The notes under the pieces were generated by a model. It was not told the origin of the DNA and searched no databases. It worked only from the letters and a program-made list of their open reading frames with translations. Shown here one piece after another: positions 1-51,824 of a DNA stretch of 51,824 nucleotides (positions are counted from its first letter, which is position 1; every line of letters begins with the position of its first letter). The DNA comes from Pseudomonadota bacterium (GTDB lineage: Bacteria; Pseudomonadota; Gammaproteobacteria; Burkholderiales; Burkholderiaceae_C), in assembly GCA_018240325.1 (NCBI GenBank), contig JAFEFZ010000124.1, positions 1 through 51,824 on the forward strand, in the 5' to 3' direction. Made by a program: the position numbers and the translations under genes.

Positions 1-1
1 C

Positions 2-898
2 GCGCAGCGCGCCGAACACGAAGCGCATCGCGCCTGGCACTTCCAGCAGATCGTGCAGGGCGGCAGGCTGTACGCGCAGCCCTTTTCCGAGGGCGGCGCC
101 GCATCGGCCGGGCGTGCGCCCTGGGGCACGCGGGCGCGCCGGGTCGACGGCGGCTACCGCGTCAGCGGCCGCAAGATCTTTGCGTCGCTGGCCGGCGCGG
201 CCGACGCCTACGGCGTGCTGTGCACGCTCGAACGCGCCGGGGCGTCGCTGGCCGACGCGCTGTACCTGGCGGTGCCGGCCGATGCCGCCGGCGTGCGCGT
301 GGCGGGCGACTGGGATCCGCTGGGCATGCGCGCCACCGCCAGCCGCTCGCTCGAACTGGACGACGTCTTCGTGCCGGATCGCGCGCGGCTGCTGCCCGAG
401 GGCCTGTACGCGCAGGCGGCGCAGCGCTTCCCGCACATGAACTTCACGCTCGCGTCCACCTATTTCGGCATCGCCCAGGCAGCCTACGACTTCAGCGTGC
501 AGTACCTGCGCGCCGAGCTGCCGGGCATGGTGCCGGTCAAGCGCCGCATGTACCCGACCAAGCAGGTGGCGGTGGCGCAGATGCGCATCCGCCTCGAACA
601 GACCCGGGCGCTCTTCCTGCAGACGCTGCGCGACGCGCGCATCGACCCCGACGACGACGCGCGCCAGCGCCTGTATGCGGCGCAATACACGGTGATGGAG
701 AACGCGCAGGCGATCGGCGCGCTGGCGCTGCGCACCTGCGGCGGCCAGGCGATGCTCAAGTCGCTGCCGCTCGAGCGGCTGTACCGCGACGCGCGCTGCG
801 GCGCGCTGATGCTGCCGTGGACGGCCGAGCTGTGCCTGGACCGCCTCGGCCACGAGTGCCTGTACGCCCGCGCCGAGCACGACGAGGCGATCGACTGA
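2..898 (+). CDS. Acyl-CoA dehydrogenase family protein, 5' end missing
   Basis: The reading frame is open from base 2 and ends with TGA at 896-898, so about 298 C-terminal residues are present and the N-terminus lies outside the window. Members are FAD enzymes that alpha,beta-dehydrogenate acyl-CoA thioesters. The visible part follows the family layout: a beta-barrel middle region with VSGRKIFASLAG (the usual V-x-G-x-K-x-[FW]-x-S/T pattern), then DPLGMRATAS and LDDVFVP, followed by a helical C-terminal half ending with LRTCGGQAML and LERLYRDARCGALM, which matches the FAD-contacting C-terminal helices of the family. The catalytic Glu cannot be assigned with confidence, so the substrate is unknown. 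The next gene, CsgG-like, is 106 bases downstream and has its own ribosome site, so no operon is implied. Confidence 0.85.
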   Translation, partial: AQRAEHEAHRAWHFQQIVQGGRLYAQPFSEGGAASAGRAPWGTRARRVDGGYRVSGRKIFASLAGAADAYGVLCTLERAGASLADALYLAVPADAAGVRVAGDWDPLGMRATASRSLELDDVFVPDRARLLPEGLYAQAAQRFPHMNFTLASTYFGIAQAAYDFSVQYLRAELPGMVPVKRRMYPTKQVAVAQMRIRLEQTRALFLQTLRDARIDPDDDARQRLYAAQYTVMENAQAIGALALRTCGGQAMLKSLPLERLYRDARCGALMLPWTAELCLDRLGHECLYARAEHDEAID

Positions 899-1004
899 GG
901 CCGGTTGCCGCCGCAGCCGCGCTTACCCCCATCGGGGGGGCGACGGCGCAGGTCCAGGCCCTTACCATCGCCCCCCGATCGCAAATCACCGCGTGGAGGT
1001 GCAC

Positions 1005-1862
1005 ATGGAACGCTCGAAGCAAACATCCAGGGCTCGCGATGCGACACTGGGCTGCGCGCTGCTGCTCGCGCTGGCCGGCGCGGGCCCAGCCCACGCCCAG
1101 GAGATGGGCGGCGGCAGCAAGGGGGCGGTCACGGGCGCGGCCGGCGGCGCCACGGCCGAAGGCGCGAACAGCGCGCTCGAGCGCTGCGACCAGGCGCTGG
1201 GCACGATCGGCGTGGTCGAGGACCAGAGCGCGCCCTGGTACCACACGCTGCAGAGCTACAAGCTCGGCTCCACCGTGCCGGTGCTGCGGATGATGATCCA
1301 GCAGTCGAACTGCTTCGTCGTCGTCGAGCGCGGCGCGGCGATGCGCAACATGCAGATGGAGCGCAACCTGCGCGATTCGGGCGAGATGCGCGCCGGCAGC
1401 AACATGGGACCGGGCCAGATGGTGGCGGCCGACTACACGATGAACCCGAGCATCCAGTTCAGCCAGAACACCGGCGGCATGGGCGGCGGGCTCGCCGGCC
1501 TGAGCCGGCACCTGGGGGTGATCGGCGCGATCGCCGGCGGCATCAAGACCAACGAGGCCTCGACCACGCTGATCATGATCGACAACCGCTCGGGCGTGCA
1601 GCTGGCCGCTGCCGAGGGCACGGCCAAGAACACTGATTTCGCGCTCTTCGGCTCGACCTTCGGCTGGGCCGGCGGCGCTGCGGCCGGCGGCTACACCAGC
1701 ACGCCCGAGGGCAAGATCATCATCGCGGCCTTCGCCGACAGCTACAACCAGCTCGTCAAGGCGGTGCGCAACTACCGCGCACAGACGGTCAAGGGCGGCC
1801 TGGGCACCGGCGGTGCACTCGGCGTGCAGGGCGGCTCGACCCCGGCTTCGCGCGGCAAGTAG
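1005..1862 (+). CDS. Secreted CsgG/HfaB-like protein
   Basis: The product is 285 residues. I chose ATG 1005 because GGAGGT (995-1000) lies just upstream; a GTG at 993 is in frame but would sit on the ribosome site itself. Residues 1-31 form a signal peptide (basic start, hydrophobic ALLLALAGAG core, cleavage near AHA-Q). No lipobox Cys is visible, unlike true CsgG lipoproteins. The body resembles the CsgG/HfaB fold: residues near 80-110 read VPVLRMMIQQSNCFVVVERG, followed by ADYTMNPSI, LIMIDNRSGVQLAAAEG and a Gly/Ala-rich segment. CsgG proteins form outer-membrane secretion channels for curli, but no curli genes are nearby, so the role here is open; a periplasmic or envelope function is likely. 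A strong hairpin terminator follows immediately. Confidence 0.75.
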   Translation: MERSKQTSRARDATLGCALLLALAGAGPAHAQEMGGGSKGAVTGAAGGATAEGANSALERCDQALGTIGVVEDQSAPWYHTLQSYKLGSTVPVLRMMIQQSNCFVVVERGAAMRNMQMERNLRDSGEMRAGSNMGPGQMVAADYTMNPSIQFSQNTGGMGGGLAGLSRHLGVIGAIAGGIKTNEASTTLIMIDNRSGVQLAAAEGTAKNTDFALFGSTFGWAGGAAAGGYTSTPEGKIIIAAFADSYNQLVKAVRNYRAQTVKGGLGTGGALGVQGGSTPASRGK

Positions 1863-1870
1863 GCGCGCCA

Positions 1871-1901
1871 GGGCCGGGCTGCGCCCAGCCCGGCCCCTTT
1901 T
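1871..1901 (+). terminator. Rho-independent terminator after the CsgG-like gene
   Basis: A perfect 10-bp stem (GGGCCGGGCT 1871-1880 with AGCCCGGCCC 1887-1896) closes a 6-base loop and is followed by CTTTT. It starts 8 bases after the stop codon of the CsgG-like gene and should insulate clpB from upstream transcription. Confidence 0.85.
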
Positions 1902-2014
1902 CCGGGCGAGGGATTCGCAAGCGGCCCTCGCTGGCCGAAGGTGCTGCGGCTGCCGCAGCGTCGCCGCCGGCCGGCAGGTGCCGGGGCCCCGCCGCCCCGG
2001 GTGCAGCCGCCGAC

Positions 2015-2042
2015 CTTGAAAACCCCGGCGGCTGCCCCAGAT
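2015..2042 (+). promoter_or_regulatory. Sigma-32 (RpoH) heat-shock promoter of clpB
   Basis: CTTGAAA at 2015-2021 is followed after 13 bases by CCCCAGAT at 2035-2042. This is a near-perfect match to the proteobacterial RpoH consensus CTTGAAA-N13/14-CCCCATnT, differing only at one position of the -10 box. Transcription would be expected to start near 2048-2050, only about 18 bases before the clpB ATG. The position directly in front of a heat-shock chaperone gene strengthens the call. Confidence 0.85.
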
Positions 2043-2066
2043 CCGCATGAGTCGGAGGAACCACTC

Positions 2067-2075
<9 letters not shown>
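2040..2075 (+). promoter_or_regulatory. 13-bp perfect inverted repeat around the clpB ribosome site and start codon
   Basis: Bases 2040-2052 (GATCCGCATGAGT) are the exact reverse complement of 2063-2075 (ACTCATGCGGATC). The 10-base centre, CGGAGGAACC, contains the Shine-Dalgarno GGAGGA (2054-2059), and the right arm contains the ATG (2067-2069). In a transcript starting upstream, the hairpin would bury the start codon in its stem. A transcript starting at the predicted heat-shock start (about 2049) would lack most of the left arm. The left arm also overlaps the -10 box, so the repeat could instead be a DNA operator. Confidence 0.85.
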
Positions 2076-4670
<2,595 letters not shown>

Positions 4671-4722
4671 GCCGGCTGCCGGCGGCCCGGCCTGCGGGCC
4701 GTGGGCGCCGGCTTCAGCCGGC
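4671..4722. terminator. Nested GC-rich hairpin between convergent clpB and the roadblock-like gene
   Basis: Three stacked arms fit one hairpin: GCCGGCTG (4671-4678) with CAGCCGGC (4715-4722), CCGGCG (4679-4684) with CGCCGG (4706-4711), and GCCCG (4685-4689) with CGGGC (4695-4699). It begins right after the clpB stop and includes the stop of the opposing gene. There is no T-run, so any termination would depend on the structure, Rho, or both. Confidence 0.5.
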
Positions 4723-6075
4723 CGGCGCCGGCAGCGTCTGGTCGATCTGGTGCAGCGCCGCGCGCACCGCGCCGAGGTTGCCGTGGCTGCGCTCGATCAC
4801 CAGGTGCAGCGCAACGTTCGGCCTGCCCGGCAGCGGGCGCAGCAGCAGGTAGTGCTCGGCCAGCGTGACCGCCGCATCGGGCGGCGCCGAACCCAGCGCC
4901 AGCGCGTCGGCGGCATCGGCCATCACCGCGAGCAGCATCGCGCCCTTGGCCGCGAGCCGCTCGGCGCTGCGTTGCGCGCCGCTGTAGGCCAGCGGCCGCT
5001 GCCGATCGACATCGAACACGCAGGCCTGGGCCACGCCCTTGATCGCGGCGCAGCGCTGCACGTAGCCGGTCCAGACGACGGCATGGCCCGGGATCTGCGG
5101 CTGCGCGGCCGCAGCGCGCGCCGGCGGCATCGGGGTGAGCTCGAGCGGCTGCGTCGGCGCGTAGGCCGCGGCGGTCGGCGGCGGCTCGTGCGCGTCCAGG
5201 TCTGCGGATGCGGCCCTGAACGCGACGCTGCGTGCAGCCGGCACGGTGCCGGACTGGAACGAAGGCGCGCGCGCCGCCAACCCCGGGCCGGCGGCCGGCG
5301 CCGCCGGCGCAGTGCCGTCGGCCGCATTCAGCCGGTTCCATGCGCCGGTGATGAAGGCCCAGGCTTCGGCCGGCCGGCCGACCTGCGGGGTGCAGCGCAC
5401 CATCACGCCGCCTGCGCCGTCCAGGCTGGCGGCTTCGGCCGGCAGCGACGGCGCATTGCCCATCGGCATCAGCAGCAGTTGGCGGTTGGGCCAGGGGCCG
5501 GCGGCGATTGCCTGACGCAGCGGCTCGAGGCTGCTTTCGAGCGCGTGCGGCGGCAGGTCGCCGACCATCACCACGGCGAGCCGGCTGTGCGCCAGCAGCA
5601 GCTGCGCCAGTTGCTGCCGCGTCTGGGTGTCGGCGTCGATCCGGGTCGTGTAGATCCGCAGCAGCTTGCCGCTGGGCAGCGGCAGTTCGGCGAACTCGAT
5701 CGTCGCCAGCGCGGTGCCGAAGCCCTGGCGCCGGATCACCAGCTTCTGCATCTTGCGCGCCGAGGCAGCCGCCACCGCGGCCAGCAGCCGCGCCGAGATC
5801 GCGGCGCCCAGGTCGTGGATCGCGATGAAGTCGGGCGCCAGCTGCGCCAACTGCTGCTGCATCGCCTCGGCCGGCCGGCAGACGACGAACAGCTCGTGCT
5901 GCTCGTCCGACACGCGCCGGCCGATGTCGCTGGGGGCGTTGTCGAGGTAGGCTTCGCGGTCGCTGACGAGCTGCGTGGCCGGCATCAGCAACTCGGTGTC
6001 GCGCGGCCCAGGCGCGCTTGCGCCGGAGCCGGCGGCGGGATACGGCGGGCGTCGGGCCTGGAGGGTGTCGGGCAT
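4714..6075 (-). CDS. Uncharacterized protein with C-terminal roadblock/LC7-like domain
   Basis: The product is 453 residues. I set the start at ATG 6075; the frame runs further upstream but turns into Arg/Pro/Ala-rich shadow sequence. Three parts are visible: an N-terminal region of about 250 residues that I do not recognise (alternating helices and strands, with PDFIAIHDLGAAISARLLAA and LAVVMVGDLPPHAL); an Ala/Pro-rich linker (about 265-335); and a C-terminal region of about 110 residues (VVWTGYVQRCAAIKGVAQACVFD through LRPLPGRPNVALHLVIE) that looks like the roadblock/LC7 fold, a small regulatory fold often paired with GTPases or two-component proteins. No membrane segment or signal peptide is visible. 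Its function is unknown. It is divergent from nadB. Confidence 0.7.
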   Translation of the reverse strand: MPDTLQARRPPYPAAGSGASAPGPRDTELLMPATQLVSDREAYLDNAPSDIGRRVSDEQHELFVVCRPAEAMQQQLAQLAPDFIAIHDLGAAISARLLAAVAAASARKMQKLVIRRQGFGTALATIEFAELPLPSGKLLRIYTTRIDADTQTRQQLAQLLLAHSRLAVVMVGDLPPHALESSLEPLRQAIAAGPWPNRQLLLMPMGNAPSLPAEAASLDGAGGVMVRCTPQVGRPAEAWAFITGAWNRLNAADGTAPAAPAAGPGLAARAPSFQSGTVPAARSVAFRAASADLDAHEPPPTAAAYAPTQPLELTPMPPARAAAAQPQIPGHAVVWTGYVQRCAAIKGVAQACVFDVDRQRPLAYSGAQRSAERLAAKGAMLLAVMADAADALALGSAPPDAAVTLAEHYLLLRPLPGRPNVALHLVIERSHGNLGAVRAALHQIDQTLPAPAG

Positions 6076-6266
6076 GGCGGCTCCTGCGCCATCGGTGGGC
6101 CGGGGCCGCTCGCCATCCGGCCGCTGCGGCGGCCCGGCAAAGTGTAGGGTCCGGCCGCCGCCAGCGGGTGTGCGATCCGCCACGCCGGCGGCCGCGCCGC
6201 GCGTGCGCCCCGGTACCCGCGACGCATGGTGGACAATGCGCGCCTCGGTTCCTGCCTGACTGCCCG

Positions 6267-7946
6267 ATGCCGCCCGCGTCGCCGCCCAACCCGTCCGACC
6301 CCGTCGTGATCGTCGGTGCCGGGCTCGCCGGCTTGGCGGTGGCCCTGCACCTGGCCGATCGGCGGCCGGTGGTGGTGCTGGCCAAGCGCGGCCTCGGCGA
6401 AGGCGCCACCAGCTGGGCCCAGGGCGGCATCGTCGGCGTGCTCGGCGACGACGACAGCATCGATTCGCACGTGCACGACACCCAGGAGGCCGGCGCCGGG
6501 CTGGTCGACGCGCAGGTGGCGCGCTGCATCGCCGAGCACAGCGCCGGTGCGATCGAGTGGCTGGTGCGCCAGGGCGTGCCGTTCTCGCCCGACCCCGCCG
6601 GCCCGCTGGGGCTGCACCTGACGCGCGAGGGCGGGCATGCGGTGCGCCGCATCGCGCATGCGGCCGACGCCACCGGACGCGCGATCCACGAGGCACTGCT
6701 GGCCAAGGCGCGCGCGCACCCGAACATCGCGCTGCGCGAGCGCTGGATGGCGGTGGACCTGATCACCTCGCGCCACTTGCGGCGCGACGAGACGCCGCAT
6801 TGCTACGGCGTGTATGCGCTCGACATCGCGCAGCGCCGGGTCGAGACGCTGCGCGCGTCGGCGGTGGTGCTGGCCACCGGTGGGCTGGGCAAGGTCTACC
6901 GCTACACCAGCAACCCCGACACCGCCACCGGCGACGGCGTGGCGATGGCCTGGCGCGCCGGCTGCCGGGTGGCGAACATGGAGTTCGTGCAGTTCCACCC
7001 GACCTGCTTGTACCACCCGCAGGAGCGCAGCTTCCTGATCACGGAGGCGTTGCGCGGCGAGGGGGCGCAGCTGCGCCTGCCCAACCTCGACGGCGACGCC
7101 GGGCGCTTCATGCTGGCGCACGACGCGCGCGCCGAATTGGCACCGCGCGACATCGTGGCGCGTGCGATCGACTTCGAGATGAAGCGCCACGGCCTGGACT
7201 TCGTGTGGCTCGACGCCACGCCGATCGTGCGCGACAAGGGCGAGGCCTTCCTGAAGGAGCATTTCCCGACGATCCACCAGCGCTGCGGCCAGCTCGGCAT
7301 CGACATCGCGCGCCGGCCGATCCCGGTGGTGCCGGCGGCGCACTATTCCTGCGGCGGCGTGGTCAGCGACCTCGAGGGTCGCACCGACCTGGGCGGCCTG
7401 TATGCGGTGGGCGAGACCGGGTACACCGGCCTGCACGGCGCCAACCGGCTGGCGAGCAATTCGCTGCTCGAATGCGTGGTGGTCGGCACCGCCTGCGCCG
7501 AGCGCATCCTGCGCACGGCATCCGACGCGGCCATCGATGTCCCGCCGTGGGACGAGAGCCAGGTCGAGGACGCCGACGAGCAGGTGGTGATCGCGCACAA
7601 CTGGGACGAGCTGCGCCTGCTGATGTGGAACTACGTCGGCATCGTGCGCACCACGCGCAGGCTCGAGCGCGCGCTGCACCGCATCGAGCTGCTCAACGGC
7701 GAGATCGACGAGTACTACGCCAACTTCCGCGTGACGCGCGACCTGCTCGAGCTGCGCAACCTGGTGGTGTGCGCCGAGCTGATCGTGCGCTCGGCGCTGG
7801 TGCGCCACGAAAGCCGCGGCCTGCACTACAGCCGCGACTTCCCGGCGACGCTGCCGGTGAGCCTGCCGACGGTGCTGACGCGCCGCGCGCGCAGCAGCCG
7901 CAGCGGCTCGGGCGCGCCGCGGCGGCACGTCGACGGCGAACCCTGA
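6267..7946 (+). CDS. nadB: L-aspartate oxidase
   Basis: NadB oxidises L-aspartate to iminoaspartate with FAD, the first step of de novo NAD synthesis; NadA and NadC, encoded convergently downstream, complete quinolinate and nicotinate mononucleotide formation. The 559-residue product starts at ATG 6267; the upstream in-frame extension is Arg/Ala-rich and antisense to the neighbour's promoter region. The N-terminus has the FAD dinucleotide motif VVIVGAGLAGLAVAL (about 14-28), followed by the family patterns TSWAQGGI (about 46-53), EFVQFHPT (about 238-245), ALRGEGAQLR (about 261-270), HYSCGGV (about 360-366) and GLHGANRLASNSLLE (about 389-403). A Ser/Arg-rich tail of about 20 residues is a little longer than usual. 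Its TGA directly abuts the nadC stop on the other strand. Confidence 0.96.
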   Translation: MPPASPPNPSDPVVIVGAGLAGLAVALHLADRRPVVVLAKRGLGEGATSWAQGGIVGVLGDDDSIDSHVHDTQEAGAGLVDAQVARCIAEHSAGAIEWLVRQGVPFSPDPAGPLGLHLTREGGHAVRRIAHAADATGRAIHEALLAKARAHPNIALRERWMAVDLITSRHLRRDETPHCYGVYALDIAQRRVETLRASAVVLATGGLGKVYRYTSNPDTATGDGVAMAWRAGCRVANMEFVQFHPTCLYHPQERSFLITEALRGEGAQLRLPNLDGDAGRFMLAHDARAELAPRDIVARAIDFEMKRHGLDFVWLDATPIVRDKGEAFLKEHFPTIHQRCGQLGIDIARRPIPVVPAAHYSCGGVVSDLEGRTDLGGLYAVGETGYTGLHGANRLASNSLLECVVVGTACAERILRTASDAAIDVPPWDESQVEDADEQVVIAHNWDELRLLMWNYVGIVRTTRRLERALHRIELLNGEIDEYYANFRVTRDLLELRNLVVCAELIVRSALVRHESRGLHYSRDFPATLPVSLPTVLTRRARSSRSGSGAPRRHVDGEP

Positions 7947-8816
7947 TCAGCCGGGCACGCGCATCGAGTAGTCGATCGCGCGCACGTCCTTGGTCAGCGC
8001 GCCGATCGAGATGCGGTCCACGCCGGCGGCGGCGATGTCGCGCAGCCGCTCGAGCGTCACGCCGCCCGACACCTCGAGCAGCGCGCGCCCGGCGTTGACG
8101 CGCACCGCCTCGCGCAGCGCGGCCGCGTCGAAGTTGTCGAGCAGCACGCTGGCCGCGCCGGCGTCCAGCGCCTCGACCAGCTGCGCGACCGTCTCGACCT
8201 CGATCTGGATCGGCACCGCGGCGCGCAGCGCGACCGCCGCCTGCAGCGCTGCCGCCACGCCGCCGGCGGCGGCGATGTGGTTCTCCTTGATCAGGATGCC
8301 GTCCCACAGCGCCAGCCGCTGGTTGCGCCCGCCACCGGTGCGCACCGCGTACTTCTGCGCCTGGCGCAGACCCGGCAATGTCTTGCGCGTGTCCAGGATC
8401 GCGCAGCCGCGCGGGTTGGGCGACGCGCCTTCGATCGCCTGCACGTGGCGCCGCGTGGCGGTGGCGGTGGCGCTGAGCAGCTGCAGGAAGTTCAACGCCG
8501 GCCGCTCGGCCGACAGCAGCGCGCGCGCATCGGCGTCGATCCGGCACACGGTCGAATCGGCGGGCATGTCGGCGCCTTCGGCGAACTGCCAGTGCACGCG
8601 CGTGGCGGCGTCGACCGCGTGCATCACGCCGTCGAACCAGTCGCGGCCGCACAGCACGGCCGCCTCGCGCACGCGCACGGCCGCCTGCACGCGCCGGCCG
8701 GCGGGCACCAGCAGCGCGGTGCGGTCGCCGGTGCCGATGTCTTCGCGCAGCGCGTCGGCGATGTTGCGCGCGCGCGCCTGCTCGAGCGTCTCGTCGTGGT
8801 CGAAGTGCAGCGTCAC
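7947..8816 (-). CDS. nadC: Nicotinate-nucleotide pyrophosphorylase (quinolinate phosphoribosyltransferase)
   Basis: NadC converts quinolinate and PRPP to nicotinate mononucleotide with loss of CO2. The 289-residue product starts at GTG 8816, which overlaps the nadA stop in the string GTGA, so the two genes are translationally coupled. Family motifs are [12 protein letters not shown] (about 20-31), the PRPP/quinolinate-binding [12 protein letters not shown] (about 138-149), [21 protein letters not shown] (about 172-179), IEVETVAQ (about 205-212) and the C-terminal phosphate loop [12 protein letters not shown] and ISIGALT. The N-terminal extension seen upstream in frame is antisense to nadA and not real. 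The stop is back to back with the nadB stop. Confidence 0.95.
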
Positions 8817-9925
8817 GCGACCCCCACCTCGGGCACGAAGCCGGCCTGCGGCTGCGCGATGCTGTCGGGGTGGCGTTTGACGAAGTCGAGCATGCGCTCG
8901 ATGCAGCCCAGCGCCTGGCGGCCGGTTTCGGCGGGCACCCGGATCTCGCCGGCGCCGGCCTCGAGGCACGCGAGCACGCCCTGCAGCGAATTCATCGCCA
9001 TCCACGGGCAGTGCGCGCAGCTCTTGCAGGTGGCGCTGTTGCCGGCGGTGGGTGCCTCCAGCAGCGTCTTGCCGGGCGCGAGCTGGCGCATCCGGTGCAT
9101 CAGCCGGTTGTCGGTGGCGACGATGTATTCCTGTGCGTCGCCTTCGACCACCGCGCGCAGCAGCTGCGAGGTCGAGCCCACCACGTGCGCCTGGCGCACC
9201 ACGCCGGCCGGCGACTCGGGGTGCACCAGCACCATCGCGTCGGGGTGCTCCTTGCGCATCAGCTCGAGCTCGATCGCCTTGAACTCGTCGTGGACGATGC
9301 ACTCGCCCTGCCACAGCAGCATGTCGGCGCCGGTCTGCTCCTGGATCCAGCGGCCCAGGTGCCGGTCGGGCGCCCACAGGATCTTGCGGCCCTGCGCGTG
9401 CAGGTGGCGCACGATCGCCAGCGCGCACGAGCTGGTGACCATCCAGTCGGCACGCGCCTTCACCGCCGCGCTGGTGTTGGCATAGACCACGGCGTCGCGG
9501 TCGGGGTGCGCGTCGCAGAAGGCGGCGAACTCGTCGGCCGGGCAGCCCAGGTCGAGCGAGCAGGTGGCGTCCAGGTCGGGCATCAGCACGCGCTTGTCAG
9601 GCGACAGAATCTTGGCGGTCTCGCCCATGAAGCGCACGCCGGCCACGACCAGCGTGCGCGCCGCGTGGTCGCGGCCGAAGCGCGCCATCTCCAGCGAATC
9701 GGCGACGACGCCGCCGGTGGCCAGCGCCAGGTCCTGCAGGTCGCCGTCGACGTAGTAGTGCGCCACCAGCACCGCGTCGTGCTGCCGCAGCAGCGCGGCG
9801 ATGCGCGCCTTCGCGTCCTGCCGCTGCGCCGGGCCCAGCGCCGGCGGCACCTTGGCCCAGGCGCGCAGCGTGCAACTGGCGCCGGTGGCGTCCTGGCGGG
9901 TGACGTCGTATTGCACATCGCTCAT
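8813..9925 (-). CDS. nadA: Quinolinate synthase A
   Basis: NadA condenses iminoaspartate from NadB with dihydroxyacetone phosphate to quinolinate using a [4Fe-4S] cluster. The 370-residue product (typical for the long betaproteobacterial form) starts at ATG 9925 behind GGAGGA (9932-9937 on the plus strand) with 6-base spacing. Visible motifs are [16 protein letters not shown] (about 52-67), [15 protein letters not shown] (about 92-106), the Cys-bearing TCSLDLGC (about 120-127), VTSSCALAI, and the C-terminal [13 protein letters not shown]. Three spaced cysteines consistent with cluster ligation are present. nadC follows with a 4-base overlap. The AraC gene lies 36 bases upstream on the same strand, so readthrough is possible, but the strong ribosome site suggests an own promoter. 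Confidence 0.95.
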
Positions 9926-9961
9926 CGCGGATCCTCCATTGGATACTCTATGCGAAGCCGG

Positions 9962-10819
9962 TCAGCGCATGGCGAAGAAGCGGCTCGGCGGCTGGCCGAC
10001 CGCGCGCCGCACCATCGCCGAAAAGGCGCTGGGGCTGGCGTAGCCCAGGTCGGCGGCGATCAGCCCCATCGGCCGGCCCTGGGCCGCGAGCCGCAGCGCG
10101 TGCGCCAGCAGCACCTGCTGGCGCCACGGGCCGAACGAGGTGTCGAGCTGCTGGCGGAACAGCCGCGCCACGGTGCGCGGGCTGGCCGCGGTCTCGTGCG
10201 CCCAACCGTCCAGCGTGGCGTGGCGCGACGGATCCTGCAGCACCGCCTCGCACAGCGCGCGCAGCCGGCGGTCCTGCGGCAGCTCGATGCCCAGCCGCAG
10301 CGGCGCCGCGCGGCGCAATTCATCCAGCACCAGCTCGCCCAGCCGAGCCTCGCGCTCGAGCGCCGGCGCTCCCAGCGGCGCCTGGCCGTCCATCGTCACG
10401 TCCATCTGCAGCACCAGTTCGCGCAGCAGCGGCGATACCTCGAGCACGCGGCAGCCGCGCCAGGGCTCGCAGTCCCGGCGCGCCACCGCCGGCCCGGGGC
10501 GGTCGGGCTCCTGGTGGATGTACAGCGTGCGCAGCTCGGCCGCCTCGAGCGCCGTGACCACGTGCTCGACGCCCGGCGGGATCCACACCGCGCGCCAACC
10601 GGGCACCAGGTAGGTGTGGCGCCCGGCGGTGATGCGGGCCACGCCGGCGATCGAGATCGCCACCTGCGCCCACGCATGGCTGTGCGGCTGGATCTGGGTG
10701 TCGGGCGCGAGCCGCCGCAGCTTGGCGCGCACCGGCCGTTCGCGCGTCGGACTGAAGCGCAGCGGATCGAGCGGCGCGACGGCCGCGCGGCGGCGGGAGG
10801 GTGCGGACACGGGTGGCAT
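9962..10819 (-). CDS. AraC-family transcriptional regulator with cupin-like sensor domain
   Basis: The 285-residue protein has an N-terminal cupin-like sensing region (about 30-110: QPHSHAWAQVAISIAGVARI, then VPGWRAVWIPPGVEHVV) and a C-terminal AraC DNA-binding domain of two helix-turn-helix units (about 185-285: HETAASPRTVARLFRQQL, FGPWRQQVLLAHAL, IAADLGYASPSAFSAMVRRA, PPSRFF). The layout fits the small-effector AraC group often found divergent from MFS carriers. I chose ATG 10819; an in-frame TTG at 10840 would add seven residues (TTSVEN). The next gene on the plus strand, an MFS carrier, is divergent with a 124-base gap, so this protein most likely controls the MFS-ThDP enzyme-RraA-like set. 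The ligand is unknown. Confidence 0.88.
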   Translation of the reverse strand: MPPVSAPSRRRAAVAPLDPLRFSPTRERPVRAKLRRLAPDTQIQPHSHAWAQVAISIAGVARITAGRHTYLVPGWRAVWIPPGVEHVVTALEAAELRTLYIHQEPDRPGPAVARRDCEPWRGCRVLEVSPLLRELVLQMDVTMDGQAPLGAPALEREARLGELVLDELRRAAPLRLGIELPQDRRLRALCEAVLQDPSRHATLDGWAHETAASPRTVARLFRQQLDTSFGPWRQQVLLAHALRLAAQGRPMGLIAADLGYASPSAFSAMVRRAVGQPPSRFFAMR

Positions 10820-10825
10820 GTTCTC

Positions 10826-10838
10826 GACAGATGTTGTC
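10826..10838. promoter_or_regulatory. Possible operator between the AraC regulator and the MFS gene
   Basis: The short dyad GACA-GATGT-TGTC lies in the divergent intergenic region, 7 bases upstream of the regulator's ATG. TTGTCA (10834-10839) on the plus strand and TTGACA (10840-10835) on the minus strand overlap its right edge, but no well-placed -10 box is obvious for either. The call rests on position and symmetry alone. Confidence 0.3.
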
Positions 10839-10943
10839 AATGTATCGCAAGCTCGCCTTGCGGGTGCGGCCTACGATTGCCCCCGGGCAGCCGGGGCCGC
10901 ACGCAGCGCGGATGCGGCCGCTCCCGAGCCAAGAGCACTGCGC

Positions 10944-12188
10944 ATGACCACCATGACCCTGCCGGGAACCCCGGTACGCCAGGACGCCGCCGTGATCGGC
11001 CTGGTCGGGCTCGCGCATTGCGTCAGCCACTTCAGCCAGCTGCTGCTGGCGCCGCTGTTTCCGTGGCTGCGCGACGCCTTCGAGGTCAGCTATGCGCAGC
11101 TCGGCCTGCTGCTGACGATCTTCTTCATCGTGTCGTGCACGGTGCAGGCGCTGTCGGGCTTCGTTGTCGACCGCCACGGCCCGCGGCCGGTGCTGTTCGG
11201 CGGGCTCGCGCTGCTCGGGGTGGCGGCGCTGGGCTTCGCCGCGAGCCGCAGCTGGTGGATGCTGGCGCTGTTCTCGGTGGTGGCCGGGGTCGGCAACGGC
11301 GTGTTCCACCCGGTGGACTACACGGTGCTCAACCGCAAGGTCGGCAAGGCCCGGCTCGGCCATGCCTACAGCGTGCACGGCATCACCGGCAGCCTGGGCT
11401 GGGCGCTGGCGCCGGCGATGCTGGTGCCGATCACGCTGGCTTTCTCGTGGCGGGTGGCGCTGCTGAGCGCGGCGGCGCTGATCTTCGCGGTGCTGGCGCT
11501 GCTGGTGTGGCGACGCGACACGCTGCAGGTGCCGCCGCTGCCGAGCCCCGCCCCGGGTGCAGCGCACGCCGGTGCCGCCGAAGGGCCCTTCGATTTCCTG
11601 AAGCTGCCGGCGGTGTGGACCTGCTTCGGCTTCTTCCTGCTGTATGCGGGCGCGCTGTCGGTCGTGCAGAGCTTCGCGCCGGAAGCCGCGCGCCAGTTGC
11701 ACGCGATGCCGGCCGCCTGGGTCGGCACCTGCCTGACGGTCTACATGGTCAGCGCCGCGGCGGGCATGGTGCTGGGCGGCTTCCTGATCGCCGACCCGCG
11801 GCGCAGCGAGCGCATCGTCGCAGCCGGCTTCGGCCTGGCGATGCTGGTTGCGCTGACGGTGGCCTGGGCCAGCGTGCCGGCGTGGCTGGTGCTGGCGCTG
11901 TTCGGCGCGATGGGCTTCTTCACCGGCACGGCCGGGCCTTCGCGCGACATGCTCGTCAAGGCCTCGACCCCCGACAACGCGTCCGGCCGGGTGTACGGCG
12001 TGGTCTATGGCGGGCTGGACATCGGCCAGGCGCTGATGCCGCTGCTGACCGGCGCGCTGATGGACCGCGGCGCCTACCGCGGCGTGTGGCTGGTGCTGGC
12101 GGCGGTGCAGGGCGTGCTGATCCTGACCGCATTCAACGTGCGCCGCGCGCGCCGCACGCCGCTGCGCGCGGCCCAGGTGCGCCGATGA
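10944..12188 (+). CDS. MFS transporter
   Basis: The 414-residue integral membrane protein has about 12 hydrophobic segments in two halves of six, separated by a polar, Pro/Ala-rich cytoplasmic loop near residue 200. The loop between helices 2 and 3 (SGFVVDRHGPRPVLFGG) matches the conserved MFS motif D/RxGRR/P. ATG 10944 is chosen because the frame upstream of it is antisense to the AraC gene. The substrate cannot be read from sequence. Its stop overlaps the start of the ThDP enzyme (ATGA, 12185-12188), so carrier and enzyme are made together, suggesting uptake of the enzyme's substrate or export of a product. The divergent AraC regulator is the likely controller. Confidence 0.92.
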   Translation: MTTMTLPGTPVRQDAAVIGLVGLAHCVSHFSQLLLAPLFPWLRDAFEVSYAQLGLLLTIFFIVSCTVQALSGFVVDRHGPRPVLFGGLALLGVAALGFAASRSWWMLALFSVVAGVGNGVFHPVDYTVLNRKVGKARLGHAYSVHGITGSLGWALAPAMLVPITLAFSWRVALLSAAALIFAVLALLVWRRDTLQVPPLPSPAPGAAHAGAAEGPFDFLKLPAVWTCFGFFLLYAGALSVVQSFAPEAARQLHAMPAAWVGTCLTVYMVSAAAGMVLGGFLIADPRRSERIVAAGFGLAMLVALTVAWASVPAWLVLALFGAMGFFTGTAGPSRDMLVKASTPDNASGRVYGVVYGGLDIGQALMPLLTGALMDRGAYRGVWLVLAAVQGVLILTAFNVRRARRTPLRAAQVRR

Positions 12189-13888
12189 CGCCGCGCCCGG
12201 CAGGCCACGCGCTGGTCGAGGCGCTGATTGCCCAGGGGGTGCACACCGTCTTCGGCGTGCCCGGCGAGAGCTACCTGGCGGTGCTCGACGGTCTGCACGA
12301 GCACCGCGGCCGGATCCGCTTCGTCGCCTGCCGGCACGAGGGCGGCGCCGCCTTCATGGCCGAGGCCCAGGGCAAGCTCAGCGGCCGGCCGGGCATCTGC
12401 TTCGTGACCCGCGGCCCGGGCGCGAGCAACGCCGCGATCGGCGTGCACACCGCGTTCCAGGATTCGACGCCGCTCGTCCTGTTCGTCGGCCAGGTGGCGT
12501 CGGACCAGCGCGACCGCGAAGCCTTTCAGGAGCTGGACTACCGCCAGATGCTCGGCCCGGGCACGCTCGGCATGGCCAAGTGGGCGGCCGAGGTGCAGCA
12601 GGCCGACCGCCTGCCCGAATACGTGGCGCGCGCCTTCCACACCGCCTGCCAAGGCCGGCCGGGCCCGGTGGTGCTGGCGCTGCCCGAAGACATGCTGGCC
12701 ACCCCGACCGCGGCGCCGGTGCTGGCGCGCGTGCAGCCGGCCACGGCCTGGCCGGCGCCGCAGGCGCTGCACGAGTTGCGCGAGCGGCTGGCCGCGGCCG
12801 AGCGCCCGCTGCTGATCGCCGGCGGCAGCGGCTGGGATGCCGAAGCCTGCCGCGCGCTGCAGCGCTTCGCCGAGAACTGGCAACTGCCGGTGGCCTGCGG
12901 CTTTCGCTTCCAGGACACCTTCGACAACCGCCACCCGCTGTACGCCGGCGACGTGGGCATCGGCATCAACCCGAAGCTGGCGCAGCGGGTGCAGGCGGCC
13001 GACCTGGTGCTCGCGCTGGGGGTGCGCCTGGGCGAGATGACCACCGGCGGCTACACGCTGTTGCGCGCGCCGCGGCCGGCGCAGCAACTGGTGCACGTGC
13101 ACGCCGGGCCCGAGGAGCTGGGCCGGGTCTACGCCGCCGACTTGCTGGTGCAGGCATCGCCCGGTTGCGCCGCCCGCGCGCTGGCCGGCTTGGCCGCGCC
13201 GCAGGCGCCGCGCTGGCAGCAGTGGGCGCAGGACGCGCACGTCGACTACGAGGCCACCCACGACGCGCCGCCGGTCCAGCCGCTCGACCTGGCGGTGGTG
13301 ATGAAGACGGTGCAGCGCCTGGCGCCCGCCGACACCATCTACACCAACGGCGCCGGCAACTTCAGCGGCTGGCTGCACCGCTACGTGCGCTATCCCGGCC
13401 TGCAGCACCACGGCCGCACGCAACTGGCGCCGACCAACGGCGCGATGGGCTATGGCCTGCCGGCCGCCGTGGCGGCCGCGCTGCTGCACCCCGAGCGCAC
13501 GGTGGTCAACGTGGCCGGCGACGGCGACTTCCTGATGAACGGGCAGGAACTGGCCACCGCCACCGGCCACGGCGCCGGGCGTGGGGCCGGCAAGCTGATC
13601 AGCCTGGTCGTCGACAACGGCAGCTACGGCACGATCCGCATGCACCAGGAGCGCGAGTACCCGGGCCGGGTCAGCGGCAGCGAGCTGTTCAACCCCGACT
13701 TCGCGGCGCTGGCGCGCGCCTACGGCTGGCAGGCGCACTGCGTCGACGCCACCGCCGGCTTCGAGCCGGCCTTCGCCGCCGCGCTGGCCGCCGATCGGCC
13801 CACGCTGATCCACCTGAAGCTCGACCCCGACGTGATCACCAGCCGCACCACGCTGGGCGCGATCCGGGCGGCGGCGCTGCGCCGCTGA
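12185..13888 (+). CDS. Thiamine-diphosphate-dependent acetolactate-synthase-like enzyme
   Basis: The 567-residue enzyme has the three domains of the acetolactate synthase/pyruvate decarboxylase superfamily. The N-terminal pyrimidine-binding domain has VHTVFGVPGESYLAVLDGL and the catalytic Glu in CRHEGGAAFMAEAQGK (about residue 58). The central domain is Rossmann-like (LLIAGGSGWDAEA near 200). The C-terminal domain binds diphosphate and Mg through VAGDGDFLMN (about 445-454), with the second half of the motif in VVDNGSYGTIRMHQ. Reactions in this family include acetolactate synthase, glyoxylate carboligase, oxalyl-CoA decarboxylase and sulfoacetaldehyde acetyltransferase. No small regulatory subunit gene adjoins, so biosynthetic IlvB is less likely than a catabolic enzyme. 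It is coupled to the MFS carrier and followed by an RraA-like aldolase. Confidence 0.88.
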   Translation: MTPRPAGHALVEALIAQGVHTVFGVPGESYLAVLDGLHEHRGRIRFVACRHEGGAAFMAEAQGKLSGRPGICFVTRGPGASNAAIGVHTAFQDSTPLVLFVGQVASDQRDREAFQELDYRQMLGPGTLGMAKWAAEVQQADRLPEYVARAFHTACQGRPGPVVLALPEDMLATPTAAPVLARVQPATAWPAPQALHELRERLAAAERPLLIAGGSGWDAEACRALQRFAENWQLPVACGFRFQDTFDNRHPLYAGDVGIGINPKLAQRVQAADLVLALGVRLGEMTTGGYTLLRAPRPAQQLVHVHAGPEELGRVYAADLLVQASPGCAARALAGLAAPQAPRWQQWAQDAHVDYEATHDAPPVQPLDLAVVMKTVQRLAPADTIYTNGAGNFSGWLHRYVRYPGLQHHGRTQLAPTNGAMGYGLPAAVAAALLHPERTVVNVAGDGDFLMNGQELATATGHGAGRGAGKLISLVVDNGSYGTIRMHQEREYPGRVSGSELFNPDFAALARAYGWQAHCVDATAGFEPAFAAALAADRPTLIHLKLDPDVITSRTTLGAIRAAALRR

Positions 13889-13950
13889 GCGGCCGAGCTG
13901 CCGCGCTTCGGTATGCTTGCGCCGGATTCGGCAAGCAACCCGGAGCGACG

Positions 13951-14448
13951 ATGACCGACAAGATCCCCGCCACCTGCGACCTGTGCGACGCGCACAAGGG
14001 CGACACCGACGGCGCCTTTCGCGTGCTGGCGCCGGTGTTCCGCGACTTCGGCGGCCGGCAGGTCTTCCACGGACCGGTGAGCACGGTCAAGTGCTTCGAG
14101 GACAACTCGCTGGTCAAGGCGGCGGTCGAATCGCCGGGCGAGGGCAGGGTGCTGGTGGTCGACGGCGGCGGCTCGCTGCGGCGTGCGCTGCTGGGCGGCA
14201 ACCTGGGCGCGGCGGCGGCCCGCAACGGCTGGGCCGGTCTGGTGATCGACGGCGCGGTGCGCGACGTGGCCGAACTGGCCGCCTGCGGCGTCGGCATCCG
14301 CGCCCTGGCGCCGATCCCGCTGCCCACCGAGCGCGCGGGCCAGGGCCTGCGCGACGTGCCGCTGCTGATCCGCGGCACCTGGGTGCGGCCGGGCGACTGG
14401 CTGGTGGCCGACGCCGACGGCATCGCCGTGATGGCATTGCCGGCCTGA
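13951..14448 (+). CDS. RraA-family protein, likely 4-hydroxy-4-methyl-2-oxoglutarate aldolase
   Basis: The 165-residue protein matches the RraA/HMG-aldolase fold: TCDLCDAH near the start, FGGRQVFHGPVSTVKCFEDN (about 30-49), RVLVVDGGGSLRRALLGGNLG (about 66-86), a GWAGLVIDGAVRDV segment (about 92-105) and LLIRGTWVRPGDWLVADADG near the end. The G-x3-G and D-G-x-V-R-D elements are the metal/pyruvate-binding residues of the aldolase family (divalent-metal class II aldolases); RraA proteins that regulate RNase E share the fold. The gene follows the ThDP enzyme by 62 bases, and both enzymes act on 2-oxo acids and pyruvate, so a catabolic role is favoured over RNase E inhibition. GGAG at 13941-13944 precedes the ATG. 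Confidence 0.82.
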   Translation: MTDKIPATCDLCDAHKGDTDGAFRVLAPVFRDFGGRQVFHGPVSTVKCFEDNSLVKAAVESPGEGRVLVVDGGGSLRRALLGGNLGAAAARNGWAGLVIDGAVRDVAELAACGVGIRALAPIPLPTERAGQGLRDVPLLIRGTWVRPGDWLVADADGIAVMALPA

Positions 14449-14501
14449 CCGGGCAGCGGGCGGGCGCAGATCCAGGGATCAAGGGTGCAAAGGACGATTC
14501 G

Positions 14502-15071
14502 ATGAGCACGACGATGGATGACGCGCAGTGGCAGGTCGTCCCGGCAACGCCGGAACAGATTGCAGCCGCGGCCCAGCAAAGCCGGCGCATGGTGTCGCGG
14601 CGTGCGCTGCTGGCCGCGGGTGTCGCGATGGTGCCGCTGCCGGGCATGGACTGGCTGGTCGACGTGGGCATCCTGGTCAAGCTGCTGCCCGACATCAACC
14701 GGACCTTCGGCCTGACCCCCGAACAGGTGGAGCGGCTGGCGCCCGACCGCAAGCTCGTGGTGCTCAAGGCCGTGTCGGCCGGCAGCGCGCTGCTCGTCGG
14801 CCGGGTGTTCACGCGCGAGCTGGTGATGAAGCTGCTGCGCCTGGTCGGCGTGCGGCTGACCACGCAACAGGCAGTCAAGTTCGTGCCGATCGCGGGCCAG
14901 GCGCTGTCGGCGGTGCTGACCTACAGCGCGCTGCGCTACGTGTGCGAACAGCACATCAAGCAGTGCATCGCGATCTGCGAACAGCTGCAGCTGCCGGCCC
15001 CCACCGTCGTGCCCGAAGCGCAGGCGGCGGATTGGCCGGCGCCTACAATCGCGGCCCACGTCGGGGTGTAG
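14502..15071 (+). CDS. DUF697/YcjF-like membrane-associated protein
   Basis: The 189-residue protein has a polar N-terminus (1-30), a hydrophobic stretch with the pattern [22 protein letters not shown] (about 36-57), and a second hydrophobic stretch near 125-147 ([20 protein letters not shown]). The P-x-P-G-x-D element followed by a helix, then a polar region and a G-Q-x-x-S helix, is what DUF697/YcjF proteins show, though the match is by eye. The role is unknown. Its stop codon TAG (15069-15071) lies inside the tRNA-Pro gene, so the coding region overlaps the tRNA by 10 bases, and the tRNA promoter must lie within this gene. Confidence 0.7.
15044..15049 (+). promoter_or_regulatory. Possible -10 box of the tRNA-Pro promoter
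   Basis: TACAAT lies 12 bases upstream of the tRNA 5' end, inside the end of the DUF697-like gene. No convincing -35 box is seen 17 bases upstream (CAGGCG at 15021-15026). Confidence 0.35.
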
Positions 15072-15138
15072 CGCAGCCTGGTAGCGCATCTGCTTTGGGA
15101 GCAGAGGGTCGCACGTTCGAATCGTGTCGCCCCGACCA
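15062..15138 (+). tRNA. tRNA-Pro(TGG)
   Basis: The 77-base cloverleaf begins with CGGGGTG pairing with CGCCCCG, has a T-loop GTTCGAATC and an encoded 3' CCA. The anticodon stem TCTGC/GCAGA encloses the loop TTTGGGA, with anticodon TGG at 15096-15098. It is not part of a tRNA cluster in this window. The preceding coding region ends inside its first 10 bases. Confidence 0.97.
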
Positions 15139-15219
15139 TCCAACCCGCGGCCGCAGCGTCCGGCCTGCCGACCGCCGACGCCTGCGCGTCCTCCCCCTGA
15201 TTGCCTCGATTGGCCCTGA

Positions 15220-15256
15220 GCCGCCGTGGGCTATCCTGCATTTAGCATTTAGCTAT
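15220..15256 (+). promoter_or_regulatory. OxyR-like operator upstream of ahpC
   Basis: Three of four tetranucleotide half-sites of the OxyR pattern ATAG-N7-CTAT-N7-ATAG-N7-CTAT are in phase: CTAT (15231-15234), TTAG (15242-15245) and CTAT (15253-15256); the first slot (15220-15223, GCCG) does not match. The last half-site touches the -35 box of the ahpC promoter, the usual place for activation by OxyR. Confidence 0.45.
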
Positions 15257-15284
15257 TGAATATTTGTATGCGATAGCATATAAT
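15256..15284 (+). promoter_or_regulatory. Sigma-70 promoter of ahpC
   Basis: TTGAAT (15256-15261), 17 bases, then a perfect TATAAT (15279-15284) form a strong housekeeping promoter within an island of low GC. The ahpC start codon is about 66 bases downstream of the expected start site. Confidence 0.75.
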
Positions 15285-15356
15285 GCGCTCCAGAGAAGCC
15301 CGAACGGCTTCGCACGAGTCCCAGGTTCCCAACCCGAAACCCCCAGAAGGAGCACC

Positions 15357-15920
15357 ATGTCCCTGATCAACACCCAAGTCCAGCCGTTCAAGGCGCAGGC
15401 CTTCCACAACGGCAAGTTCATCGAAGTCAGCGACCAGAGCCTGAAGGGCAAGTGGTCGGTGCTGATCTTCATGCCGGCGGCGTTCACCTTCAACTGCCCG
15501 ACCGAAGTCGAGGACGCAGCCGAGCATTACGCCGAGTTCCAGAAGCTCAAGGCCGAGGTCTACATCGTCACCACCGACACGCACTTCTCGCACAAGGTGT
15601 GGCACGAGACCAGCGACGCCGTGCGCAAGGCCAAGTTCCCGCTGGTCGGCGACCCGACGCACCAGCTGACCAACGCCTTCGGCGTGCACATCCCCGAAGA
15701 GGGCTTGGCGCTGCGCGGCACCTTCGTGGTCAACCCTGAAGGCGTGATCAAGACGATGGAAGTGCATTCCAACGAGATCGCGCGCGACGTGACCGAGACG
15801 CTGCGCAAGCTCAAGGCCGCGCAGTACACCGCCGCGCACCCGAACGAGGTCTGCCCGGCCAAGTGGAACGAAGGCGCGAAGACGCTGACGCCGTCGCTGG
15901 ACCTGGTCGGCAAGATCTGA
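15357..15920 (+). CDS. ahpC: Alkyl hydroperoxide reductase subunit C (peroxiredoxin)
   Basis: AhpC reduces H2O2 and organic hydroperoxides in the cytoplasm and is recharged by AhpF. The product is 187 residues, standard for the typical 2-Cys class, starting at ATG 15357 behind AGAAGGAG. The peroxidatic Cys47 lies in AAFTFNCPTE (the usual residue before the Cys is Val; here Asn), and the resolving Cys166 in NEVCPAKW. The mid-protein DTHFSHKVWH and FPLVGDPTHQL are canonical. The N-terminus SLINTQVQPFK fits AhpC. ahpF follows after 168 bases containing a GC hairpin. A strong sigma-70 promoter and OxyR-like site lie upstream. Confidence 0.98.
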   Translation: MSLINTQVQPFKAQAFHNGKFIEVSDQSLKGKWSVLIFMPAAFTFNCPTEVEDAAEHYAEFQKLKAEVYIVTTDTHFSHKVWHETSDAVRKAKFPLVGDPTHQLTNAFGVHIPEEGLALRGTFVVNPEGVIKTMEVHSNEIARDVTETLRKLKAAQYTAAHPNEVCPAKWNEGAKTLTPSLDLVGKI

Positions 15921-15929
15921 GGCCGGTAT

Positions 15930-15953
15930 CGGCCCGCGCCTGCGCGCGGGCCG
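15930..15953 (+). terminator. GC-rich hairpin between ahpC and ahpF
   Basis: CGGCCCGCGC (15930-15939) pairs perfectly with GCGCGGGCCG (15944-15953) across a 4-base loop, 10 bases after the ahpC stop. There is no T-run. It may act as a partial terminator or an RNA-stabilising 3' end that makes ahpC more abundant than ahpF. Confidence 0.5.
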
Positions 15954-16088
15954 TGCGCCGGCGACGCCCCGCGCCTGCGTGCGCGCGGCCCGAACAGACT
16001 CGACAAGACCCTCGGGCCTTGTCGCGAGCGCCCGCCCACGGGTGCTGGCGACCGGGCCCGCAGCCCACCGCCGATGAAGGAGACGGAC

Positions 16089-17654
16089 ATGCTCGACAGC
16101 AACATCCAGGCCCAGCTGAAGGCCTACCTCGAGCGAGTGCAGCAGCCGATCGAACTGATCGCCAGCCTCGACGACCGCCCGGCTTCGGCCGACGTGCGCG
16201 AGCTGCTGGAAGAGATCGCCGCGCTGAGCGACAAGGTCACGGTGCGCCTGGACGGCGCCGACGAGCGCCGCCCGTCGTTCCAGGTCACCCGCGCGGGCGC
16301 CGACATGGGCGTGCGCTTCGCCGCGGTGCCGATGGGCCACGAGTTCACGTCGCTGGTGCTGGCGCTGCTGCAGGCCGGCGGCCACCCGCCGAAGGTCGAG
16401 CCCGATGTGATCGAGCAGATCCGCGCGCTCGAAGGCGACTTCGTCTTCGAGACCTGGATGAGCCTGACCTGCCACAACTGCCCCGACGTGGTGCAGGCGC
16501 TCAACCTGATGGCGGTGCTCAACCCGCGCATCCGCCACGTGGCGATCGACGGCGGCCTGTTCCAGGACGAGGTCGAGCAGCGCCAGATCATGGCGGTGCC
16601 CACCGTGTTCCTGAACGGCGAATTCTTCGAGTCGGGCCGGATGGAGCTCGACCAGATCCTGGCCAAGGTGGACACCGGCGCGGCGGCGCGCGATGCCGCG
16701 CGCCTGGCCAAGGCCGAGCCCTACGACATGCTCGTCGTCGGCGGCGGCCCCGCGGGTGCCGCTGCGGCCGTGTATGCGGCGCGCAAGGGCATCCGCACCG
16801 GCATCGTCGCCGAGCGCTTCGGCGGCCAGACGCTGGACACGCTGGCGATCGAAAACTACATCTCGGTGCTCGAGACCGACGGCCCGAAGTTCGCCGCGGC
16901 GCTCGAGGCGCATGTGCGCGCCTATGACGTGGACATCATGAACCACCAGCAGGTTCAGGCGCTGGAGCCGGCCGCCCAGCCCGGCGGCATGGCCAGCGTG
17001 AAGCTCGCCAACGGCGCCGTGCTGCAGGCGCGCTCGGTGGTGCTGGCCCCGGGCGCGCGCTGGAAGAACGTCGGCGTGCCCGGCGAGGCCGAGTACCGCA
17101 CCAAGGGCGTCGCCTACTGCCCGCACTGCGACGGGCCGCTGTTCAAGGGCCGATCAGTGGCGGTGATCGGCGGCGGCAACTCCGGCGTCGAGGCGGCGAT
17201 CGACCTGGCCGGCGTGGTCGGGCACGTAACGGTGATCGAGTTCCTCGACCAGCTCAAGGCCGACGCGGTGCTGGTGCGCAAGCTGCACAGCCTGCCCAAC
17301 GTGACGGTGCACCTGAACGCGCAGACGCTCGAGATCACCGGCGACGGCAGCCGGGTCAACGGCCTGCGCTTCAAGGACCGCACGAGCGGCGTGGAGCAGA
17401 CGGTGGAGCTGGCGGGCGTGTTCGTGCAGATCGGCCTGGTGCCCAACACCGAGTTCCTGCGCGGCACGGTGGAGCTGAGCCGTTACGGCGAGATCGTGAT
17501 CGACGCGCGCGGCGCCACCAACGTGCCGGGCGTGTTCGCGGCCGGCGACGCGACCACCGTGCCCTACAAGCAGATCGTGATCGCCGCGGGCGACGGCGCG
17601 AAGGCGGCGCTCGCGGCCTTCGACCACCTGATCCGCACGTCGGCGCCGGCCTGA
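16089..17654 (+). CDS. ahpF: Alkyl hydroperoxide reductase subunit F
   Basis: AhpF passes electrons from NADH through FAD and two disulfides to AhpC. The product is 521 residues. I chose ATG 16089 ([10 protein letters not shown], the family's usual start) with AAGGAG at 16077-16082; an in-frame ATG at 16074 would lie upstream of the ribosome site. The N-terminal double thioredoxin-fold region carries the redox pair CHNC (about 129-132), the FAD-binding motif [20 protein letters not shown] is at about 212-231, the thioredoxin-reductase-type CPHC pair at about 345-348, the NADH-binding [19 protein letters not shown] follows, and the C-terminal [10 protein letters not shown] closes the FAD fold. 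It forms a peroxide-defence pair with ahpC. Confidence 0.97.
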
Positions 17655-17712
17655 GCGCTGCGCGGCCGCGGCGCGGGCATGAAATACTCGGTGCCGACCG
17701 GGAGGTACTGCC

Positions 17713-19194
<1,482 letters not shown>

Positions 19195-19208
19195 GGCCGG
19201 CCCCGGCT

Positions 19209-20093
19209 TCAGGCGGGCGCAACCGCGGCCGCGCGGCTGCGCCGCCAGCCGTCCAGCGAGTACAGCGCCAGCGCCGCCCAGATGCAGGCGAAGCCGGCCA
19301 GCCGCGATCGGCTGAAGGGCTCGCCGAACACCCAGATGCCCAGCGCCAGCTGGATGCTCGGCGACAGGTACTGCAGCAGCCCGACCGTGGCCAGCGGCAG
19401 CCGGCGCGCGCCGGCGGCAAACAGCAGCAGCGGCAGCGCGGTCAGCGGCCCGCCGACGACCAGCCAGGCGTCGAGCGCGGCGTCGCCGCGCGCCATCGCG
19501 CCCTGGCCCGACAGCGTCCACCAAGCCAGCGCCGGCAGCACCAGCGGCGCGAGCAGCATCGTCTCGAGCGCCAGGCCTTCCAGCGCGCCCAGCGGCGCCG
19601 TCTTGCGCAGCAGGCCGTACAGGCCGAAGCTGAAGGCCAGCGCCAGCGCGATCCACGGCGGGTGCCCGGCCAGCCAGCCCAGCCACAGCACGCCGCAGCC
19701 CGCCAGCGCCACCGCCGCCCATTGCGCGGCGCGCAGCCGCTCGTGCAGCACCAGCACGCCCAGCAGCACGTTGACCAGCGGGTTGATGAAGTAGCCGAGG
19801 CTCGCCTCGACGACGCGGCCGCTCTGCACCGCGTACACGTAGACCAGCCAGTTGCCCGACAGCAGCAGCGCGCTGAAGGCGAAGAAGGCGAGCCGGCGCG
19901 GCTGCGCGGCGAAGGCGCGCAGCCAGCCCCAGCGGCGCAGCCACGCCAGCAGGCCCAGCACGAACAGCAGCGACCAGGCCGAGCGGTGCAGCACCACCTC
20001 CAGCGCCGGCACCGACGCGATGCGCTGGAAGTACAGCGGGAACAGGCCCCACATCACGAAGGCGAGGCAGGCGTAGCCGATCCCGGGATTCAT
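19209..20093 (-). CDS. rarD: RarD/EamA-family transporter
   Basis: The 294-residue protein is almost wholly hydrophobic, with about 10 membrane segments in two repeated EamA halves. Family marks for RarD are MNPGIGYACLAFVMWGLFPL at the start, EVVLHRSAWSLLF near 32, SGNWLVYVYAVQSGRVVEAS near 81 and SLGYFINPLVNVLLGVL near 100, then VGLLQYLSPSIQLALGI in the second half. The substrate is not known (RarD was named from chloramphenicol sensitivity; other relatives export or import amines). It is convergent with the polyphosphate transferase and divergent from the phosphofructokinase with a 54-base gap. Confidence 0.9.
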   Translation of the reverse strand: MNPGIGYACLAFVMWGLFPLYFQRIASVPALEVVLHRSAWSLLFVLGLLAWLRRWGWLRAFAAQPRRLAFFAFSALLLSGNWLVYVYAVQSGRVVEASLGYFINPLVNVLLGVLVLHERLRAAQWAAVALAGCGVLWLGWLAGHPPWIALALAFSFGLYGLLRKTAPLGALEGLALETMLLAPLVLPALAWWTLSGQGAMARGDAALDAWLVVGGPLTALPLLLFAAGARRLPLATVGLLQYLSPSIQLALGIWVFGEPFSRSRLAGFACIWAALALYSLDGWRRSRAAAVAPA

Positions 20094-20147
20094 CGCGCCC
20101 GATTGTCCCAGCCGGGCGCTACGATCGCGGTGAAGGAGGCTTCTCGC

Positions 20148-21119
20148 ATGAAGCGACTGGCAGTGCTCACCAGCGGCGGCGACGCGCCCGGCATGAACGC
20201 CGCGATCCGTGCGGTCACGCGCATGGGGCTGGCCGGCGGCTGGCAGGTCTACGGCATTCGCCACGGCTTCAGCGGCCTGATCAAGGGCGAGCTCGAGCTG
20301 CTCGGCGCGCGCGACGTCGGCGGCATCATGCAGCGCGGCGGCACCATGCTGGGCACCGCGCGCTGCCCCGAGATGAAGACCGAGGGCGGCCAGGTCGAGG
20401 CGCTGCGCCAGCTCGGTGCGCGCGGCATCGAGGCGCTGGTGGTGATCGGCGGCAACGGCTCGCAGACCGGCGCGCATGCGCTGCACCAGCGCGGGCTGCA
20501 GGTGGTGGGCGTGGCTTCGACGATCGACAACGACCTGCTGGGCACCGACATCACGATCGGCGCCACCACCGCGATCGACGTGGCGCTCGAGTCGATCGAC
20601 CGCCTGGGCGTGACCGCGTCGTCGCACCAGCGCGGCTTCTTCGTCGAGGTGATGGGCCGCGACTGCGGCTACCTGGCCACCGTGGTGGGCATCGCCGGCG
20701 GCGCCGAGTCGATCGTGGTGCCCGAGCAGGACACCAGCCCCGAGGCCGTGGCCACCGAGATCCGCGACGCCTACCGGCGCGGCAAGACGCACGCGATCAT
20801 CGTCGTCGCCGAAGGGGCCAAGTACGGCGCCGACGCGCTGGCGCGCTACTTCGACGAGCACGAGGCGCAGCTCGGCTTCGACATGCGCGTGTGCAAGCTC
20901 GGCCACGTGCAGCGCGGCGGCGTGCCGGGCGCGGCCGACCGGCTGCTGGCCACGCAGCTGGGCGCGGCAGCGGTGGAGCAGCTCGATGCCGGCAACCACG
21001 GCGTGCTGGTGGGCATGCGCTGCGGCCAGGTCAGCACCACGCCGCTGGCCGAGGTGGTCGGCGCGACCAAGCCGCCCGACACGCGGTTGCTGCAGCTGGC
21101 GGCGGTGCTGACGCGCTGA
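20148..21119 (+). CDS. pfkA: 6-phosphofructokinase (ATP-type) with Asn103
   Basis: The 323-residue product is the length of bacterial PfkA, which phosphorylates fructose 6-phosphate in glycolysis. Residues align to E. coli PfkA without gaps in the core: LTSGGDAPGMN (about 8-18), IGGNGSQ (100-106), TIDND (125-129, with the catalytic base Asp127), SSHQRGFFVEVMGRDCGYL (fructose-phosphate binding) and KLGHVQRGG near 240. Position 103, normally Asp in the Mg-ATP-binding GGDGS, is Asn here, while Gly104, which distinguishes ATP- from diphosphate-dependent enzymes, is kept; position 124 is Ser rather than Gly. AAGGAGG is at 20133-20139. Many Burkholderiales lack PFK; its presence fits the glycogen operon at the right of the window. 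Confidence 0.92.
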   Translation: MKRLAVLTSGGDAPGMNAAIRAVTRMGLAGGWQVYGIRHGFSGLIKGELELLGARDVGGIMQRGGTMLGTARCPEMKTEGGQVEALRQLGARGIEALVVIGGNGSQTGAHALHQRGLQVVGVASTIDNDLLGTDITIGATTAIDVALESIDRLGVTASSHQRGFFVEVMGRDCGYLATVVGIAGGAESIVVPEQDTSPEAVATEIRDAYRRGKTHAIIVVAEGAKYGADALARYFDEHEAQLGFDMRVCKLGHVQRGGVPGAADRLLATQLGAAAVEQLDAGNHGVLVGMRCGQVSTTPLAEVVGATKPPDTRLLQLAAVLTR

Positions 21120-21154
21120 GCCGGCGGGCAGGCCTGCACGGGCACAATGCCCGC

Positions 21155-22285
21155 ATGGACCGCCGCCCCGACCTCGACGACCCGCTGCACGACCACGAGG
21201 TCGGCCGGCGCGATGCCACGCTGGACCTGACGCGTGTCGACGACGTGCGCATCGGCGCGGTGCGCCCGCTGATCACGCCGGCGCTGCTGCAAGAGCGCGT
21301 GCCGCTGCACGACGACACGCTGGCGCTGGTCGAGCGCAGCCGCCGCGCGATCGCCGACGTGCTGCACGGCCGCGACGACCGGCTGGTGGTGGTGGTCGGG
21401 CCCTGCTCGATCCACGACCACGGCCAGGCGATCGAATACGGGCAGCGGCTGAAGGCGGCGGCCGGCGGGCTGGCGGCCGAGCTGCTGGTGGTGATGCGCG
21501 CCTACTTCGAGAAGCCGCGCACCACGGTGGGCTGGAAGGGCTACGTCAACGACCCGCACCTGGACGGCAGCTTCGCGATCAACGAGGGCCTGGAGCGCGC
21601 GCGCCGGCTGCTGCTGGAGCTGACCGCGCTCGGGCTGCCCACCGGCACCGAGTTCCTGGACCTGCTCAGCCCGCAGTACACCGCCGACCTGATCGCCTGG
21701 GGCGCGATCGGCGCACGCACCACCGAAAGCCAGACGCACCGCCAGCTGGCCTCGGGGCTGAGCTGCCCGGTGGGCTTCAAGAACGGCACCGACGGCGGCG
21801 TGCAGGTGGCGGCCGACGCGATCCAGGCCGCGCGTGCGCCCCACGCCTTCATGGGCATGACCAAGATGGGCATGGCGGCGATCTTCGAGACGCGCGGCAA
21901 CGACGACTGCCACGTGATCCTGCGCGGCGGCCGCGCGCCCAACTACGACGCGGCCAGCGTCGAGGCCGCCTGCGCCGTGCTGCGCGCCGCCGGCCTGCGC
22001 GAGCAGGTGATGATCGACCTGTCGCACGGCAACAGCGCCAAGCAGCACCAGCGGCAGGCCGTGGTGGCCGCCGACGTGGCCGCGCAGGTGGCGCAGGGCG
22101 ACCGCCGGATCATCGGCGTGATGATCGAGAGCCACCTCGAGGAAGGCCGGCAGGACCTGGTGCCCGGCCGGCCGCTGCGCCACGGCGTGTCGATCACCGA
22201 CGCCTGCCTGGGCTTTGCGCAGACGGTGCCGGTGCTGCAGCAGCTGGCGGCGGCGGTGCGGGCGCGGCGCGGCGCGGGGGGCTGA
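21155..22285 (+). CDS. aroG: 3-deoxy-7-phosphoheptulonate (DAHP) synthase, class I
   Basis: The enzyme joins phosphoenolpyruvate and erythrose 4-phosphate in the first shikimate step. The 376-residue product (a little longer than E. coli AroG/F/H at about 350-356) starts at ATG 21155, with an N-terminal polar extension. Class I motifs are VVVVGPCSIHD (about 76-86), MRAYFEKPRTTVGWKGYVND (about 113-132), LPTGTEFLDLLSPQY (about 160-174), GARTTESQTHRQLASGLSCP (about 186-205), GFKNGTDG, RGGRAPNYD near 260 and DLSHGNSAK near 288. The paralog (Phe, Tyr or Trp sensitive) cannot be decided from sequence by eye. It follows pfkA by 36 bases. Confidence 0.95.
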   Translation: MDRRPDLDDPLHDHEVGRRDATLDLTRVDDVRIGAVRPLITPALLQERVPLHDDTLALVERSRRAIADVLHGRDDRLVVVVGPCSIHDHGQAIEYGQRLKAAAGGLAAELLVVMRAYFEKPRTTVGWKGYVNDPHLDGSFAINEGLERARRLLLELTALGLPTGTEFLDLLSPQYTADLIAWGAIGARTTESQTHRQLASGLSCPVGFKNGTDGGVQVAADAIQAARAPHAFMGMTKMGMAAIFETRGNDDCHVILRGGRAPNYDAASVEAACAVLRAAGLREQVMIDLSHGNSAKQHQRQAVVAADVAAQVAQGDRRIIGVMIESHLEEGRQDLVPGRPLRHGVSITDACLGFAQTVPVLQQLAAAVRARRGAGG

Positions 22286-22529
22286 ACTATCGGGCCGGAC
22301 TTGCGTCCCGGGCCTGTTCCCCTGTACGGCAAGTGGCCTCATTCAGCCGCCTCGAACGCGGTCATCGACGCGCTTCGGCCTCTCGCTGCGGCCGTCCAGG
22401 CGCCTCCTCGCGACTGCGTCATCGCTTCGGCGGCGGCCTCGACACGGCGCGCAACCGGCGCGACGACGCGAGCGGCGCGGTCTGCGCGTCGTCAAGCGGC
22501 GCGCCGACACGCTCGGCTACGCTGTCGAT
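22286..22529 (+). other. Intergenic stretch with a faint histidine-kinase-like tail in frame
   Basis: The 244 bases upstream of the efflux adaptor hold no clear gene. Read in the adaptor's own frame, 22479-22529 encode GLRVVKRRADTLGYAVD, which resembles the G-L-x-V-x-R-x-A-D-x-L-G-x pattern of the ATP-binding C-terminus of hybrid histidine kinases, but the preceding residues are Arg/Pro-rich and lack the usual GLGL. It may be a decayed remnant or chance. Confidence 0.25.
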
Positions 22530-23723
22530 ATGCCCGAACGCGCCGTGCGTCCCTGGATCCGCCGTGCTCTGATCGCGCTGGGGCTGCCGGCATTGGCCGC
22601 CGCGGCCGTGTGGTGGCTCGGCCGGCCCAAGCCGGTGCCGGTGCTGGTCGAAACGGTGTCGCGCGGCAGCGTCGAGGCCAGCGTCGCCAACACCCGCGCC
22701 GGCACGGTCGAGGCCTGCCAGCGCACCAGGCTGTCGACCATCGCCGGCGGGCGCATCGAGGTGCTGGCCGTCAAGGAAGGCGACCGGGTCAAGAAGGGCC
22801 AGCTGCTGATGCGCCTGTGGAGCGACGACCAGCGCGCCGAGAAGGCCTACGCGCGCGCGCAGCTCGAGACCACGCGCAAGCGCGTTGCCGAAGCCTGCAC
22901 GCTGGCCGGGCTGGCGCGACGCGAGCTGCAGCGCCAGCAGCAGTTGTTCGAGCAGGGTTTCATCTCCGAGGGCGGCCTGGACACCGTGCGCGCGCAGGCC
23001 GACGCGCGCAGCGCCGCCTGCGCCACCGCGCGCTCCGACGTCGCGCAGGCGCAGGCGCGGGTCGACCTGGTCGGCACGGCCAGCCAGCGCACGGTGCTGG
23101 TCGCGCCTTTCGACGGCACCGTCGCCAAGATCGTCGGCGAGGTCGGCGAATATTCGACGCCGTCGCCGCCGGGCGTGGCGATGCCGCCGGCGATCGACCT
23201 GATCGACGACTCGTGCCTGTACGTGGCCGCGCCGATGGACGAGGTCGACGCGCCGAAGATCCGCGTCGGCCAGCCGGTGCGCATCACGCTCGATGCCTTG
23301 CCCGGGCGCAGCTTCGCCGGCAAGGTGCGGCGTGTCGCGCCCTACGTGACGGCGGTGGAGAAGCAGGCGCGCACCGTCGAGATCGAGGCGGACTTCGACG
23401 ATGCCGCCTCCGCCGGCCGGCTGCTGGTCGGCTACAGCGCCGACGTCGAGGTCATTCTCGACCGGCGCGACGGCGTGCTGCGCGTGCCCAGCTCGGCGCT
23501 GCTGCAGGGCGGCAGGCAGGGCAGCGGCCCTACGGGCCGCGTGCTGCTGCTGCAGGACGGCCGGCTGGTCGAGCGCGCCGTCAAGACCGGCCTGGCGAAC
23601 TGGGAGCACACCGAGATCACGCAGGGCCTGCAGGGCGGCGAGCGCATCGTCACCTCGCTCGACCGCGCCGGCGTCGCCGCCGGCGCCGCCGCGGTCGCGG
23701 ACGCCGCATCGGCGCCGAAGTAG
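22530..23723 (+). CDS. Efflux periplasmic adaptor (MacA/HlyD-like membrane fusion protein)
   Basis: The 397-residue protein has one N-terminal membrane helix (about 12-30) anchoring it in the inner membrane. It continues with a biotinyl-lipoyl half (GTVEACQRTRLSTIAGGRIEV, about 54-74), an alpha-helical hairpin (about 95-185, rich in Arg/Gln/Ala coiled coil), the returning lipoyl half (LVAPFDGTVAKIVGEVGE, about 190-207), and beta-barrel and membrane-proximal domains to the end. This is the adaptor of an ABC- or RND-type export pump. It is followed at 5 bases by the ATPase and permeases of a MacB-type exporter, so it is the MacA-like partner. ATG 22530 is chosen; the frame is open 315 bases further upstream but not protein-like. 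Confidence 0.9.
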   Translation: MPERAVRPWIRRALIALGLPALAAAAVWWLGRPKPVPVLVETVSRGSVEASVANTRAGTVEACQRTRLSTIAGGRIEVLAVKEGDRVKKGQLLMRLWSDDQRAEKAYARAQLETTRKRVAEACTLAGLARRELQRQQQLFEQGFISEGGLDTVRAQADARSAACATARSDVAQAQARVDLVGTASQRTVLVAPFDGTVAKIVGEVGEYSTPSPPGVAMPPAIDLIDDSCLYVAAPMDEVDAPKIRVGQPVRITLDALPGRSFAGKVRRVAPYVTAVEKQARTVEIEADFDDAASAGRLLVGYSADVEVILDRRDGVLRVPSSALLQGGRQGSGPTGRVLLLQDGRLVERAVKTGLANWEHTEITQGLQGGERIVTSLDRAGVAAGAAAVADAASAPK

Positions 23724-23727
23724 CGCC

Positions 23728-24450
23728 ATGGCGGCGCAGATCGAGCTCGACGGCATCGAGCGCGTGTTTCACCTCGGCGACAGCGTCGTGCACGCGCTGG
23801 CCGGCGTCGACCTGCGCATCGACGCCGGCGAGTACATCGCGGTGATGGGGCCGTCGGGATCGGGCAAGAGCACGCTGCTCAACGTGCTGGGCTTGCTCGA
23901 CCGTCCCGACGCCGGCCGCTACCGGCTCGAAGGCCGCGACGTGACCACGCTGTCGGCCGACGAGCAGGCGCGCGTGCGCAGCCGGCGCATCGGCTTCGTG
24001 TTCCAGAGCTTCCACCTGGTGCCGCGCCTGAGCGCGGCCGAGAACATCGCGCTGCCGATGGTGCTGGCCGGCATCGCGCCGCGCGAGCGCGACGCGCGCG
24101 TGCGCGCGGCGCTGGCGGGCTTCGGCCTGGCGGACCGCGCCGGCCACAAGCCCGACGAGCTGTCCGGCGGCCAGCGCCAGCGCGTGGCCATCGCGCGCGC
24201 GACGGTGATGCAGCCGGCGCTGCTGCTCGCCGACGAGCCCACCGGCAACCTCGACCGCGCCACCGGCGACGAGGTCGTGCGCCTGCTCGAGCAACTCAAC
24301 GCCAGCGGCATGACGCTGCTCGTGGTGACGCACGACGCGGCGCTGGGTGCGCGTGCGCGCCGCCGCCTGCTGATGGAGGACGGCGCGATCCGCACGGACG
24401 AGCGCCGCGACGAGCGCCGCCCCGCGGCCGATGCCGATGCGCACGACTGA
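23728..24450 (+). CDS. ABC transporter ATP-binding protein, MacB/LolD type
   Basis: The 240-residue ATPase has Walker A GPSGSGKST (about 38-46), a Q-loop (FVFQSFHLVP, about 91-100), the signature LSGGQRQRVAIARA (about 144-157), Walker B ALLLADEPTGNLD (about 166-178) and the switch His in LLVVTHDAALG (about 201-211). The D-E-P-T-G-N-L-D string with the LNVLGLLDRPD loop is typical of the MacB/LolD/FtsE group. A charged C-terminal tail rich in Arg/Asp follows. Its end overlaps the first permease by 20 bases, so the two are made together. With the adaptor it forms a three-part exporter, probably linked to an outer-membrane TolC partner encoded elsewhere. Confidence 0.94.
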   Translation: MAAQIELDGIERVFHLGDSVVHALAGVDLRIDAGEYIAVMGPSGSGKSTLLNVLGLLDRPDAGRYRLEGRDVTTLSADEQARVRSRRIGFVFQSFHLVPRLSAAENIALPMVLAGIAPRERDARVRAALAGFGLADRAGHKPDELSGGQRQRVAIARATVMQPALLLADEPTGNLDRATGDEVVRLLEQLNASGMTLLVVTHDAALGARARRRLLMEDGAIRTDERRDERRPAADADAHD

Positions 24451-25645
24451 CCTGCTGGCCTTCGCCGTCGGCGCGGCGCGCGGCCATCGCACGCGCACCG
24501 CGCTGCTGATGCTGGCGATGGCCATCGGCGTGGCCGCGGTGGTCACGCTCACCGCGCTCGGCGACGGCGCGCGGCGCTACGTGGTGCGCGAGTTCAGCGC
24601 CATCGGCTCGAACCTGGTGATCGTGCTGCCCGGCCGCACCGAGACCGGCGGCATCAACCCCGGCAGCTTCGTCAGCGGCACGCCGCGCGACCTGACGGTC
24701 GACGACGCCCAGGCGCTGCTGCGCGCGCCGGCGGTGCGGCGCGTCGCACCGCTGACGGTGGGCACCTCGGAGCTGTCGGCCGGCGGGCGCCTGCGCGAAG
24801 GCATGGTCGTCGGCACCACCGCCGAACTGCTGGAGGTGCGCCAGTTCAAGATGGCGCAGGGCCAGTTCCTGCCCGCGGACGACTGGAACCGCGCCGCGCC
24901 GCTGATGGTGCTGGGCGCGACGCTGCGCGCCGAACTGTTCCCCAACGAAGCGGCGCTCGGCCGCTTCGTGCGCGTCGGCGACCGGCGCTTCCGCGTCATC
25001 GGCGTGCTCGCCGCCAGCGGCAGCGGGCTCGGCATGAACACCGACGAGTTGGCGATCGTGCCGGTGTCGGCGGCGCTGGCGATGTTCAACACCAACACCT
25101 TGTTCCGCGTGCTCGTCGAGGCGCGCAACCGCGACGCGATCGAGCCGGCCAAGCAGCAGGTCGGCGCCATCGTGCAGGCGCGCCACGACGGCGAGCAGGA
25201 CGTGACCGTGATCACGCAGGATGCGCTGCTCGCCACCTTCGACAAGCTGCTGGGCACGCTGACGCTGGCCGTGGCCGGCATCGCCGCGATCAGCCTGGCC
25301 GTGGCCGGCATCCTGGTGATGAACGTGATGCTGGTGTCGGTGTCGCAGCGGCGCAGCGAGATCGGCCTGCTCAAGGCGCTGGGCGCCGGCGGCGGCACGA
25401 TCCGGCTGGCCTTCCTGGTCGAGGCGGCGCTGCTGTCGGCCGCGGGCGCGCTGTTCGGCTGCGCGCTCGGGCTTGCGGGCGCGGCGCTGATCCGGTGGCT
25501 GTACCCGCTGTTCCCCGCCTATCCGCCCGACTGGGCGGTGCTCGCGGGCCTGGGCACCGCGCTCGTCACCGGCGTGCTGTTCGGCGTGCTGCCGGCGCGC
25601 TCGGCCGCGCGGCTGGACCCGGTGGCGGCGCTGGCGCGGCGCTGA
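24431..25645 (+). CDS. MacB-type ABC permease 1
   Basis: The 404-residue permease has the MacB/FtsX layout: one N-terminal membrane helix (about 19-42), a large periplasmic region (about 45-270) with AGGRLREGMVVGTTAELLEV and QGQFLPADD, then three C-terminal helices (about 276-400) with MNVMLVSVSQRRSEIGLLKALGA, the cytoplasmic coupling motif of FtsX-domain proteins. The first ATG (24431) overlaps the ATPase gene by 20 bases; a second in-frame ATG follows at 24437. E. coli MacB fuses ATPase and permease; here they are separate, and a second permease gene follows, so the channel may be a heterodimer. Confidence 0.92.
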   Translation: MPMRTTDLLAFAVGAARGHRTRTALLMLAMAIGVAAVVTLTALGDGARRYVVREFSAIGSNLVIVLPGRTETGGINPGSFVSGTPRDLTVDDAQALLRAPAVRRVAPLTVGTSELSAGGRLREGMVVGTTAELLEVRQFKMAQGQFLPADDWNRAAPLMVLGATLRAELFPNEAALGRFVRVGDRRFRVIGVLAASGSGLGMNTDELAIVPVSAALAMFNTNTLFRVLVEARNRDAIEPAKQQVGAIVQARHDGEQDVTVITQDALLATFDKLLGTLTLAVAGIAAISLAVAGILVMNVMLVSVSQRRSEIGLLKALGAGGGTIRLAFLVEAALLSAAGALFGCALGLAGAALIRWLYPLFPAYPPDWAVLAGLGTALVTGVLFGVLPARSAARLDPVAALARR

Positions 25646-25646
25646 G

Positions 25647-25706
25647 GGCGGCGATGAAGGCGGCGATGAAGGCGGCGATGACGGCGGCGATGACGGCGGC
25701 GATGAA
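25647..25706 (+). repeat. Five 12-bp tandem repeats between the two permease genes
   Basis: Five copies of GGCGGCGATGA(A/C) lie end to end (25647, 25659, 25671, 25683, 25695), differing only in the last base. Each unit brings an ATG, all in one reading frame, because 12 bases equal four codons. The region directly follows the stop of permease 1 and precedes permease 2. Confidence 0.95.
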
Positions 25707-25722
25707 CCTGCGCGCACGATGA
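25654..25722 (+). CDS. Putative 22-residue Met-rich leader reading frame coupling the permeases
   Basis: The frame begins at ATG 25654 inside the repeat, yields repeats of the type MKAA/MTAA, and ends at TGA 25720-25722, which overlaps the ATG (25719) of the second permease in the string ATGA. Five Met codons offer several possible starts; GGCGGCG in front of each is only a weak ribosome site. The likely job is translational coupling so that permease 2 is translated after permease 1; a peptide with its own function is possible but not shown. Confidence 0.4.
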   Translation: MKAAMKAAMTAAMTAAMNLRAR

Positions 25723-26921
25723 TCGCCGCCGACGCCGCCCGCTACGCCTGGCGCGCCGTCAGCGCGCAGCGCACGCGCAGCCTGCTCACGCTGGCCGGCA
25801 TCGCCGTGGGCATCAGCGCGGTGATCCTGCTGACGTCGATCGGCGAGGGCGTGCACCGCTACGTGCTCGGCGAGTTCTCGCAGTTCGGCACCAATGTCGT
25901 GGCCATCGCGCCGGGCCGCGCCGCGGCGCGCGGCGGCGCGCCGCCGGGGTTGCCGACCTCGGTGCGGCCGCTGACGCTGGACGATGCGCGCGCGCTCGAG
26001 CACGTCGGCGGCGTCGTCGGCGTGATGCCGACCGTGTCGGGCAACGCCGAGGCGCAGGCGCAGGGCCGGCTGCGGCGCACGATGGTCTACGGTGTCTCGG
26101 CGGCGGCGCTGCCGGTGTTCAACATGCGCGTCGCGACCGGCCAGTTCCTGCCCGCCGAGGGCGCGCAGGCGGCGCGCAGCCTCGTCGTGCTCGGCTCGAA
26201 GCTGAAGCACGAGCTGTTCGGCAACGCCAATCCGCTCGGCGAGCGCCTGCGCCTGGGCGGGCAGAGCTTTCGCGTCATCGGCGTGCTCGCGCCCAAGGGC
26301 CAGTTCCTCGGCATGGACCTGGACGACACGGCCTTCGTGCCGGCGGCGCGCGCGATGGAGCTGTTCAACCGCGACGGCCTGAGCGAGATCCACCTGTCGC
26401 ATGCCGAAGGTGCATCGTCCAAGGCCGTGGCCGCGGCGGCCGAAGCGGTGCTGAAGGCGCGCCACGGCCGCGCCGACTTCACCGTGACCACGCAGCAGGA
26501 GATGCTGAGCACGCTGTCGAACATCCTCGACATGCTGACGATGGCGGTGGCGGCGCTGGGCAGCATCTCGCTGCTGGTGGGCGCGGTGGGCATCGTCACG
26601 ATCATGACCATCGCGGTGGCCGAGCGCACGCACGAGATCGGGCTGCTGCTGGCGCTGGGCAGCCGGCGCGGCACGATCCTGCGGCTGTTCCTGGGCGAGG
26701 CGGTGGTGCTGGCCGTGCTCGGCAGCCTGCTCGGCGTGGCGGTGGGCCTGGCGCTGGCGCAACTGCTGCGGCTGCTGCTGCCGGCGCTGCCGGTGAGCAC
26801 GCCGCTGCACTTCGTGCTGCTGGCCGTGGCCAGCAGCGCGCTGATCGGTCTCGTCGCCGGCGTGCTGCCGGCGCAGCGCGCCGCGCGGCTCGATCCGGTG
26901 CAGGCGCTGCGCTCGGAGTAG
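25719..26921 (+). CDS. MacB-type ABC permease 2
   Basis: The 400-residue protein has the same plan as permease 1: an N-terminal helix (about 20-43), a periplasmic domain (about 45-265) with RRTMVYGVSAAALPVFNMRV and TGQFLPAEG, and three C-terminal helices with TIMTIAVAERTHEIGLLLALGS. The two permeases share the whole layout, consistent with a duplication or a paired heterodimer. It ends the efflux operon; the next gene is far away and on the other strand. The substrate is unknown; macrolides, siderophores and lipopeptides are used by relatives. Confidence 0.92.
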   Translation: MIAADAARYAWRAVSAQRTRSLLTLAGIAVGISAVILLTSIGEGVHRYVLGEFSQFGTNVVAIAPGRAAARGGAPPGLPTSVRPLTLDDARALEHVGGVVGVMPTVSGNAEAQAQGRLRRTMVYGVSAAALPVFNMRVATGQFLPAEGAQAARSLVVLGSKLKHELFGNANPLGERLRLGGQSFRVIGVLAPKGQFLGMDLDDTAFVPAARAMELFNRDGLSEIHLSHAEGASSKAVAAAAEAVLKARHGRADFTVTTQQEMLSTLSNILDMLTMAVAALGSISLLVGAVGIVTIMTIAVAERTHEIGLLLALGSRRGTILRLFLGEAVVLAVLGSLLGVAVGLALAQLLRLLLPALPVSTPLHFVLLAVASSALIGLVAGVLPAQRAARLDPVQALRSE

Positions 26922-27415
26922 AGCGGCGTGCGCGGGGCGCATGGCGCCGTCGTCGGCGTGCATCGTCCCGTTGCGGCGCGGGGTGGCGCTCGGGCGGGCG
27001 TCTTCGGCCATGCCTCGTCGGGCGCCGCCAGCGTCCAGACTCGCTTCAACGGAATCAGCGCGCGCAGGTCGGCGTCGAGCTTGTCGCACACGCGCAGCCG
27101 TTCGTCGACCAGGTCGTCGGCGTCCCACAGCCCCGCGCCAGTGGCCGCAGCGGGATCGACATCCCGCCGCTGTCAGCCGGACGCACACGCGCCCTGTCGG
27201 CGCGACCGGCCGAGTTGCAGCATGCGGCGTCGGTGGTCGCCAGGGGGGCGAACGAGGCACCGCGATCCCCGAATGGCCCCAGCCCCGCTGCTGCTGCGCG
27301 CCGAGGGAGCGCAGACTCGTGCAGCGCTCCGGGACCATCCTGGCCTGCGACTCCGCGCCAGTGCGGCCTTCGTGGGCTGTCGCGGGATGTCGAGGCGCTG
27401 CCCGGGACGATCGGG
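26922..27415. other. 494-bp stretch without an intact gene
   Basis: The gap between the efflux operon and tRNA-Arg holds no reading frame I can support as a gene. Its middle, on the minus strand, contains an ordered stretch that may be a gene remnant (separate entry). The rest (27176-27415) shows no repeats, terminator or promoter that I can defend. It lies at the 3' side of the tRNA, where genomic islands often insert, but I found no second copy of the tRNA end. Confidence 0.5.
27012..27172 (-). pseudogene. Possible remnant of an unidentified gene
   Basis: On the minus strand the frame reads DPAAATGAGLWDADD then LVDERLRVCDKLDADLRAL and IPLKRVWTLAAPDEAWPK, with strongly GC-biased third positions and balanced charged/hydrophobic content as in a real helical protein. 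It starts right after a stop codon (TGA at 27175-27173), has no start codon or ribosome site, and runs into the antisense of permease 2. I do not recognise the family. It may be a leftover of a gene lost beside the tRNA. Confidence 0.3.
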
Positions 27416-27492
27416 TGGCCTGCCCGGAGGGACTCGAACCCCCGACCTGCTGCTTAGAAGGCAGCTGCTCTATCCGGTTGAGCTACGGGCAG
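27416..27492 (-). tRNA. tRNA-Arg(TCT)
   Basis: The 77-base gene on the minus strand has acceptor arms CTGCCCG and CGGGCAG, a D-arm GCTC...GAGC, a T-loop GTTCGAGTC and an encoded CCA (27416-27418 as TGG on plus). The anticodon stem GCTGC/GCAGC closes the loop CTTCTAA, giving anticodon TCT (27456-27458 read on minus), which decodes AGA/AGG, rare codons in such a GC-rich genome. Confidence 0.96.
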
Positions 27493-27558
27493 GTGCGGCG
27501 GGCCGCTGCAGGCCGGCGCCGGCGCGATTGTCGCGCCGGCGGCATGCTCCACAGACTC

Positions 27559-28251
27559 TCAGTGCTTGCGGTACTGGGTCGCGCCGAACAGCACTTCGCG
27601 CGCGCGCTCGTCGGTGATCGGGCGGCGCCGGTCGGCCAGCACTTCCACGCCGCGCATCACCGCCGGACGCGCCGCGATCTCGTCGAACCAGCCCTTCAGG
27701 TGCGGATGGTCGTTCCAGTCGATGCCCTGGTTCTTCCACGAGCGCAGCCACGGGAAGACGGCGATGTCGGCGATCGAGTATTCGGGCCCGCCGAGATAGC
27801 GGCTCTTGGCCAGCCGCGTGTTCATCACCGTGTACAGCCGGCGCGCCTCGTTGGTGTAGCGCTCGATCGCGTAGGGGATCTTCTCGGGCGCGTAGATGCG
27901 GAAGTGGTGCGCCTGGCCGAGCATCGGGCCGACGCTGCCCATCTGGAACATCAGCCACTGCAGCACCTCGTACTTGGCCGCCGTGCCCTCGGGCAGGAAG
28001 CGGCCGGTCTTGCCGGCCAGGTACAGCAGGATCGCGCCGCTCTCGAACAGCGAGATCGGCCGGCCGTCCGGGCCGTCGGGGTCGACGATCGCCGGGATCT
28101 TGTTGTTCGGGCTGATCGCCAAGAAATCGCTTTGGAATTGCTCGCCGCTGCCGATATCCACCGCAACCGCCCGGTACGGCAGCCGGCATTCCTCCAGCAT
28201 GATGTGGACCTTGTGGCCGTTGGGCGTGGCCCATGAATAGACGTCGATCAT
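27559..28251 (-). CDS. Glutathione S-transferase, YfcG-like disulfide-bond oxidoreductase
   Basis: The 230-residue protein has a thioredoxin-fold N-domain (about 1-80) and an all-helical C-domain (about 95-210). The N-terminus SWATPNGHKVHIMLEE carries the T-P-N-G-x-K active-site pattern of YfcG/YghU proteins, which reduce disulfides with glutathione instead of acting as classic conjugating enzymes; QSDFLAISPNNKIPAIVD includes the cis-Pro loop and LFESGAILLYLA the glutathione gamma-Glu contact. GGAGGA (28256-28261 on plus) precedes ATG 28251. It is divergent from the next gene by 56 bases. A role in thiol balance fits the peroxide genes in the window, but they are 10 kb away. Confidence 0.9.
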   Translation of the reverse strand: MIDVYSWATPNGHKVHIMLEECRLPYRAVAVDIGSGEQFQSDFLAISPNNKIPAIVDPDGPDGRPISLFESGAILLYLAGKTGRFLPEGTAAKYEVLQWLMFQMGSVGPMLGQAHHFRIYAPEKIPYAIERYTNEARRLYTVMNTRLAKSRYLGGPEYSIADIAVFPWLRSWKNQGIDWNDHPHLKGWFDEIAARPAVMRGVEVLADRRRPITDERAREVLFGATQYRKH

Positions 28252-28307
28252 CCGATCCTCCTTCCCGCGCGCCGCTGCGGCGGCAGCGCCGCAACCGACT
28301 CTAAACC

Positions 28308-29039
28308 ATGCTCGATTCGATCAAACGCTGGCTCGGCCCCGGCCGCGCCTCGCGGCGCGACTGGCCGGCGCAGGCCGCGTGGGCGCAGTCCAACGGCTGG
28401 CAGCTGCGCGGCGTGCGCGACGCCGAAGGCTTCGTGATCGACGGCCACTGCGGCACGCTCGCCTGGCGGCTGGAATGGGGCCCGTCGCAGCGCAGCTACA
28501 TCGCCGGCAACGAGCTGCGGCTGCGCGCCGAGCTCGAGGTGCCGCGCGAGCTGCAGGCGCTGGTGCTGGACCGCGTGCTGATGGAGTCGATGGAGCGGGC
28601 GGTGTTCGACGAGTACGTCGAAGACGTGCAGACGCGCATCGATACCGGCACGCCGGCCGAGATGCGCTGGCTGGTGATGCACCCGAAGCTCAGCGGCACC
28701 GAGCTGAAGGCGCTGCGCGACGACTGCAGCGCGCTCGGCAACTCCAAGCCCTGGCTGCAGCAGTGGCTGGACGGGCCTCTGGGGCCGGCACTGGCGCAGC
28801 GCGCGCAGGCCCGCGACCAGGCGCTGGTGTTGATGGTGGCGCGCCGGCGCCTGAGCCTGCGCACCGCATTGGCCGATCCGGCGCCGGCCGCGCTGCAGGC
28901 CTGGCATGCGCTGTTCGACTGCGCGCTGCAGCAGGCGCGCCGCGTCAACATCGACTTCGCCGAGCCCGAGGCTGCGAACACGCAGCCCAGCCTGTTTCCG
29001 CCGTCGACACTGCGCGCGCCGGCGCAGGCGTCTTCCTGA
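28308..29039 (+). CDS. Uncharacterized protein
   Basis: The 243-residue protein has no signal peptide or membrane helix. It is rich in Leu, Arg and Asp/Glu, predicted mostly helical in its second half, with a short beta-like region near 35-75 (GFVIDGHCGTLAWRLEWGPS). A segment near 110-125 (TPAEMRWLVMHPKLSG) is well ordered. The last 25 residues are Pro/Ser-rich and probably disordered. I do not recognise a family. The start ATG 28308 has no strong ribosome site. It is divergent from the glutathione transferase and convergent with the APH-like kinase, separated from it by 9 bases. Confidence 0.7.
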   Translation: MLDSIKRWLGPGRASRRDWPAQAAWAQSNGWQLRGVRDAEGFVIDGHCGTLAWRLEWGPSQRSYIAGNELRLRAELEVPRELQALVLDRVLMESMERAVFDEYVEDVQTRIDTGTPAEMRWLVMHPKLSGTELKALRDDCSALGNSKPWLQQWLDGPLGPALAQRAQARDQALVLMVARRRLSLRTALADPAPAALQAWHALFDCALQQARRVNIDFAEPEAANTQPSLFPPSTLRAPAQASS

Positions 29040-29048
29040 GCGCGCCGT

Positions 29049-30125
29049 TCAGCCGCGCTGCGCGAACTGCCAGCCCAGCTCGGCCAGCGGCTTCGCGCCG
29101 GCGCCGGTCGCGCGCGCCTGTTCGCTGGCTGCGGTGCCGGCCTCGACCCGCTTGGCGATGCCCTGCACGATCGCGGCGATGCGAAACAGGTTGTAGGCCA
29201 TGTAGAAGTTCCAGTCGGCAGCCAGCGCCTGCGGCGTCGCGCGCCCGCTGCGCTCGCACCAGCGGCGGATGTAGTCGGCCTCGAGCGGGATGCCCAGCGC
29301 CGCGAAGTCCAGCCCGGCGATGCCGCGGAACACGCCCACCGGGATGTGCCACGACATGCAGTGGTAGCTGAAGTCGGCGATCGGGTGGCCGATCGTCGAC
29401 AGCTCCCAGTCCAGCACCGCGAGCACGCGCGGCTCGTCGGCGTGGAAGATCAGGTTGTCGAGCCGGTAGTCGCCGTGCACCACCGACACCATCGACTCGT
29501 CGCGCCCACTGGCCGGGATGTGCGCCGGCAGCCAGTCGATCAGCCGGTCCATCGCGTCGTTCGGGCCGGTGACCGAAGCCTGGTACTGCTTGGTCCAGCG
29601 CCCGATCTGGCGCTCGAAGTAGTTGCCCGGCCGGCCGTAGTCGGCCAGCCCGACCGCCGCCGGGTCGAGCCGGTGCAGCGCGGCGATCACGCGGTTCATC
29701 GCGTCGTAGATCGCCGCGCGTTGGGCAGGGGTCATGCCGGGCAGCGCCTGGTCCCACAGCACGCGGCCGGCGACGAACTCCATCACGTAGAAGGCGCGGC
29801 CGATCACCGCCTCGTCGTCGCACAGCAGGTGCATGCGCGGCACCGGCACGTCGGTGGCGGCGAGCGCGCCCATCACGCGGAATTCGCGTTCGATCGCGTG
29901 CGCCGACGGCAGCAGCTTGGCCGCCGGGCCGGGCTTGGAGCGCATCGCGTAGGTCGCGCCCGGCGTCACCAGCTTGTAGGTCGGGTTCGACTGGCCGCCC
30001 TTGAACTGCTCGACTGTGAGCGGTCCGGCAAAGCCGGGCAGGCGCGCTTGCAGGTAGGCCTGCAACGCGGCGGTATCGAAGGCGTGCGCGCCGCTGGGCG
30101 CCTTGGTGCCGGTGAAATGCTCCAT
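29049..30125 (-). CDS. Aminoglycoside-phosphotransferase-fold kinase family protein (ACAD10/11-like)
   Basis: The 358-residue protein has the APH/choline-kinase fold. An N-lobe (about 35-110) has FKGGQSNPTYKLVTPGATYA with the ATP-binding Lys likely in MRSKPG, and a C-lobe has the Brenner motif VVHGDYRLDNLIFH (about 216-229, catalytic Asp) and the Mg-binding LAVLDWELSTIGHP (about 238-251, DFG equivalent). This branch is fused or adjacent to acyl-CoA dehydrogenases of 4-hydroxy-acid breakdown in other bacteria, so an acyl or hydroxyacyl substrate is more likely than an antibiotic. An acyl-CoA dehydrogenase end lies far to the left at 2-898, not adjacent. The Crp/Fnr regulator lies 34 bases upstream. 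Confidence 0.88.
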   Translation of the reverse strand: MEHFTGTKAPSGAHAFDTAALQAYLQARLPGFAGPLTVEQFKGGQSNPTYKLVTPGATYAMRSKPGPAAKLLPSAHAIEREFRVMGALAATDVPVPRMHLLCDDEAVIGRAFYVMEFVAGRVLWDQALPGMTPAQRAAIYDAMNRVIAALHRLDPAAVGLADYGRPGNYFERQIGRWTKQYQASVTGPNDAMDRLIDWLPAHIPASGRDESMVSVVHGDYRLDNLIFHADEPRVLAVLDWELSTIGHPIADFSYHCMSWHIPVGVFRGIAGLDFAALGIPLEADYIRRWCERSGRATPQALAADWNFYMAYNLFRIAAIVQGIAKRVEAGTAASEQARATGAGAKPLAELGWQFAQRG

Positions 30126-30159
30126 CGTGTCTTCCTGTGAGGCGGCGCTGCGGCCGCAG

Positions 30160-30864
30160 TCAGCGATCGGCGATCTGCAGCAGCTTGTCGCGCGACAGCA
30201 CGACCAGCCGCGTGGGCTCGACGCGCACCGCGCCTTCGCGCTCGAAGCCCTTGAGCTCCTGGTTCACGCGCTGGCGCGACGCGCCCAGCAGCTGCGCCAG
30301 GTCTTCCTGCGCCAGCGCCAGGCCGATGCGGATCTCGGCGCCCTGGGCGATGCCGTAGCTCTTGGCCAGCAGCAGCACCTGCTTGGCCAGGCGCGAGCGC
30401 AGCGGCCGGGTGTTCAAGTCCTCGATCTGGTCGAACATCAACCGCAGGCGGCGGCAGTTCAGCCGCAGCAGCGCGTCGTACAGCTCCACGTGCTGCGCCA
30501 GCAGCGCCTTGAAATCGGGCTTGCGCACCGCCAGCAGCGTGGTCGGGCCGTGCGCGTCGGCGTCGTGGGTGCGCGGCAGGCCGTCGAACAAGGAAATGTC
30601 GCCGAACCACACGCCCGGCTCGCAATAGGTCAGCGTCACCTGCCGGCCCGCGAGCGACACCGAGCTGATGCGCACCGCGCCCAGCGCCACGCCGCACCAT
30701 TCCTCGGCGGCGGCGCCGCGGCTGGTCAGCGTCGCGCCGTCCTTCAGCCGGCGCACGTAGGCTCTGGACAGGATCGCCTCCCGCAGCGGCGCCGACAGCT
30801 TCGAGAACCAGGCGCCGGTCTCGACGTTGTGCAGCTCTTCCGGGGACAGGCTCGGGACGGACAT
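30160..30864 (-). CDS. Crp/Fnr-family transcriptional regulator
   Basis: The 234-residue regulator has an N-terminal cyclic-nucleotide-binding-like barrel (about 20-135, with LTSRGAAAEEWCGVALGAVR and EPGVWFGDISLFDG), a linking helix (about 135-160) and a C-terminal winged helix-turn-helix (about 175-234) with LAQEDLAQLLGASRQRVNQE as the recognition element. No CxxC cluster as in FNR is visible, and the ligand is unknown. ATG 30864 is chosen; the upstream extension is Arg/Ala-rich. It is upstream of the APH-like kinase on the same strand (34 bases) and divergent from the FimV-like gene, so it may control either. Confidence 0.88.
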   Translation of the reverse strand: MSVPSLSPEELHNVETGAWFSKLSAPLREAILSRAYVRRLKDGATLTSRGAAAEEWCGVALGAVRISSVSLAGRQVTLTYCEPGVWFGDISLFDGLPRTHDADAHGPTTLLAVRKPDFKALLAQHVELYDALLRLNCRRLRLMFDQIEDLNTRPLRSRLAKQVLLLAKSYGIAQGAEIRIGLALAQEDLAQLLGASRQRVNQELKGFEREGAVRVEPTRLVVLSRDKLLQIADR

Positions 30865-31034
30865 CGGCAATCGGCAAGGGACACGGACGCGGGGCCGGCA
30901 GCGCGCGGCTCGCGCGCCTGTACGGGCCAATGCTAACCGTGCAATGTGTCGCGCTTGCCCGGGCGCGCGTGCGTGCCGGGCTCGCAACCCCGATGCTAGA
31001 GTGCCCGGGCCGCCATGCCCGAGCCGCGCCCCGC

Positions 31035-32645
31035 ATGCCTCCGTTGCCGTTGAGCCGGGCGATCGCCCGTGTGCCGGCCTGCGCGCTCGGCGTGTTTGCG
31101 GCCTCGACGGCAGCCGCGATCGGCTTCGGGCCGGGGCCGGATTCGGTCGCGTACGGCCGGCCGCTGGATCTGTCCATCGCGTTGCAGCTCGCGCCGGGCG
31201 ACCCCGCCGTGCCGGGCTGTCTGGCGGCGCAGGTGCTGCTGGGCGAACAGCGGCTGCCGCCGCAGGCGCTGCAGCTGCATTTCGAGCCAGGGGCCGGCGG
31301 CGGCACGGTGCGCCTGCGCAGCGCGGTGGTGGTGCGCGAGCCGATGGTCACGGTGGATCTGCGCGTCGGCTGCAAGGGGGCCGCATCGCGCCGCTTCGTC
31401 GTCTTTGCCGATCCGTCGCGGGCTGATGCCGTGCCGGTTGCGGCACCACCCAAGGCACCCGGGGCGGTGTTGCGCAATGCCACCCTGGCGGGCGCCCGCG
31501 ACGGTGCAGCGCTGGCCGAGGCTGCGCAGGCGGCCCAGGCCGCCCACGCAGCGCAGGCCGCGGCCGAGGCTGCCGAGGCCAGGGTGGACGAGCTGCAAGC
31601 CGCGATGCGCACGTTGCGCGCGCAGGCCGACGCCAGCCAGGAGAACTTGCAGCAGTTGCGCGACAGCCTGGCGCAGGCCGAGGCGCGCAGCCGGCAGCAG
31701 CCGCTGGGGTGGGCGCTGGCCGCAGTGCTGGCGGCCTCGACCTTCTGGTTCGGCTGGCGCCTGCGCCGCGTGCGCGTCGAGGCGGTCGCGGCGGCAGCAG
31801 GGCCGCACGCGGCTGCTGCGGGTGCCGCGCCGGCGGGCGCGCAGCATGAGCGGGCGCGCAGCGGGCTGCCGGACGCGCCGCCTGTGCACCGGGCCCTGGC
31901 GCCGGTGGCCGTGGTGCCGCCGGATCCGCCGCCGGCCGAGCCCCCCGATGGCGGCGCCGGGCAGGCCGCAGCCGGCGCTGATGAACTGATCGACCTGGAG
32001 CAGCAGGTCGACTTCTTCCTGGCGCTGGGCGAGGCCGATTCCGCGATCGACCTGCTGCTGGCGCACCTGCGCAGCGGCGGCGGCAACAGCCCGGTGCCCT
32101 ACCTGAGGCTGCTCGAGATCCACCGCAGCCGCGGCGACGACGCGGGCTTCGAACGCACGCGCGCGCGCTTCAGCCGGCGCTTCCGGCTCCCGGCATCGGC
32201 CGACGGCCACGGCCCCGACGGCGGCCGGGAGTTGATCGAGTACCCGCAGGTTCTGACGTCGTTGCAACGGTGCTGGCCGGCGCCCGCCGATGCGATGACC
32301 GAGCTGGAGGACTTGCTGTTCCTGCGCAGCGGCGACGAGCTGCTCGATCTGCCGGCCTACCGCGACGTGCTGCTGCTCTACGCGGTGGCGCGCGACCGGT
32401 TGCTCGCAGGCCGGGGCGTCGTGCGGCAGGTGGACCTGCTGCTGCCGGACGAGGGCGACGAGCCGCCCTGCGACCCCTTCGTCACGGCGGCGCTGCCGAG
32501 CAGCCCGATGCCGCTGGCGCCGGCAGCGCCGGCGCATCAGGGTCGGGCGCCGCCGCCGATGGACCCCGATCCGGCCCCGGATTCGGGCCTGTACGTGGCC
32601 GGCGCCATCGCCGCGCGCGGCGCGCAAGACCCGGCGCCGGGCTGA
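31035..32645 (+). CDS. FimV-like envelope protein
   Basis: The 536-residue protein starts with a likely signal peptide (about 1-28, ACALGVFAASTAAA), then a short N-terminal region (about 30-115) with ordered beta content and two Cys (PGCLAAQ, RVGCKG) that may form a disulfide. A long Ala-rich coiled coil follows (about 155-220), then one membrane helix (about 225-245: LGWALAAVLAASTFWFGW), a Pro/Ala-rich linker, and a soluble domain with TPR-like helices beginning EQQVDFFLALGEADSAIDLL. This is the plan of FimV-type proteins at the cell pole that help type IV pili, twitching and competence. It is shorter than classical FimV (about 900 residues), and its LysM motif is not evident. An upstream start at 30993 (ATG) is possible. 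Confidence 0.7.
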   Translation: MPPLPLSRAIARVPACALGVFAASTAAAIGFGPGPDSVAYGRPLDLSIALQLAPGDPAVPGCLAAQVLLGEQRLPPQALQLHFEPGAGGGTVRLRSAVVVREPMVTVDLRVGCKGAASRRFVVFADPSRADAVPVAAPPKAPGAVLRNATLAGARDGAALAEAAQAAQAAHAAQAAAEAAEARVDELQAAMRTLRAQADASQENLQQLRDSLAQAEARSRQQPLGWALAAVLAASTFWFGWRLRRVRVEAVAAAAGPHAAAAGAAPAGAQHERARSGLPDAPPVHRALAPVAVVPPDPPPAEPPDGGAGQAAAGADELIDLEQQVDFFLALGEADSAIDLLLAHLRSGGGNSPVPYLRLLEIHRSRGDDAGFERTRARFSRRFRLPASADGHGPDGGRELIEYPQVLTSLQRCWPAPADAMTELEDLLFLRSGDELLDLPAYRDVLLLYAVARDRLLAGRGVVRQVDLLLPDEGDEPPCDPFVTAALPSSPMPLAPAAPAHQGRAPPPMDPDPAPDSGLYVAGAIAARGAQDPAPG

Positions 32646-32732
32646 GAGCGCCCGCCGGGCCGGGCCGCGCGCCCAAGAGCGTCCTGCGGGGATCAAGAAG
32701 ACCTGGGGCAGCCCGGCGTTTCCTCGGGGCCG

Positions 32733-33893
32733 TCAGAGCACGGCGAGCCGCTCGAGTGCGGCCTGCAGCGTCTCGTCGCGCTTGGCGAAGCACAGCCGCG
32801 CGATGCGCTGCTCGAAGCCGTCGGCGTAGAAGGCCGACAGCGGGATCGCCGCGACGCCGATCTCGGTGGTCAGCCATTCGCAGAAGCCCACCTCGGGCAA
32901 CTCGCTCACCGCCGCATAGTCGACGCACTGGAAGTAGGTGCCCTGGCTGGGCAGCAGCTTCAGCCGGGTGGCCGCCAGGCCGGCGCGGAACAGGTCGCGC
33001 TTGCGCTGGTAGAAGGCGGCCAATTCCAACGCCGGGCGCGGGTCGGCCATGTAGCGCGCCAGGCCGTGCTGCATCGGCGTGTTCACGGTGAACACGTTGA
33101 ACTGGTGGACCTTGCGGAACTCGGCGCTGAGCGCGGCCGGCGCCGCCACGTAGCCGATCTTCCAGCCGGTGACGTGATAGGTCTTGCCGAAGCTGGAAAT
33201 CACGAACGCGCGCTCGGCCAGGCTGTCGATGGCGGCGGCGCTGACATGCGGCGCGCCGTCGAACACCATGTGCTCGTAGACCTCGTCGGCGATCAGCACG
33301 ATGCCGGTGGGCGCGAGCAGGCGCGCCAGTTGCTGCATCTCGGCCGCGCTCCAGACGGTGGCACTCGGGTTGTGGGGCGTGTTGACGATCAGCGCCCGGG
33401 TGCGCGGCGTGATCGCTGCCGCGATCGCATCGAAGTCGGGCCTGAAGCTGCCCGCTGTCAGCGGCACGCGTACCGCGGTGCCGCCGGCCAGCTCGACGCT
33501 CGGGCCGTAGCTGTCATAGGCCGGTTCGAGCAGGATCACCTCGTCGCCCGGGTGCACGCAGCACAGCACCGCGGTCAGGATCGCCTGGGTCGCGCCGGCG
33601 GTGATCGTGATTTCGGTGTCGGGGTCGTAGGCGCGGCCGTACAGCGCGTGCACCTTGTGCGCGACCGCTTCGCGCAGCGCGGGCACGCCGGCCATCGGCG
33701 GGTACTGGTTCCAGCCTTCGCGCATCGCCGCGACCACCGCGTCGGCCAGGTGCGGGTCGCAGTCGAAATCGGGGAAGCCCTGGCCGAGGTTGACGGCGCC
33801 GTGCTTCGCGGCCAGCGCCGACATCAGCGTGAAGATCGTGGTGCCGACTCGCGGCAGGCGGCTTTGCAGGTGCAGCGGCGATGGAATCGGCAT
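32733..33893 (-). CDS. PLP-dependent aminotransferase, class I, methionine-type (YbdL-like)
   Basis: The 386-residue enzyme has fold-type I aminotransferase marks: VNLGQGFPDFD (about 34-44), GVPALREAVA near 70, ITAGATQAILTAVLCCVHPG (about 96-115), PHNPSATVWS (about 172-181), LIADEVYEHMVFDG (about 200-213) and the PLP-binding Lys in SSFGKTYHVTGWKIGY (about 234-249). The spacing GQGFPDF and SFGKTYHVTGWK fit the group of methionine/glutamine or kynurenine-type aminotransferases. ATG 33893 is 5 bases from the end of cysB upstream, so it is likely in the cbiX-cysB operon; a link with sulfur metabolism fits a methionine substrate. Confidence 0.9.
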   Translation of the reverse strand: MPIPSPLHLQSRLPRVGTTIFTLMSALAAKHGAVNLGQGFPDFDCDPHLADAVVAAMREGWNQYPPMAGVPALREAVAHKVHALYGRAYDPDTEITITAGATQAILTAVLCCVHPGDEVILLEPAYDSYGPSVELAGGTAVRVPLTAGSFRPDFDAIAAAITPRTRALIVNTPHNPSATVWSAAEMQQLARLLAPTGIVLIADEVYEHMVFDGAPHVSAAAIDSLAERAFVISSFGKTYHVTGWKIGYVAAPAALSAEFRKVHQFNVFTVNTPMQHGLARYMADPRPALELAAFYQRKRDLFRAGLAATRLKLLPSQGTYFQCVDYAAVSELPEVGFCEWLTTEIGVAAIPLSAFYADGFEQRIARLCFAKRDETLQAALERLAVL

Positions 33894-33898
33894 GGTGC

Positions 33899-34837
33899 TC
33901 AGAGCTCGTAGGCCTCGCCGCCGCCGCCCATCGCGCGCTGGATCAGCGCACGGGTGAGCCGGTCGGACAGCGATTCGGCAAAGGTATAGACAAAGTGGCG
34001 CAGGTAGGCGCCGCGGCGGAAGGCGATGCGCGACACGTTCTGGCCGAACAGGTGGCCCACCGGCCGCGCGACCAGGTCGCCCGGGTCGTCGCGCACCGCC
34101 ATCTCGGCGACGATGCCGATGCCCAGGCCCAGCTTGACGTAGGTCTTGATCACGTCGGAGTCCAGCGCCTCGAGCGCCACCTGCGGATGCAGCCGTGCGC
34201 GCGCGAAGGCCGCGTCGATGCGCGAGCGGCCGGTCACGGTCGGGTGGTAGGTGACCAGCGGCTCGGCTGCGATCTGCTCGAGCGTCGGCCGCTCGACCGC
34301 GGCCAGCGGGTGCTCGCGCGGCACCACGATCGCGTGCTGCCATTCGTAGCAGGGCAGGGTGATCAGGTCTTCGTAGCCGCTGAGCGCCTCGGTGGCCAGG
34401 CCGATCTCGGCGGTCTCGGCCAGCAGCATCTTCGCCACCTGGTCGGGCGTGCCCTGGTGCAGCACCACCTGCACCTTCGGGTAGCGGCGGCGCAGCGCCG
34501 CCACCGGCCCGGGCAGCACGTAGCGCGCCTGGGTGTGGGTGGTGGCGATCGACAGCGTGCCGGCATCCTGCTTGGAGAACTCGTCGCCGATGCGCTTCAG
34601 GTTCGCCACCTCGCGCAGGATGATGTCGATGGCCTTGAGCACTTCCTGCCCCGGCTCGGTCACGCGCCGCAGCCGCTTGCCGTGGCGCGCGAAGATGTCG
34701 ATGCCGAGCTCCTCCTCGAGCTCGAGGATCGCCTTGCTGACCCCCGGCTGCGAGGTGTGCAGCGCCTTGGCCGTGTCGGTCAGGTTCAGGTTGCGGCGCA
34801 CCGCCTCCTGCACGAAGCGGAACTGCTGCAGGTTCAT
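33899..34837 (-). CDS. cysB: CysB-family LysR-type transcriptional regulator
   Basis: CysB activates sulfate assimilation and cysteine synthesis genes when N-acetylserine is present. The 312-residue protein starts MNLQQFRFVQEAVRRNLNLT, with the LysR helix-turn-helix ALHTSQPGVSKAILELEEEL (about 24-43) and the CysB-typical ARHGKRL. The C-terminal effector domain (about 92-295) contains THTQARYVLP, YHPTVTGRSRID, and LGLGIGIVAEMAV, all close to CysB/Cbl. ATG 34837 overlaps the cbiX stop (ATGA). Its neighbour CbiX makes a siroheme or cobalamin precursor, and siroheme serves sulfite reductase, so the pair fits sulfur assimilation. Confidence 0.93.
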   Translation of the reverse strand: MNLQQFRFVQEAVRRNLNLTDTAKALHTSQPGVSKAILELEEELGIDIFARHGKRLRRVTEPGQEVLKAIDIILREVANLKRIGDEFSKQDAGTLSIATTHTQARYVLPGPVAALRRRYPKVQVVLHQGTPDQVAKMLLAETAEIGLATEALSGYEDLITLPCYEWQHAIVVPREHPLAAVERPTLEQIAAEPLVTYHPTVTGRSRIDAAFARARLHPQVALEALDSDVIKTYVKLGLGIGIVAEMAVRDDPGDLVARPVGHLFGQNVSRIAFRRGAYLRHFVYTFAESLSDRLTRALIQRAMGGGGEAYEL

Positions 34838-35229
34838 CGCGCGTCGTCCTTCGCGCCGTCGTCCAGCGCCTGCGCCGCCACCGCCGCCATCGCCGCCACC
34901 AGCGCTGCGTGTTCGCCGGCGGCCGCGCACAGCCGGAAGTGCACCTGCGGGTGCGCCGTGTGCAGCGCCTGCACCTGCCGCGGCAGGTCGCGCTTCAGGT
35001 GCGCGCCGCGGCCGAGGAACAGCGGCAGCACCGCGACCGAGCGGCAGCCCGCCGCGCACAGCTGCGCCGCCGCCTCGGCCAGGCTCGGCGCCATCAGCTC
35101 CAGGTAGGCCAGGCGAACCTGCGCGTGCGGGCGTGCGGCGCACACCTGCGCGGCCACGGCCTCGAAGGGCTCAGCCCACAGCGGATCGCGCGAGCCGTGC
35201 GCAAACAGGATCAGGCCGCAGCGGTTCAC
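34834..35229 (-). CDS. cbiX: Sirohydrochlorin chelatase, small CbiX type
   Basis: The 131-residue protein is a single-domain class II chelatase, which inserts Co or Fe into sirohydrochlorin for cobalamin or siroheme. Motifs are GLILFAHGSRDPLW (about 5-18, with the metal-binding His in FAHGS) and VAVLPLFLGRGAHLKRDL (about 66-83, with a second His), then RLCAAAGEHAALVAAMA near the C-terminus. The start is GTG 35229; the frame is preceded by the tandem repeat. The stop overlaps cysB (ATGA), so translation is coupled. With cysB and, upstream, lptG it forms a run of minus-strand genes. Confidence 0.9.
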   Translation of the reverse strand: MNRCGLILFAHGSRDPLWAEPFEAVAAQVCAARPHAQVRLAYLELMAPSLAEAAAQLCAAGCRSVAVLPLFLGRGAHLKRDLPRQVQALHTAHPQVHFRLCAAAGEHAALVAAMAAVAAQALDDGAKDDAR

Positions 35230-35230
35230 G

Positions 35231-35350
35231 GGACGACCTTTCGCACGGCGTGCTCCGGCATTCGCGCTCGGGAGCGGCCGGGCGCGCCCTGCCGGACGAC
35301 CCTTCGCACGGCGTGCTCCGGGATTCGCGCTCGGGAGCGGCCCGGCGCGC
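35231..35350 (-). repeat. Two tandem 63-bp repeats between lptG and cbiX
   Basis: Copy 1 (35231-35293) and copy 2 (35294-35350) are almost identical for 57 bases, starting GGACGACC and sharing TTCGCACGGCGTGCTCCGG and ATTCGCGCTCGGGAGCGGCC; the first copy ends with an extra CCTGCC. Each holds a small dyad GCAC-GGC-GTGC and a GC-rich arm. It fills the whole gap between the lptG stop and the cbiX start. The frame through it is open in both directions without looking like a protein. It may be a dispersed intergenic repeat. Confidence 0.9.
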
Positions 35351-36454
35351 TCATCGGTAGCGCACCAGCCACGCGAACGAGGCCATCGACAGCAGCAGGT
35401 AGAACAGGCTCGGCGTTGCAGCGGCCAGCCAGGGCGCCCAGCCTTCGAGCAGCCCGATGTGGCCCGACAGGTTGTTCAGCAGCACGAACGAGATGCCGAG
35501 CATGATGCCGCCGAAGACCTTCAGGCTGATGCCGCCGCTGCGTGCGTGCAGATAGGCGAACGGCAGTGCCAGCGCGACCATCACCAGGCAGGCGAACGGG
35601 TACAGCGCCTTCTGCCAGAACTGCAGCTGGTAGCGCGCGGCCGCCTGCTCGTGCGACGCGAGGTGGCGCGCGTAGCGCCACAGTTCGACGGTGGACATGA
35701 TCTTCAGCGGCAGCACCGCCGCCGACACCACGCCCTGCGACAGCGTGCTCGGCCACTCCAGCTCGGCATCGTGCTCGTGCAGCACCTGGTCGCTCGAGCC
35801 CGCGTGCTCCGACGGCCAGCGCATCACCTGCACGTCCCGCAGCGTCCACGCGCCGTCGGTGCCAACGGTGGCGCTCGCCGCCTCGATGCGCGCGCGCTGG
35901 TCGCCGTCGCCGTCGAACTCGAAGATCCGCACCCGCTGCAGCGCACCGCTGCCGTCTACTGCTTCGACGCTGACCATGTAGGCGCGTCCGTCGGGGCGGT
36001 TCTCGCGCAGCCACGCACCGGTGGGGCCCAGCTGGCGCCCGCCGCGGAACTTGGCCTTGAGCAGCTCGGCTGTGCGCGCGGTGACCGGCACCACGTAGTC
36101 GCCCATCACGAAGTTCAGCGCGCTGAAGAACAGGCCCGCGCCGGCCAGCAGCGCCAGCGCGCGGCTCGGGCTCAGCCCGCCGGTGCGCAGGATCGTGAAC
36201 TCCGACGCCTGCGCCATCCGCGCCATCGCGTAGATCGTGCCGATCAGCACCGCGAAGGGCAGCAGCTCGTACAGGTTGCCGGGTGTCTCGGCCAGCGCGG
36301 ACAGCATCGCCTGCGCGGCGGTGTAGCCGCCCGTGCCGATCTTGCGCATCTCGTCGACGGCGTTGATGAACAGCGACAACGCCAGGAAGGCGACCGCGAC
36401 GAAGGCGACCGACGCGCCGATCTCGCGGTAGAACATCCGGCGAACCGTCCTCAT
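35351..36454 (-). CDS. lptG: LPS export ABC transporter permease LptG
   Basis: LptG (367 residues) with LptF and the LptB ATPase lifts lipopolysaccharide out of the inner membrane and passes it to LptC. The protein has six membrane helices, three at each end, around a large periplasmic beta-jellyroll (about 130-255). The N-terminus MRTVRRMFYREIGASVAFVA starts one helix; ILRTGGLSPSRALALLAGAG marks the coupling helix; SHEQAAARYQLQFWQKALYP and the final three helices complete the domain. ATG 36454 overlaps the lptF stop (ATGA), so the pair is co-translated. It ends at the tandem repeat. Confidence 0.95.
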   Translation of the reverse strand: MRTVRRMFYREIGASVAFVAVAFLALSLFINAVDEMRKIGTGGYTAAQAMLSALAETPGNLYELLPFAVLIGTIYAMARMAQASEFTILRTGGLSPSRALALLAGAGLFFSALNFVMGDYVVPVTARTAELLKAKFRGGRQLGPTGAWLRENRPDGRAYMVSVEAVDGSGALQRVRIFEFDGDGDQRARIEAASATVGTDGAWTLRDVQVMRWPSEHAGSSDQVLHEHDAELEWPSTLSQGVVSAAVLPLKIMSTVELWRYARHLASHEQAAARYQLQFWQKALYPFACLVMVALALPFAYLHARSGGISLKVFGGIMLGISFVLLNNLSGHIGLLEGWAPWLAAATPSLFYLLLSMASFAWLVRYR

Positions 36455-37554
36455 GCGGCGGCCCGGCGGGATTGGCGGCGGCGCCAGGGTGCGGCGACGG
36501 CCGCGTGTTCGCGCCACCACAGCAGCAGCAGCGCCAGCGCGAACATCGGCAGGTGCAGGCCGGTGAAGGCCGTCGCGGCGTCCGCCCGGCCGGTCGCGAC
36601 CCAGCTCTGCGACAGCGTCATCAGGTTGAAGTAGACGACGACGCCGAGCAGCGCGAACACCAGGTTCCAGTTGTTCGGCCGGCGGCTGTTCGTCTCGGCC
36701 AGCCCGATCGCGAACAGCGCCAGGTTGATGGAGCCGGCGAACAGGCCGAAGCGCCAGACCAACTCGCCCCGGGACGGTGCCGCCTGGTCGCGCAGCAGTG
36801 CCAGCGTGCTCACCGTCTGGGGCGGCAGCGTCGTCGCGCGGCGCTGCAACGCCGGCTGCACGAGCATGCGGAAGTCTTCGAAGCGCGCCAGCGTCGATTC
36901 GCCGCTGCGTTCATTCTGGTCGCTGCGCTGGCCGCGCTCGAGCACCAGTTCGCGGCCGCCGGGTTGCTGCTCGACGTGGCCGCTGCGCGCCGACAGCACG
37001 GTCTCGGTGTCGTCCTTGCGCGACAGCACGAACACGTTGCGCGCGGCCAGCGTGTCGTCGGGATCGCGCTCGACGAAGAACACCCGCCGCCCGCCCGGCG
37101 TGCTCTGGAAGACGCCGGGGGTCACGCGCGACAGGTCGGCACGCTGCGCGTAGCGGTCGCGCAGCTCGAAGGTGCTGCGGTTGACCCAGGGCCACGCAAA
37201 GACCAGCAGCGCCGCGATCACCAGCAGCACCGGCCAGAAGGTCAGCGCCACCGGCCGAATGAAGCGCGTGAGCGGCAGCCCGGACGCGAACCACACCGCC
37301 ATTTCGCTGTCGCGATACATGCGCCCGAGCGTGACCAGGATGGCCACGAACATCGAGATGCAGATGACGATCGGCGAGTAGCCCAGCGTCGCGTAGCCCA
37401 GCATCAGCAGCACGGCGCCCGGCTCGATCAGGTCGCTGGCCGCCAGCGACAGCGTGCGCACCAGCATCATCGTCAGCACGATCGTCAGCAAGGCCACCAG
37501 GGTTGCGCCGAAGGCGCGCGCCAGGTCTCGTCTGAGCGTCGTATCGAATAACAT
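36451..37554 (-). CDS. lptF: LPS export ABC transporter permease LptF
   Basis: LptF is the partner of LptG. The 367-residue protein has six membrane helices in two groups of three and a periplasmic beta-rich domain (about 130-260). The N-terminus MLFDTTLRRDLARAFGATLV, the first-helix YATLGYSPIVICISMFVAIL and the coupling element MYRDSEMAVWFASGLPLTR are typical of LptF. The C-terminal part has the last helices ending with a basic tail. ATG 37554 lies 27 bases from the pepA start on the other strand, an arrangement kept in many proteobacteria. The two promoters must lie in or overlap the first codons of the genes. Confidence 0.95.
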   Translation of the reverse strand: MLFDTTLRRDLARAFGATLVALLTIVLTMMLVRTLSLAASDLIEPGAVLLMLGYATLGYSPIVICISMFVAILVTLGRMYRDSEMAVWFASGLPLTRFIRPVALTFWPVLLVIAALLVFAWPWVNRSTFELRDRYAQRADLSRVTPGVFQSTPGGRRVFFVERDPDDTLAARNVFVLSRKDDTETVLSARSGHVEQQPGGRELVLERGQRSDQNERSGESTLARFEDFRMLVQPALQRRATTLPPQTVSTLALLRDQAAPSRGELVWRFGLFAGSINLALFAIGLAETNSRRPNNWNLVFALLGVVVYFNLMTLSQSWVATGRADAATAFTGLHLPMFALALLLLWWREHAAVAAPWRRRQSRRAAA

Positions 37555-37581
37555 GCCCGCCTCTTATCGCTGGAACCGATT

Positions 37582-39042
37582 ATGGACTTCGAGGTCGTTC
37601 AGGCAGCGCCCGGCAACTGGTGCGAAGCCGTCTGCGATGCGTTGCTGGTGGTGGTCGACGAGCACACGGCGCCCGAAGCACTGGGGCAGGTGCTCGGCGG
37701 TGCGCTGAAGCAGGCGCTGGCCGACGGCGACTTCGCGTTCAAGGCCGGGCGCACGCTGTACCTGCACCATCCGGGCGGCGTGAAGGCGGCGCGCGTGGTG
37801 TTTGCCGCCGCGGCATCGGCCGCGCCGAAGGCGCTGCGCGCAGCGGTGCTGGCGGGCGTCGGCGCGGTCAAGGGCGGCGGCACGCGCGATCTGCTGGTGG
37901 CGGCGGCACTGGGCGAGCCCTTCGGCGCGGCGCACGCGCAGGCCGTGGTGGCCGCGGTGCACGATGCGGTCTATGTCTATCGGCACACCAAGCCGTCGGC
38001 GAACGAGGTGCCCAAGCTGCAGCGCGTGCGGGTGGCGTGCGGTGCGGATCAGGAAGCGGCCGTGCGCTCGGCACTGGCGCGCGGCGAGGCGATGGCGGCC
38101 GGTGTGGCCTTGGCGCGCGAGCTGACCAACCGGCCGGCCAACCATTGCACCCCGTCGGACCTGGCCGGCGAGGCCCGGCGGCTGGGCCGCGAGCACGGCC
38201 TGCACGTCAAGGTGCTGGGGCGCAAGGAGATCGAGGCGCTCGGCATGGGCTGCTTCCTCGCCGTGGCCCAGGCCACGCATCAGCCGCCGAAGTTCATCGT
38301 GCTCGAGTACCGCGGCGCGCCGAAGGCGGACAGGCCGGTCGTGCTGGTGGGCAAGGGCATCACCTTCGACACCGGCGGCGTGTCGCTGAAGCCGGCGGCG
38401 GACATGGACGAGATGAAGTCCGACATGGGCGGTGCGGCCAGCGTGCTGGGCACGCTGTGCGCGGTGGCGTCGGCCAAGGCGCGGCTCAACGTGATCGGCC
38501 TGATCCCGAGCTGCGAGAACATGCCCGGCGGTGCCGCGGTCAAGCCCGGCGACGTGGTGACCAGCCTGTCCGGCCAGACGGTGGAGATCCTGAACACCGA
38601 CGCCGAAGGCCGGCTGATCCTGTGCGACGCGCTGACCTACGCCGAGCGCTTCAAGCCGGCGCTGGTGATCGACATCGCCACGCTGACCGGCGCCTGCGTG
38701 ATCGCGCTCGGCCACCTGCGCAGCGGGATGTTCTGCGCCGACGACGCGGTGGCCGCGGCGCTGCTCGACGCGGGCGAAGCCGCGCTCGACCCGTGCTGGC
38801 GGCTGCCGCTGGACGACGAGTACGGCGAGGCGCTGAAGAGCAACTTCGCCGACATGGCCAACGTCGGCCCGCGCGCCGCCGGCGCCGTGACCGCCGCGAT
38901 GTTCCTGAAGCGCTACACGGCCAAGTTCCCGTGGGCGCACCTGGACATCGCCGGAGTCGCGTTCAAGGGCGGCACGAACAAGGGGGCGACCGGCCGGCCG
39001 GTGCCGCTGCTGACGCAGTTCCTGCTGGCGCGCGCCGGCTGA
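37582..39042 (+). CDS. pepA: Leucyl aminopeptidase (PepA, M17 family)
   Basis: PepA releases N-terminal residues, notably Leu, and in some bacteria also binds DNA as a regulator. The 486-residue protein is normal length, with an N-terminal domain (about 1-170) and a catalytic domain with two metal ions. Catalytic marks are LVGKGITFDTGGVSLKP (about 253-269), DEMKSDMGGAA (about 274-284), and NTDAEGRLIL (about 338-347). ATG 37582 is followed by the typical MDFEVV start. The gap to lptF is 27 bases. holC follows 41 bases downstream, a conserved pair. Confidence 0.97.
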   Translation: MDFEVVQAAPGNWCEAVCDALLVVVDEHTAPEALGQVLGGALKQALADGDFAFKAGRTLYLHHPGGVKAARVVFAAAASAAPKALRAAVLAGVGAVKGGGTRDLLVAAALGEPFGAAHAQAVVAAVHDAVYVYRHTKPSANEVPKLQRVRVACGADQEAAVRSALARGEAMAAGVALARELTNRPANHCTPSDLAGEARRLGREHGLHVKVLGRKEIEALGMGCFLAVAQATHQPPKFIVLEYRGAPKADRPVVLVGKGITFDTGGVSLKPAADMDEMKSDMGGAASVLGTLCAVASAKARLNVIGLIPSCENMPGGAAVKPGDVVTSLSGQTVEILNTDAEGRLILCDALTYAERFKPALVIDIATLTGACVIALGHLRSGMFCADDAVAAALLDAGEAALDPCWRLPLDDEYGEALKSNFADMANVGPRAAGAVTAAMFLKRYTAKFPWAHLDIAGVAFKGGTNKGATGRPVPLLTQFLLARAG

Positions 39043-39083
39043 CCGGCGCAGGCTGATCGGCACAGGCCGGCGCGGGCCGCGCA

Positions 39084-39533
39084 GTGGCGCCCCAGGTCGA
39101 GTTCCACACCGGCGTGGCCGACCCGGTGCACTTCGCGTGCCGGCTGCTGCGCAAGGCCTATCGGCAGCGCTCGACGCTGGCGGTGCGCGCGCCGGCATCG
39201 ACGCTGGCCGCGCTGGACCGCGCGCTGTGGGTGTTCGAGCCGCAGGATTTCGTGCCGCACCTGCTGCTGCACGCGGGCAGCACCGACGCGGCGGCACTGC
39301 GGCGCACGCCGATCTGGCTGGTCGAAGGCGCCGTGCCCGATCCGGGGCCGGCGGTCCTGGTGAACCTCGGTGCCGAGATCGACGCGGCCGACGGCCGCTT
39401 CGCACGGCTGATCGAGATCGTCGGCACCGATGCCGACGCGGTGCGCGCGGCGCGGCAGCGCTGGCGCCGCTGCGAGCAGTTCGGCTGGCCGATCCGCCAT
39501 CACCCGGCCGGCGGCGCCAAGGCATCCGGCTGA
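39084..39533 (+). CDS. holC: DNA polymerase III subunit chi
   Basis: Chi (149 residues) links the clamp loader to single-strand binding protein during replication. The start is GTG 39084; the sequence begins with VEFHTGVADPVHFACRLLRKAY, which fits HolC (E. coli starts close to this: F-Y-x-x-D with a Leu/Arg-rich helix). ALWVFEPQDFVPHLL and TPIWLVEG are conserved. Its place downstream of pepA is typical of the family. The C-terminal RRCEQFGWPIRHH is the helix that contacts psi/SSB in the family. Confidence 0.9.
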   Translation: MAPQVEFHTGVADPVHFACRLLRKAYRQRSTLAVRAPASTLAALDRALWVFEPQDFVPHLLLHAGSTDAAALRRTPIWLVEGAVPDPGPAVLVNLGAEIDAADGRFARLIEIVGTDADAVRAARQRWRRCEQFGWPIRHHPAGGAKASG

Positions 39534-39585
39534 CGCCGCCGCTGCCTGCGTCCCGCGCCTGCGACCCCCTCGCTGACCCTAACTC

Positions 39586-39611
39586 TTGGCTGACGGGCCT
39601 TCCCTTATGAT
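39586..39611 (+). promoter_or_regulatory. Possible promoter of the binding-protein gene
   Basis: TATGAT at 39606-39611 is a fair -10 box in a region of lower GC. TTGGCT (39586-39591) could be a -35 box, but the 14-base spacer is short, so the -35 is doubtful. It lies about 34 bases upstream of the start codon. Confidence 0.4.
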
Positions 39612-39644
39612 GCTCGATACCCCTCAATTCACAGGAACCGGTAC

Positions 39645-40844
39645 ATGAACAAGCTTTCCTTGACGGTGATCGCGTCGGCGGCGGTGCTCCTCGCCGCCTG
39701 CGGCAAGAAGGAAGAAGCGCCCGCGACCGCTGCCGCGCCGGCAGCGTCGGCCGCCGCCCCTGCCGCGCCGTCGGAGATCGTCGTCAAGATCGGCCACGTC
39801 GGCCCGACCAGCGGCGCGATCGCTCACCTCGGCAAGGACAACGAGATGGGCGCGCGCATGGCGATCGACGACCTGAACGCCAAGGGCGTGACGATCGGCG
39901 GCTCCAAGGTCAAGTTCGAACTGCTCGCCGAAGACGACGCGGCCGATCCGAAGCAGGGCACCGCGGTCGCGCAGAAGCTGGTCGATGCGCACGTGCAGGG
40001 CGTGGTCGGGCACCTGAACTCGGGCACCACGATCCCCGCCTCGCAGATCTACAACCAGGCCGGCATCCCGCAGATCTCGCCGTCGTCGACCAACCCGAAG
40101 TACACCCGCCAGGGCTTCAACACCGCCTTCCGCGTGGTGGCCGACGACGTCCACCTGGGCGGCACGCTGGGCCGCTACGCCGTCACCGACCTGAAGGGCA
40201 AGACGATCGCCGTGATCGACGACCGCACCGCCTACGGCCAGGGCCTGGCCGACGAGTTCGACAAGGCTGCCAAGGCCGCCGGCGGCAACATGCTCGAGCG
40301 CCAGTTCACCACCGACAAGGCGACCGACTTCACCGCGATCCTGACCGCGATCAAGGGCAAGAAGCCCGACATCGTGTTCTTCGGCGGCATGGACGCCGTG
40401 GGCGGGCCGATGCTGCGCCAGATGAAGCAGCTGGGCATCAAGGCCCACTTCATGGGCGGCGACGGCATCTGCACCGGCGAGTTGCCCAAGCTCGCGGCCG
40501 GCGCGATGGCCGACGGCCAGGTGGTCTGCGCCGAGGCCGGCGGCGTCGAGGGCGAGTACAAGGTCGGGATGGAGCAGTTCCGCGAGAAGTTCAAGGCCAA
40601 GTTCGGCACCGACGTGCAGCTGTACGCGCCCTACGTGTACGACGCGGTCAACGTGCTGGTCGGCGCGATGGAGCGGGCCGGCTCGGCCGAACCGGCCAAG
40701 TACCTGCCGGAAGTCGGCAAGACCGACTACAAGGGCGTGACCGGCACGATCGCCTTCGACGAGAAGGGCGACATCAAGAACGGTGCGCTGACCCTGTACA
40801 CCTACAAGGACGGCAAGCGCGAGCAGATCGCGGTCGTGCACTGA
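39645..40844 (+). CDS. Branched-chain-amino-acid-type ABC transporter substrate-binding lipoprotein
   Basis: The 399-residue protein is a class I periplasmic binding protein of the LivJ/LivK/Leu-Ile-Val type. Residues 1-19 form a lipoprotein signal with lipobox LLAAC (Cys19), followed by a Lys/Glu-Ala-Pro linker (to about 45). Then the two-lobe fold starts with IVVKIGHVGPTSGAIAHLGK; NSGTTIPASQIYNQAGIPQI and SPSSTNPKYT form the ligand-binding lobe. No permease or ATPase gene (livHMGF) adjoins, so it is an orphan binding protein here, and the ligand could be other than an amino acid. A strong Rho-independent terminator follows. Confidence 0.93.
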   Translation: MNKLSLTVIASAAVLLAACGKKEEAPATAAAPAASAAAPAAPSEIVVKIGHVGPTSGAIAHLGKDNEMGARMAIDDLNAKGVTIGGSKVKFELLAEDDAADPKQGTAVAQKLVDAHVQGVVGHLNSGTTIPASQIYNQAGIPQISPSSTNPKYTRQGFNTAFRVVADDVHLGGTLGRYAVTDLKGKTIAVIDDRTAYGQGLADEFDKAAKAAGGNMLERQFTTDKATDFTAILTAIKGKKPDIVFFGGMDAVGGPMLRQMKQLGIKAHFMGGDGICTGELPKLAAGAMADGQVVCAEAGGVEGEYKVGMEQFREKFKAKFGTDVQLYAPYVYDAVNVLVGAMERAGSAEPAKYLPEVGKTDYKGVTGTIAFDEKGDIKNGALTLYTYKDGKREQIAVVH

Positions 40845-40865
40845 TCCGCACGCTGCGCAACCCGC

Positions 40866-40891
40866 AAAGGCGCCCGGTCGGGCGCCTTTTT
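40866..40891 (+). terminator. Rho-independent terminator after the binding-protein gene
   Basis: AAAGGCGCCC (40866-40875) pairs with GGGCGCCTTT (40880-40889) across a 4-base loop and is followed by TT, so the T-run is part of the stem's end. The stem starts 22 bases after the stop codon. Confidence 0.9.
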
Positions 40892-40951
40892 CGTAAGGCG
40901 CGCGTCTGCGCGCGCAGCGCTCACCGTGTGCCGCCACAGCCGCCAGCCATC

Positions 40952-41575
40952 ATGTACCTGCCATCGCACTTCGCCGAGACCCGCCCGGATCGGCTCGCGC
41001 GCCTGATCCGCGAGCACCCGCTGGGCATGCTCGTGACCCATGGCCCCGACGGGCTGGACGCCGATCACATCCCCTTCGAGTTCGATCCGGCGGCCGGCGC
41101 GCACGGGCGGCTGACCGCGCATGTCGCGCGCGCCAACCCGCTGTGGCAACGGTGTGCCGGCGGCGCCGAGGTGCTGGTGGTCTTTCGCGGCCCCGACGGC
41201 TACGTGTCGCCGAACTGGTACCCGAGCAAGCACGAGGCGCACCGCCAGGTGCCGACCTGGAACTACGAGGTGGTGCATGCGCACGGCCGCCTGAGCGTGC
41301 GCGACGACGAGCGCTTCGTGCGCGGCATCGTCGCGCGCCTGACCCGCCACCACGAAGCGGCCGAGCCGCAGCCGTGGAAGATGGGCGATTCGGCGCCGGC
41401 GTACATCGACCAGATGCTGCGCCAGATCGTCGGCATCGAGATCGAGGTCAGCGCGCTCGTGGGCAAGGCCAAGCTCAGCCAGAACAAGGAGCCGCGCGAC
41501 CGCCTCGGCGCCGCCGAAACGCTGGCGCAGCGCGGGCACGAAGCGCTTGCGCGCGCGATGCGCGAAGCCGGCTGA
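40952..41575 (+). CDS. FMN-binding split-barrel protein of the PaiB family
   Basis: The 207-residue protein starts at ATG 40952 (MYLPSHFAE, the usual PaiB start); an in-frame upstream start at 40928 adds 8 residues of little interest. PaiB-family flavin-binding motifs include LVTHGPDGLDADHIPFEFD (about 28-46), VSPNWYPSKH and VPTWNYEVVHAHG (about 86-113), and KLSQNKEPRDRLG (about 175-187). In Bacillus, PaiB is linked to a sporulation regulator, and elsewhere these proteins are flavin-binding with unclear roles. It is followed by a hairpin terminator facing the carotenoid oxygenase gene. Confidence 0.9.
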   Translation: MYLPSHFAETRPDRLARLIREHPLGMLVTHGPDGLDADHIPFEFDPAAGAHGRLTAHVARANPLWQRCAGGAEVLVVFRGPDGYVSPNWYPSKHEAHRQVPTWNYEVVHAHGRLSVRDDERFVRGIVARLTRHHEAAEPQPWKMGDSAPAYIDQMLRQIVGIEIEVSALVGKAKLSQNKEPRDRLGAAETLAQRGHEALARAMREAG

Positions 41576-41616
41576 GAGGCTGCCGCTGCCGGGTGGCCGC
41601 CGCCAGGCGGCGCCCG

Positions 41617-41639
41617 ACGGGCGCCGAATCGGCGCCCGT
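41617..41639. terminator. Hairpin between the convergent PaiB-like and carotenoid-oxygenase genes
   Basis: ACGGGCGCCG (41617-41626) pairs with CGGCGCCCGT (41630-41639) across the loop AAT. On the plus strand it is followed by only TC, so the T-tail is weak. It lies 42 bases after the PaiB-like stop and just before the other gene's stop at 41648. Confidence 0.6.
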
Positions 41640-41647
41640 TCGCCGCT

Positions 41648-43087
41648 TCAGCGCGCCGCGATCCAGTTGCCGTGAAAGCCGGGCGGCACGCGGTGCGGGA
41701 TCGTGATGCGCGCCTGCGGCGCCTTCTCGAAACGCGCGGCGTCGAGGATCACCAGATCGGTGGTCGCGCGCGCCGTGTCGATCACGAAGCCCATCAACCA
41801 GCCGTCGTCCTCGGCGGCTGCCGCGTTGCGCGGCACGAACACGAACTCGCCCGGCACCTGGCCGGCGCCGAAATCGTGCACCTGGCGCGTGCCGGCGGCC
41901 AGGTCGTGCTTGTACAGCAATTGCGCCTCGACGAACGCCGGGTTGTCCTCGTCGGGCAGCGCCACCGTGTAGGCGAAGCGGTAGGGCAGGCCCGTGCGCC
42001 GCTCGTCGATGCGCGGGAACTCCTGCGGCGCCGCGTCGACGACCGCGCGCTCGACCCGGCGCGCCGCCGGTTCCAGGGTCCAGCGCTCGAAGGGCACGTG
42101 CTGTGCCACGGGGCCGGCATGGTCGCCGTCGAACATCCGGTCGTGCACGCACGCGTCGAAGATCACGCGGCCGTCGTCGGACTCATAGGCGTTGGCCGGG
42201 TGGAACACGTAGCAGGGCTCGACCTCGCACCAGATCGTGTCGGCGCCGCGCCCTTCGCGCGGCAGCAAACCCACGCGCGCCGGATGCCCCGGGTTCCAGC
42301 GGTACGGGAAGGCCTGGCCCGCCAGCAAGGCCTTCATCGAGAAGGTCACCGGCAGGTCGAGCACGATCACCCAGCGCGGCGTGATCATGCAGTCGTGGAT
42401 CGACGGGCCGTGCCGCACGGCGATCGGCTCCTCGCGGCGCACGCGGCCGTCGGTGCCGACGACCACGTGCCACACCTGGTCCTGCACCGTGCCCTGGTAG
42501 CAGATCGCGTGCAGCTCGCCGCTGGCCGGGTCGAGGTGCGGGTGCGCCGAGAACGCGTGCGTCAGCGTGCCGCCGAAGGGGTCGTGCGCGATCGTGTCCA
42601 GCTCGGGACCGATCCGCACCGGGTTGCCGCCGGCCTCGACGATCGCCCACAGCGCACCGGCATGCCCGATCACGTTGGTGTTGGGTGCATCGAAGCCCTC
42701 GGTGCGGATGCCCGGCGCCGGCGGCTCGCCGAGCGCTTCGCTGACTTCGCGGCCGCGGATCCAGCGGTTACGGTACCAGCGTGCGCGGCCGCCTTCGATG
42801 CGCACGCCATGCACCATGCCGGTGCCGGTGAACCAGTGGTGGGTGGCCGGGTTGGGCGGCCTGACCGGGTTCGGCCCGTTGCGCAGGTAGCTGCCGTCCA
42901 GATCGGACGGGATCGTGCCGCTCACCGCCAGGTCGGTCAGCGTGAATTCGGCGGTCATCGGCTGGTGGATGCCGCTCAGGTACGGGTTCGGTCCGTCGGC
43001 GCGGCGGTGGTCGCGGTTGAACTCGGCGATCCGGGTCACCGCCTGCGTGACCACGCCGCGGATCAGGTTCTCGATGGGGCGGGTCAT
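41648..43087 (-). CDS. Carotenoid-cleavage-type oxygenase (RPE65/lignostilbene dioxygenase family)
   Basis: The 479-residue protein is a full-length seven-bladed propeller enzyme that splits a C=C bond with Fe(II). The four iron-binding His are visible in their family contexts: AHPHLDP (about 181-187), IHDCMITPRW (about 231-240), YVFHPANAYES (about 297-307), and near the end PPGFHGNWI (about 468-476). Substrates in this family include carotenoids and stilbenes (lignostilbene); the bacterial relatives with SGTIPSDLDGSYLRNGPNP at the start often cleave aromatic stilbenes or carotenoids, and the substrate cannot be told here. SD GAGGAG lies upstream of ATG 43087. It lies 79 bases downstream of malQ on the same strand, so readthrough from the glycogen operon is possible. 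Confidence 0.92.
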   Translation of the reverse strand: MTRPIENLIRGVVTQAVTRIAEFNRDHRRADGPNPYLSGIHQPMTAEFTLTDLAVSGTIPSDLDGSYLRNGPNPVRPPNPATHHWFTGTGMVHGVRIEGGRARWYRNRWIRGREVSEALGEPPAPGIRTEGFDAPNTNVIGHAGALWAIVEAGGNPVRIGPELDTIAHDPFGGTLTHAFSAHPHLDPASGELHAICYQGTVQDQVWHVVVGTDGRVRREEPIAVRHGPSIHDCMITPRWVIVLDLPVTFSMKALLAGQAFPYRWNPGHPARVGLLPREGRGADTIWCEVEPCYVFHPANAYESDDGRVIFDACVHDRMFDGDHAGPVAQHVPFERWTLEPAARRVERAVVDAAPQEFPRIDERRTGLPYRFAYTVALPDEDNPAFVEAQLLYKHDLAAGTRQVHDFGAGQVPGEFVFVPRNAAAAEDDGWLMGFVIDTARATTDLVILDAARFEKAPQARITIPHRVPPGFHGNWIAAR

Positions 43088-43166
43088 CCGGGGCTCCTCG
43101 CGGTGCGCAGGCTGCGATTGTGGCGGGCAGCGCGCAGGCGCGCCCGGGCTGGGCTGCGGGCGGCCT

Positions 43167-44690
43167 TCAGCCGCGCGGCCACGCGAGCCGGCCCGGCGGC
43201 GTGCGGTCGTACAGCCGGCCCAGCGTGGACATCAGCCGCGCGAGTTCGGCCGTCAGCGCGCCGGGCGGCAAGCGCCAGGTCCACCAGCCGCTGCTCTGGC
43301 CGGGGAAGTTCATGCGCGCGCGGCTGTCCAGACCGAGCAGGTCCTGCATCGCGACCACGGCGGTGTCGGCCACCGACGCGAAGGCCGTGCGCACCATCGT
43401 CGCGGCGATGTCGTGGCCGTTCACCCCCAGGTAGGCCGCGGCGAATTCGCGCTCGTGCGGCGTGGCCGTGGCCCACCAGCCGACGCAGGTGTCGTTGTCG
43501 TGGGTGCCCGGATAGACCACGCTGTCGAGCTCGTGGTAGTGCGGCAGGAAGCGGTTGTCGGCGCCGCCGCCGAAGGCGAACTGCAGCACGCGCATGCCGG
43601 GGAAGGCGAAGCGCCGGCGCAGCACCTCGACATCCGGCGTGATCAGCCCCAGGTCCTCGGCGATGACCGGCAACCGCCCGAGCGCGGCTTGCACCGCGGC
43701 GAACAGCGCTTCGCCCGGCCCTTCGCGCCAGCGGCCGTTGACGGCGGTGGGTTCGGCGGCCGGGATCTCCCAGCAGCCGGCAAAGCCGCGGAAGTGGTCG
43801 ATGCGCACCACATCGACCAGTTCAAAGGTGGCGGCCAGCCGCTGGATCCACCACGCGTAGCCGTCGGCGGCGTGCGCGCTCCAGCGGTACAGCGGGTTGC
43901 CCCAGCGCTGGCCGGTGGCGCTGAAGTAGTCCGGCGGCACGCCGGCCACCACCGTGGAGCGCGCGCCGGCATCGAGCTCGAACAACGCCTGGTGCGCCCA
44001 GACGTCGGCGCTGTGGCGGCCGACGAAGATCGGCGCGTCGCCGACGATGCGCACGCCGCGGGCGTTGGCATAGCCGCGCAGCGCCAGCCACTGGCGATGG
44101 AAGCACCACTGGCCGAAGCGCCAGAAGTCGCAGCGCGCGGCGTGGCGCTCCCGTGCCTGCGCCAGCGCCTGCGGCTCGCGCGTCACCAGCGCCGGCTCCC
44201 AGTCGGCCCAGTCGATCCAGCCGTGGGCTTCGCTCAGCGCCATGAACAGCGCGAAATCGTCGAGCCAGCCGGCGTGGCGCACGCAGAAGGCCTGGTAGTC
44301 GGCCCAGCGCGGATCGCCGGCGCCGCGCTCGAAGAAGCGCTGCGCCGCGCGCTGCAGGCGCTGCTCGCGAAACGGTGCCACGGCCGCGAAATCGACCATC
44401 GCGTCGCGCAGCCCGGCGTCGGGCAGCAGGTCGTCGGCGTCGAGCCAGCCGCAGGCCTGCAGCTCGTGCAGGTCGACCAGCATCGGGTTGCCGGCGAAGG
44501 CCGACGGGCTCGCATAGGGGCTGTTGCCGGCGCCGGCGACGCCCAGCGGCAGCACCTGCCACAGCGCCACGCCCGCCTGCACCAGCCAGTCGACGAAGCC
44601 GTAGGCGCCGGCGCCGAAGTCGCCGCTGCCGTGCGGCCCGGGCAGCGAGCTCGGGTGCAGCAGGATGCCGCTGGCGCGGGGCAGGCGCAT
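43167..44690 (-). CDS. malQ: 4-alpha-glucanotransferase (amylomaltase)
   Basis: MalQ moves glucan segments between chains, here acting on maltodextrins freed by glycogen breakdown. The 507-residue protein is family-77 glycoside hydrolase length. Its first residues RLPRASGILLHPSSLPGPHG are the typical start; ATG 44690 has no strong ribosome site, but the gene begins 7 bases after glgX. Catalytic regions are GDAPIFVGRHSADVWAH (about 213-229), VVRIDHFRGF (about 292-301, nucleophile Asp), IAEDLG (about 340-345, acid Glu) and YPGTHDNDT (about 390-398, Asp). It is the last of the four glycogen genes. Confidence 0.95.
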   Translation of the reverse strand: MRLPRASGILLHPSSLPGPHGSGDFGAGAYGFVDWLVQAGVALWQVLPLGVAGAGNSPYASPSAFAGNPMLVDLHELQACGWLDADDLLPDAGLRDAMVDFAAVAPFREQRLQRAAQRFFERGAGDPRWADYQAFCVRHAGWLDDFALFMALSEAHGWIDWADWEPALVTREPQALAQARERHAARCDFWRFGQWCFHRQWLALRGYANARGVRIVGDAPIFVGRHSADVWAHQALFELDAGARSTVVAGVPPDYFSATGQRWGNPLYRWSAHAADGYAWWIQRLAATFELVDVVRIDHFRGFAGCWEIPAAEPTAVNGRWREGPGEALFAAVQAALGRLPVIAEDLGLITPDVEVLRRRFAFPGMRVLQFAFGGGADNRFLPHYHELDSVVYPGTHDNDTCVGWWATATPHEREFAAAYLGVNGHDIAATMVRTAFASVADTAVVAMQDLLGLDSRARMNFPGQSSGWWTWRLPPGALTAELARLMSTLGRLYDRTPPGRLAWPRG

Positions 44691-44697
44691 CGGGGTT

Positions 44698-46784
<2,087 letters not shown>

Positions 46785-46788
<4 letters not shown>

Positions 46789-48968
46789 GCCTGCCACTCG
46801 AAGAACACGCTGGCCAGCGGCGGCAGGTCGATCAGGATCGACTGCGGCCGCTCGTTGCAGCCGACCGGCTCGCTCCACGCGACCGGGGTGCCGACGTTGC
46901 TGCCGCCGTAGTGGGCCGAGTCGGTGTTCAGCCGCTCGTGCCAGCCGCCCGGCCGCGGCACGCCGACGCGCCAGCCGCGCCGCACGACCGGCGTGAAGTT
47001 GCACAGCACCAGCACCGGCGCGCTGCCGTCGCGGCCGTGGCGCACGAAGCTGAGCACGCTGTGGGCGGCGTCGCTGTGCGCGATCCACTCGAAGCCTTCG
47101 GCGCGCACGTCGTACTCGTGCAGCGCCGGGCAGGCGCGCAGCAGCCGGTTCAGGTCGCGCACGAGGTGCTGCACGCCGGCGTGCAGCGGCTCGTGCGTCA
47201 GGTGCCAGTCCAGGCTCGAGTCATGATCCCATTCGCGCTGCTGCGCGAATTCGCCGCCCATGAACAGCAGCTTCTTGCCCGGGTGGCCCCACATGAAGCC
47301 GAAGTAGGCGCGCAGGTTCGCGAATTGCTGCCAGCGGTCGCCGGGCATCTTGCCGAGCAGCGAGCCCTTGCCGTGCACCACCTCGTCGTGCGACAGCGGC
47401 AGCACGAAGTTCTCGCTGAACGCGTACATCAGGCCGAAGCTCAACTCGCGGTGGTGGTGCCGGCGGTGCACCGGGTCGCGCGCGATGTAGCGCAACGTGT
47501 CGTTCATCCAACCCATGTTCCACTTGAAGTGGAAGCCCAGCCCGCCGGTGTAGGGCGGGCGCGACACGGCGGGGAAGGCGGTCGATTCCTCGGCCACGGT
47601 GATCGCCTGCGGGCACTGCTCGCCGATCACCTGGTTGGCGCGGCGCAGGAAGCCGATCGCCTCGAGGTTCTCGCGCCCGCCATAGACATTGGGCACCCAT
47701 TCGCCGGGTTTGCGGCTGTAGTCGCGGTACAGCATCGACGCCACCGCATCGACGCGCAGCCCGTCGATGCCGTAGCGCTCGATCCAGTACAGCGCGCTGC
47801 CGACCAGGAAGTTGCGCACCTCGGTGCGCGCGAAGTTGTAGATCAGCGTGTGCCAGTCGTGGTGGAAGCCTTCGCGCGGGTCGGCGTATTCGTACAGCGC
47901 ACTGCCGTCGAAGCGCGCCAGGCCGTGCTCGTCGGTGGGGAAGTGCGCCGGCACCCAGTCGACGATCACGCCCAGGCCGGCGTCGTGCGCGCGCTGCACG
48001 AAGCGGCGCAGGCCTTCGGGCGGGCCGAAGCGCGCAGTAGGCGCGTACAGCCCCAGCGTCTGGTAGCCCCACGAGCCGTCGAAGGGGTGCTCGGTCACCG
48101 GCAGCAGCTCGAGGTGGGTGAAGCCCATCCACGCGGCGTAGGGCACCAGCTGGTCGGCCAGCTCGTCCCAGTCGAGCCAGCGGTTGCCTTGCTCGACCAC
48201 GCGCCGCCACGAACCCAGATGCACTTCGTAGATGCTGATCGGCGCATCCAGCGCATTGGCGCGCCGGCGCTCGGGCGCCGGCGCGGCCGGCGCCGGCAGC
48301 GGCGCGACGATGCTGGCGCTGGCCGGGCGCAGCTCGGCCTGGCGCGCGTACGGGTCCACCTTCTGCGGCAGCGCTTCGCCGTGCGCGCCGACCAGGTCGA
48401 ACTTGTAGCGCGCGCCGGCGGCCACGCCGGGCAGGAAGATCTCCCACACGCCGCATTCGCGCCGCAGCCGCATCGGGTGCTGCACCGGGTTCCAGTGGTT
48501 GAAGTCGCCGACCACGCTGACCCGGCGCGCGTTGGGCGCCCACACCGCGAAGCTGCAGCCCTCGACGCCTTCGTGCACGCGCGGCGTCGCGCCCAGGATC
48601 AGATAGGGCCGCAGGTGCGAACCCTCGGCCAGCAGCCAGGCGTCGACCTCGCCCAGCACCGGGCCGAAGCGGTAGGGGTCGTCCTGCAGCGTCGGGCCGC
48701 CGCTGCGCCGGTGCACGCGCAGCCGGTAGCCGCCGGCGGCCGCCAGATCCGCTTCGATCACGCCTTCGAACAGGCCCGCGTCGTTGCGCGGCGCCAGCTC
48801 GGCCAGCAGCGCGCCGCCGTCGCCGGCCACGGCCTGGACCGCTCGCGCGCCGGGCAGCAGCACCGCCAGCCGGCGGCGGCCGTCGGGCAACGCGTGCGGC
48901 CCGAGCGCGGCGAAGGGGTCGGCGTGGCGCCCCTGCGCGAGCAGCCAGGCATCGTCCTCGCTCAGCAT
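46785..48968 (-). CDS. glgB: 1,4-alpha-glucan branching enzyme
   Basis: GlgB makes alpha-1,6 branches in glycogen. The 727-residue protein (E. coli 728) has two N-terminal carbohydrate-binding regions (about 10-110 and 120-220: [20 protein letters not shown]), then the GH13 barrel with [58 protein letters not shown] (nucleophile Asp), [15 protein letters not shown] (catalytic Glu) and [15 protein letters not shown], and a C-terminal beta domain ending FFEWQA. ATG 48968 overlaps the end of glgP by 7 bases, so the two genes are coupled. It is followed by glgX with a TTGA overlap. Confidence 0.97.
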
Positions 48969-51397
48969 TGGGCCGCCCCAGGCCCGACGGCAGGCGCCAC
49001 CGCCCAGATGTCGCGCGCGTACGCGCGGATCGTGCGGTCGGCCGAGAACGGGCCCATCGCGGCGACGTTCAGGATCGCGGCGCGCGCCCACGCGTGGCGG
49101 TCGCGGAAGAGCTCGTCCACCCGGTCCTGCGCGGCGATGTAGGCGTCGTAGTCGGCCAGCAGCTGGTAGTGGTCGCCGCCGTCGAGCAGCGACGCCACCA
49201 GATCGCGGTAGCGGCCGGGCTCCTCGGGCGAGAAGCCGCCCGAGTCGAGCGCGCCCAGCACCGCCGGCAGCCGCGGGTGCGCATCGTGCAGCTCGCGCGG
49301 GCGCCAGCCGGCGGCACGGCGCTCGGCCACCTGCGCGGCGCTCTGGCCGAAGATGAAGATGTTGGCGTCGCCTACCGCCTCGCGGATCTCGATGTTGGCG
49401 CCGTCGTCGGTGCCGACGGTCAGCGCGCCGTTGAGCGCGAGCTTCATGTTGCCGGTGCCCGAGGCCTCGGTGCCGGCGGTGGAGATCTGCTCGGACAGGT
49501 CGGCGCCGGGCATGATCACCTCGGCCACCGACACGCCGTAGTTCGGCACGAACACCACCTTCAGCCGGTCGCCGACGCGCGGGTCGTGGTTGACGATGCG
49601 GCCCACGTCGTGCACCAGGCGGATCACCTGCTTGGCCATGTGGTAGCTGGACGCCGCCTTGCCGGCGAAGACCGCGGTGCGCGGCACCCAGTCGGCCTGC
49701 GGCTGCTCGATGATCTCGAGCCAGCGGCTGATCAGGTGCAGCAGGTTCAGCAACTGGCGCTTGTATTCATGGATGCGCTTGACCTGCACGTCGAACAGGC
49801 TGGCCGGGTCGACACGCTGGCCGGTGGCCGCGAGGATCAGCGCCGCGAGCCGGCGCTTGTTCTCGAACTTGACGGCGAGGAAGGCTTCGCGGAAGAACTC
49901 GTCGTCGGCGAAGGGCGCGAGCCGCGCGAGCTGGTCCAGGTCGAGCCGCCAGCGCCGGCCGATGTGGCGGTCGAGCAGCGCCGCGAGCCCCGGGTTGCAC
50001 TGCGCCAGCCAGCGCCGCGGCGTGACGCCGTTGGTCATGTTGGTGAAGCGGTCGGGCCACAGCTGGGCGAAGTCGGCGAAGATCGTCTGCACCAGCAGAT
50101 CGGAGTGCAGCGCCGACACGCCGTTGACCTTGTGGCTGCCCACGATCGCCAGGTGCGCCATGCGCAGCCGGCGCTCGCCGCTTTCGTCGATCAGCGACAA
50201 GCGCTGCAAGAACTCGTTGTCGTAGGGCCGGCGCGCGGTGGCGAAGTCGAGGAAGGCCTGGTTGATGCGCAGGATGATCTCGTAGTGCCGCGGCAGCACG
50301 TGCTGCACCAGCGCGACCGGCCAGGTCTCGAGCGCCTCGGGCATCAGCGTGTGGTTGGTGTAGCTGAACGCGCGCTGCGTGATCGCCCAGGCCGCCTCCC
50401 ACGGCAGCGCGTGCTCGTCGCACAAGAGGCGCATCAGCTCGGCCACGCCGATTGCCGGGTGGGTGTCGTTCAGGTGGATCGCGGCCTTGTCGGCCAGGTT
50501 GTCGAAGCGGCGGTGCTCGGCCAGGTGGCGCGCGACGATGTCCTGGATCGACGCGCTCGTGAAGAAGTACTCCTGGCGCAGCCGCAGCTCGCGGCCGGCC
50601 GGCGTGCTGTCGTTCGGGTACAGCACCCACGAGATGTTCTCGAACTCGTTCTTGACCGCGGCGGCGCGCGCGTAGTCGCCGCTGTTGAAGGCATGCAGGT
50701 CCAGGAAGACCGGTGCCGCCGCCTTCCACAGGCGCAGCGTGCCCACGTGCTCGGTGCCGTGGCCCGGCACCACCATGTCGTAGGCCTTGGCGCTGACTTC
50801 GGCCGCCGGCACCCAGCGCGAGATGCCGCCGCTGTGCTCGACGTGGCCGCCGAAGCGCACCGGATAGAGCACGTGCCGGCGCGGAAACTCCCACGGCGTG
50901 CCGTCCGCGAGCCAGGGGTCGGGCAGCTCGACCTGGCGGCCGTCGGCGATGGTCTGCGCGAACATGCCGTATTCGTAGCGGATGCCGTAGCCGAAGCAGG
51001 GCAGGTCGAGCGTGGCCATCGAGTCGAGAAAGCAGGCCGCGAGCCGGCCGAGGCCGCCGTTGCCCAGCCCGGCGTCGGCCTCCTGCTGCTGCACGTCCTC
51101 GAGCCGGCGCGCCAGCGTGCGCAGCGCCGCGGCGGCGTCGCCGGCCAGGCCGAGCGCGTCGAGCGCATTGCCCAGCGCGCGGCCCATCAGGAATTCCATC
51201 GACAGGTAGTACACGCGCCGGCTGCCGTGCTCCGCAGCCTGCGAGGCGGCCCAGCGCTGCGACAGGCGCTCGCGCACGAGTTGCGCCAGGCCGATCATCA
51301 GGTCGGCATCGGTGGCATCGGCGGGCGCGACGCCCAGGTGGTCGAGCAGCCGGCGCTGCAGTTCGGTGCCCAGCTGGGGCAGGTCGGAGAACTTCAT
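48962..51397 (-). CDS. glgP: Glycogen phosphorylase
   Basis: GlgP releases glucose-1-phosphate from alpha-1,4 chain ends. The 811-residue protein is normal length. I chose ATG 51397; an in-frame TTG at 51403 would add two residues. Family marks: [17 protein letters not shown] (about 65-81), [19 protein letters not shown] (about 113-131), GYGIRYEYG (about 137-145), [11 protein letters not shown] (about 306-316), [12 protein letters not shown] (about 454-465), [12 protein letters not shown] (about 540-551), and the PLP-binding Lys in [20 protein letters not shown] (about 640-659). It is the first gene of glgP-glgB-glgX-malQ, a run with overlaps of 7, 4 bases and a 7-base gap. Confidence 0.97.
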
Positions 51398-51824
51398 GGT
51401 CAAGGCGGGTACGCCGCCGTGCGGCGATGCGCAAGTATCGCGCCACGCCGCCGGCCACCCGATCGGGCGGCACCGGTCTCGCGCATGGTTTTCCCGCTTC
51501 CGGCTCCGCGTGTGTCGCGCCGGCTCGGCGGCGCGGGCATCGGCGGGGATGGTGCCGCCGTTGCCGGCGCATGGCGGCTGGCGGCTGGCGCCGCGATCGT
51601 GGCGCAGTGACGCGAAGCCGGTCCTTCGCTGTCGGTTCGCGGTCCGTTGCGGCCGTTCATCGTTTCACCACTTGCAGCCGTTCCTACGCGAAAACGTGGC
51701 GCACGGGGCCGCCGACGGGGTGGCCAACTCCGTTCAGCCAAATTCTTATTCACTCCGCCGGCCACCCCCTCGTCGGCTTTGCCGGCACCGCCGGCGCGCT
51801 TCTTCAGCAAACCCCCACTGCGTC
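51398..51824. other. 427-bp end region without a convincing gene
   Basis: The region upstream of glgP has no open frame with protein-like composition that I trust; a minus-strand frame of 136 residues (51810-51400) is Arg/Ala/Pro-rich and would end 3 bases before the glgP start. It should hold the glgP promoter, but no clear -35/-10 pair is seen. The right part contains an imperfect inverted repeat (separate entry). Confidence 0.5.
51711..51777. repeat. Imperfect long inverted repeat with AT-rich centre
   Basis: Left arm GCCGACGGGGTGGCC (51711-51725) matches the reverse complement of the right arm GGCCACCCCCTCGTCGGC (51760-51777) except for a 3-base insertion. The 34-base centre (51726-51759) is much less GC-rich than its surroundings and contains AAATTCTTATTCAC. 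It may be the end of a mobile element, a small non-autonomous element, or a terminator for a gene outside the window. Confidence 0.6.

Follow-up and report, generated by a model that had tools for sequence, protein, structure and literature searches.

For gene e of phage T4, the available part of PMC3014915 describes long transcripts that are translated about 100-fold less, along with late-promoter transcripts that are devoid of the 5' part of the structure. In Synechocystis, the Shine-Dalgarno sequence of hsp17 is located in a bulged, meltable stem with an apparent Tm of 46 °C (PMC4477652, in the portion available). At the level of DNA, template switching that perfects quasipalindromes has been described in E. 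coli, and template switching has been suggested to give rise to stems in RNA (PMC7202029 and PMC8794818, respectively, each in the sections accessible).

The locus considered here is the 5' region of a clpB gene located in a stretch of 51,824 nucleotides (the window), the relevant features of which are collected in Table 1. Pfam domains Clp_N, AAA, AAA_2, AAA_lid_9 and ClpB_D2-small establish the identity of the gene; the list of open reading frames opens its frame earlier, with a GTG at 1941, but the alignments of relatives begin at the ATG at 2067. Promoters recognized by sigma-32 (RpoH) are composed of CTTGAAA, a spacer of near 13 bases and a CCCCATNT-like -10 element. Reading of the sequence confirms what the preliminary description had stated about the architecture, that is, (i) a near-consensus RpoH promoter just 5' of the gene, with coordinates and elements as given, (ii) a perfect inverted repeat with 13-bp arms that are 100% complementary, and (iii) a ribosome site in the 10-base loop, with the ATG in the right arm. 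The -10 element CCCCAGAT is one base off the CCCCATNT-like consensus. The coding portion of the right arm is a variant form of the start sequence usually seen in clpB. When the genome harboring the window was scanned for CTTGAA-N12-15-CCCCANNT, two matches were obtained, the clpB site and one on contig C204. We consider it likely that the dyad is confined to one lineage and plays no conserved part in regulation, and that it arose from chance point mutations or a template switch and has been tolerated.

Table 1. Features in and around the 5' region of clpB (positions in the window).
Feature	Position	Strand	Details
Probable intrinsic terminator of upstream gene	1871..1896	+	11-bp GC stem-loop, then CTTTTCC
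Sigma-32 (RpoH)-like promoter	2015..2042	+	CTTGAAA-N13-CCCCAGAT: CTTGAAA at 2015-2021, 13-base spacer, CCCCAGAT at 2035-2042
Dyad left arm	2040..2052	+	GATCCGCATGAGT; shares its three leading bases with the 3' end of the -10 element
Dyad loop, 10 bases	2053..2062	+	contains Shine-Dalgarno GGAGG, 2054-2058
Dyad right arm	2063..2075	+	ACTCATGCGGATC; includes clpB ATG, 2067-2069, and codons 2-3
clpB coding sequence, 867 aa	2067..4670	+	open frame and Pfam

The comparison with other clpB 5' regions carries most weight for this assessment, being more telling than the neat position of the dyad. A search of the genus covered 81 genomes, including the one harboring the window, and all of them (81/81) were matched; some matches lie further into clpB or belong to a different Clp gene, and the number of clpB starts is hence smaller, so that the genus contributes 72 distinct clpB 5' regions, that of the window included. 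A wider sample comprised the best 80 of 586 matches from a scan of GTDB genomes, from which two loci of Rubrivivax MAGs were dropped as duplicates of genus regions. Loci with identical 5' regions or with fewer than 60 bases upstream were excluded, leaving 150 distinct regions. Two of the genomes (G013, contigs C158 and C120; G043, contigs C109 and C115) each exhibit two differing strong matches to the ClpB N-terminus, indicating either paralogy or contamination.

Within this set, which includes the best 80 of 586 GTDB matches, the dyad is present in a single region of 150, namely that of the window, and the perfect repeats that touch the ATG reach a length of 13 bp in the window, followed by 8, 7, 6 and 6 bp in four regions and by at most 5 bp in the other 145. 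A sigma-32-like promoter is found with a loose pattern in 107 of these 150 regions, and several of the 30 misses listed show CTTGAA followed by a variant -10 element. The preliminary description had called for an alignment of related upstream regions: at the position of the dyad, the 149 others (best 80 of 586 GTDB matches included) pair on average at 5.85 of 13 positions, with a maximum of 9, versus 5.70 (s.d. 1.01) for shuffled leaders, that is, pairing equals the shuffled null and no pairing pressure is thus evident at this position in the set compared. The nearest relative found among the 81 genus genomes (G067; 91% nucleotide identity at the clpB start) is without the dyad, yet retains CTTGAA and CCCAAGAT. 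Absent from every relative compared, the dyad is most likely a recent mutational accident and not a switch.

Start sites of sigma-32 promoters are located some 5-8 bases after the -10 element. From this geometry we infer that the clpB mRNA very probably starts at about 2047-2050, that is, within the left arm. The gene would then be driven by an ordinary sigma-32-type promoter, and its main transcript, missing most of the left arm, would be unable to form the long hairpin. The preliminary description had gone further and envisaged a promoter-coupled translation switch, in which readthrough mRNA would fold and hide the AUG, whereas heat-shock mRNA, starting inside the hairpin, would be translated. 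For such a switch, T4 gene e provides a working precedent (PMC3014915, in the available part). The stem is located exactly on the junction between promoter and start, with the Shine-Dalgarno sequence in the loop, as one would picture it for a switch. Ensemble predictions for 37 °C leave the AUG 0% unpaired when the transcript begins at 2000, 2030, 2040 or 2045, 43% unpaired for 2046, and 71-81% unpaired for 2047-2051, so that the expected start lies immediately beyond the point at which the AUG changes from locked to free. In contrast, the Shine-Dalgarno sequence is not predicted to gain in accessibility, with 0.43-0.62 unpaired in the short forms (2047-2051) versus 0.63 in the long ones. A helix of the T4 gene e type, which hides the start when the transcript is long and is missing when it is short, is thus predicted for the AUG but not for the ribosome site, and the proposal that heat-shock transcripts are free stands for the former only.

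The predicted folding energies single out the window as well. The 36-nt dyad RNA is predicted to fold with -24.0 kcal/mol (z -6.3 versus shuffles), and among the 150 regions, which include the best 80 of 586 GTDB matches, the leader of the window is lowest in folding energy both for -27..+9 (-24.0; next -14.9; median -5.0) and for -18..+36 (-12.9; next -12.5; median -6.4). Shuffled versions of the segment 2049-2100 fold as well as the segment itself (z 0.6); judging from the rank in the -18..+36 energy, the short clpB leader is predicted to be not wholly structure-free.

A switch of this kind presupposes readthrough, the source of which is doubtful because of the terminator-like stem upstream of clpB (predicted fold -26.0 kcal/mol) and because no sigma-70-like consensus sites were found by a scan of 1800-2150. 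A stricter terminator scan, in which at least 5 T were required, did not list this stem. The preliminary description had named absence of the dyad from close relatives as an observation that would refute the switch, and this is the outcome of the comparison. Considering also that the closest relative found and all 149 other clpB regions (best 80 of 586 GTDB matches included) are without the dyad, we regard the promoter-coupled switch as unlikely. The co-directional gene upstream (993-1862) encodes a CsgG-family protein (E 1.1e-8) and ends 152 bases before the -35 element.

How unusual such a repeat is by chance can be estimated from a census of perfect repeats (arms of 13 bp or more, loops of 3-20 bases) in 511,850 bases of the same genome (40 stretches and the window; the draft assembly has 321 contigs and 4.18 Mb). 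Five were found, while resampling with Markov models of order 1, 3 and 5 (ten sequences for each order) gave expected means of 2.6, 3.4 and 3.2, respectively; since three earlier order-1 resamplings had given a mean of 0.33, this expectation is uncertain by a few-fold. Long perfect repeats are thus about as common as the GC-rich composition predicts. The same stretches contain 104 perfect repeats whose arms measure 10 bp or more. Three of them touch a candidate start preceded by a Shine-Dalgarno sequence (1002 candidate starts, both strands, over-called), and it counts against an accident that the clpB dyad is the sole one of these 104 with arms longer than 11 bp at such a start. Extrapolation to 4.18 Mb would lead one to expect some tens of repeats of this kind, about one of them covering a gene start, and the chance of finding such a start within one 52-kb window would then be roughly 1%, for a feature singled out in retrospect. 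Hence, the dyad is striking at clpB, yet it is within what scanning many genes would meet, and as it stands caution is advisable: where GC content is high, even a perfect dyad in a suggestive position can be an accident of one genome. On different contigs of the same genome, a 14-bp perfect repeat (GGCCCRAAGCGGCC, loop 3) is present in two near-identical versions (L178, 18883-18913; L201, 119-149), which perhaps belong to a small repeat family.

As an alternative to the switch, the preliminary description had considered a temperature-sensitive hairpin on a longer clpB transcript, that is, an RNA thermometer. With hsp17 the locus does have in common that a heat-shock gene carries its start codon partly in a stem (PMC4477652, in the portion available), but the perfect stem is predicted to stay closed, having an energy of -26.8 kcal/mol at 30 °C and still -20.6 kcal/mol at 45 °C, and the predicted accessibility of the AUG in long forms is still 0.0 at 50 °C. 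A search of 1850-2250 against Rfam returned six matches up to E 10, each of them below its gathering score; one of these, over the dyad, is to a microRNA model (14.9 bits versus 76). A thermometer of the ROSE, FourU or hsp17 type would be expected to open in the physiological range and to match a described family; according to the predicted energies and the Rfam search, the dyad does neither, and since the stem is not predicted to open with heat, this explanation can hardly be credited.

A DNA operator, at which a repressor would block the -10 region, was the second alternative raised in the preliminary description. The overlap of a perfect dyad with the -10 element is what one would look for in this case, but a second copy of the whole dyad is not present in the genome when up to three mismatches are allowed (a search for single half-sites covered the window), and the dyad is missing in the 149 other clpB 5' regions, including those from the best 80 of 586 GTDB matches, which makes an operator very improbable. 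The consensus of the CIRCE operator is TTAGCACTC-N9-GAGTGCTAA. A CIRCE operator at clpB was considered and rejected: no site is present there, while CIRCE-like sites occur at two other places of the genome, on contigs C307 (one mismatch) and C312 (three mismatches). The dyad, having arms of the form GAGT-N10-ACTC, is indeed distinct from CIRCE, as had been proposed.

One may further ask if the dyad is a fold-back chimera resulting from assembly or amplification, given that the genome is a draft and that no second genome examined carries the dyad. An open reading frame, ribosome site and promoter that are all intact, along with flanks aligning with the relative on both sides, speak against such an artefact, to which we assign a very slight probability indeed. 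A published report of the clpB dyad was not met in our literature searches, which were not aimed at proving absence.

The favored explanation, a lineage-specific mutational accident, is consistent with the alignment with G067. Both sequences share AGAT before and AGTCG after the middle of the left arm, with the arm ends GAT and AGT unchanged, whereas the intervening 8 bases differ by four substitutions and one deletion; together these changes yield the complement of the right arm, i.e., of the clpB start, and the right arm differs from G067 as well. Such a clustered change resembles template switching at a quasipalindrome, by which the clpB start would have been copied, as its reverse complement, over the middle of the left arm, while accumulated point changes are also admissible on the basis of the sequences; since both arms differ from G067, the order of the changes and the template switch are unproven. 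That the dyad has been tolerated is then understandable, because the heat-shock mRNA probably begins inside the left arm, and the dyad may well be neutral. Should readthrough transcripts arise, they would be expected to be translated less because of the hairpin, in the manner of T4 gene e. Selection for reduced readthrough translation is a possible but unsupported reading for a dyad from one draft genome, and a function confined to the lineage is, as judged from that one genome, possible.

Beyond the dyad itself, complementarity between promoter and start may be somewhat enriched in clpB leaders. A perfect repeat of at least 7 bp is found in 21 of 150 leaders versus about 10 expected from mononucleotide shuffles of the upstream 60 bases, and for four cut points 14, 17, 15 and 12 of 149 were observed versus means of 6.65, 8.25, 7.2 and 5.3 after swapping of leader halves between genomes, both sets including the best 80 of 586 GTDB matches. 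With GC-matched swaps, z values of 3.2 and 3.7 show that the excess is kept in the 78 leaders from outside the genus, which stem from the best 80 of 586 GTDB matches, but z values of 1.4 and 1.0 show that it is not kept in the 71 leaders of the genus; control regions subjected to the same test range from z -2.4 to 2.9. Because related sequences are not independent, this weak excess is to be taken as a lead and not as a result. It is conceivable that a single recent template switch provided the chaperone gene with a gate in the style of T4 gene e in one Rubrivivax-related species, so that translation would be restricted to mRNA from the heat-shock promoter, the weaker complementarities in some clpB leaders of other Burkholderiales then being parallel attempts, but we deem this combination distinctly unlikely.

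Several individual leaders are worth recording. The sigma-32 promoter elements CCTT, CCCC and CAT resemble anti-Shine-Dalgarno and anti-start sequences (149 other leaders, including the best 80 of 586 GTDB matches). In Candidatus Paraburkholderia calva and Burkholderia peredens (L116 and L125), a -10-like CTCATTTT pairs perfectly over 8 bases with AAAATGAG at the start codon, and in L111 and L122 CTCAT and ATGAG are still present, whereas the complete 8-bp pairing is not. In clpB leaders of Rhodoferax and Hydrogenophaga (L113 and L119), an upstream GCACTCC pairs with GGAGTGC, which contains the Shine-Dalgarno sequence.

When compared with the described systems, the clpB dyad thus combines familiar elements in different ways. 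With the CIRCE/HrcA operator it shares an inverted repeat at a heat-shock gene, but sequence and polarity of the arms differ. The stem is perfect and stable, with the Shine-Dalgarno sequence in the loop, unlike that of hsp17 as portrayed in the accessible text of PMC4477652. Like the repeats ascribed to quasipalindromes and template switching, it may result from a clustered change that turned a near-repeat into a perfect inverted repeat (PMC7202029 and PMC8794818, in the sections consulted), but its ancestral sequence is deduced solely from a 91%-identical relative. With T4 gene e and I-TevI it would have in common that the start region of long transcripts lies in a helix, of which transcripts from the gene-adjacent promoter lose the 5' strand (PMC3014915 and PMC2988022, as far as these accounts extend). 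For T4 gene e, however, both transcript classes and the effect on translation have been documented, and leaders of a similar kind have been predicted for closely related phages, according to the part of the account available; the clpB dyad is known from the sequence of one genome, and the structure is kept in 0 of 149 other regions (best 80 of 586 GTDB matches included). The imagined switch is then no new principle, as T4 gene e and I-TevI already operate in this manner, judging from the available parts of PMC3014915 and PMC2988022. If functional, the dyad would represent a phage timing device moved into a cellular stress gene and built by one mutation.
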